Positions 1 through 39,624 of a stretch of 39,624 nucleotides of DNA are shown piece after piece. The translations under genes and the position numbers were made by a program. A model generated the notes under the pieces. It was given only the letters and a program-made list of their open reading frames with translations. It ran no database searches and was not told the origin of the DNA. This DNA comes from an uncultured bacterium (GTDB lineage Bacteria > Calescibacteriota > Calescibacteriia > Calescibacteriales > Calescibacteriaceae). Location of the stretch: the NCBI GenBank assembly GCA_938036315.1, contig CALHPK010000012.1:1-39624 (forward strand). The letters are read 5' to 3'. Every line of letters starts with the position of its first letter. The first letter of the stretch is position 1.

Positions 1-1
1 A

Positions 2-349
2 GGCAGAGAGAAGGAGGTGTTGAAAGCTATGGAAGACCTTGCAGTCATAGACATAAGAGAGACAGAGTTATTCAAAAGAGGTGAAATGGAAGGGATTAAG
101 AAAGGTAGGGAGGAAGGGATTAAGAAAGGTAGGGAGGAAGGGATCAAGGAGGGGCTAAAGATAGCTAAGAAACTGATAAAAGAGTGGATTGAGGTAGCTT
201 TGATGACAAAATTTGGACCGAAAAGCAAAGGGCTTATTGAGAAGCTAAAAACAATCGAAGACATAGAGAAGCTCAGGAAATTGAAGAAGATCTTACTCAA
301 AGCGAAAAGCACCAAAGAAATTGAAAAAATTATCTCAAACTCAAAATAA
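2..349 (+). CDS. Rpn-family nuclease / putative transposase, C-terminal part (5' end outside window)
   Basis: The reading frame is open to the left edge, so this is the tail of a longer gene. It has a charged helical tail with G-x-K-x-G-R-E-E-G repeats and ends in Lys/Glu-rich helices (…KEIEKIISNSK). This layout is typical of the C-terminus of the Rpn / PD-(D/E)XK (PDDEXK_2) family, whose N-terminal half holds the nuclease; that half is not visible here. Family members have been linked to recombination and to phage defence. In-frame start codons exist at 17 (GTG), 20 (TTG) and 29 (ATG). AAGGAGG at 11-17 lies inside the frame, so a short product starting at ATG 29 is possible. Two degraded copies of the same tail follow downstream. 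The family assignment rests on tail composition and is moderately sure. Confidence 0.6.
   Translation, partial: GREKEVLKAMEDLAVIDIRETELFKRGEMEGIKKGREEGIKKGREEGIKEGLKIAKKLIKEWIEVALMTKFGPKSKGLIEKLKTIEDIEKLRKLKKILLKAKSTKEIEKIISNSK
92..139 (+). repeat. 24-bp in-frame tandem repeat (2 perfect copies plus a partial third)
   Basis: Units 92-115 and 116-139 are identical and each encodes G-I-K-K-G-R-E-E. A diverged start of a third unit follows at 140. The unit length is a multiple of three, so copy number can change without breaking the frame, which is characteristic of variable Rpn tails. Confidence 0.9.
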
Positions 350-365
350 GTCCAAAGTAAGTCTT

Positions 366-490
366 AAAACTATGGAAGATTTATTCGGTAGTTATAGATA
401 CCTGAGAAACTGAACCCTTCAAAAGAGGAATTTATACCTTAAGCTTAAGGTACAAAAGAAATTGAAAAGATCTTATCAAACTTAAAATGA
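366..490 (+). pseudogene. Degraded second copy of the Rpn tail
   Basis: Two blocks match the first copy. The segment from 366 (CTATGGAAGA…) to about 428 matches bases 26-81, encoding V-I-D-x-x-E-T-E-x-F-K-R-G. The segment 452-490 matches the extreme 3' end (…AAAGAAATTGAAAA…). In the copy, AGA has become an in-frame TGA in the D-T-stop-E-T-E stretch, the start region is frameshifted, and the repeat-bearing middle is deleted. The deletion junction is occupied by an 18-bp perfect palindrome. It cannot encode a functional protein. Confidence 0.7.
435..452. repeat. 18-bp perfect palindrome
   Basis: TACCTTAAGCTTAAGGTA is its own reverse complement. It sits exactly where the degraded Rpn copy has lost its central portion. 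No gene lies close enough for it to be an obvious operator, and no T-run follows, so it is not a simple terminator. Confidence 0.85.
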
Positions 491-519
491 ATTATGCTTA
501 TTTCTACGAATTTTTATAA

Positions 520-696
520 CTAGCAGTGGTAGACGCTAAGAAAATCAAGCTACTCAAGAGAGGATGGATAAAAGAGTTTCAGGGAGGTAAAGATATAGAA
601 AAAGCTATAGAAGATGGACTGAAGAAAAGCTTCTATAGTACCACTGTTTTGAAACTTGAGATAAAATTTGGAAAGCATTTAAAAAATAGAATCTAA
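520..696 (+). pseudogene. Third Rpn-tail copy, 5'-truncated, abutting ccmC
   Basis: Open frame from 520 to TAA 694-696, with GTG at 526 the only plausible start. The beginning L-A-V-V-D-A-K-K-I-K-L-L-K-R-G aligns with L-A-V-I-D-I-R-E-T-E-L-F-K-R-G of the first copy, and the end (L-E-I-K-F-G-K-H-L) with its M-T-K-F-G-P-K-S-K. An in-frame stop at 517-519 cuts it off from any nuclease domain. It ends one base before the ccmC start codon, so if it is still translated it would be coupled to ccmC. GGGAGG at 581-586 looks like a ribosome-binding site but has no start codon near it. Most likely a remnant. Confidence 0.55.
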
Positions 697-697
697 A

Positions 698-1372
698 ATG
701 AGATTTTTTCCACCTGTTATAATATTTCTTCTTTTTCTTGTTGGAGTAGGTTCGTATCTTGGTATAGTAGTATCTCCTCCGGATGCTTTGCAGAAAGACG
801 CTCAAAAAATTATGTATATTCATGTGCCGAGTGCCTGGGTTGGACTTTCATTTATGTTCTTTACTGCGGTATTTTCAGTAATTTATTTGCTCAAAAAACG
901 TGGGTGGGCTGACGATTTTGCATGGTCTTTTGCAAAAATCGGAAGTCTGTTCACAGCAATAGCAATCATAACGGGCTCGATTTGGGCAAAACCTATATGG
1001 GGAACTTGGTGGGTGTGGGAAGCAAGACTTACAACAACATTACTTCTGTTTCTTATATATATCGGATACATACTGCTTGGCGTAGAAAAAAGTGCAAGAG
1101 AAAAATCAAAAAGAGCTAGAGCTATCCTCTCTGTAGTAGGAGCTTCAAATGTTCCCATAGTATGGTTTTCAGTGAAGATATGGAGAACTTTACATCAAGA
1201 ATACTCAATAGTAAGAGAAGGAGGACCATCTATCCATCCTGATATGCTGAAAATTTTAGTTTATAATATAGCAGTAGTTTTTGCACTGGCAATTTCTGTA
1301 GCAATATACGGCGGAGTAAAAAGCTATTCTAAAATCCTTTTACGATTTCATCAACAAAAGAAGCAACCATAG
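698..1372 (+). CDS. ccmC: Cytochrome c biogenesis haem-handling protein CcmC
   Basis: A 224-residue inner-membrane protein with about six membrane helices, the usual CcmC length. CcmC delivers haem to the chaperone CcmE in System I cytochrome c maturation. Visible signatures are the tryptophan-rich haem-binding motif W-G-T-W-W-V-W-E-A-R-L-T (residues 101-112; the family more often has Asp where this has Glu108) and the two flanking haem-ligand histidines in Y-I-H-V-P-S-A-W (His42) and T-L-H-Q-E-Y-S (His166). The start is the first ATG in the frame and gives a normal N-terminus. No ccmA, ccmB, ccmE or ccmF is nearby, so the rest of the system must be elsewhere. The last 44 bp overlap the convergent gene on the other strand. 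Confidence 0.93.
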   Translation: MRFFPPVIIFLLFLVGVGSYLGIVVSPPDALQKDAQKIMYIHVPSAWVGLSFMFFTAVFSVIYLLKKRGWADDFAWSFAKIGSLFTAIAIITGSIWAKPIWGTWWVWEARLTTTLLLFLIYIGYILLGVEKSAREKSKRARAILSVVGASNVPIVWFSVKIWRTLHQEYSIVREGGPSIHPDMLKILVYNIAVVFALAISVAIYGGVKSYSKILLRFHQQKKQP

Positions 1373-2384
1373 AGAAAATCGATATAAAAGATGGGCTCTC
1401 ATTAGCTGTTGATATATAATCACGCATGTACCTTATAGAAGCTCTATAATCCCCCTTCGCATAATATATTTCTCCTAATCTCTTCATAGCTGGCCACATA
1501 AACTGATCTTTATCAATAGACTTTCTCAGAAGCGACACTTCATTATCAGAAAAATCACCATAGAACTGTGACAATACAAAATCCTTTACTGCCTCCTCTC
1601 TTCTGGATGATTCCCCAGGGAGCATCTTAGCGATAAGCTCGACAGCACTTTTTACCCTCTGATCCTGAATCAGCTCGCCTTCAGATGCAAAAGTAGGAGC
1701 ATATTTTGACAGATATCTTAAAAGATAAGAAAATCCAGCAGAGAATTTACCTTCCTGCATAGAAACTATGGCTAAATCAAACCACGAGTTTAACTCGGCT
1801 GGATTCATCACAATAGCCCCTAAATTAATTTTCTTATTCTGAATTTCGATATTTTTCAATGTCGAAATAAGAGAGCTTTTTTTCTCCTGCGGGAATTTGT
1901 AATTTATAACTTCAAATTTTTTGTTTCCAGCAATTCTTGCAGATATATAAAGCCTTACTAACCTTGCAATATACGTTTTGATCTCATAGACTGTTTCCGG
2001 AGAAAACACAAATGAGAGAGAATCTAAAAGATACAAGTTATCAGATATCACCAAATCTCCTTCAGCGTATGCTCTTTTAGAATCTCTACCAACTATATTT
2101 ACATAGAAAATGATCTTTCTTCCTTCTGAACTTTTTCTATAAGATGAAATAACAGCAAATTTATCATCGGGAGAAATCTCTGACAATACCGATACCTGAA
2201 TCTTGTCTTTCCTTAACTCAAGCATAATTGAGCGAGCAAATGTATCTGAAACCCAATCGATTCCAGAATCACCAGATACATTCACTGGTTTAACCAAGGA
2301 TACAGAGTTAGCTAACAGAGTACCCAGCGATGATACAACAAGCAACATAGTTATTGTAAATATTTTCACAAAAAAGCTCATCAT
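1329..2384 (-). CDS. Exported protein with TPR-like repeats, function unknown
   Basis: A 351-residue protein starting at ATG 2384, chosen because it begins a clean signal peptide (M-M-S-F-F-V-K-I-F then a hydrophobic stretch ending near L-L-A-N-S) and is preceded by AAAGGG; a longer frame reaches 2414 but adds only a polar extension. The mature N-terminal part (…D-T-F-A-R-S-I-M-L-E-L…) loosely resembles the nucleotide-free fold of FlgO/TolB-N-type periplasmic proteins, but I would not name it on that. The C-terminal half has at least two TPR-like helical hairpins (…W-F-D-L-A-I-V-S-M-Q-E-G-K-F and L-G-E-I-Y-Y-A-K-G-D-Y-R-A-S-I), pointing to a periplasmic scaffold. It overlaps ccmC tail to tail. 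Confidence 0.7.
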   Translation of the reverse strand: MMSFFVKIFTITMLLVVSSLGTLLANSVSLVKPVNVSGDSGIDWVSDTFARSIMLELRKDKIQVSVLSEISPDDKFAVISSYRKSSEGRKIIFYVNIVGRDSKRAYAEGDLVISDNLYLLDSLSFVFSPETVYEIKTYIARLVRLYISARIAGNKKFEVINYKFPQEKKSSLISTLKNIEIQNKKINLGAIVMNPAELNSWFDLAIVSMQEGKFSAGFSYLLRYLSKYAPTFASEGELIQDQRVKSAVELIAKMLPGESSRREEAVKDFVLSQFYGDFSDNEVSLLRKSIDKDQFMWPAMKRLGEIYYAKGDYRASIRYMRDYISTANESPSFISIFSMVASFVDEIVKGF

Positions 2385-2550
2385 ATATCTACCCTTTTGC
2401 TTGTTACTACCCAAAATCTATTCAATCATATACAGCATTCTTAAGCTATCTGATTTATTCTATTACTATTACTATTTATAATTTTATTGACTTACACGAA
2501 AGAAATCTGGGTTTTAGATAATTGCCGTTGTCTTATTGTGGCTAAGTTCT

Positions 2551-4569
2551 TTACTGCAAGTTCTCGGAAATAACTTGCGACAAATCCTTCACTTTCACAC
2601 TATCTTCCACTCCTTTGAATTTTCTAGCATCATCGAGCATTATATTACAGTATGGACATGCTGTTACAACCACATTTGCACCGATTTTCATAAACTCTTC
2701 AAATCTTGTGTAATTGACTCTTTTTCCTCTCTCTTCATACCACATCTTTCCTCCCCCTGCGCCACAGCACATAGATCTTTCACCAAATCTGATTGCTTCT
2801 CTAAAGCTACCATCTGCCACCCCCTTTATAATCATTCGCGGAGCATTATATATGCTATTGTATCTCCCAAGATAGCATGAATCATGATATGAAATGATCC
2901 CATCTTTGATTCTTCCAAGTTTCAATTTCTTATCCTCTATAAGCTTTGCTAAGAACTCAGAGTGATGTATAACCTCAAATTCGCCCCCGTACTGCTTGTA
3001 ATCATACTTTAAAGTTTGATAACAGTGCGGACAGTGTGTGATAATTTTTTTGACTCCGATCTCTTTAAGGAGAGCTATGTTTTCTGTAGCAATCATAGCA
3101 AACAAGCCTTCTTCACCTAATCTTCTTGCAGGATCTCCTGTACACTTTTCAATAGAACCTAATACTGGGATATCAAGACCTATATGATCAAATATTTTTT
3201 TCATTGACTGTGTTATCTTCTGTCCAAGTGGATCAAAGTAGCCGGCACATCCTACCCAGTATATAAATTCTGCCTTCTCACCTGGGGAGAGAACTCTAAA
3301 ACCTGAGGTTTTTGCAAAATTATCCCTTTCATCTGGAGGTAGGCCCCAGGGATTTCCTTGATTCATAAGCTTTTGCAGAGTTTTAGCTGCAGATGACGGA
3401 ATTCTTTGGTCGAAAACTAAGTATCGCCTCAGGTCCATAATAAAGCGAGGGTGTTCAATTCCAACCGGACATATCTCCTCACAGGCGGCACAAGTTGTGC
3501 AGTCCCATATTTCACCGTCGGTTATAATCTTTCCATCGGCAACAGGGGGAAGGGAATTACTATCGCCCCTCAGAATCTTTGGCGCATCGGATTTTACCCT
3601 TTCTTTCAACTTGTGAACCAAATGCATAGGAGACAATGGTTTTTCTGTATTAGATGCAGGACACAAATCTGTGCATCTTCCACACTCCGTGCACGCAAAA
3701 AAATCTAAAATTTGCTTCCATGAAAAATCTTGAATTTTCTTGACCCCATAGTATTCTATCTCTCCCTTTTCAAGTTTCGATACATCTAAAGGCTCTATGT
3801 TACATTTTGTTCCATCGATTCTTCTGAAGAGTATATTTGGTATAGATGTCATTATATGTATGTGCTTTGAGAAAGGAAGGTAATTCAGAAATCCCAAAAC
3901 GGTCAATATATGAATCCACCAACCAACTTCTTTGATTATGTATATTTGCTCCTGTGTGAGACCAGCTCCTGATATCATAAGACCGAATACCTTAGCAAAT
4001 GGAGAATATCTAAATGTTTCTCCTTGTAGTATCAGCTCTGAAGCTTTTGTGATAAGAGATGACCACATCAAGGTAAAAATAAGAAAAAGAATTACTATTG
4101 CATCAAGAGTATTTTCGAGTCTTCTAACCTTTAGCACAAATCTCTGAACTATAGCCAACCCTATGGCAACAATAACTAAAAACTGAATTGTATCTTCAAG
4201 AAGTAGAAACGCAGGCCTGAATGTCGTGTTAATGATAGGAAGTCTAAAATGTGGAACGATCCCCTGGATCCAATACTCGATAGTCTCAAGTGATATTATC
4301 ATAAATCCCCAAAAGAAGAAAAAATGCTTTATTCCTGAACCGAGATATCTGAGAGGTTGATACTGAGCAAATACATCCCTCAGAATAACAAAAATCCTTC
4401 TGGGTATATTATCCCACCTCAGTTCATACTTTCCTAAAAGGATATGCCTTACAAGTCTGCTGGCATTGTAAAAAAATAGTAGCCATGCGCCAACGAATAC
4501 AATGATAAAAGCTACAGGTCGAAAAACCTGATAACTAACTAAATTACCAGGATAAAAGAGCCACTCCAT
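2551..4569 (-). CDS. Membrane FeS/haem-b oxidoreductase, HdrD/DUF224 type (ETF:menaquinone oxidoreductase-like)
   Basis: A 672-residue fusion. Residues 1-240 form about six membrane helices of the NarI-like cytochrome b type with several His residues. Residues 293-303 (C-T-E-C-G-R-C-T-D-L-C) and 357-367 (C-T-T-C-A-A-C-E-E-I-C) bind two [4Fe-4S] clusters. The C-terminal half carries two CCG domains of the heterodisulfide-reductase D type: Cys441, Cys476, Cys513/516; then Cys565, Cys601/602, Cys638/641. Proteins of this layout serve as membrane ETF:menaquinone oxidoreductases that re-oxidise ETF during acyl-CoA dehydrogenation. That role fits the acyl-CoA genes in this window, although no etfAB is seen here. 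ATG 4569 is preferred over GTG 4575. Other electron donors remain possible. Confidence 0.85.
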   Translation of the reverse strand: MEWLFYPGNLVSYQVFRPVAFIIVFVGAWLLFFYNASRLVRHILLGKYELRWDNIPRRIFVILRDVFAQYQPLRYLGSGIKHFFFFWGFMIISLETIEYWIQGIVPHFRLPIINTTFRPAFLLLEDTIQFLVIVAIGLAIVQRFVLKVRRLENTLDAIVILFLIFTLMWSSLITKASELILQGETFRYSPFAKVFGLMISGAGLTQEQIYIIKEVGWWIHILTVLGFLNYLPFSKHIHIMTSIPNILFRRIDGTKCNIEPLDVSKLEKGEIEYYGVKKIQDFSWKQILDFFACTECGRCTDLCPASNTEKPLSPMHLVHKLKERVKSDAPKILRGDSNSLPPVADGKIITDGEIWDCTTCAACEEICPVGIEHPRFIMDLRRYLVFDQRIPSSAAKTLQKLMNQGNPWGLPPDERDNFAKTSGFRVLSPGEKAEFIYWVGCAGYFDPLGQKITQSMKKIFDHIGLDIPVLGSIEKCTGDPARRLGEEGLFAMIATENIALLKEIGVKKIITHCPHCYQTLKYDYKQYGGEFEVIHHSEFLAKLIEDKKLKLGRIKDGIISYHDSCYLGRYNSIYNAPRMIIKGVADGSFREAIRFGERSMCCGAGGGKMWYEERGKRVNYTRFEEFMKIGANVVVTACPYCNIMLDDARKFKGVEDSVKVKDLSQVISENLQ

Positions 4570-4622
4570 CTTCACTTTATAACATTAAACAGAATCTCTA
4601 CAGTTCACAAAAAGCTGAAATA

Positions 4623-4668
4623 TTTCTGAGAACCTTAGAACAAAATTTCTGAGAACCTTAGAACAAAA
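4623..4668. repeat. 23-bp perfect tandem duplication
   Basis: Units 4623-4645 and 4646-4668 are identical (TTTCTGAGAACCTTAGAACA…). They lie in the gap between two divergent genes, the FeS oxidoreductase and leuC. A 7-bp AATAAGA microrepeat follows at about 4725-4750, just before leuC. No promoter is clear. Confidence 0.9.
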
Positions 4669-4766
4669 TTCTCGGATCTGACAATTTATCCATAAAAAGC
4701 AAAAAAATAAATAAAAAGCTATAAAATAAGAAATAAGAAATAAGAAATAAAAGAATAAATGCAAAA

Positions 4767-6200
4767 ATGGGAAAAACTTTATACGAGAAAATTTGGGATA
4801 CACACATTGTTGTAGAACCTAAAGACGAAGGCGAACCTTATCTCATTTACATAGATCTACACCTTGTTCATGAGGTAACAAGTCCGCAGGCCTTCGATGG
4901 ACTCAGACTCTCAAAAAGAAAAGTGAGAAGACCAGATCTGACATTTGCTGTTGTCGATCATAACATACCCACAGATGATTGGAGAGACATCATCGAAACA
5001 GACCCACAGAAAGCTGTAGAACTTGGAGTCGATCCTACTTCGATAAAGCAAATAGAAGCCTTGAAGAGAAACTGTGAAGAATTCGGAATAACATACTTTG
5101 GAGTAACAAGCCCTTATCAAGGGATAGTTCACGTTATAGGCCCTCAACTTGGATTGACCCAACCTGGTATGACAATAGTATGTGGAGATAGCCACACATC
5201 AACACATGGAGCTTTTGGAGCTTTGGCATTCGGTATTGGGACAAGTGAAGTTGAGCACGTTCTTGCAACTCAATGCCTGTGGGAATATAAATCAAAAAAA
5301 ATGAGAATAACAATCTCTGGTAAAAGACCAAAAGGTGTCCTCTCAAAAGATGTGATACTCTACATAATAGGGAAATTAGGAACCTTAGGTTGCGCAGGGT
5401 ACGCAGTAGAGTACTGCGGAGATATGATAAATGAAATGAGTATGGAGGAAAGAATGACAATATGTAATATGACTATAGAAGGTGGAGCAAGGATGGGAAT
5501 AATTGCTCCAGATGAAAAAACATATAAATATCTGGAGGGGAAAATATTCTCCCCCAAACAATTTGATAAAGCTGTTGAATACTGGGAAACTCTGAAATCA
5601 GATGAGGATGCAGTATTTGATAAAGAAACAAAGTTTGATATATCTGATCTTGAACCTCAAGTGACGTGGGGAACAAAACCCTCCCAAGTTGTTCCCGTAT
5701 CCGGCTACGTTCCAGATCCAGATGAGTTTTCAGATGTGGTTGAAGCTGAGCATGCAAAAAGAGCTTTGAAATATATGGGACTCAAGCCCGGAACAAAAAT
5801 TCAAGATATAAAGATAGACAGAGTATTCATAGGTTCCTGCACAAACTCAAGGTTGGAAGACTTAATCTTAGCCGCCAAGATAGCAAAGAACCGCAAGGTT
5901 GCACCATGGGTTAGAGCTATGATTGTACCAGGCTCCCAGCTTGTCAAATATGAAGCGGAAAAACTCGGACTTGATAAAATCTTCAAAGAAGCTGGCTTTG
6001 AATGGAGAAACTCTGGATGTAGTATGTGTCTTGGTATGAATGCCGATATTCTCAAACCATTTGAAAGATGTGTCAGCACATCAAATAGAAACTTTGAAGG
6101 AAGGCAGGGAAGAGACGGGAGGACACATCTTGCAAGCCCACTTGTAGCGGTAGCATCAGCAATAAAAGGATTTATAGCAGATCCACGAGAATTTATGTAG
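4767..6200 (+). CDS. leuC: 3-isopropylmalate dehydratase large subunit
   Basis: A 477-residue aconitase-superfamily protein, full length for bacterial LeuC, catalysing isomerisation of 2- to 3-isopropylmalate in leucine synthesis. The [4Fe-4S] ligands are visible: Cys358 in I-G-S-C-T-N-S-R and Cys418/Cys421 in [10 protein letters not shown]. The substrate motif [11 protein letters not shown] lies at 140-150. The start [10 protein letters not shown] is the usual LeuC N-terminus. No leuD (small subunit) adjoins it, and the next gene is an unrelated permease, so the partner must be elsewhere. Homoaconitase or citramalate-pathway variants share the fold, but the bacterial LeuC pattern fits best. 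Confidence 0.93.
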
Positions 6201-6271
6201 CCTTTACTGAAACAGCAAACAATGCAATCTGATATTCCCTAAATTCCTGAACACAAATATATACTATCTTT

Positions 6272-6305
6272 TTATGCTTTACTTTATCTTATGCTTTATT
6301 TTATC
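6272..6305 (+). repeat. 17-bp tandem duplication covering the permease start codon
   Basis: Units 6272-6288 and 6289-6305 differ at one base. Each contains TTATGCTTT, so an ATG occurs in both (6274 and 6291). The period is not a multiple of three, so only the second ATG is in frame with the permease. The first opens an 11-codon frame (M-L-Y-F-I-L-C-F-I-L-S) that overlaps the true start. Confidence 0.85.
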
Positions 6306-7196
6306 CTAAGTCGCACAATATCTGGATTAATAGTCATCTTTTTGGTTATAATCGCAACCTTTTTCCTGTTGAGGGTTGTCCCTGGAGGACCATTTGATAG
6401 AGAAAAAAAACTCCCTGAGGAGATAAAGCTTAACATTGAAAGAAAATTCCATCTTGATAAACCTTTACACAAGCAGTTCATACTCTACATCTCAAATCTT
6501 CTAAAAGGTGATTTCGGTCCATCCTATAAATTCCTTCACAGAACTGCCAACGACATAATAAAGGATACCTTACCAGTTTCCTTTATGATCGGGTTGATTT
6601 CCTTTGTAGTTTCTATGATCTTGGGAATAGTATTGGGACTCATTTTCTCACTAAGATTTGGGAAGTTTTTCGAGTCCTTCGTTGCTGTCGGAATATCTGT
6701 GCCATCCTTTGTTCTAGCAACTTTCCTGATACTTATTTTTTCAATTTCTCTTAAGATCTTGCCTCCAGCTCTTATGGAAGGAGCAAAACATTACATTTTG
6801 CCCATATTAACTTTATCTTTTGGACCCACCATTTACATTGCTAAACTCACAAGAAGTTCAGTACTATCTACCCTTGAGGAAGATTTCATAAGATTTGCCA
6901 AGGTTAAGGGGGTTGGGGGAATAAGATTTCTCTTTCACTTGATATCAGCCTCTTTATCTTCTGTCTTCAGTGTCGGTGGTATGCTCTTTACATTTATGAT
7001 AACTGGCTCATTCATAGTGGAGACTGTCTTTGCAATACCTGGTATGGGGAAATACTTTGTTTTGTCAGTAATAGATAGGGATTATCCTGTTGTTATGGCT
7101 CTGACTGTGGTCTTTACCATGCTTTTGGTCTTTATGAATATACTTTCAGAGATCCTTTATGCAATCTTTGATCCCCGGGCAAGAGGATCCAAATAG
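6291..7196 (+). CDS. ABC transporter permease, DppB/OppB type
   Basis: A 301-residue inner-membrane permease for peptide or related solute uptake. It has an N-terminal membrane helix, the characteristic V-P-G-G-P-F-D segment after it, a ~60-residue periplasmic stretch containing L-L-K-G-D-F-G-P-S, then about five helices. The cytoplasmic EAA-type loop is E-D-F-I-R-F-A-K-V-K-G-V, where the ATPase docks, and the family motif F-A-I-P-G-M-G follows. Length is normal. OppC, the ATPases and the binding protein are not adjacent, so it is an isolated subunit here. The start region is duplicated (6272-6305), leaving a short upstream frame that may lower initiation. Confidence 0.88.
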   Translation: MLYFILSRTISGLIVIFLVIIATFFLLRVVPGGPFDREKKLPEEIKLNIERKFHLDKPLHKQFILYISNLLKGDFGPSYKFLHRTANDIIKDTLPVSFMIGLISFVVSMILGIVLGLIFSLRFGKFFESFVAVGISVPSFVLATFLILIFSISLKILPPALMEGAKHYILPILTLSFGPTIYIAKLTRSSVLSTLEEDFIRFAKVKGVGGIRFLFHLISASLSSVFSVGGMLFTFMITGSFIVETVFAIPGMGKYFVLSVIDRDYPVVMALTVVFTMLLVFMNILSEILYAIFDPRARGSK

Positions 7197-7231
7197 ATGA
7201 ATCATATCTGACAGAGCTTATTATGTTTTTC

Positions 7232-7269
7232 TCAATTTTTAGTATAGATTTCAATTTTTAGTATCGATT
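7232..7269. repeat. 19-bp tandem duplication upstream of tRNA-His
   Basis: Units 7232-7250 and 7251-7269 (TCAATTTTTAGTATNGATT) differ at one position, and a partial third (TTTAGTATCGA) follows. It sits about 65 bp upstream of the tRNA. I see no confident -35/-10 pair between it and the tRNA. Confidence 0.8.
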
Positions 7270-7334
7270 TTAGTATCGAAAGAAATTTGTTTTTCTGACC
7301 ATTGCGCTTTATTAAGAATAGATTTAATTGATAC

Positions 7335-7409
7335 GGTGGACGTAGCTCAACATGGCAGAGCACGGGACTGTGGCTCCCGGGGTTGCGGGTTCGAGCCCCG
7401 TCGTCCACC
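7335..7409 (+). tRNA. tRNA-His (GTG anticodon)
   Basis: Full cloverleaf. The acceptor stem 7336-7342 (GTGGACG) pairs with 7402-7408 (CGTCCAC). G at 7335 is the extra G-1 diagnostic of tRNA-His and pairs with discriminator C73 at 7409. The T-loop is TTCGAGC (7390-7396) on a stem GCGGG/CCCGT. The anticodon loop CTGTGGC gives GTG. The 3' CCA is not encoded (CCT follows). The gene ends 13 bases before the next start codon. Confidence 0.97.
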
Positions 7410-7422
7410 CCTCAATTTCATA

Positions 7423-7866
7423 ATGACTCAAAACCCCGACGAAGAAAAAATAAAAAAGATCTTCTCTTTCAAAAACATAGCAGTTGTTGGAATGAGCAAT
7501 GACCCCCAAAAACCATCAAATAGAGTCCCAACATACCTTATAAAACAAGGATATAAAATAATACCCGTCAACCCAACAAAGGATGAAATAATGGGATTAA
7601 AATCCTATAAATCCATACTTGAAGTGGAGGATCAGATAGATGTTGTCAATGTTTTCAGAAGATCTGAAGAAGCTCTTGGTATTGTTGCTGAAGCTGTGGA
7701 GAGAAAAAAACAAAAAGGAGATGTAAAAGCAGTATGGCTACAAGAAGGAATAGTAAACAATGAAGCCAAAAAAATAGCTGAAGAGAATGGATTGTTATTT
7801 ATTCAAGACAAATGCATGTTTAGAGAACACCTGAAATTACAAAGTTCAAGTGAAGAAAATACTTGA
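7423..7866 (+). CDS. CoA-binding protein (YccU/CoA_binding_2 family)
   Basis: A 147-residue single-domain Rossmann protein that binds CoA; the physiological role of the family is not settled. Evidence: N-terminal I-A-V-V-G-M-S-N-D-P-Q-K-P-S-N-R-V, then P-V-N-P, V-N-V-F-R-R-S-E, and W-L-Q-E-G-I-V-N-N-E-A, all hallmarks of the family. The frame stays open upstream through the tRNA, but those 29 residues are translated tRNA sequence, so ATG 7423 is the real start. It has no Shine-Dalgarno and only 13 bases separate it from the tRNA-His 3' end, so the message may be released by tRNA processing. Its stop is one base from the stop of the convergent chemoreceptor gene. Confidence 0.9.
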   Translation: MTQNPDEEKIKKIFSFKNIAVVGMSNDPQKPSNRVPTYLIKQGYKIIPVNPTKDEIMGLKSYKSILEVEDQIDVVNVFRRSEEALGIVAEAVERKKQKGDVKAVWLQEGIVNNEAKKIAEENGLLFIQDKCMFREHLKLQSSSEENT

Positions 7867-7867
7867 T

Positions 7868-9097
7868 TTACAATTCAATAACTATTTTCTTCAGCTCCTG
7901 AACTAATGGTTTGAAATTTTCTGAAATATGAAGTAGAGATTCTGCTACTTTTCTGTATTCATCAACTTTCATAGCAACGGACTGAGCAGATTTTACAACT
8001 TCACGTACTATTGCATCCTGCTCCTGCGCGGCCGATGCTATAGCAGTTGCTCTTTCATATATCTCCTTTATTTCATTAGCGATATCTGAGAATTCTTTCT
8101 CAACAAGATTCGAAACTTTTATCACATTCTCAGCTTCGCGCTGAGCAGAACTCATAACCTCAACCGCTGAATCAACAACAGAAGATGCTTCATCTATATT
8201 CTTTTTTATATCCTCAGCAGATCTTCTTGTCTTATCCGCAAGCTTTCTCACTTCATCTGCAACTACCGCAAAACCTCGACCAGCATCACCAGCTCTTGCA
8301 GCCTCAATCGCAGCGTTGAGTGCCAATAAATCCACTTGATCAGTTATATCCTCAATAATTGAAACTGCTTCCTTGACCCTTGCCATAACATCCTTCATAC
8401 CCTGCGAAATCCCCGAAAATCTCTCCATAATCTTGATAAGAGAATAAAGAGTACCAACCGAACCCAAAATATTAGACCTCCCCTTCTCTGAACTCTTTGA
8501 AAGCTCCTCAAGTGATCTTAGATTCTCCAATACTTTATTCACTATCTCATCTATCGCTTGTTTCAAATTCTCAAAGTTCAAAGAAGCCCCCTCAGTTTCT
8601 TTGTGTATCTGATCCGCTCCCGATTTTACTTGTACCCCTAAAGCTGACATCTTAACTCCTGCATCCATAATTCTGTCAATTACCAACTTTATTTTCTGAC
8701 CGCTATCGGTCAACAAATCTACAAGAGCATTCACATATCTTGCCAATTCAACGAACTCATCCTCAAATCCAATAAAAACAAAACTTGCTACAAATTCCTC
8801 GGGATTCAATTTTTTAATTTTTCTCTGCTCCACCAATCTTTTTATACTATTCTTCACCTTATTTAAAGGTCTGACCGTATAATAAAGGCTACCTAAATAC
8901 AACCCTAATATTACAAAGAAATAAAAACCAAAAATACCTACTGTAAATTTTTTAAGTAAAGATACAGTTTCTTGACTTCCCTCAATCTTGTTCAGTAAGT
9001 TGATGTATACAGCTGGAATAAGAATAACACCAATAAAAAAAGGCAGAAAGACAAGAAAAAATCTTGTTGCAAGATTTAGCTTTATGATATTTTTCAT
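7868..9097 (-). CDS. Methyl-accepting chemotaxis protein without a large sensor domain
   Basis: A 409-residue chemoreceptor. Two membrane helices (about 12-33 and 48-72) enclose only ~15-20 residues, so there is no periplasmic ligand domain. A degenerate HAMP-like linker follows. The conserved signalling hairpin tip is intact, with [14 protein letters not shown] and [15 protein letters not shown] near residues 265-300. The tip should couple to CheA/CheW. Lacking an external sensor, it probably responds to membrane or internal cues, or works with a partner. No che or flagellar genes are nearby. Start ATG 9097 is the first in frame. Confidence 0.92.
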
Positions 9098-9175
9098 AAA
9101 ACACTCTATACACTATTTTATGAATCATATTGAGCTTTAGGAATTTGCTGAAAACTCGCATTAGATTCTTACCAT

Positions 9176-10723
9176 CTATTTTTTACCTTCAGCTTCTCTT
9201 TTGATTCTGTACAGCTCTTTTGCTTTCTGTCTCAATTCTGTTTTCAGAACTTTCCCTGTAGCATTTTTTGGGAGTTCATCGACAAATTCATAGTATCTTG
9301 GAATTTCATTGTCTGCGAGTTTATCTTTTAGGTACTCGATAATGTCCTTTTCTGAAATTTTTGTTTTATTCTTTGCAACTACAAAGGCGAAAAGATCTTC
9401 TCCAAGGAGCTGGTGAGGGACTCCAACAACAGCGGATTCGATTACATCTGGGTGAGAGGATATAGCTCCTTCCACTTTGGCAGATGAGATATTAAATCCT
9501 CCTCTTATTATTATGTCTTTTTTTCTATCCACAATGTAGAGGTATCCTTCTTCATCGACATAGCCTATATCTCCCGTTCTTGTCCAGCCATCTTTTATCC
9601 ATGTTTTAAGTGTTGCATCCTTATCTTTAAAGTATTCTCGTGGTTTAACGCCTGGGATTCTCATTATGATTTCACCGATTTGACGCGGGGGGAGTTCGTT
9701 TCCTTCATCATCAATTATTTTGACTTCGGTCGGTGGCAGTGGAATTCCGACTGAGTCCGGCTTTACCGAAGCCACCCCGGGTGGGAGAAAGCATCCTGCC
9801 ATTCCAGCTTCTGTTGCTCCATAAAGATTCAATATCCAGGTTGACGGAAGTTTTTCAGCAAGTTCTTTCACAGCCCAGGGTGGCATAGGGGCAGTTCCGA
9901 ACATAAGAACTTTTATATGATCAAGCTTTGCACTTCCAAACCCGGGCTCCTTCATAACTTTGAGAAGATGAAATGGCACCCCGTATACCATAACAACGTC
10001 TTCCCTCTGCATACATTGAAGAAATATTTCTGAGTCGAACTTCGGGAGAATTATCGCATTCAGGGCATATCTTAGTGGAATAAGCATCATAGCGTGAGAG
10101 CCAGCAAAAGTAAAAAGCGGGACAGCATGAACGAAAGTCTTCCCAGCATACAGGCTCTCATATGCTGAGTCATCTCTGACAAACAAAGAACCGTGGGTAG
10201 ATAGGACCCCCTTTGGGAAGCCAGTCGTTCCAGATGTATATATTATGTCAAGATAATCATCACCGCTGATCTGGATATTAGGGGAGGAATCGTCTTCAGA
10301 CTTCATCAGACTTTCTGCCTCTTGTCTTGACAGAGCAAACTCCACCTTTTCTATCTTTTCAGCAACATTAGAAAATTCCTGCCCATATATTATTCCTTTC
10401 GATTCAGAGTTTTCAATTATAAATTTTACTCCTTCAATTGGTAATCTTACGTTCACGGGTACTGGCAAAGCCCCGCATTTTGATATTGCAAAGTACGATA
10501 TCATATAGAATGCTCCGTCATAATTCGAAAACATAATAGCAACTTTATCTCCTTTTTTCACTCCGAATTTTTTGATCAATGTGTTAGCAAGCTGGGAAGA
10601 CTTTTTATCCCACTCTTCAAAGGTTATAGTTTCAACACTGTAAATTTCAATTTTGTTGTGAGGGAACCGCCGGGCTTTATCTTCAAGAAGCTGAACAACC
10701 GTTTCAATTTTCTTTCCTTCCAT
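9176..10723 (-). CDS. Acyl-CoA synthetase (AMP-forming)
   Basis: A 515-residue ANL-superfamily ligase that activates a carboxylic acid to acyl-CoA through an acyl-AMP. Motifs: the P-loop Y-T-S-G-T-T-G-F-P-K-G near residue 165; L-Y-G-A-T-E-A-G (adenine/acyl site); T-G-D-I-G-Y-V-D-E-E-G-Y and the hinge V-D-R-K-K-D-I-I-I-R-G-G-F; and the catalytic lysine in P-K-N-A-T-G-K-V. Length is typical of medium/long-chain acyl-CoA ligases, but substrate cannot be read from sequence. ATG 10723 is chosen over TTG 10732. It is divergent from a merR gene, and the shared 135-bp region holds an inverted repeat, so joint control is likely. Confidence 0.92.
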   Translation of the reverse strand: MEGKKIETVVQLLEDKARRFPHNKIEIYSVETITFEEWDKKSSQLANTLIKKFGVKKGDKVAIMFSNYDGAFYMISYFAISKCGALPVPVNVRLPIEGVKFIIENSESKGIIYGQEFSNVAEKIEKVEFALSRQEAESLMKSEDDSSPNIQISGDDYLDIIYTSGTTGFPKGVLSTHGSLFVRDDSAYESLYAGKTFVHAVPLFTFAGSHAMMLIPLRYALNAIILPKFDSEIFLQCMQREDVVMVYGVPFHLLKVMKEPGFGSAKLDHIKVLMFGTAPMPPWAVKELAEKLPSTWILNLYGATEAGMAGCFLPPGVASVKPDSVGIPLPPTEVKIIDDEGNELPPRQIGEIIMRIPGVKPREYFKDKDATLKTWIKDGWTRTGDIGYVDEEGYLYIVDRKKDIIIRGGFNISSAKVEGAISSHPDVIESAVVGVPHQLLGEDLFAFVVAKNKTKISEKDIIEYLKDKLADNEIPRYYEFVDELPKNATGKVLKTELRQKAKELYRIKREAEGKK

Positions 10724-10766
10724 ATTTTTCAAAGTTTAGTTATTCCTTCTACATAATAAGTAAAAT

Positions 10767-10787
10767 GTGTAAATTTTCACTTTACAC
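10767..10787. promoter_or_regulatory. Inverted repeat, candidate operator between acyl-CoA ligase and merR
   Basis: Perfect arms GTGTAAA (10767-10773) and TTTACAC (10781-10787) with a 7-base spacer TTTTCAC. It lies in the divergent intergenic region, 44 bp from the ligase start and 72 bp from the merR start. A TATTAT (-10-like) on the minus strand at 10753-10758 is adjacent. Binding by the neighbouring MerR protein is the simplest guess; it is not shown. Confidence 0.5.
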
Positions 10788-10858
10788 AACATCCCAAAAT
10801 TTAAGAAAAAACGAAAATTACAGGAAAAAATAGAAAAATTACCTAAGAAGGCTGGATC

Positions 10859-11575
10859 ATGGGGAGGAATCACAAAAGAAGTAAAAAAGAAGAGTTAGAA
10901 GCGCGCGGATATAAACCTATAAGGGAAATAGCAAAAATTGCAGAAGTTGAAAAATCAACAATCCACTACTACGCAAAACTTGGACTTATTCCCAAGCCTG
11001 TAAAAGTATCTAAACAGATGGCATATTACCCACCTGAAACTGTTGAAAATGTGAAAATCATAAAACACCTTCAGAAACGATATCTCCCTCTCAAGGAAAT
11101 CAAAAGAATCCTAAAAAACTCCTCAAATATATCTGAAGTTCTTGAGAGAGTTGATAAAGGAATACTTAATGGTTCGTCTACAGAAAGATCTGCGGATCTG
11201 AAGATCAATCTTCCCGCTGGGGTCATAGAAAAGCTAAAAAAAATCGGTTTGATAAAAACCGGCAAAAACTCAATTGAGCAAGAAATCTTGCAAGTTATAG
11301 AAAAAATGAACAGAGCTGGACTTAATGAAAGCAATGGATTCCACATATCATTTCTTAAAAATTATGTTGATGTGTGCAAGAAATTGGTTGAACTTGAGTT
11401 TTCGGAATTCAACTCTCGCGTTATGGGAAAACTTCCTCCCGAAAAAATAATAGAACTTGCTAAATCGGGCATAGAGGAAACATCAGAACTTATAAAGCTT
11501 ACTCACAAAAGACTTTTACTTGAAAAGCTCAAAGAATTGAGCTCAGAAATAAAAGTAAGGAGCGAATATAAATAA
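10859..11575 (+). CDS. MerR-family transcriptional regulator
   Basis: A 238-residue protein with an N-terminal MerR winged helix-turn-helix at about 18-85: Y-K-P-I-R-E-I-A-K-I-A-E-V then S-T-I-H-Y-Y-A-K-L-G-L-I-P-K-P and Y-Y-P-P-E-T-V. The remaining ~150 residues are helical and carry no metal-binding Cys pattern, so this is not a metal sensor; they look more like an acyl-effector or dimerisation domain. AAGAAGG seven bases upstream supports the ATG at 10859. The aldehyde dehydrogenase starts 12 bp after its stop, so the two form an operon, and an acyl-CoA ligase diverges upstream. It probably controls this acyl/aldehyde cluster. Confidence 0.88.
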   Translation: MGRNHKRSKKEELEARGYKPIREIAKIAEVEKSTIHYYAKLGLIPKPVKVSKQMAYYPPETVENVKIIKHLQKRYLPLKEIKRILKNSSNISEVLERVDKGILNGSSTERSADLKINLPAGVIEKLKKIGLIKTGKNSIEQEILQVIEKMNRAGLNESNGFHISFLKNYVDVCKKLVELEFSEFNSRVMGKLPPEKIIELAKSGIEETSELIKLTHKRLLLEKLKELSSEIKVRSEYK

Positions 11576-11587
11576 ATAACAATAACC

Positions 11588-13057
11588 ATGGCTAACCAAA
11601 TCAAACAAAAGCATATAGAAAAGGCAAAAGAAATAACACAGGGGAAGAGAATCCCACTTTTTATAAACGGCGAGTTTATAGAAAATCACGATGTGTTCAC
11701 AACAGAGGATCCAACAATTTGCGATCAAATAGCAGAAATATGCATCGCTGGAGAATCCGAAGTAGAATATGCTGTACAAAGCGCACAAAAGGCTTTTGAA
11801 TCCTGGGCTGATCTTTCGCCTCGGAAAAGGGGGGACTACCTGCGAAAGTTCGCCGAAGCATTAAAGTCTGCCTCAAAAGAATATCAAATAGCCGAAATAA
11901 TAGACTCCGGACTACCTGCTACAGTTTCATCTCGTATCTCTTCAGGGGCTTTGAAAAGAGCATTTGATTACTACTCAGAGTGGTGTGACAAACTTACTTC
12001 TGATGTTATAAGTTCTAGCTCACAGAGCTTCAATTTCACTTTAAAAGAACCATATGGAGTTGTCGCAGCAATAACATCGTGGAACGTTCCCGGAATGTTT
12101 CTAGGATACAAAGTTGCCCCAGCCTTAGCAGCTGGCAACACAGTTATCATAAAACCTTCTGAAAATTCACCCCTTCCAGCATATATTTTTGCAAAGGTTG
12201 CAAAGGAAACTTTACCCCCGGGGGTCGTAAATGTAATATTTGGGAAAGCAGAAACCGGAAAACTTCTCGTATCTCACCCCGGAGTCGGAGTGGTATCGTT
12301 TACAGGAGGAACAGAAATAGGAGAACAAATAGTAAAACAAGGGGGAATAAAAAAATACATATTGGAACTTGGGGGTAAATCTCCCAACATAATCTTTGAA
12401 GATGCAAACATAGACTCAGCGGTGTTTATGTCAGCTGTTGGAATGTTCTCATTAGCAGGACAGATGTGCGCAGCTTCCTCAAGAATCTTTGTACAAAAGA
12501 GCATATATGAGAGCTTCTTGAAGAAGTTCAATGAAATGGCAAAAGGATTATCTGTTGGAGATCCTTTTGACCCATCTGTAATTTCAGGGCCCTTGATAAG
12601 CAAAAAACAACTTGAAAGAGTCGAGAGATTCGTAGAAGAAGGGAAAAAATCAGGAGCAAAAATTCTCACAGGAGGAACAAGATACACAGAAATCGGAACT
12701 GGATATTTCTTCCAACCCACAATTTTTGTGGAAGCTCCGCATAGCTCACCTTTAGCACAGGAAGAAATATTTGGCCCGGTCACGACCATCTTTCAATTTG
12801 AAAGTGAGGATGAAGTTATAAATTTGGCAAATTCAACAAGATACGGACTTTCGGCTGGTATCTTCACCAAAGATATATCACGAGCCTTAAGGGTAGCAAG
12901 AAAGATAAAGGCCGGTACAGTGTGGATAAATACATACGGAATTATACCTCATAACGCTCCCTGGGGTGGATATAAGATGTCGGGGGTGGGAAGAGAAGGT
13001 GGGAGAGAGGGGATAGAAGAGATGCTTCAGATCAAAAATGTATACATTCAGCTTTAG
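11588..13057 (+). CDS. NAD(P)-dependent aldehyde dehydrogenase
   Basis: A 489-residue enzyme of the classical ALDH superfamily, oxidising aldehydes to acids. All catalytic positions are visible: Asn166 (T-S-W-N-V-P), Lys189 in I-I-K-P-S-E, Glu260 in L-E-L-G-G-K-S-P, and the nucleophile Cys294 in G-Q-M-C-A-A-S-S-R. The coenzyme loop F-T-G-G-T-E-I-G is near 238-245, and the C-terminal P-W-G-G-Y-K-M-S-G-V-G-R-E-G signature is intact. It is co-transcribed with merR. With the divergent acyl-CoA ligase it could turn an aldehyde into an acid and then an acyl-CoA. The substrate is not predictable. Confidence 0.94.
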   Translation: MANQIKQKHIEKAKEITQGKRIPLFINGEFIENHDVFTTEDPTICDQIAEICIAGESEVEYAVQSAQKAFESWADLSPRKRGDYLRKFAEALKSASKEYQIAEIIDSGLPATVSSRISSGALKRAFDYYSEWCDKLTSDVISSSSQSFNFTLKEPYGVVAAITSWNVPGMFLGYKVAPALAAGNTVIIKPSENSPLPAYIFAKVAKETLPPGVVNVIFGKAETGKLLVSHPGVGVVSFTGGTEIGEQIVKQGGIKKYILELGGKSPNIIFEDANIDSAVFMSAVGMFSLAGQMCAASSRIFVQKSIYESFLKKFNEMAKGLSVGDPFDPSVISGPLISKKQLERVERFVEEGKKSGAKILTGGTRYTEIGTGYFFQPTIFVEAPHSSPLAQEEIFGPVTTIFQFESEDEVINLANSTRYGLSAGIFTKDISRALRVARKIKAGTVWINTYGIIPHNAPWGGYKMSGVGREGGREGIEEMLQIKNVYIQL

Positions 13058-13110
13058 GGTTTATTTGGTTTGAGATTTTATTCACTGTTATTCGGGTTTA
13101 GATCCTTTCT

Positions 13111-13143
13111 TTTAGTTTTATTTAATCTTTAGTTTTATTTAAT
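13111..13143. repeat. 17-bp-period tandem duplication
   Basis: TTTAGTTTTATTTAAT occurs at 13111-13126 and again at 13128-13143. It lies between the convergent aldehyde dehydrogenase and thiolase-like genes. There is no GC-rich hairpin, so it does not look like a terminator. Confidence 0.8.
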
Positions 13144-13151
13144 TTCCGACT

Positions 13152-14360
13152 TTATTCACCTTCAAGAATAAATACGACTGCTCCGTTGAGCATTCCGTGC
13201 TCTGCCTGAGCAAGTCCTATATCGCATCTACCTTTTTTCTGCCTCTGACCACATTCTCCCCTCAACTGCATAACAACCTCTCCAAACTCTATCAGTGGAG
13301 TAGCTCCCGCCGGATGCCCGAAAGCTATCCTCCCCCCAGATGGATCGACAAAAAGTTTTGAATCGGGTCCCACATCCCCTTCCTTAAACTTGAAAACAGC
13401 CTTCCCCTCTTCAAAGATCCCCAAATCCTCTAAAATTGTCAGTTCGGTAGTAGAAAAAACTCCATATATTTCTATAACGTCAATATCGGAGGGTTTGATC
13501 TTGGCTGTTTCAAAAGCTTCTTTAGCAGCTCTTCTCAAGGCTACTGAATAATAGGGAATATACTCAGGTTGATTCGGGAAAAATGAAGTAGGCGTATGAT
13601 ACTCCCCATATCCCCTTACTCTTATCTTTCTTTTCTTTGAATTCAGAGATTTTTCAAAATCCTCTGAAGTTAAAATCACGCAGGCTGATCCTGAAGCGAA
13701 AATTGAGCAGTCATGAAGATACAAAGGCGGACAGATTTCTTTTGAATTTGAAACCTCCTCTGGAGCTATTAACTCTTTGATTAGCGCTTTTGGATTTGCT
13801 GATGCGTGTTCTCTCAATCTTACTGCTACATAGTTCAAGTCCTCTCTTTTTACTCCCTTTTCATACATATATCTTTGCCCTGCCATAGCATAGTAAGGTA
13901 TAGGAGCACCAATTCCGTATAACGAATCAAAGGGACCATAAAGATTAATCTGGGCTAAGGTTACATTATATATAAAATGATTAAAGTCCATACTCTCTAT
14001 TGGTCTGTCGGATCTTTCATCTATGCCTATAACTGCGACTGCATTACACCTTCCGGACATAATCTCAAGCATAGCATACCTTATTGCCAAAGCGGAAGTG
14101 CTACCCCCGTTCTCAACCATAATTTGCACTTTTAAATTCTTACCGAGGTAATGTCCCATATGATGAGCATGCATAAAGGAGGGATAAAGTCCTCCAAGGG
14201 AAGGAGGAGTAAAAACGATGCCATCTATATCGTCAGGTGATAATCCACCGTCATTTAAAGCTGAAACAAAAGCCTCAAAGATGATATCTTTGTAAGGTTT
14301 TTCAAATTTCTCTTTAACAGCCTCTCCGTAGAAAACTCCTCTGACATAGACATTTTTCAT
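13152..14360 (-). CDS. SCP2-type thiolase-like protein lacking the nucleophilic cysteine
   Basis: A 402-residue thiolase-fold protein of the lipid-transfer/acetyl-CoA acetyltransferase-like group. At the place of the usual E-N-A-C-A-S-G nucleophile loop it has E-N-G-G-S-T-S-A (residues 83-90), so Gly86 takes the cysteine position. The late histidine loop F-G-H-P-A-G-A-T is present, but the end reads A-E-H-G-M-L-N-G-A instead of the usual Cys/Gly-rich loop. It may therefore bind or transfer acyl chains, or carry out non-Claisen chemistry. No DUF35 zinc-ribbon partner adjoins it. The CaiB/BaiF protein lies 55 bp upstream, with a 16-bp palindrome between them. The fold is confident; the activity is open. 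Confidence 0.85.
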   Translation of the reverse strand: MKNVYVRGVFYGEAVKEKFEKPYKDIIFEAFVSALNDGGLSPDDIDGIVFTPPSLGGLYPSFMHAHHMGHYLGKNLKVQIMVENGGSTSALAIRYAMLEIMSGRCNAVAVIGIDERSDRPIESMDFNHFIYNVTLAQINLYGPFDSLYGIGAPIPYYAMAGQRYMYEKGVKREDLNYVAVRLREHASANPKALIKELIAPEEVSNSKEICPPLYLHDCSIFASGSACVILTSEDFEKSLNSKKRKIRVRGYGEYHTPTSFFPNQPEYIPYYSVALRRAAKEAFETAKIKPSDIDVIEIYGVFSTTELTILEDLGIFEEGKAVFKFKEGDVGPDSKLFVDPSGGRIAFGHPAGATPLIEFGEVVMQLRGECGQRQKKGRCDIGLAQAEHGMLNGAVVFILEGE

Positions 14361-14386
14361 TTTCTACTCTGCCAATTTTATCATTT

Positions 14387-14402
14387 TTGAACAATTGTTC
14401 AA
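14387..14402. promoter_or_regulatory. 16-bp perfect palindrome, candidate operator
   Basis: TTGAACAATTGTTCAA is perfectly symmetrical and lies 26 bp upstream of the thiolase-like start, between two minus-strand acyl-CoA genes. It has no loop and no following T-run, so it is not a terminator. The GAAC-N4-GTTC core resembles TetR-family operators and also the Gram-positive-type LexA box. The cognate regulator is unknown and no tetR or lexA gene is in view. Confidence 0.55.
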
Positions 14403-14415
14403 TTTTTCAAGAAAT

Positions 14416-15567
14416 TTAGAACAGAATGATTCCCTTTCGCTTAAATTCAACAATCTCATCATCGGAGTACCCCAATTCTTTTAATATCTCCTTTGTGTGC
14501 TGTCCCAAAGAAGGCGCAAGAGAAGTTACCTTTTTCATAAATGGCAACCTGAGTAACTTTACCTTATGGTTCAGATCGTAGAATATTTCCCGAAACCTCA
14601 AGTGAGGATGATTTACCATATCAGCGTAAGAACTAACAAATTCATACGGTATATCTTTACCATTGAATACTTCTTCTATCTCCTTGGAAGTCATAGATAG
14701 GAATTTATTTTTGAGCTTGAGGTATGCAGGATTTGATTCATCGGCTTTTGTCATAGCATCCGATGGAAGAAGGTCAAGTTCCAAGGCATCTACAAGATTT
14801 TTCCAGAATTTAGGCTCGAGTGCCCCTATGCTTACCCATTTCCCATCACGTGTCCTATATACATTGTAGCATATAACTCCACCTGAAAGGATCTCTCCGC
14901 AAGGCTCCGGCTCTCTTCCCGTTGCTAAAAATTTGCTTAAACTCTCAACCGCCAGAAATAAAGATGTTTCAACCATACTTATATCAATATATGATGCTGA
15001 AAATTTTTCCTTCAGTATCTCCCTTTCCAGAAGTTTATAAAGAATTGAGATGACAGCAAATAAAGCCCCAGATATATCTGCTATCTGAACGGGAGGAACC
15101 AGAGCCCTTTCATTTGATATGAAAAGCCTTTCTATTCCCGCAAATGATATGTAATTTAGATCATGGCCTGCTTTTGAAGCTTTCGGTCCAACCTGCCCAT
15201 ACCCAGAAATAGAGCAATATATTATTCTTGGATTAATCCTACTTGCGGAATCAAAATCAACTCCCAACTTGCTCATAGTCCCTGGCCTAAAACCCTCAAT
15301 CAGAACATCCGATCTCTCGATCAGCCTAGCAACAATTTCTCTCCCCTTGTCTGTCTTAAGGTCTATTGATAGTGACTTCTTACCAACGTTGAGAAAATTA
15401 AATATTGAACTTTGCCCATCTTCTGAAAGTGGTAAGGAATATCTTGTGAGATCTCCTCCCTGAGTATCTTCTACCTTTATGACCTCAAAAGATAGATGGG
15501 TAAGTATGTAAGTGGCAAGTGGTCCCGGAAGCAATCTTGTAAAGTCAATAACTCTTATCTTCTGCAT
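14416..15567 (-). CDS. CaiB/BaiF (family III CoA-transferase) protein, probably alpha-methylacyl-CoA racemase
   Basis: A 383-residue family III protein. Residues of the characterised alpha-methylacyl-CoA racemases are all kept: Arg94 (E-G-F-R-P-G), His135 in A-G-H-D-L-N-Y, Asp164 in Q-I-A-D-I-S-G and Glu251 in G-A-L-E-P-K-F. That combination favours a racemase over a true CoA-transferase. A racemase would epimerise 2-methylacyl-CoA esters so that branched chains can enter beta-oxidation. AAGGAG (15575-15580) seven bases upstream supports ATG 15567. It is probably co-transcribed with the thiolase-like gene. The racemase assignment is inference from these residues; the family is certain. Confidence 0.87.
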   Translation of the reverse strand: MQKIRVIDFTRLLPGPLATYILTHLSFEVIKVEDTQGGDLTRYSLPLSEDGQSSIFNFLNVGKKSLSIDLKTDKGREIVARLIERSDVLIEGFRPGTMSKLGVDFDSASRINPRIIYCSISGYGQVGPKASKAGHDLNYISFAGIERLFISNERALVPPVQIADISGALFAVISILYKLLEREILKEKFSASYIDISMVETSLFLAVESLSKFLATGREPEPCGEILSGGVICYNVYRTRDGKWVSIGALEPKFWKNLVDALELDLLPSDAMTKADESNPAYLKLKNKFLSMTSKEIEEVFNGKDIPYEFVSSYADMVNHPHLRFREIFYDLNHKVKLLRLPFMKKVTSLAPSLGQHTKEILKELGYSDDEIVEFKRKGIILF

Positions 15568-15911
15568 CGCTAATCTCCTTCTTAACTAAAGTTGGATCTT
15601 CTTCCTTTAAAGTGCTAAATTTCCTTTTTTTTGAATTTTGAATCTTTGCATCTTCTCCCAAGATCTTTTTCTATTTTATCCACTCAAGGGTTTCCTATTC
15701 CCCTTTCCCTTTCCTTTTCCTTTTCCTTCTTTTCCCTCTGCATTTTGAACCTCAAAATATAATTTATCACATATAATTTATCACAAAGGAATATATAATT
15801 CCTCTCAGTAGCATACACTCTTTAGTACTTTTCTTCAAAATTTATGTGAACCGCAGAAGAAGATCTGCAACTTATTGATAGTTTCCTTTTTTCACACGAT
15901 TTCGGAAAAAT
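15568..15911. other. Intergenic region (344 bp) with pyrimidine tract and small repeats
   Basis: No convincing gene on either strand. It separates two divergent genes. Contents: a C/T-rich tract of the plus strand at about 15690-15740; a 14-bp perfect tandem duplication (ATATAATTTATCAC) at 15757-15770 and 15771-15784; and next to it an inverted repeat AGGAAT-ATATA-ATTCCT at 15787-15803. The AT-rich repeats may hold promoters for either gene, but I cannot assign -35/-10 boxes. Confidence 0.7.
15757..15784. repeat. 14-bp perfect tandem duplication
   Basis: ATATAATTTATCAC occurs twice head to tail. Each copy contains a TATAAT, a perfect -10 hexamer, so the duplication could double a promoter element on the plus strand, upstream of the acylphosphatase gene. 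Confidence 0.85.
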
Positions 15912-16250
15912 TTGCAAAAATTTTTAAATGATGTAAGAGATATCTATAAATTGGGTCAAGAGGTGGCAGGTGAAAACAAAAAAAGAGCTCACGTTTTAGT
16001 ATTTGGAATAGTGCAGGGGGTAGGATTTAGGGCGTCAGCGCAGAGGAAAGCCCGTGAACTTGGTCTTACAGGATTTGTCAGGAACCTCGAAGATGGAAGC
16101 GTTGAAATTATGGCAGAAGGCGATGAGAGAAAACTTTCGGAATTTTTAGAATGGGCAAAAAAAGGTCCACCAGGAGCCCATGTCGAAAAGATAGAAGTAA
16201 AATTCCTAAACCCCGAAGGAAAATTCAAAACATTTGAAATAAAATACTAA
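15912..16250 (+). CDS. Acylphosphatase
   Basis: The conserved domain begins near residue 23 (K-K-R-A-H-V-L-V-F-G) and carries the signature G-I-V-Q-G-V-G-F-R-A-S-A, with the catalytic Arg of G-F-R and the Asn of G-F-V-R-N-L-E-D-G-S. It hydrolyses acyl phosphates such as carbamoyl or acetyl phosphate in the cytoplasm. The start is uncertain. TTG 15912 follows a GGA at 15904-15906, but family length (about 90 residues) would favour TTG 15951 or GTG 15963; there is no in-frame ATG before the domain. The 5-formyl-THF cyclo-ligase gene follows 41 bp later on the same strand. Confidence 0.9.
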   Translation: MQKFLNDVRDIYKLGQEVAGENKKRAHVLVFGIVQGVGFRASAQRKARELGLTGFVRNLEDGSVEIMAEGDERKLSEFLEWAKKGPPGAHVEKIEVKFLNPEGKFKTFEIKY

Positions 16251-16291
16251 AAAAGAAGAATTAAATAGGCTAACGAAGAATTAAACAAACC

Positions 16292-16900
16292 ATGGAAGAA
16301 ATGAATTTTAACATTCCAGAGTTTACATTTGAAGGGCTTGATATAGCAAGGAAAATTATCATAGAAAGGAGAAAGAATCTATCAGAAGATTTCATAAAGG
16401 AGAACTCAAAAAGAATTCAAGAGAAAGTAATTAGAACTATAGAGTTCCAGAATGCAAAATCGATTGCCTGCTTTATAAGTTTCAATGGAGAACCAGATAC
16501 TTCGCAAATAATAAACGAGGCGGTCAAAAGCGGCAAAATAGTCTGTCTCCCCAAAATCATAGGAGATAATATAGAATTCTGGGAGTTCACAGGAAAACTC
16601 ACACTCGGGAAGTTCGGAATTCTCGAACCAGTATCTTCTACAGTAATCAGTGTAAAAAACATCGAATTTTTCATTGTTCCTGGAATCCTGTTTGACCTGA
16701 GAGGCTTCAGAGTGGGGTATGGCAAGGGGTTTTACGATAAAGCTCTGAAGGACAGGGCAAAAGAATCGAAGAGCTTCGCAATCGCTTGGAGCTTTCAGGT
16801 ATTCCAAAAAATAAAGTACGACAAACCAGAAGATATATTCGTTGATAAAATATTTACAGAAAAGTTCATTATCGAAAAAGGAAAAATCATCCCTTACTGA
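16292..16900 (+). CDS. 5-formyltetrahydrofolate cyclo-ligase
   Basis: A 202-residue enzyme that uses ATP to convert 5-formyl-THF to 5,10-methenyl-THF, returning an inhibitory folate to the one-carbon pool. Features: an N-terminal basic helix after A-R-K-I-I-I-E-R-R-K; G-E-P-D-T (substrate loop); and the signature V-P-G-I-L-F-D-L-R-G-F-R-V-G-Y-G-K-G-F-Y-D (around 128-148) with the glycine-rich phosphate loop. Length is normal. It probably shares a transcript with the acylphosphatase. The folate gene folP lies about 14 kb away. The following 128 bp before convergent bamA have only a weak AGGG/CCCT hairpin. Confidence 0.92.
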   Translation: MEEMNFNIPEFTFEGLDIARKIIIERRKNLSEDFIKENSKRIQEKVIRTIEFQNAKSIACFISFNGEPDTSQIINEAVKSGKIVCLPKIIGDNIEFWEFTGKLTLGKFGILEPVSSTVISVKNIEFFIVPGILFDLRGFRVGYGKGFYDKALKDRAKESKSFAIAWSFQVFQKIKYDKPEDIFVDKIFTEKFIIEKGKIIPY

Positions 16901-17028
16901 AAATAATCTCAGAATTTAGGGAATCGTAGTCTGGCAGGCGTTTGTGTCATTGTACAGGAAATAATCCAGAGCAGGGTAAATCTGCCCTACTGCCAAGATA
17001 AATGATAAAATTGATTTATTAATTGAAA

Positions 17029-19353
17029 CTAAAACTGGTAAAACTCTGGGTAGAATGTGAACAATCCGAATGAGAAATCAACAATTCTTTTCTCATCTGT
17101 GGGCTTGTACATTACTGGGAAACCCAGAGATACTCTAATAGGACCGAATGGAGAAATCCATCTGAACTCGATTCCCGCTGAAGCTCTGAACTTATCAAGG
17201 GATAATCTTTCTCTCTCCTCAAAAACTTGCCCAACATCAAGGAATGGAACAAGCATTAATCCAAATTGTCTTGAAATAATAATAACCATCTCCATATTTG
17301 AGATGAAAGATTTATTCCCCCCGAGTATTATCTCGCGTGTGACAGGTTCGCCTTCCACCTTTACCCGAGGGCCAAGTGAAAAATAGTTGAAACCCCGTAT
17401 AGAGTAAATTCCCCCAGCGAAAAATCTCTCAGGGTAAGGCAGAAACTGAGAAGATGTAAGTCCAATACCAGCTCCGATCCTCATAGCTGGAGAGAAAATC
17501 AGATTTCTAAAAATAGGGAAGTTAAAAGATGCAACACCGCCTACCTTTATAAAGTATAGATCCCCTCCAAATACTCCTCCTATTTTGCTCCATCCGGTCA
17601 GAAGGTAACCTCGTGATGGGATGAAAGGGTTATCTCTTGAGTCAGAGGTCAATTCAAGCTTTAAAAACCTTGAGTTACTTAACGAAAAGCCAGCTCCCTT
17701 ATCATCTCTGTATAACGGTATTCTTCTGCCGTCTCTACTATATACATCAACAATCTCAAGACCGGGATAAAGTATAAGCTTAGTGTTTTTGGATAGAAAT
17801 AATCCAAAGTTAAGGTTTCCACCAGTTGTCATTTTTAGAAATGGCAGGAATATACTCTGATACCTTGATATATTAAATCCTAATATATAGTCCGTGTCGA
17901 AAGCATGCTCATCTCTAAAGAATATATCTATGAAAGAGTAGCCACCGCCGTATACAAAATATAATCCCAACTTTTGCCCAAGCCCCCTGAAGTTATTAAG
18001 GTTAGCCTGGAACATAAGTACTATGGATTGAGAAAAATTTGAAGCCAATGGAGCAAACCCACCTCCCAAAGAGATAGCACCTGTTCTGCCTTCCTTCACC
18101 TCCACATCTATCCTTGATTTTCTATCCCGTTCAAAAAATGGACTTATTTGAACATTCTCAAAAAAACCAGTTTTCATAAGATTAAAATATGATCCCTGAA
18201 GCAAAGAGCGAGAGAAAATTTCTCCCTCAAGCAGAGATATCTCCCTTCTTATAACAAAGTCCCGAGTCCTTGTGTTACCAAATATGTTTATGTCTGTGAT
18301 GTAAAAAACTCCGCTTCTTTGGATTCTGAAATTAATTTCAACCTGACCATCTTCATCTTTTTCAGACAACTTAGATATCTCCGGCACGACTTGAGTTCTG
18401 GCAAATCCAGAATCCTGATACAATGTAGTTATCCATTCAATATCCCCAGCAACCTTTTTCCTTGAAATGAATTCCCCTTCTTTTGTTTCAAGATTTTCTA
18501 ACATCTTGTCCTTTGGGAATAATATATCTCCAAGCACATCTAACTTTTCAACTTTGTATCTTATTCCCTCCTTTACCTTATAGATAATTACCGCTTCAGA
18601 TTTAGCTGGGTTTATAAGAACAACTGGCTTTTCTGCTTGAACATCTAAAAATCCTTCGTCCAAATAAGCATATTTTATATTTAGATCTTCGGATTCAACC
18701 TTGACAAGGTCTAACTTAGATTCACCCCCAAGCCTTCTTATGAGATTGAGCTCTTTTGTCTGAACATATCTTAATATATCTTCTTTTCTAAGTTTTTCGG
18801 CGCCAGAGATGACTATCCTCTTTACATGGAATCTACTCCCTTCCTCTATATTAAGCTCTAAATTGACTCTATTTTTATCAAGATACGTTATCTTTGGCTC
18901 AATCTTGGCGAGAATGAACCCCTCTTTTCTGTACTCGCTGATGATCTGGTTTATTTGCCTTTTCAATTTCGAACCATCATAAAAATCTCCTTTTTTGATA
19001 AATATGGCATTTTTCAATTTTTCTTCTTCAAGCTCTTTTCTGCCTGTTACTTGAAACTCAGAAACTATTGGTTTCTCTAAGAGAAAGAAGGTAAGAACTC
19101 CATCCTTGAATTCAGCTTTTATATCTTCAAAGAAATCAAGGTCAAAAAGTCTCTCTATATCTTTCCTGAGAGTTATCGGATCAAATTCTTTGCCGGGTTG
19201 AAGAACTATTACTGATCTTACAAACTCCTCACTGACTCTTTCGAGTCCAACTATTTTCAATTCCTCAACAAACTCCGATGACAGTAAAGTTTTCACGGAT
19301 GAGAGAATAAGAACACAGATAACAACCGGATATGCAATGGCTCCAAATCTCAC
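17029..19353 (-). CDS. bamA: Outer-membrane protein assembly factor BamA
   Basis: A 774-residue Omp85 protein. An N-terminal signal peptide runs to about residue 25, followed by five POTRA-type segments (first: E-F-V-E-E-L-K-I-V-G-L-E-R-V-S) to about residue 410. The 16-strand barrel follows, containing the conserved loop motif G-G-I-Y-S-I-R-G-F (R-G-F of the VRGF/Y loop), and the chain ends in Phe as expected of outer-membrane barrels. It folds and inserts outer-membrane proteins, so its presence establishes a diderm cell envelope. The start is GTG 19353. It is the last gene of a likely minus-strand operon, 58 bp after the trmN6-like gene. Confidence 0.95.
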   Translation of the reverse strand: MRFGAIAYPVVICVLILSSVKTLLSSEFVEELKIVGLERVSEEFVRSVIVLQPGKEFDPITLRKDIERLFDLDFFEDIKAEFKDGVLTFFLLEKPIVSEFQVTGRKELEEEKLKNAIFIKKGDFYDGSKLKRQINQIISEYRKEGFILAKIEPKITYLDKNRVNLELNIEEGSRFHVKRIVISGAEKLRKEDILRYVQTKELNLIRRLGGESKLDLVKVESEDLNIKYAYLDEGFLDVQAEKPVVLINPAKSEAVIIYKVKEGIRYKVEKLDVLGDILFPKDKMLENLETKEGEFISRKKVAGDIEWITTLYQDSGFARTQVVPEISKLSEKDEDGQVEINFRIQRSGVFYITDINIFGNTRTRDFVIRREISLLEGEIFSRSLLQGSYFNLMKTGFFENVQISPFFERDRKSRIDVEVKEGRTGAISLGGGFAPLASNFSQSIVLMFQANLNNFRGLGQKLGLYFVYGGGYSFIDIFFRDEHAFDTDYILGFNISRYQSIFLPFLKMTTGGNLNFGLFLSKNTKLILYPGLEIVDVYSRDGRRIPLYRDDKGAGFSLSNSRFLKLELTSDSRDNPFIPSRGYLLTGWSKIGGVFGGDLYFIKVGGVASFNFPIFRNLIFSPAMRIGAGIGLTSSQFLPYPERFFAGGIYSIRGFNYFSLGPRVKVEGEPVTREIILGGNKSFISNMEMVIIISRQFGLMLVPFLDVGQVFEERERLSLDKFRASAGIEFRWISPFGPIRVSLGFPVMYKPTDEKRIVDFSFGLFTFYPEFYQF

Positions 19354-19411
19354 GGGTATAGCTTTAAATAATATCAGTAACTGTGAGTTTTTAGAGTTTT
19401 TCTGGTTTGTT

Positions 19412-20095
19412 TTATTTTACGTCTTTAAAAATTGGAGGGAGTACCTTTAGCTTTTCATTCACGCTTTTTCTACAGGCTATAAAGAAAATATCGGATTGTA
19501 GGGTCTGCGAATGATGGAAAAACTGCAGGAATACTGGCTTCAAACCTGACTTGAAAAAATTTCCCAACACTTCTCCTAACCTCCAGCTAGGATAGACTGT
19601 GTATAATCTCCCCTTATCCCTTAGAAGATATGCTGAAACTTTTGCGAACGTTTTAAGATCGAATGATATTTCCCATTTTGCTATATCATACTTTTGTGAA
19701 ATCTTACCCTCCTCTGGCGGTATATAAGGTGGATTTGATATTATAACATCAAAACTACCCATCTTGAATGGCGCAAATCTTATATCAGCATTCAGCAGAA
19801 ATGCTTCTGCAGCATTTTCACGGAAATTGATTTTAGAAATCTTAACGAATTCATTATCTATATCTATTGCGAAAATCTGAAATTTTGAATCCGACCACTT
19901 ATCGATAAGTATGGGTATCACACCGCATCCTGTTCCGACATCTAAAACCAACTTCTTTTCCCCTTTTTTTCCGTATCCACTCTCCAATTCTAAGAAAAAT
20001 CTTACAAGTAGAACTGAATCTTGAGAGAATTTCCAGCCATGCTTTTTCTGATACAATCTTATACCGAATATTTCAGTTTGGACAAATTCTGTCAC
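19412..20095 (-). CDS. Class I methyltransferase, tRNA1(Val) A37 N6-methyltransferase (TrmN6/YfiC) type
   Basis: A 227-residue SAM-dependent N6-adenine methyltransferase. The SAM-binding motif is V-L-D-V-G-T-G-C-G-V-I-P-I-L (about 50-63), and the catalytic motif is N-P-P-Y-I-P-P near residue 120. This N-P-P-Y and the length are typical of the TrmN6/YfiC and PrmC-like group; the N-terminal T-E-I-F-G-I-R-L-Y-Q (compare YfiC) favours tRNA. HemK/PrmC (N5-glutamine) is the alternative but usually has a longer N-terminal domain. GTG start at 20095, three bases after the stop of the upstream gene, with AAAGG nine bases before it, so translation is likely coupled. Confidence 0.8.
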   Translation of the reverse strand: MTEFVQTEIFGIRLYQKKHGWKFSQDSVLLVRFFLELESGYGKKGEKKLVLDVGTGCGVIPILIDKWSDSKFQIFAIDIDNEFVKISKINFRENAAEAFLLNADIRFAPFKMGSFDVIISNPPYIPPEEGKISQKYDIAKWEISFDLKTFAKVSAYLLRDKGRLYTVYPSWRLGEVLGNFFKSGLKPVFLQFFHHSQTLQSDIFFIACRKSVNEKLKVLPPIFKDVK

Positions 20096-20098
20096 AAC

Positions 20099-21697
20099 TC
20101 AACCTTTTATATCATTTATGAGCTTTGAGACATCCTTTATCAGGACTGGAGATGATAAATCATACTCTGAGATATATGGTAATTTATTCTGAATAGATTT
20201 AATCTCAGCAGATAATTTTTCCAACTCGCTTTTGATAGTGTAGAATTTGCGTAAGAGTTCTGAAATACCACTTAGAATATTCTCTGTAGCAGATACAACG
20301 TTTATGATTTCTGAACTGACTGCCTCTATCCATTCTGAGAATCTTCTGAAAGCCGAAAAAAACTCTTTAGACTTACCTGCCATCTTTGACAAATCATCAT
20401 ATATCCCTACACCATGCTGTAGCGAAGTAAGTTGCTCAATTTTTTCTACAAATAAAGGTATCTTAGGTTGAACCGCGTTCTTCCAACTACTCTTTATCAG
20501 CAACAAAGCTTGTTCTATCTCTTCTGCGCTCTTTTCAACATCAGTTAACTTATTCATAAAATCCTCTAAATTAAAAGAGAAATCATACACAGCATCATAA
20601 AAATTTTTTATATAGACGGAGAATTTGAAGAGGATGCTATCCATATCCTGGAGTATAACCGTAAGAGAGCGCCTGACACCTATATCGTTAGAAATGCTTG
20701 ACATCTGCATAATTTTTAAGGAAACCGAAAACGAATTATTAATTACTCTCTGTATTTCACTAACAAGAAGCTTAAGAAAAGATAAAGCATTGTAAAGCGA
20801 ATTCATACTATTGTACACTTTCTTCACATCCAAGCTTTCAAAGTAAGATGAAAGCTTATTAACTACATCCTCAAATAAATTGACCTCATTCTGAACTTCC
20901 TGATAATCATACGATACCTTATCTTCTGTTTTTTCTTCTACTTGTAATCCTCCTACATTAGAACTGTGCAATCTCTCAAGCTCTTGCAAAACTTTAAGTA
21001 TACTACTTTCCATAAATAATTGTATTTCTTTGAACTTTTTCTGATGTGAGGAAAAGAAAGTGAAAATATTAAGAAGCTCGGAACACACATTATCTATTAT
21101 ATTAACAACAATATTGATGCTTTCTACCCTCTTTTTACAAGATTCAAAAATCGTTTTGTATTTTTGCTTTGATTCATCAAAGTTAGATAGAACACTGTTT
21201 TTAACCTCAGCATCAAGATAAGAAAGTTCATCAGAATATGAATCACCTTGCTGAGCTGGAGAATCTGAAAATTTAAGAGATTGATCCTGACTTCTTGATA
21301 TCTCTACCCGCTGTTCATATTTATCTTTATCTTTATAGATTTCCGTACCACTGCGGGTGCCTACATTGTAATCTTCTGCGATTTCAGTTGAGAACTTAAG
21401 AACCAACATAGCTACAACTGATAGGAAAAACATAACAAAATATACGAAAATCGGAGCAACTCCGTAAACAAAATTCCATAAAACTATAATTTGTAATGAG
21501 AAGACAAAGAACCCAAACCATATCCACACAGGGAAAAATATATTCAAGAACCCAACAACAGAAAGCCCAGCAACTATCAGATATGAGAATTGTCCAACAT
21601 TCAGAACTATTGCTAACCCTAAAAGCAAAATACATATAATCTCTGAAATAACAAAAATAAGAAGGTTTTCCTTAAGCTTTTTCAAAATATCACCCAT
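20099..21697 (-). CDS. Membrane-anchored coiled-coil protein, chemoreceptor-like, function unknown
   Basis: A 532-residue protein not recognised as a named family. Residues 11-100 contain about four membrane helices with almost no loops. Residues 101-165 are a polar Ser/Lys/Asp-rich linker. From about 165 to the end it is continuous helix with heptad character. Near 321-350 the sequence S-L-K-I-M-Q-M-S-S-I-S-N-D-I-G-V-R-R-S lines up position by position with a chemoreceptor hairpin tip ([18 protein letters not shown]), but most consensus residues are replaced. It is transcribed eight bases after the 601-residue neighbour and precedes trmN6-like and bamA. A cytoplasmic coiled coil tethered to the membrane is secure; the MCP relation is inference. 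Confidence 0.75.
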   Translation of the reverse strand: MGDILKKLKENLLIFVISEIICILLLGLAIVLNVGQFSYLIVAGLSVVGFLNIFFPVWIWFGFFVFSLQIIVLWNFVYGVAPIFVYFVMFFLSVVAMLVLKFSTEIAEDYNVGTRSGTEIYKDKDKYEQRVEISRSQDQSLKFSDSPAQQGDSYSDELSYLDAEVKNSVLSNFDESKQKYKTIFESCKKRVESINIVVNIIDNVCSELLNIFTFFSSHQKKFKEIQLFMESSILKVLQELERLHSSNVGGLQVEEKTEDKVSYDYQEVQNEVNLFEDVVNKLSSYFESLDVKKVYNSMNSLYNALSFLKLLVSEIQRVINNSFSVSLKIMQMSSISNDIGVRRSLTVILQDMDSILFKFSVYIKNFYDAVYDFSFNLEDFMNKLTDVEKSAEEIEQALLLIKSSWKNAVQPKIPLFVEKIEQLTSLQHGVGIYDDLSKMAGKSKEFFSAFRRFSEWIEAVSSEIINVVSATENILSGISELLRKFYTIKSELEKLSAEIKSIQNKLPYISEYDLSSPVLIKDVSKLINDIKG

Positions 21698-21705
21698 ACT
21701 TTATA

Positions 21706-23511
21706 TCATCCGTACTTTTTATCTGCATAAGATTCCAAATCTCCAAGCAATTTCTCAAGATGTGATCTTACACTAACCTGCAGATTTTGGAATAAATCTA
21801 AAACACCCTTGATCTCCCTACATCCCAAGGCTTCGCAATTGTATATCATCACTGGAAAAGTTTGGGACACCGATAACATAAATTTTCCAAATTCATCCAA
21901 CTTCAATAGAACACTGCTGAAGTTATCCAAAGAAAAGATAACGGATTTGTGTACCGCAGAGGCAAGATTATCTACGGAAAACTTAATCTTCTGTAGAGAT
22001 CCTAAAGCATCTTCAAGAAGCTTTACGTCTAAGTTTTCAAGCTTTGCTGAATCCAAAATTTTATAAATTTCTTCAAGAACTGCCTCCATATTCTTGGCTT
22101 GATTCAGATCGCCCTCGATCTTATCAACCATTATCTTTATTGCAGAGGATAGTATATCGATTCCGGGAACCTTAGCCCTTATCTTATGGGATATAATCTG
22201 CGAATTAAGGTAAAGCATATCTATGCTCTCTAAGATTTCTTTAAGGTTGACAGCAAAATCTGAATATTTCGAGATAAAAGCTTTGAATTCATCTTTCACC
22301 GTATAGATAACACCAAATTTTCTAAGAAAATTTTGAGATTCCGAGTTAAAAATTCCATACCAGTTTTCCACACCTCCCAACGGTGAAATTATCTCATAGA
22401 AAATATGCTCAAATTCCTGAAGAGCGGTTCTAATTTGTCTGATCTCCAAATCTAACTTTTCTCTCAAATTAAGTAGTTCTAGATAGAAATTCTTAACAAA
22501 CTGCTCGTGGAAAGATTCTAAATTTGCTCTAAAATCCGATGTCAAAAGAAGGAGATTTTCCACTTTTTTAGGGAAATTACCACAATCCCCAAGAATTCTT
22601 TTAGCATCCTGTATGCAGGACAAAAGCTTTCCCTTTACCAGGAGGACTTCTCGATCTTTCTGATTGATAATCTCTGCATAGGAACTGAGTTCATCGCTAA
22701 ATTCTTTGATAAATTTTTCATCTTTGTTAATAGCATTTTTTATAGCCGTAAACAACTCCTGAATGTATTCTTCTGCGTATTTATACGGAGGGACTTGATA
22801 TGAGATGCTGTACTGTACGACTTTATGATCTGCCCCTACTGAAGAGGTTGCGCTACTAATTAACTCTTTGCCGATCGGTTTTGAACTTTTCAACACCCGT
22901 TCTTGATATATTGAAAAAACAGCAATAAGTAAAGGTAAAGTGAAAATCAGGAAAATCAGAATGAAAACTATTTCTTTATCTTTCAGCGGAGTTACAGATA
23001 TTGAAAAATAATCTTCACCTATCTTCAAAGTAGAAAATAACGTACCATTCATATAAGTGATGGTTCCGGGCTTCACCTCAGGGAGTTTCTCCTTTACAAG
23101 GAGCGAAAAGTTGTCAGCTGGATTTTTCATAACTTCTTTTGTTACAAAAAACCCCGATATATTGGCTGAGAAAAAAAGAATAGATGGTAAAATTACTCCA
23201 ACAACAAAAGGAGTAATGGAAATAGATAATATTGTAAAAATGTCACATATCAAAAAAATCAAGATCAACCAAAACTTAGCTGAGGTCATATAACATGGTA
23301 CGACACTTATTGCACTTGTAAAGATAATTAGCAGAATTATTTCAAGCAATCCGGTAAGCCTTCTTAAAAACAGAATCTCTACAATAAACACCATAACTAA
23401 AAAAGCAATAGCATACAGATTCCAGTTTAATTCAAATGAAAAGAATGAAATGCTAGAAATTGCTAACAATTTGGAGAAAAAACGAATCAGTACTAAAGTC
23501 AGAAGTTTCAT
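21706..23511 (-). CDS. Membrane sensor-like coiled-coil protein, function unknown
   Basis: A 601-residue protein not recognised as a named family. About five membrane helices span residues 5-140. A ~60-residue extracytoplasmic segment (V-T-K-E-V-M-K-N … S-V-T-P-L-K-D-K) resembles the membrane-proximal part of a Cache sensor, and a sixth helix (E-I-V-F-I-L-I-F-L-I-F) follows. The rest, about 210-601, is helical. At 426-465 the tip-like D-M-L-Y-L-N-S-Q-I-I-S-H-K-I-R-A-K-V-P-G is a degenerate match to chemoreceptor [14 protein letters not shown]. Cysteines are present but not in motifs. It pairs with the 532-residue neighbour (8 bp apart), and a 72-residue membrane protein lies 29 bp upstream. 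The sensor role is inference. Confidence 0.75.
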   Translation of the reverse strand: MKLLTLVLIRFFSKLLAISSISFFSFELNWNLYAIAFLVMVFIVEILFLRRLTGLLEIILLIIFTSAISVVPCYMTSAKFWLILIFLICDIFTILSISITPFVVGVILPSILFFSANISGFFVTKEVMKNPADNFSLLVKEKLPEVKPGTITYMNGTLFSTLKIGEDYFSISVTPLKDKEIVFILIFLIFTLPLLIAVFSIYQERVLKSSKPIGKELISSATSSVGADHKVVQYSISYQVPPYKYAEEYIQELFTAIKNAINKDEKFIKEFSDELSSYAEIINQKDREVLLVKGKLLSCIQDAKRILGDCGNFPKKVENLLLLTSDFRANLESFHEQFVKNFYLELLNLREKLDLEIRQIRTALQEFEHIFYEIISPLGGVENWYGIFNSESQNFLRKFGVIYTVKDEFKAFISKYSDFAVNLKEILESIDMLYLNSQIISHKIRAKVPGIDILSSAIKIMVDKIEGDLNQAKNMEAVLEEIYKILDSAKLENLDVKLLEDALGSLQKIKFSVDNLASAVHKSVIFSLDNFSSVLLKLDEFGKFMLSVSQTFPVMIYNCEALGCREIKGVLDLFQNLQVSVRSHLEKLLGDLESYADKKYG

Positions 23512-23540
23512 AAGGAGATTTTATTTTATCTATTTTAATT

Positions 23541-23759
23541 TTAAATATTTTTTTTATCGCTATCTTGAGCACCGTTTTTGACCATCAATGATATTGTGTA
23601 TAACATCGCCACGCCAATCAGGAGAAAAAAAATGAGAACCCCTACTCCCATAAAAAATGTACCAACAATACTGTCCCTAATACCTCCATCGGAGTTAGCA
23701 ACACCACAGTAAGGACAGCTAAAAAATCTTAGAAAAGATAGAAAAAATTCCACTACCAT
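23541..23759 (-). CDS. Small membrane protein with CPYC motif
   Basis: A 72-residue protein, not recognised. It starts M-V-V-E-F-F-L-S-F-L-R-F-F-S-C-P-Y-C-G, so Cys15 and Cys18 form a CxxC knuckle next to an amphipathic N-terminus. Residues 31-60 form one strong membrane helix rich in Gly, Phe and Leu (F-F-M-G-V-G-V-L-I-F-F-L-L), and the tail is charged (…D-S-D-K-K-N-I). A single CxxC could bind zinc as a dimer or act as a redox pair. It is 29 bp upstream of the 601-residue sensor-like gene on the same strand and probably shares its transcript. Small length makes the call less certain, but the composition is that of a real gene. Confidence 0.65.
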   Translation of the reverse strand: MVVEFFLSFLRFFSCPYCGVANSDGGIRDSIVGTFFMGVGVLIFFLLIGVAMLYTISLMVKNGAQDSDKKNI

Positions 23760-23877
23760 AATAACAAAAATAAATTAATCTCAATAAATACTATAATCCC
23801 AAATACAATATAAATAATAACGAATAATAGAGGTCAAGTTCTGATATCTGATAACCCGTAGACACAGACATTGCGTC

Positions 23878-23915
23878 TGCGTATAATCAATCCATTTGCG
23901 TATAATCAATCCATT
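23878..23915. repeat. 19-bp perfect tandem duplication
   Basis: TGCGTATAATCAATCCATT occurs at 23878-23896 and 23897-23915. Just before it, CAGAC-ATTGC-GTCTG forms a small hairpin (about 23866-23880). Both lie downstream of the mscS-type gene and upstream of the 72-residue gene on the minus strand. No T-run follows, so a terminator role for the hairpin is doubtful. Confidence 0.9.
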
Positions 23916-23950
23916 TGCAAATTATCACGAACCAAGAACGAGAGTATCTA

Positions 23951-24994
23951 TCAACTGGTTTTCTTATCGGTGTTGGAATAATCTTTACTTTGAGTAGGCT
24001 GGAGGTAAACCGTTCTGATTGGAAACGGAATTATAATCCCCTCCTCCTTATATTTTTTGTGTAATCTTTTTATGAACTCATGGATAACCGGATACTGTTC
24101 TCTAAATCCTTTTGCTCGAAGAAATACCGAAAAATTTATACTATACTCACCGAATGAATTGTATCGAATGAATGGTTCGAAATCTGGTATACCTTCTGGG
24201 AGTTCTTTCATCACACCTTTGGCAACCTCGATTGTTACTCTTTCCACCTTATCAAGATCACTATCGTAGCTTACACTTACTGGGACAACAACCCCGACCT
24301 CCTTTTGTGGCATATCAAAATTTTTCACAATCATCTTGGATAGTTTTGTATTTGGCACTATAATAAGGTTATTTGGGAGCTCAAGGATTACTGTATTTCT
24401 CCATGTGATATCCACAACATAGCCTTGTTCTCCATTTTCTAGTCTTATAAAATCCCCGGGTCTTATCTGCTTTGAAGCTATCAGCTGAAGTCCAGCGAAA
24501 AAATCAGCTAATGTATTCTGCAATGCAAGGGCGACTGCTAAACCTCCGACCCCCAGCCCGGCTAACACCGGTGCAACCGATATTCCTAATGAGTTTAGAA
24601 TTACAAGTATCCCAATAATAGCAACAGCAACTCCAACGAGGTTTGTAAGTATTGTAGTCGATGGAAGCCCGATTTTTTCAGTATACAAGTCTACAAAACC
24701 TGCAACCATCTTTGCCAACACAAAAGTCAAAAAGATGCCTAAAATTACAAATAAAGCTTTATCAAGAACAGGACTTACCAGACCTAAATTCTTCAATGTG
24801 AAATAAGCTCCTATTATCACAGAACATATGAAAACCCACCCCCGAGCAGAAATAGAAATAACAGCTAAAAACTTTAAACTATAAAATTTTCTGGTCCTGA
24901 TCAACTTCTCAAAAATTATCCCCAAAATGACACCAACCAGAATTGGAATAAACTGCTGGAACCTCAATGCAACTTTAACTTCGCCAAAATCCAT
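23951..24994 (-). CDS. MscS-family mechanosensitive channel
   Basis: A 347-residue small-conductance mechanosensitive channel of the inner membrane, which opens under tension to release solutes on osmotic downshock. About five membrane helices precede the pore helix, whose Gly/Ala-rich pattern is typical: V-L-A-G-L-G-V-G-G-L-A-V-A-L-A then L-Q-N-T-L-A-D-F-F-A-G. The soluble beta domain follows with G-D-F-I-R-L-E-N-G-E-Q-G-Y-V and V-P-N-T-K-L-S-K-M. The C-terminal tail is short and polar. It is followed by the 19-bp duplication. The upstream flank holds two more tandem duplications (25002-25027, 25042-25074) and shares a divergent region with the acyl-CoA dehydrogenase. Confidence 0.93.
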   Translation of the reverse strand: MDFGEVKVALRFQQFIPILVGVILGIIFEKLIRTRKFYSLKFLAVISISARGWVFICSVIIGAYFTLKNLGLVSPVLDKALFVILGIFLTFVLAKMVAGFVDLYTEKIGLPSTTILTNLVGVAVAIIGILVILNSLGISVAPVLAGLGVGGLAVALALQNTLADFFAGLQLIASKQIRPGDFIRLENGEQGYVVDITWRNTVILELPNNLIIVPNTKLSKMIVKNFDMPQKEVGVVVPVSVSYDSDLDKVERVTIEVAKGVMKELPEGIPDFEPFIRYNSFGEYSINFSVFLRAKGFREQYPVIHEFIKRLHKKYKEEGIIIPFPIRTVYLQPTQSKDYSNTDKKTS

Positions 24995-25001
24995 AAGATT
25001 T

Positions 25002-25074
25002 ATTTTATGAAATAATTTTATGAAATAAGAGCTGAGATAAGATACAATAATAAAAAAAATACAATAATAAAAAA
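25002..25074. repeat. Two short tandem duplications in a divergent intergenic region
   Basis: ATTTTATGAAATA (13 bp) is repeated perfectly at 25002-25014 and 25015-25027. ATACAATAATAAAAAAA (17 bp) is repeated at 25042-25058 and 25059-25074. Both lie between the mscS-type and acyl-CoA dehydrogenase starts. The TACAAT elements are -10-like, so the region may hold promoters. Confidence 0.85.
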
Positions 25075-25140
25075 CGAATAAATTAAAAAATATAGTCTGA
25101 AAATTCTCATTCTGATTTCTGGAGTGTTAGAATTTCTGTT

Positions 25141-26403
25141 ATGGAAAGTGTGAATATAGCTCCTCCACCACACATAAGGCAAATAATAGACTCATTCTTC
25201 AAGTTCATAGATACAGAAATTGTTCCCCTTGAGAAAGAGAATAAAAAACTTCTGGACGACGAAACAAAAATGTATGATGACAAATATTATCTCAGGAAGG
25301 AAGTACAAGAACTGAGAAAGTATGCAAGAAAAAAGTCTGCTAAAGCTGGATTCTTAAATATGTTTGTTCCAGAGAATCTCGGGGGTATGGGACTTGGCCC
25401 TTTAACTTCTGTTTATGTGAACATAGCTTTACACTCAAAATATGGTCCTGGAAGACCTCTGATAACTCCTGGGAAAGGGTTATTAGTCACTCCCCTAATA
25501 GCTGGATTCGTTGATGGTCCTTCTCAGGTTATCTCAGATCTTGATGAAGATCTTAAAAAATCATATCTGCCTTTACTTCTCAGCGGAGAAAAAACAATGT
25601 GCTTTGCGCTCTCAGAACCTGAAGCAGGATCTGATATCTGGTCCCTAAAAACCAGAGCTGAAAGGAGGGGGAACAAGTGGGTCATAAATGGGCTGAAACA
25701 ATGGATAACAAATGGTCCCTATGCTGATTTTTGTGTCGTGTTTGCAGTTACCGACACAGAACTTCTTAAAGCAAAGAAAGGTGGAATCACCACATTCTTT
25801 GTAGAAAAGGAGAGAGGGTGGAAGGTTGACGCAATTATTCCATATATGGGACATTGCGGCTCAGATACCGGTATTTTGAGCTTCGAAAATGTAGAAGTCC
25901 CTGAAGATCATGTGATCGGAGATGTTAATTTTGGATTCACAAAAGCTATGCTTGGGATAGATATAGGGAGACTAGCAATAGGAGCAATATGCGCTGGACT
26001 CTCTGAGTGGGCTTTGAAAGAATCAATTGAATACTCAAAACAAAGAAAGGCTTTCGGACAAACAATATCCGAATACCAAGCCATACAATTTATGTTGGCA
26101 GATTCCTATATAGATACTTATACATCCCAAACACTAGCTATCCACTGCGGATGGAAAGCTGAAAACTCAGATACACCACCTGTTAAGGAAATATCAGCAG
26201 TTAAAGCCTACTGCGTCGAAGCCTGCCAGAGGGTCTTTGACAGAGCAATACAAATCTTCGGAGGAATGGGATTAACAAACGAACTGAGATTTCAGGATGG
26301 ATTCAGATTGGCAAGAACCTATAGAATACCAGATGGTACTTCAGAAATTCAGCGGAGAACAATAGCAAGGAGATTGCTAAAGGGAGATACTTCCATAATC
26401 TAA
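25141..26403 (+). CDS. Acyl-CoA dehydrogenase, ACAD10/11-like
   Basis: A 420-residue flavoprotein of the acyl-CoA dehydrogenase family, introducing a 2,3-double bond and passing electrons to ETF. The FAD/substrate motif C-F-A-L-S-E-P-E-A-G-S-D is near 153-164, R-K-A-F-G-Q is near 300, and I-F-G-G-M-G is near 375. At the catalytic-base loop, most short/medium-chain enzymes have Y-E-G-T; here it is I-P-D-G-T-S-E-I, so Asp398 occupies the Glu position, as in ACAD10/11-type enzymes. It thus may act on branched or otherwise unusual acyl-CoAs. It starts with ATG 25141. The RluA-type gene starts six bases after its stop. etfAB are not in view. Confidence 0.92.
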   Translation: MESVNIAPPPHIRQIIDSFFKFIDTEIVPLEKENKKLLDDETKMYDDKYYLRKEVQELRKYARKKSAKAGFLNMFVPENLGGMGLGPLTSVYVNIALHSKYGPGRPLITPGKGLLVTPLIAGFVDGPSQVISDLDEDLKKSYLPLLLSGEKTMCFALSEPEAGSDIWSLKTRAERRGNKWVINGLKQWITNGPYADFCVVFAVTDTELLKAKKGGITTFFVEKERGWKVDAIIPYMGHCGSDTGILSFENVEVPEDHVIGDVNFGFTKAMLGIDIGRLAIGAICAGLSEWALKESIEYSKQRKAFGQTISEYQAIQFMLADSYIDTYTSQTLAIHCGWKAENSDTPPVKEISAVKAYCVEACQRVFDRAIQIFGGMGLTNELRFQDGFRLARTYRIPDGTSEIQRRTIARRLLKGDTSII

Positions 26404-26409
26404 TATAAA

Positions 26410-27414
26410 GTGTCCACTGATGAGATCAAATTTATAAAATGTGAGTCGGAGCAGAGGGTCGACAAAGTTATATCTGAAAAATTAAACATATCGCGAAGCT
26501 TCGTAGAAAATTTAATAGCAGAAGGGAGGGTAAGAAAAAATGGAATTGTAATTGTCAAAAAATCCGAGATAGTAAAAAAGGGAGATGTTTTAGAAATCGT
26601 AATACCCCCCCAGCGCACATTTACTCTTGATAAGTCAGACATCCAAATTGAAATAATTTATGAGGATAATGATTATCTTGTTATCAACAAGCCAGCTGGA
26701 ATACCAGTTCATCCAACCCCGCACCACACTAGCAAAACAATAGTGAACATCTTGATGGGCTCATCTACACTTTCAGAATGGCAACTTTCAAAAGAATTTT
26801 CATATGAAGATGCAGTAAAAGGCAGGGTAAGACCGGGAATAGTCCACAGATTGGATAAAGACGTGTCCGGAGTGTTGATAATTGCAAAGAATGAAAGTGC
26901 TCTTACAAAAGCTTCTGAACAATTTAAAAAAAGATTAGTTAGAAAAACATATATTGCACTATGCTTTGGCACAAAAAAAGAAGAATGGAGTGTTGACAAA
27001 GCAATAGGCAGAGCCAGAACCCAGGACAAAGCTATGTGGGTATGTGAAAAAGATACCAAAGGTAAACAAGCACTAACATTATTCAAGAGCGTAGCGGTAA
27101 ATCCAGAATTTGGATTAAGTCTAATTCAGGCTAATCCAATCACTGGAAGGACTCATCAGATAAGGGTTCACCTATGCTGGTCTGGATTGCCTATAGTTAA
27201 TGACGAGATGTACGGTGGAGGGGGGAAAAAACTTAGAGAACTTGAACAAAAAATCTTGAAAAAATTTGGCGAGAATTTACTCACCTTTGACGGCATTTTC
27301 CTTCATGCACTCGAGCTTGAAATATTTGATAAAAAATTTATAGCTAAACTTCCGCCCCACTTTGAGAAAATTATAAGACTTCTTTGGCCAGCGCTCCCTC
27401 CCACATATTCCTAA
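26410..27414 (+). CDS. RluA-family rRNA/tRNA pseudouridine synthase
   Basis: A 334-residue enzyme that isomerises specific uridines in RNA. An S4 RNA-binding domain (about 11-70: S-R-S-F-V-E-N-L-I-A-E-G-R-V) precedes the catalytic domain. The catalytic motif G-I-V-H-R-L-D-K-D-V-S-G places the nucleophilic Asp at residue 149, and the late G-R-T-H-Q-I-R-V-H motif is intact. S4 plus this motif is the RluD/RluC layout; target site cannot be decided. The start is GTG 26410, six bases after the dehydrogenase stop, so the two are likely co-transcribed. The last 44 bp overlap the convergent purL. Confidence 0.93.
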   Translation: MSTDEIKFIKCESEQRVDKVISEKLNISRSFVENLIAEGRVRKNGIVIVKKSEIVKKGDVLEIVIPPQRTFTLDKSDIQIEIIYEDNDYLVINKPAGIPVHPTPHHTSKTIVNILMGSSTLSEWQLSKEFSYEDAVKGRVRPGIVHRLDKDVSGVLIIAKNESALTKASEQFKKRLVRKTYIALCFGTKKEEWSVDKAIGRARTQDKAMWVCEKDTKGKQALTLFKSVAVNPEFGLSLIQANPITGRTHQIRVHLCWSGLPIVNDEMYGGGGKKLRELEQKILKKFGENLLTFDGIFLHALELEIFDKKFIAKLPPHFEKIIRLLWPALPPTYS

Positions 27415-29587
27415 GCTCAGATATCTTTAGAGAAAACAGTCCTTCAACCTCAAATATATCTTCATCTACAGTCTCTCCTATGACTTGATACGGTATCTTA
27501 CTTTTCGCACATTCTGAAATAAATTCTTCTAACCTATCCCTCTTGACAGAAATAATGTAGAGCGGGTAACATTCGGAAAAGATGAAAAAATCCCATCTGG
27601 ATTCATCTTTTATAAATACCTTCTTAAGTTTTACCCCTACTACATCCTTCCCCTGATATATTCCGAAAACTGCTGATTCGAAAACTGCTGGAACGATCCC
27701 TCCATCTGATACGTCGTGGCAGGAATTTATAATTCCTTTTCTCGCCATTCTTTGAATGAAATCAGAAACTCTCTTTTCAAGCTCAATGTTAGGCACTTGA
27801 AGTTTTCCTCCAAAATTTCCAAAACTTAGATAAAGATACAGGCTTGAAGCTATCTGAGGAAATATCTCCCCCAAAGCAATCACGAAACAGCCAGGATCAA
27901 AGTACGGCTTTATGGGCTCTGAAAAAGGGAATATTTCCCCGACCGCCCCTATAACTGGAGTTGGGGGTATAGATACTCCTTCAGTTTCATTGTAAAGGCT
28001 CACATTTCCAGATACTACAGGTATTTTCATATCTTGAAGAACCTTTGCCATCCCTTCTATGACATTCACCAATTCCCACATTACCTCTGGATTTTCTGGA
28101 TTCCCAAGATTCAGATTATTTGTTATTGCCAATGGTTTAGCACCAACGCATGTCAGATTTCTAAAACTCTCAAGAATCGTAAGTTGAGTTCCAATATATG
28201 GGTCACTGAAGCAGTAGAGAGGATTACCATCGATTGAAAAAGCCAGAGCTATATTTTTCTCCTCTCCATATTCATCGAATTTTTTGAAACTATGGAGCTT
28301 TATAACAGCAGAATCATATCCGGGAGCTGAACAAGTTTGCCCCAAGACTCCCCAATCATATTGCTCAAAAACGAATCTCTTTGATGAAAAGAGAGGGGAA
28401 CTTATTACTTTTATAAAGACTTCTGCGGGATCTGATGGAAACGGGAATTTTTCGAATTTTATCTCTTGGATGGAATTTATCCAATCAGGTTTTTTCTGAG
28501 TTCTATCGTAAACAGGAGCTTTGTCAATGAGAATGTCAAGGGGTAAGGAAAAAATGAGTTTTTCACCGTCAAAAACTTCGTATTTGCCGGTATCTGTCAA
28601 TTCGCCGACAATTTCACACTCGAGTCCCCATCTTTCGAAAATCTGCTTTATCTTTTGGAAATCTTGCGGATCGGCAACAATAAGCATTCTCTCTTGGGAC
28701 TCAGAAAGGAGTACTTCAATCGGCTCCAAAGGCTGTCTTTTCGGCACTTTTGAGACATCTATCTTTGCACCGAACTTCCCTTTTGACGCTACCTCGGTTG
28801 TAGAATTAAGGAATCCAGCGGCGCCCATATCCTGCATAGCTATCAGCTGAACTTTACTTGCGGTTTCCAATACCGCTTCAATCAGACACTTTTCCGCAAA
28901 CGGATCCCCTATTTGCACGGCGGAAGTTTCATCCCTACCCTTAGAAGCCCTAAAAGATTTCGAAGCCATAGACGCTCCACCTATGCCATCTCTTCCTGTC
29001 TTTGCACCGACATATATTATCGCTCCCTTTCTTTTTGGGAAACTTGATATAATCTCGCTATCATCTGGAATAACTCCTATGCAAGCTACATTTACAAGAA
29101 TATTATGTTCAAAGAATTTGTAAAAGAGTGTCTGACCTCGCACAACAGGGACACCTACCGAATTCCCATAATCAGATATACCTTCTACAACCCTTTCAAA
29201 AAGATATTTCATCTTTGGGGATTTAAGTTCTCCAAAGCATATAAAATCTGCAAGAGCAATAGGACGAGCTCCCAAGCACAAAATATCTCTTATTATACCA
29301 CCGACCCCGGTTGCGGCGCCAGAGTAAGGTTCAATGTATGACGGATGGTTGTGAGACTCTATCTTAAAGGCTACCCTGGTTCCATCGGAAAGTCTGATCA
29401 CCCCTGCATTCTCACCAGGACCTGCCAGAACATAGTCAGCAGACGTAGGAAGTTTTTTAAGATGGATTTTAGACGATTTATAAGATGCATGCTCACTCCA
29501 GAGAGCATCAAAAATTAATACTTCCTCATACGTAGGTTCCCTTCCTATGTATTCTTTTATAAGTTCAAGCTCCTGTTGCGAAAGCAT
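27371..29587 (-). CDS. purL: Phosphoribosylformylglycinamidine synthase, small-type PurL
   Basis: A 738-residue protein of the size of PurL in PurSQL systems, converting FGAR to FGAM with ATP and ammonia from PurQ. The N-terminal helix carries W-S-E-H-A-S-Y-K-S-S (residues 30-39; the usual motif has Cys where this has Ala34). S-H-N-H-P-S-Y-I-E-P and G-A-A-T-G-V-G-G-I are the nucleotide and structural motifs, and D-V-S-D-G-G-I is present near 625. purS and purQ are not adjacent. It follows tig by seven bases on the minus strand, at the end of an operon with ribBA, folP and rpmE. The last 44 bp overlap the RluA-type gene tail to tail. Confidence 0.95.
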   Translation of the reverse strand: MLSQQELELIKEYIGREPTYEEVLIFDALWSEHASYKSSKIHLKKLPTSADYVLAGPGENAGVIRLSDGTRVAFKIESHNHPSYIEPYSGAATGVGGIIRDILCLGARPIALADFICFGELKSPKMKYLFERVVEGISDYGNSVGVPVVRGQTLFYKFFEHNILVNVACIGVIPDDSEIISSFPKRKGAIIYVGAKTGRDGIGGASMASKSFRASKGRDETSAVQIGDPFAEKCLIEAVLETASKVQLIAMQDMGAAGFLNSTTEVASKGKFGAKIDVSKVPKRQPLEPIEVLLSESQERMLIVADPQDFQKIKQIFERWGLECEIVGELTDTGKYEVFDGEKLIFSLPLDILIDKAPVYDRTQKKPDWINSIQEIKFEKFPFPSDPAEVFIKVISSPLFSSKRFVFEQYDWGVLGQTCSAPGYDSAVIKLHSFKKFDEYGEEKNIALAFSIDGNPLYCFSDPYIGTQLTILESFRNLTCVGAKPLAITNNLNLGNPENPEVMWELVNVIEGMAKVLQDMKIPVVSGNVSLYNETEGVSIPPTPVIGAVGEIFPFSEPIKPYFDPGCFVIALGEIFPQIASSLYLYLSFGNFGGKLQVPNIELEKRVSDFIQRMARKGIINSCHDVSDGGIVPAVFESAVFGIYQGKDVVGVKLKKVFIKDESRWDFFIFSECYPLYIISVKRDRLEEFISECAKSKIPYQVIGETVDEDIFEVEGLFSLKISELRNMWEGALAKEVL

Positions 29588-29594
29588 TTTCAGG

Positions 29595-30782
29595 CTAAGA
29601 CAAATACTGACTTACTATTTTATCTTCAAGCATTTTTCTGACCTTTTCCAACTTTATAGTTTCTTCAATTCTCTCTCTAGCATCATTATTGGCGACTAGT
29701 TGGTTTAAAGTTTGCTCATCTACTTCTTTATCAGCGAAAACTTCCTCTTTAATATACTTTTTGATCTCTTCATCACTGACCTGAATATTTTCATCTTCTT
29801 TCAAATTTTTGAGTACGACAAGTTCTGAGGCAGTGAAGACTGCGAGAGACTCTATCTGAGCTTGAGTTAAGTTGTGCCTTTCATTAGTGTATTTTTCAAG
29901 CATATGAGCAACCAGCCCCTTGGGAAGATCGACCTTGTTCTTCTCTACTATCTTGAGTATAAGATTTGTATACATAATCTGCAAAGTTCTTTTCTTTTTA
30001 TCTTCGAGTAATTTATTTTTTATATCTTCTCTCATTTCTGCTTCTGACTGGTATCCTAACGCTTTTGCTAAATCTTCATTGCTCGGGAGAACCTTATTTT
30101 TTATCTGCTTAAGGGTAACTGTAACCTTACCACTAAACCTTGTTGTTGAAACTGTTACTTCCTTTGTCTCCCCAACTCTCATTCCAACTACTAAATTCCT
30201 GAACCAATCCTCTGCCATCTTTAAGTATATCACTTTGTCATTTTCTTTGATGTTAACTTTGCCCGTTTTTACATCCTTAACGACCAAATCAAAAACTCCG
30301 ATATCTTCTTCAGAAATAACCGACTTATCTGAATCCTCTGCAACAGCATATCTTTCTTTCAAAAATTCTATCTCTCTATTCACTTCATCATCCGAAAACT
30401 TTATCTCAGGTTTTTCTAACTTCACATTTATGTCCAATTTTTTGCGAGGTATTGCTTCAATTTTGATAGAAAAATTTATGTAGTCATCCACTTGACTCCA
30501 AACGAATTCTTGATTTTGCACTATATCTACCCAGTGTTTTTTCTCCTTACTATAAAGATCCAAAATTTCAGAAACTTTGCTTCCCACAGCTTTTGCCTTT
30601 ATTTCTTCGCCGTATCTTCTTTCAACAACCTCAGGAGGAGCTTTACCTGGCCTGAATCCCTGAATCTTTACCGTCTTTATAAACTTCTCAAGTTCCTGCT
30701 GGTATAAATTTTTGATTTCCTCCCACTTGATTTTACCTGATACTTCAAATATAGCTCCATTACTCTTTACATTTACATCCAT
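29595..30782 (-). CDS. tig: Trigger factor
   Basis: A 395-residue ribosome-associated chaperone and peptidyl-prolyl isomerase that receives nascent chains. The ribosome-docking signature G-F-R-P-G-K-A-P-P-E-V-V is at residues 42-53 and is followed by E-R-R-Y-G. A divergent FKBP-like domain spans about 150-230, and the helical C-terminal domain completes it. It is slightly shorter than the ~430-450 residues common in the family. The start is ATG 30782; a GTG at 30791 would overlap the rpmE stop and add three residues. It lies between rpmE and purL in one operon. Confidence 0.92.
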   Translation of the reverse strand: MDVNVKSNGAIFEVSGKIKWEEIKNLYQQELEKFIKTVKIQGFRPGKAPPEVVERRYGEEIKAKAVGSKVSEILDLYSKEKKHWVDIVQNQEFVWSQVDDYINFSIKIEAIPRKKLDINVKLEKPEIKFSDDEVNREIEFLKERYAVAEDSDKSVISEEDIGVFDLVVKDVKTGKVNIKENDKVIYLKMAEDWFRNLVVGMRVGETKEVTVSTTRFSGKVTVTLKQIKNKVLPSNEDLAKALGYQSEAEMREDIKNKLLEDKKKRTLQIMYTNLILKIVEKNKVDLPKGLVAHMLEKYTNERHNLTQAQIESLAVFTASELVVLKNLKEDENIQVSDEEIKKYIKEEVFADKEVDEQTLNQLVANNDARERIEETIKLEKVRKMLEDKIVSQYLS

Positions 30783-30787
30783 ACATA

Positions 30788-31009
30788 TCACGCCCCCTTC
30801 AGTTTGTCACCATATCTTCTTCTGAACTTTTCTACCATACCGAATCTGTCGACGATTTTCTCTTCCTCAGCTCCCTTGTAAAACGGATGACAGGCAGAGC
30901 ATATCTCAACAATATAGTCTTCACATTTTGTTGAGCGAGTTTGTATAACATTACCGCAGGTACAAGTTATCTTCACGACTTTATAGTCCGGATGAATCTT
31001 ATCTTTCAT
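30788..31009 (-). CDS. rpmE: 50S ribosomal protein L31, zinc-binding form
   Basis: A 73-residue protein starting M-K-D-K-I-H-P-D-Y-K, the standard L31 N-terminus. The zinc ligands typical of the C+ form are present: C-T-C-G-N near residue 16, a further Cys in S-T-K-C, and C-S-A-C-H-P-F-Y-K-G. ATG 31009 is chosen over an upstream TTG (31039) that would add ten unrelated residues. It binds the 50S central protuberance region. Its stop is five bases before the tig ATG, so the two are tightly coupled. The usual neighbour rho is absent; here it is linked to folP and tig. Confidence 0.95.
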   Translation of the reverse strand: MKDKIHPDYKVVKITCTCGNVIQTRSTKCEDYIVEICSACHPFYKGAEEEKIVDRFGMVEKFRRRYGDKLKGA

Positions 31010-31057
31010 AGCTTTAACTATAAATGATGGAAGTTTCAAAAAATAAAAAAACGGAAT

Positions 31058-31978
31058 TTATACGCGCTGGCTAAGAAGTGGAAAATCTTCCGCAAACTTC
31101 TCCGCTAATATAGAAACTGCAGTTTTGAGAGCTTTTCTTATTTGGGAAACATCATGAACCCTAAAAATTCTGCATCCTTTTGAAAGTGAGATAACACAAG
31201 CAGATATAGTTCCCTCCAACCTTTCCTGAGGAGGAGGAGGGCTATCTTTATTGACGCAAAATCCTATAAAGCTTTTTCTTGAGATACCTATAAGTACAGG
31301 ATACCCAAGTGCTACAACTTCATGTAGCCTGTTTATTATCATAAGATTCTGATGAGGTTTTTTCCCGAATCCTATGCCTGGATCTATCACTACTTTTACA
31401 CCTTTCCTTTCGAATTTTTCAGCGGAGTTTTTGAGATATCTTTTTATCTCCTCCAGAAGAACTTCGTCAGAAATTGTTAACTCCTGCATATACTTGGGTT
31501 TTGCTGTAATATGCATCACAATAGCTGGAGAATTAAACTTTGCACAAATATCGGGCATATTTTCATCAAATCTTCCACCTGATATATCATTCACTATATC
31601 TGCCCCGAGTTCCAGAGCAATTTCAGCAACTCTACTCCTGTAGGTATCGACAGAAATCGGAAGGTTTGGAAATCTTTTTCTTATCTTAGCGATTATTTTG
31701 ATTCTTTCTATCTCTTCTTCTTCTGGAATTTCATCAGCTCCTGGTCTTGTTGATTGTCCACCCACATCAATGATATCAACCCCCTCAGAGACAAACTTCT
31801 CGACTGTCTTGAGAGCCTGATATTCATCTGCAAATCCTACGTAAAAAGAATCAGGAGACATATTAAGTACTCCCATTATTGCTATGTAATGATCAAGATT
31901 GAGTAACGCTTTTGAATTAGGGGTAGGAATCCTAAATTTTTCTGGCTCTACTGGGAGTTGAATTGGGAAGTATATCAT
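31058..31978 (-). CDS. folP: Dihydropteroate synthase
   Basis: A 306-residue TIM-barrel enzyme joining pteridine pyrophosphate and p-aminobenzoate in folate synthesis. Motifs: M-G-V-L-N-M-S-P-D-S-F-Y, V-G-G-Q-S-T-R-P-G-A (Gln instead of the usual Glu), I-V-N-D-I-S-G-G, D-P-G-I-G-F-G-K, I-S-R-K-S-F-I-G and R-V-H-D-V. The third conserved loop, often M-H-M-x-G-x-P, here reads M-H-I-T-A-K-P. About 30 residues precede the barrel. The operon order is ribBA, folP, rpmE. The 32 bp upstream contain the duplicated end of ribBA. Confidence 0.94.
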   Translation of the reverse strand: MIYFPIQLPVEPEKFRIPTPNSKALLNLDHYIAIMGVLNMSPDSFYVGFADEYQALKTVEKFVSEGVDIIDVGGQSTRPGADEIPEEEEIERIKIIAKIRKRFPNLPISVDTYRSRVAEIALELGADIVNDISGGRFDENMPDICAKFNSPAIVMHITAKPKYMQELTISDEVLLEEIKRYLKNSAEKFERKGVKVVIDPGIGFGKKPHQNLMIINRLHEVVALGYPVLIGISRKSFIGFCVNKDSPPPPQERLEGTISACVISLSKGCRIFRVHDVSQIRKALKTAVSILAEKFAEDFPLLSQRV

Positions 31979-31990
31979 TTTCTGAACAAG

Positions 31991-32021
31991 AGTTTAGATC
32001 AGATATAAGTTTAGATCAGAT
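31991..32021. repeat. 17-bp-period duplication including the ribBA stop codon
   Basis: AGTTTAGATCAGAT occurs at 31991-32004 and 32008-32021. The second copy holds the last two codons and the TAA of ribBA; the first is an extra copy just downstream on the minus strand. It looks like a local tandem duplication over the gene end. Confidence 0.8.
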
Positions 32022-33309
32022 GTCCCAATTTTTCTCTTTTTGTCCTGAGGTATCTTTCATTTTCAGGATTGGGCTCAATGATAATAGGGAGTTGTTCAAC
32101 TATTTCAAGTCCATACCCTTTAAGTCCGACTATCTTTTTAGGGTTATTTGTCAGGAGGCGAATCTTTCTCACGCCTATAGCTCTGATAATTTGTGCCCCT
32201 ATACCATAATCTCTAAGATCTGGGGGGAAACCGAGTCTGAGGTTAGCCTCAACCGTATCTAATCCATCGTCTTGCAAATTATAGGCCTCGAGTTTCTTTA
32301 TGAGCCCAATTCCTCTTCCCTCATGGGTTTTAGCCATACTCTCACGTCTTATATAGACCAGAACCCCTTTTCCTGCATCGGATATTATTTTCATAGCTTT
32401 TTTGAGCTGAGATCCACAATCGCACCGGAGAGAGCCAAAGACATCGCCGGTAAGACATTCTGAATGCACCCTCACAAGTGTCGGTTCATTCTCATCTATC
32501 TTTCCTTTTACCAATGCAACATTCTGGGAACCATCAACAATACTCTCCCAGATCTGGATTACAAACTCTCCAAACTCGGTTGGGAGTCTTGCTTCGACGA
32601 TTTTTTTTACAAGACTTTCATTTCTAAGTCTATATCTTATTATGTCCTCTATTTTTACAATTTTGAGATTGAAGTTTTTGGCGATCTTTATAAGGTCAGG
32701 AAGCCTAGCCATAGTCCCATCATCGTTCATAATCTCGCATATGACTGCAGCCTCACGAAGCCCAGCTAACCTACACAGATCTGTAGAGCCTTCTGTATGA
32801 CCAGCCCTTACAAGAACCCCCCCCGACTGAGCTTCTATCGGAAAAACATGACCAGGTCTCACAAAATCCGACGGCTTAGAGTTTGGATCCACTATCTTCT
32901 TTATCGTAAGAGCTCTATCGTAGGCTGAAATCCCTGTCGTTATTCCAAATTTTGCATCAACAGAAACAGTGAAATTTGTACCGTGGACAGCATTGTTATC
33001 ACTGACCATCGGGTAAAAATTGAGCTTTCTCGCTATCTCTGGAGAGATCGCCACACATATCAGCCCCCTTGCATACTTTGCTATAAAGTTTATCTTTTCT
33101 GGAGTGACAAACTCAGCTGCAAAGACCATATCTCCTTCATTCTCTCTGCTTTCATCATCCACCATAATTATTATTTCACCCCTCCTGATCAGCTCAACCG
33201 CTTCCTCAACAGTAGCAAAAACATCCGATACAGAAGAATAGTCCCCACCCTCCCCAGATTTTACAAGCTTAATTTCTCCTACCTCATCAACTTGATTAAT
33301 ATCACCCAT
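32011..33309 (-). CDS. ribBA: Bifunctional 3,4-dihydroxy-2-butanone-4-phosphate synthase / GTP cyclohydrolase II
   Basis: A 432-residue fusion making both early riboflavin precursors. The N-terminal RibB domain has D-D-E-S-R-E-N-E-G-D (about 51-60) and R-A-G-H-T-E-G-S-T-D. The C-terminal RibA domain has the zinc site S-E-C-L-T-G-D-V-F-G-S-L-R-C-D-C-G and the late R-L-L-T-N-N-P-K-K motif. Between Y-I-R-R and E-G-R-G-I-G-L there is an insert: residues 321-329 read R-R-E-S-M-A-K-T-H where others have only Y-L-R-Q-E-G-R-G or Y-L-R-G-H-E-G-R-G. A polar ~30-residue extension precedes RibB. It is the first gene of the operon. No FMN riboswitch is recognisable upstream. Confidence 0.95.
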   Translation of the reverse strand: MGDINQVDEVGEIKLVKSGEGGDYSSVSDVFATVEEAVELIRRGEIIIMVDDESRENEGDMVFAAEFVTPEKINFIAKYARGLICVAISPEIARKLNFYPMVSDNNAVHGTNFTVSVDAKFGITTGISAYDRALTIKKIVDPNSKPSDFVRPGHVFPIEAQSGGVLVRAGHTEGSTDLCRLAGLREAAVICEIMNDDGTMARLPDLIKIAKNFNLKIVKIEDIIRYRLRNESLVKKIVEARLPTEFGEFVIQIWESIVDGSQNVALVKGKIDENEPTLVRVHSECLTGDVFGSLRCDCGSQLKKAMKIISDAGKGVLVYIRRESMAKTHEGRGIGLIKKLEAYNLQDDGLDTVEANLRLGFPPDLRDYGIGAQIIRAIGVRKIRLLTNNPKKIVGLKGYGLEIVEQLPIIIEPNPENERYLRTKREKLGHLI

Positions 33310-33606
33310 ACTTTCTTTATTTTAAGTTAAACCAGAAACTTACACCTTTTTCTAAGATTATTTCTCTTTTATTTTTATTTTCCCTTTATTTTTCCTTTAT
33401 TTTCACAACCCTCCCCAGAGCATTTCCTAAATCTTAATTGCTAAGTCAAAAATTCAGGCAAAAAATTGCCAGCGATTAATTTACATATCTTTGATAATAT
33501 CAAAATTCGGAAGTTTGAAGTTACAAAATCTGATACAGAATCTGTTAACGGAACACTTAACTGCAACTTGAAAAATGAAATGATGGGCTAAAAATTGTAC
33601 GATTTT
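33310..33606. other. Intergenic region (297 bp) upstream of ribBA
   Basis: No convincing gene. Next to ribBA it is a T/C-rich tract with an 11-bp duplication (CCTTTATTTTT at 33383-33393, then 33394-33403). A small hairpin GGCAA-AAAA-TTGCC lies at 33457-33470. A 41-codon plus-strand frame (TTG 33466 to TAA 33591) has no start signal and no recognisable product. The hairpin could end rplM transcription, although it is about 140 bp past the stop. Confidence 0.6.
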
Positions 33607-34047
33607 CTAATTTATCTTGATCAACTTTTGAGTGATATGCGATATATTGCTGTCGGGGAATATTTTTAATCTTTTGAGCATTCTATTCCCTTGGAAATTT
33701 TTGGGTAACATTCCTTTTACCGCAAGGTATAGAAGTTTTTCTGGGTGCTTTTCCAATAACTTTCTGGCCACGACTTCTTTGAGACCTCCGGGATATCCCG
33801 AGTGCCACCTATGTATTTTCTGATCCAACTTTTTGCCTGTAAGAACTATATCCTTAGCATTGATTACTACGACAAAATCTCCCATATTTTGATTTGGTGT
33901 ATAATTTGGTTTATGCTTTCCCTGAAGGATTACCGCTATCTTTGAAGCGAGTCTTCCGAGAACTTTTCCCTTAGCATCAATAAGGTACCACTGTCTTTGA
34001 GATAGTGCTTCTTTTTTCGACAAGAACTTTGTTCCCTCTGAATACAT
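33607..34047 (-). CDS. rplM: 50S ribosomal protein L13
   Basis: A 146-residue L13. Signatures: [41 protein letters not shown], and H-S-G-Y-P-G-G-L-K. An early assembly protein of the large subunit. ATG 34047 is preferred; a TTG at 34056 would add three residues. In most bacteria rpsI (S9) follows immediately; here a 297-bp gap and then ribBA follow, so rpsI must lie elsewhere. A hairpin TTCTGC-TATAT-GCAGAA (34098-34114) separates it from the SOD-like gene. Confidence 0.95.
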
Positions 34048-34136
34048 AAAATGCAATTTTATGCTGCTGTGAAAAATATTTACGGTTTTTCAGGTTTTTC
34101 TGCTATATGCAGAATTTCTGAAGCAACCGGAAAGGA

Positions 34137-34736
34137 TCAGAGTTTCTGAGCATTTTCGAACCTTTTTGTAACAACGTTCCAATCTATTGCATGGAAAAAG
34201 GCTTCAATATAATCTGCTCTTTTAAGACCATAATCTATCATAAATGCGTGTTCAAAAACATCCATAATTAAGATAATCGGGCAACCAGCGAGATGACCGA
34301 CATCATGTTCATTTACCCAAGTGTTGAACATCTTTTTTACAACCGGATCATAATATAAAACAGCCCAACCAATTCCTCTGATTGCTCCTGTTGACTTGAA
34401 GTCTTTTGAGAATACATCAAACGAGCCAAAATCTTGTTCGATTTTTCTATAGAAAGAAGAATCTTTGTTTAATTCGACCTTATTTTTGGTCATATTTTCA
34501 AAGTAGTACTCATGAAGTCTCATACCATTGAACTCCCACCCGAATCTTCGTTTAAGTTCGGCATACTCAGGAGTTCCAGTTTTACCGTCTTTTGCCATCT
34601 GCAGTAGGGCTTCTGCAAGTTTATTTGAATTAGTTACATAACCTTGGTAAAGTGTGAAATGATTCTTCAGAAGCTGATCTGAGAAACCTGGAGTTCCAAG
34701 TAGATGTTCAAAGTTTTTTGCTTCATAAAGTGGCAT
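34137..34736 (-). CDS. Fe/Mn superoxide dismutase family protein
   Basis: A 199-residue protein of the iron/manganese SOD family. Metal ligands: His26 in L-L-K-N-H-F, His75 in R-L-H-E-Y-Y, Asp159 and His163 in M-D-V-F-E-H-A-F. The second-shell gateway residues of classical enzymes, His30 and Tyr34 four and eight residues after His26, are Tyr30 and Val34 here, with a Tyr one residue early (Tyr33). Activity may therefore differ. It has the strongest ribosome-binding site in the window, AGGAGG at 34745-34750 with eight bases to ATG, suggesting high expression. It is preceded by the terminator-like hairpin of the GlmU-like gene and appears to be a separate unit. Confidence 0.85.
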   Translation of the reverse strand: MPLYEAKNFEHLLGTPGFSDQLLKNHFTLYQGYVTNSNKLAEALLQMAKDGKTGTPEYAELKRRFGWEFNGMRLHEYYFENMTKNKVELNKDSSFYRKIEQDFGSFDVFSKDFKSTGAIRGIGWAVLYYDPVVKKMFNTWVNEHDVGHLAGCPIILIMDVFEHAFMIDYGLKRADYIEAFFHAIDWNVVTKRFENAQKL

Positions 34737-34794
34737 AATCTTTACCTCCTTTCAGAATATTATGTTTTACTCTTTTCCATTTTTTCCAAAAAGC

Positions 34795-34820
34795 AAAAAT
34801 TTTTCATTTGAAAAATCTTT
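34795..34820 (-). terminator. Possible rho-independent terminator of the GlmU-like gene
   Basis: Stem ATTTTTC / GAAAAAT (34799-34805 with 34810-34816) with a 4-base loop. On the minus strand it is followed by TTTTGCTTTTT and lies about 40 bp past the GlmU-like stop. The stem has only one G-C pair, so it is weak. Confidence 0.4.
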
Positions 34821-34853
34821 TTTTCCTGAACATCTATTTTAAATTCTTACGGT

Positions 34854-35930
34854 TCAGAATTTTTTCTTTTTCCTCCACCCTGAGATTATCTTTATTTCTG
34901 CTCGTTCAATTGCTAATGCATAAGGCGGAACATCTTTGTTTATAGAAGAACCAGCTCCAATATACGCAAATTCCTCAACTTTCAAAGGAGCAATAAGCAT
35001 GCTTCCAGAACCTATAAATGCTCCATCACCTATAAAAGTTTCATTCTTTTTCTCCCCATCAAAATTGCATGTTACCGTACCAGCACCTATGTTTACATTC
35101 TTCCCTATTCTGGCATCCCCTATATAGCTGAAATGCTGAACTTTTGTTTCCTCACCTATCTCAGAATTTTTTATCTCAGCAAAATTCCCTATCTTTGCTC
35201 CCTTTCTTACAATAACCCTTGGACGCATCCTACAGAACGGTCCAACAGATACCCCACTTTCCAACTCTGCTCCCTCAATATAACAATATGGGAAAATTGT
35301 GACCTCATCTGAAATCTTCGAGTTAATAATATGAGAACCAGCACCTACAACAGATCTATTTCCCACCTCTGACGAGATTACGAAAGAATAAGGGTAGATC
35401 ACAGCACCTTCACCTATCTTAGAATCAAGCGATATGTAGATTGAGTTCGGATCCACTAAAAAAGATTTTTTCGATACATCAGTATTTTTTATTCTCTGGC
35501 ATATTTTCCAGGCTTTGCTCCATTGATCTCCCGATCTTATGAGAAAAGAGCTCGGAGGAGAATCAACAAACTCTTTATCCGACTCCTCTATTTCTGGTTC
35601 TATTCCTACCCCAAAGGAGTTGTTCTTTGCCCAAAATGCCTTTTTCCCCCTCCCGATTTTTTTATGTAAAAACATAGTCAGGAGTATTTGCGATATAGAA
35701 TTTACCACATCGGTAGTTGGTGGAATGAAAGAATTATCGAACATAAATAGATAGAATTTCAGAGGCTCAATTTCTGCGTACGTATATTTTTGTCTCCCAC
35801 TATCAATATACTTGCAAAATTCTCTCTTGACCTCCTCCAGGGTGAGCTTTGCTATAACCTGAGGGGATAATCCAATTATATCTGGGCTCTTTCTTTCTCC
35901 TTCAAGAAGTCTTATCTCTAACTCAACCAT
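34854..35930 (-). CDS. Protein with GlmU-type acetyltransferase domain and an unknown N-terminal half
   Basis: A 358-residue protein. From about residue 157 it is a left-handed beta helix (D-P-N-S-I-Y-I-S-L-D-S-K-I-G) that matches the acetyltransferase half of GlmU closely. Counterparts of the E. coli catalytic residues are all present: Arg236, Glu252, Lys254, His266, Tyr269, Asn280 and Asn289 (C-N-F-D-G; Tyr to Phe next to it). The uridyltransferase half is absent: there is no L-A-A-G-x-G-x-R-M nucleotide loop. Instead there are ~150 residues with no family I recognise (E-P-L-K-F-Y-L-F-M-F-D-N-S-F near 55-68). It should acetylate an amino-sugar phosphate, or a related substrate. A terminator-like hairpin follows. 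Confidence 0.82.
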   Translation of the reverse strand: MVELEIRLLEGERKSPDIIGLSPQVIAKLTLEEVKREFCKYIDSGRQKYTYAEIEPLKFYLFMFDNSFIPPTTDVVNSISQILLTMFLHKKIGRGKKAFWAKNNSFGVGIEPEIEESDKEFVDSPPSSFLIRSGDQWSKAWKICQRIKNTDVSKKSFLVDPNSIYISLDSKIGEGAVIYPYSFVISSEVGNRSVVGAGSHIINSKISDEVTIFPYCYIEGAELESGVSVGPFCRMRPRVIVRKGAKIGNFAEIKNSEIGEETKVQHFSYIGDARIGKNVNIGAGTVTCNFDGEKKNETFIGDGAFIGSGSMLIAPLKVEEFAYIGAGSSINKDVPPYALAIERAEIKIISGWRKKKKF

Positions 35931-36033
35931 AGTAATAACAAGCTTAAAAAACTATCTCTGGTAGCGTTGTAGTTTCGGACTATTTTGCTAAACATAGCGA
36001 CATCAAAATCAAAAGGTATCTACTTCCTTTAGG

Positions 36034-36747
36034 CTACTTTGCTACCCCTATAACCTGCAGTCCACCGATTCCATAAATCAGAGAAAATCCTATTCTGCTA
36101 TAGATTCCTAGGACCTCTAGTGCAGACCTCAAGTTGGTTGGCGGGAGGAAAACTATATCTCCTGGGCTGAGGTATACATTCTGTGTGAAATCTCCTTCCT
36201 TTATTATTTTCTCAATGTTTACACTGTATATATCGCTTTTTTTCTCTTTTTCGTTCCATCTTATGATATAAATATTCGAAAGCTTTACATCTTTAGGGCT
36301 TCCCTCGGCCATGATGAAAGCTTCAAGGATACTCAAGGGTCTTTGCATAAATATAATTCCAACCCTCTCAGGAGTCCACACATAAATTTTATGACTCTTC
36401 ATCGACCTTATATATACCGAGACGTAAGGATTCTTTATATACTGTGTATAGAGTTTTACAATTTCTTCTTTTATCTGAATTGATGTCATCCCAACAAGAT
36501 AAACAGCACCGACCAGTGGCATAATTATTTTTCCTTCATCATCTAGCTCGTATACACCTGAAATACCTATTTCATCAGGAAAGATCTTAACCTCTATTGA
36601 ATCACCGGGACCAACTGGATACTTCGTTTCAGGAGTTATATACGGAGGAGGTGGCGGATGATAGCGCAGACCTCTGTAACACGAGAAAATTAAGCTCAAT
36701 CCACTCACAAAGAATAAAACTATCAACTTATTCTTACTTACTCTCAT
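36034..36747 (-). CDS. Polysaccharide export lipoprotein, Wza-like
   Basis: A 237-residue outer-membrane polysaccharide export protein. A lipobox ends the signal peptide (L-I-F-S-C, Cys23). A Poly_export domain begins G-P-G-D-S-I-E-V-K-I-F and continues with G-K-I-I-M-P-L-V-G-A-V-Y-L-V-G-M. A single SLBB-like region follows (H-K-I-Y-V-W-T-P … I-L-E-A-F-I-M-A-E-G). It is short for Wza (about 380 residues) but of the size of GumB-like members. It is the last gene of the minus-strand cluster from 39568, two bases after the barrel lipoprotein. Such proteins form the channel for surface polysaccharide. Confidence 0.88.
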   Translation of the reverse strand: MRVSKNKLIVLFFVSGLSLIFSCYRGLRYHPPPPPYITPETKYPVGPGDSIEVKIFPDEIGISGVYELDDEGKIIMPLVGAVYLVGMTSIQIKEEIVKLYTQYIKNPYVSVYIRSMKSHKIYVWTPERVGIIFMQRPLSILEAFIMAEGSPKDVKLSNIYIIRWNEKEKKSDIYSVNIEKIIKEGDFTQNVYLSPGDIVFLPPTNLRSALEVLGIYSRIGFSLIYGIGGLQVIGVAK

Positions 36748-36749
36748 AC

Positions 36750-37298
36750 CTAATCTTTCCTTTTGAAATAGTAGGAGATGCCAAAAATAAAGCTATATTT
36801 TGGGGTTAAAGTCTGTCCTCTCATTATATTAACCGGGAATTCATAAAAGAACGAGAAGTTTTTACTTAAAATCTGTTCAACCCCTACTATAATATTCAAT
36901 TCGCTTGAGATATCTAATGCTTTTTGCTTTCTTGATAAGACAGCATTTAAACCAATACCCATATACGGATTTACTGTCTCGTCTATGTCGATAAAATTGA
37001 AAAGTAGGCTTCCACCTACAACTGGGAAAAAATCTTTGAAACGAGTCGTGAAATTTCCCTCATCATCTGAAAATCTGTACACATTATATATGTCAATAAT
37101 TCCGCTCACATATTCATCAAAATTTCCGGGGGATATTCTCAGTTTTGTAATTCCCGCAGCTACGGTTGTCCCCCCGTCGGTAATTACCCCTCCGCCAGCT
37201 CCAATACCAGAATAGATATTTCTCTTGAGACAAGACTGCAATAGAACAAATAAAAATATAGATGAAGACAGAACGATTATTCTAATCTGTAGTTGCAT
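36750..37298 (-). CDS. Small outer-membrane beta-barrel-like lipoprotein
   Basis: A 182-residue protein, not recognised. The signal peptide M-Q-L-Q-I-R-I-I-V-L-S-S-S-I ends in a possible lipobox L-L-Q-S-C (Cys23; Gln at -2 is unusual). The rest alternates polar and hydrophobic residues with Gly-rich turns (G-I-G-A-G-G-G-V, N-P-Y-M-G-I-G-L-N) and ends in …F-I-F-G-I-S-Y-Y-F, suggestive of a small barrel. It overlaps the upstream nucleotidyltransferase gene by 17 bp and is two bases from the Wza-like gene, so it probably serves the same export process. Confidence 0.68.
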   Translation of the reverse strand: MQLQIRIIVLSSSIFLFVLLQSCLKRNIYSGIGAGGGVITDGGTTVAAGITKLRISPGNFDEYVSGIIDIYNVYRFSDDEGNFTTRFKDFFPVVGGSLLFNFIDIDETVNPYMGIGLNAVLSRKQKALDISSELNIIVGVEQILSKNFSFFYEFPVNIMRGQTLTPKYSFIFGISYYFKRKD

Positions 37299-38328
37299 AT
37301 TCCTTTCTCAATCTTCTTATAAACTCTCTCGGAAAAACAGGCAGAATACTTGAGATCTTTCTCCATGGGAATTTCAAAGCAATAGCTAATGAAAAAATTT
37401 TATCCAAATATGGAAATGCAAAAATTCTTGGTCTCACCCTCAGAAGATAGATATCTGAAGATAAAAAATCTGATACAATGCTACAATAAAAAAATTTGCT
37501 CAGGCTGGTACTATAAAATAAATCTCTTAAATCTACTTTACCCCCAAAGAGTTTTTTTGAAGAGATGACGGAAATTAACAATTCGTTTTCCACCGAAAAT
37601 TTTTTTGATAAAAATCTAGCAGATTCCAGATGTTCCTTCTCAAGCTTATTGATTATATTGCGTATATCCAGAAGGATCCGAATCGGGAAGGCATGCTGGA
37701 AAAGATGCAACGAGACCTGAATAAGATCCCAATATTTTTTCAAGGTTTTTACCTTCAGTTGCAGATTTTTAAATTCTATTTCTATCTCTTCTGTTTCCAC
37801 ATCCTCAAATCTTATATCTGAAAAAAATCTATCACAAATGAACGTGTGAAGCCCTACGGATATCCCTTCTTTGAAGAACGTTTCAGCATGTCCTAAAATT
37901 TTCTTTATTTCTGATGGTCTAACTTTAGAAAAATTTTCTCGATTGAAGAACTTTTTAAATTCACTGCCATCTTTGACAAGGATATCAATATCTCCTGTAT
38001 GCCTTCGCCGTAGGTCTCCGTAGTATTTTTGAGCAATCGAAAACCCCTTAAGTAAGATAAAATCATCAACATCTATTAACCTTCTTAAAAATTTCAGATT
38101 CTTCAATATTTTTCCTTCATTAACTTTGAGTTCGAAATCAAAAAGCTCTGATTTTATTCCGCTTTTTCTAGTTCTGAAAGCAACTTCACAGGCTACGCCA
38201 AGTTGTCTTGATATATCAAAAAGGGGCACTTGTATTGCATCGAATTCTCTTTGTGTAAGAAAGGAGACCTCCTCATTCTCACGTAATATTTTTATAAGCG
38301 TATGAACAAGATTTAGATCGTACTCCAT
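37282..38328 (-). CDS. Nucleotidyltransferase family protein (NTP_transf_5 type)
   Basis: A 348-residue protein of the PF14907-type family, often found in polysaccharide loci and poorly characterised. The core motif is I-L-L-K-G-F-S-I-A-Q-K-Y-Y-G-D then R-H-T-G-D-I-D-I-L-V (residues 92-118), giving Asp113 and Asp115 as the metal-binding pair. The middle has H-T-F-I-C-D-R-F-F and L-H-L-F-Q-H-A-F-P-I-R. The C-terminus is basic. It lies between a TPR lipoprotein and a barrel lipoprotein, overlapping the latter by 17 bp. It probably modifies a sugar or lipid carrier; the substrate is unknown. Confidence 0.8.
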   Translation of the reverse strand: MEYDLNLVHTLIKILRENEEVSFLTQREFDAIQVPLFDISRQLGVACEVAFRTRKSGIKSELFDFELKVNEGKILKNLKFLRRLIDVDDFILLKGFSIAQKYYGDLRRRHTGDIDILVKDGSEFKKFFNRENFSKVRPSEIKKILGHAETFFKEGISVGLHTFICDRFFSDIRFEDVETEEIEIEFKNLQLKVKTLKKYWDLIQVSLHLFQHAFPIRILLDIRNIINKLEKEHLESARFLSKKFSVENELLISVISSKKLFGGKVDLRDLFYSTSLSKFFYCSIVSDFLSSDIYLLRVRPRIFAFPYLDKIFSLAIALKFPWRKISSILPVFPREFIRRLRKEYATTD

Positions 38329-38380
38329 TTAATTGATCGATTAGAGAATAATTTACCTTTTTTCTTTTTGTTACTGTTTT

Positions 38381-39568
38381 TTAATTTGCTTTTTCAGTAT
38401 CTTCATTAACACTTAGGAGCTGTTCGATTTGAAGAATATATTCTTTTATTTTTTTGAGTTCTTGCTCGCTTTTAGATACCCATATATTTTTGAACTTTAA
38501 CCTTTCTGCGAAATTTATATTCTTCTCATATATGTCTTTTGCCCATTTCAGAGCTCTTCTCAACTCCTTCATAAGCTCTTCTCTGTATATAGCTCTCTCT
38601 TCATCTGTTTTAAGCTCTGGAGGTGGTTGAGAATAAACTAAGTTTTCAAATAGATACCTGTAGGTCTCTCCGAGTTTAAAAACCCCTGCTGTTACCCACC
38701 ATATCTCCCCACTTCTCACAACAGAAAAGTACTCCTTCTGAGCCTCAATCAGAAGTTTTGCCTTTTTTTCGACCTCTTTTGGTGGGTAATTAGGTACTAA
38801 TGCTGCCTCAATAAATTTTATATTCCCCTGACATAGAGAAAGCATAGATTGGACCTCTGGAATTTTCTGCGATGCCTTAAGCTCCGAAATCTCCCTTTTT
38901 ATGGCAACTAATCTAGATGAAAATTTTACCCCGACAGGAACAGTAAAAGTTACAACTTCAGAAAGAATTCTTTCTGTCTCCTGAAGAAGCTCCAGAGCTT
39001 TAACGAACGAGCCCCTTTCTCTATCTACAATTATGCCATCCTCAAAACTGAACTCCTCCCCTCGAGATACCTTTATACGGGCAAGCCTCAAATAAGAATC
39101 TGCTTTTATCTCATAGATATTACTTTTCCTAAGCTCAGAATATATCTTTTCTGCTTGGACATCATTCCCCATTCTCTCAAGACTTATAGCAAGGTTAAAA
39201 AGAGCTATCTCCTTATAGTTCTGATTTGGTGAATTCTTTGCTAGCACATCAAAAATCTTTCCAGCCAATTCTATATCTCCCTTCGAGTAAAAATTCAGAG
39301 CTTTTTCAAACATCTCCTCATATGTTCTAACGTTAAGTTCGTTCTTCAAACTTTCATATTCAATAATTATGGGATTCTGAATATCCTTAGAGATAGACTC
39401 ACCCAAATCCTCCTTTCCTGCAGCATTGCTATCTGATGCTTTCTCGCATTCCTCACATATAAAATCAATTTTTTTTACCTTCACATCCTTAGCACAGGAC
39501 AAAACTTGGAATAACAAAGCACAAGTCACCAGAACAACCCACATAAAACAAAATTTAAAAATGCACAT
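38381..39568 (-). CDS. TPR-containing lipoprotein
   Basis: A 395-residue exported protein. Its signal peptide ends in a lipobox (F-Q-V-L-S-C, Cys25), and C-E-E-C (38-41) follows shortly. TPR-like hairpins start about residue 80 (A-L-N-F-Y-S-K-G-D-I-E-L-A; A-L-F-N-L-A-I-S-L-E-R-M-G), then a mostly helical region follows. The function is unknown; such proteins are often envelope scaffolds. It is the first visible gene of the polysaccharide-type operon, 52 bp before the nucleotidyltransferase gene. The start could be ATG 39568 or, eight codons later, ATG 39544, which gives a shorter signal peptide. Bases 39569-39624 upstream contain no gene. Confidence 0.75.
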   Translation of the reverse strand: MCIFKFCFMWVVLVTCALLFQVLSCAKDVKVKKIDFICEECEKASDSNAAGKEDLGESISKDIQNPIIIEYESLKNELNVRTYEEMFEKALNFYSKGDIELAGKIFDVLAKNSPNQNYKEIALFNLAISLERMGNDVQAEKIYSELRKSNIYEIKADSYLRLARIKVSRGEEFSFEDGIIVDRERGSFVKALELLQETERILSEVVTFTVPVGVKFSSRLVAIKREISELKASQKIPEVQSMLSLCQGNIKFIEAALVPNYPPKEVEKKAKLLIEAQKEYFSVVRSGEIWWVTAGVFKLGETYRYLFENLVYSQPPPELKTDEERAIYREELMKELRRALKWAKDIYEKNINFAERLKFKNIWVSKSEQELKKIKEYILQIEQLLSVNEDTEKAN

Positions 39569-39624
39569 AAGGGGACAAATTATCTTTCAAAACAAAATTA
39601 AATTTAATGTCATCTGAGTAATAT

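Follow-up and report, generated by a model that had tools for sequence, protein, structure and literature searches.

In Calescibacteriota, a bacterial phylum of hot springs, the bifunctional enzyme GlmU appears to survive as a descendant with a collapsed nucleotidyltransferase (NTase) half, the last step in the synthesis of UDP-GlcNAc, a building block of the cell wall, having passed to an unlinked pyrophosphorylase of the eukaryotic UAP1/AGX1 type (UAP), a reading to which we assign a probability of roughly 70%. The gene in question lies in the window, the whole stretch of 39,624 nucleotides analysed here (Table 1). GlmU is a textbook case of an essential enzyme with two functions and serves as an antibacterial target, and a phylum that appears to dismantle it would show how both halves can be uncoupled, serving as a natural experiment on what the N-terminal domain contributes beyond catalysis.

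Table 1. Features of the glmU-derived gene, with positions in the window and residues of the encoded protein.
Feature	Position	Strand	Basis
GlmU-derived monofunctional protein, proposed glucosamine-1-phosphate N-acetyltransferase, 358 aa	34854..35930	minus	ORF with ATG start; TIGR01173 match; present in 5/5 phylum genomes
N-terminal stub, residues 1-125, proposed collapsed nucleotidyltransferase remnant	35556..35930	minus	no Pfam match; dN/dS 0.095
GlmU-type linker helix, residues 126-160	35451..35555	minus	aligned with 17 full-length GlmUs; helix at residues 134-154 in the AlphaFold2 model of the full-length protein
Left-handed beta-helix acetyltransferase domain, residues 161-358	34857..35450	minus	all GlmU active-site residues

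A GlmU acetyltransferase domain joined to an unusual N-terminal half had been proposed from the sequence-only reading, and this layout was confirmed at exactly 34854-35930, with TIGR01173 (glmU) matching the second half of the protein (profile positions 238-451 on residues 145-357, 247 bits, E 2.8e-73). This score lies below the full-length cut-off of the family (366.85), which the ORF fails because its first half is absent. The NCBIfam glmU models match from about residue 136 onward only, and residues 1-153 gave no Pfam match even at E 5, NTP_transferase included. An unassigned N-terminal part thus exists as first described, but with a length of about 125 rather than about 150 residues, since residues ~126-160 align to the connecting helix of GlmU itself, albeit with a weak profile match (E ~0.02-0.07).

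The search for relatives covered five genomes of the phylum, namely that of the window (G000, a fifth species) and four others (G001-G004), which together span three genera of one family and are all drafts, each 82-86% complete. The NCBI taxonomy places the genus Candidatus Calescibacterium in the phylum Candidatus Calescibacteriota, and populations of Calescamantes, as the phylum was formerly named, are described as likely Gram-negative heterotrophs of hot springs (PMC4791363). The succession of N-terminal part, GlmU-like linker helix and beta-helix recurs in all five genomes and in all three genera, the N-terminal part ranging from 96 to 129 aa among the relatives, with the shortest version in G002. 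Pairwise identity amounts to 63-66% in the beta-helix and 25-33% in the N-terminal part when the close pair G001/G003 is left out; within that pair, the values are 94% and 83%, respectively. Furthermore, dN/dS between these two is 0.095 for the N-terminal part, 0.115 for the rest and 0.11 overall. The N-terminal part is therefore under purifying selection and constrained, and free-running decay is not the case; P16, I19, G20, F64, F68, P70 and P71 are invariant in it. A chance ORF was considered as well and is excluded by the conservation in three genera together with the overall dN/dS. Scanning the genomes of 84,980 species with the N-terminal alignment returned four other loci, all of them the known relatives (titled Candidatus Calescibacterium nevadense, Bacterium HR19, bacterial MAG and Candidatus Calescibacterium MAG), and revealed no wider stub family, in a scan that relies on conserved peptides and that distant relatives may escape.

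The genomic neighbourhood supports vertical descent of the gene from a standard glmU locus, because in G002 tRNA-Gln(TTG) and prs come after it, neighbours that recur at some ordinary glmU genes: within 1.5 kb flanks of the GlmU loci of other bacteria, tRNA-Gln(TTG) occurs at three and a prs motif at several. This linkage has been lost or loosened in G000 and the remaining relatives. In the window, the gene is adjoined at 36034-38328 by a Poly_export/SLBB protein, a 182-aa protein to which no Pfam family matched, and an uncharacterised nucleotidyltransferase of the NTP_transf_5 type; the first two of these also adjoin the orthologue in L010. Elsewhere, at 20099-23511, the window carries two adjacent large membrane/coiled-coil proteins of 532 and 601 aa that are alike in layout, the former having no convincing Pfam match.

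On the basis of structural modelling, the N-terminal stub is somewhat better explained than not as a collapsed, inactive nucleotidyltransferase remnant. Being too short (96 residues in G002) and devoid of the GxGTR loop, it is incomplete as an NTase; the loop (LAAGxGTR or G-x-G-T-R, the G-loop) is absent from residues 1-125 in each of the five genomes. Sequence comparison gave a probability below 1% in hhalign of the stub against 17 GlmU NTase domains, negative scores in hmmsearch --max on residues 1-125, where the linker helix alone scores, and weakly, and, when the N-terminal alignment was compared with PDB sequences, nothing but a chance match (E 0.91). Within the full-length AlphaFold2 model, the stub shows an alternating beta-alpha order, with pLDDT mostly 73-91 except at residues 41-60, and structural alignments of this model to GlmU and to GDP-mannose pyrophosphorylases run through the stub; the fold matches are taken cautiously, as the model has an overall pLDDT of 67 and a poorly predicted beta-helix. 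Modelled alone, the stub is poor (pLDDT 54), and its top matches are still mostly nucleotidyltransferases at Z 5-6.3, among them CobY (Z 6.3, rmsd 4.5, 127 residues), IspD (Z 6.0, rmsd 3.5, 112 residues) and residues 4-252 of E. coli GlmU (Z 5.9, rmsd 4.8, 128 residues), although Z values below 8 may reflect merely a common arrangement and so are no proof of an NTase fold. The suggestion that residues 1-155 fold as a diverged nucleotidyltransferase thus has weak support from structure and none from sequence.

The main alternative to a remnant is that an unrelated domain, for instance one with a UAP-docking or regulatory role, has replaced the NTase domain. Such a replacement would fit the missing sequence homology to NTases, the purifying selection and the invariant residues of the N-terminal part, but the structural neighbours of the stub model are mostly nucleotidyltransferases, the stub occupies the same position and precedes the same linker helix as in GlmU, and shrinkage to 96 aa, as in G002, would be unusual if the domain had a constant binding role; altogether, we regard a replacement as unlikely. 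As a collapsed remnant, the stub is probably retained for structure or regulation, that is, for trimer packing, stability or a regulatory function. That it docks UAP or senses UDP-GlcNAc, whether as a repurposed NTase remnant or as a new domain, is a more speculative proposition still; docking, if true, would have restored a bifunctional GlmU through the non-covalent association of a bacterial acetyltransferase with a pyrophosphorylase of eukaryote type.

A second question is which enzyme transfers the uridyl group. No full-length GlmU, and no GlmU above the family cut-off, was found in the five genomes (82-86% complete drafts); at this completeness, the probability that a full GlmU escaped detection by chance in every one of them is ~1e-4 if the genomes are independent. 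The possibility that the gene is a decayed paralogue beside an intact GlmU finds no support in these five genomes. A search for a stand-alone uridyltransferase corresponding to the GlmU N-terminal half likewise found none in any of the five genomes among the PF12804 and PF00483 proteins. These comprise MobA, IspD, RmlA, RfbF, ManC, GalU, HddC-like and MurU-like proteins (MobA, RmlA, GalU and MurU-like being named by family matches and the others by eye), of which the HddC-like protein occurs in one genome, while all five have a MurU-like one. UDP-GlcNAc is nevertheless needed, as indicated by GlmS (above its cut-off in all five genomes), homologues of GlmM (in all five, below the curated cut-off) and MurA (in all five, above the cut-off in two), and LpxA and LpxD, both above their cut-offs in the genome of the window.

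The candidate for the missing step is a UAP homologue. PF01704 matches an ORF of 563 aa in G000 and one of 542 aa in G002, the companion enzyme scoring 58 bits against a cut-off of 22, and a profile built from these two homologues detected a counterpart in every one of the five genomes. The gene is split across two contig ends in G001, runs beyond the end of the examined stretch in G003, and lies in two overlapping frames in G004 (Ca. Calescibacterium nevadense; L122 1444-2424 and 2384-3163, G004:C65), a break that is likely an assembly or sequencing error, the contig having ambiguous bases. All 11 PDB sequence matches of the companion enzyme are UDP-GlcNAc/UDP-hexosamine pyrophosphorylases (best E 1.5e-22), so that it stands nearest to UAP and not to UGP/USP. 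Its AGG-S-A-TR segment aligns with the AGGQ(G/A)TR loop of UAPs, the G(D/N)GHGG and VDN motifs are retained, and an EFY-PTK segment aligns with the EFSPLK (SPxK) segment, the lysine of which is catalytic in UAPs; the alignment leaves the PKG-motif lysine ambiguous. Two of the homologues (L105 1219-2910, corresponding to G000:C6:147521-149209, and L106 1297-2925) continue past the UAP match with a C-terminal extension of ~100 aa that looks beta-rich and may be a beta-helix tail. In every genome, the UAP gene is unlinked to the acetyltransferase gene.

On these grounds, an unlinked UAP has probably replaced the uridyltransferase half of GlmU. The sequence-only reading that this lineage had split GlmU into two proteins holds insofar as the acetyltransferase is uncoupled from any active uridyltransferase half and a full GlmU was found in none of the five genomes; it does not hold for the other half, since a UAP and no detectable GlmU-type uridyltransferase is present in them, so that GlmU has not been cut into two GlmU proteins and the uridyltransferase candidate is an enzyme of the eukaryotic UAP type. 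Exclusivity of UAP to this phylum was also considered and rejected, as UAP motifs occur at three PF01704 loci of other bacteria (L134-L136); judged by such motifs, a bacterial UAP by itself is not new. Among the open-licence papers listed by literature searches, and judged by titles and abstracts, there was no relevant account of a monofunctional GlmU or of UAP substituting for GlmU in bacteria, nor one of a UAP paired with a decayed GlmU.

Alternatively, the same acetyltransferase could be served by the MurU-like protein as uridyl-transferring enzyme, with the UAP homologue acting on another sugar. This protein, a stand-alone nucleotidyltransferase that measures ~250 aa and has a tail at its C-terminus, is encoded in all five genomes (L057, L059, L061, L063, L065), carries a complete nucleotidyltransferase signature (LAAGKGER...PKPL) and has MurU as its best NCBIfam match. 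Its score for MurU, however, is only 108 bits, where the cut-off is 250, and that for GlmU is 31 bits, so that it is not GlmU-like, whereas the PDB matches of the UAP homologue are all UAPs, which have exactly the activity needed; we consider this arrangement improbable.

The acetyltransferase half is the better preserved part of the GlmU descendant, being ~35-50% identical to ordinary GlmUs. The catalytic residues that had been listed from the sequence, R236, E252, K254, H266, Y269, N280 and N289, were all found and are invariant in the five phylum members, as are K295, S308, A326 and R343. The sole change noticed near the active site concerns position 290, which is F or W and in the compared GlmUs is a Y following TCN. 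On this residue pattern, we infer that the product is a monofunctional GlcN-1-P acetyltransferase, its catalysis included. The other proposal, that the protein acetylates a different amino sugar and carries a new recognition domain, could invoke the exchange at position 290 and the novel N-terminal half, but is very improbable in view of the invariance of all remaining residues for GlcN-1-P and acetyl-CoA, the identity to GlmU, the glmU-type neighbours in one relative, and the protein's position as the sole GlmU-type acetyltransferase in genomes that carry GlmS, GlmM and MurA homologues.

Taken as a replacement of the GlmU uridyltransferase half by UAP, the data outline a pathway in which both enzyme activities, the replacement with its order of events, and the derivation of the stub from an NTase are inferred. 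GlmS would supply GlcN-6-P and GlmM would convert it to GlcN-1-P; the product of the present gene would then form GlcNAc-1-P from GlcN-1-P and acetyl-CoA, and the UAP1/AGX1-type pyrophosphorylase would join GlcNAc-1-P and UTP to UDP-GlcNAc, releasing PPi. The order of steps would be bacterial and the final enzyme eukaryote-type. UAP would have arrived before the loss, covering the last step and leaving the NTase domain of GlmU free to decay from ~225 aa to a catalytically dead stub of ~100-125 aa. For genome annotation, a 'GlmU' match in these genomes would then not suffice for UDP-GlcNAc synthesis, the missing step being provided by UAP.

Among known systems, bifunctional GlmU (TIGR01173; E. 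coli 1hv9, S. pneumoniae 1hm8) shares with the present protein the left-handed beta-helix acetyltransferase, its active-site residues and the linker helix, and shares with one relative the tRNA-Gln/prs neighbourhood; the present protein differs in the shrinkage of its uridyltransferase half, in the absence of the G-x-G-T-R loop and in being, as far as can be deduced, monofunctional. MurU, the MurNAc-1-P uridylyltransferase, resembles the stand-alone nucleotidyltransferase of the five genomes, which falls below the family cut-off. Eukaryotic UAP1/AGX1 (PF01704; 1jv1, 4bma, 3oc9) is matched by the companion enzyme over ~280-430 residues, including the catalytic motifs, whereas the companion is divergent, bacterial and extended at its C-terminus, and would pair with a GlmU-derived acetyltransferase where the eukaryotic enzyme pairs with GNA1.
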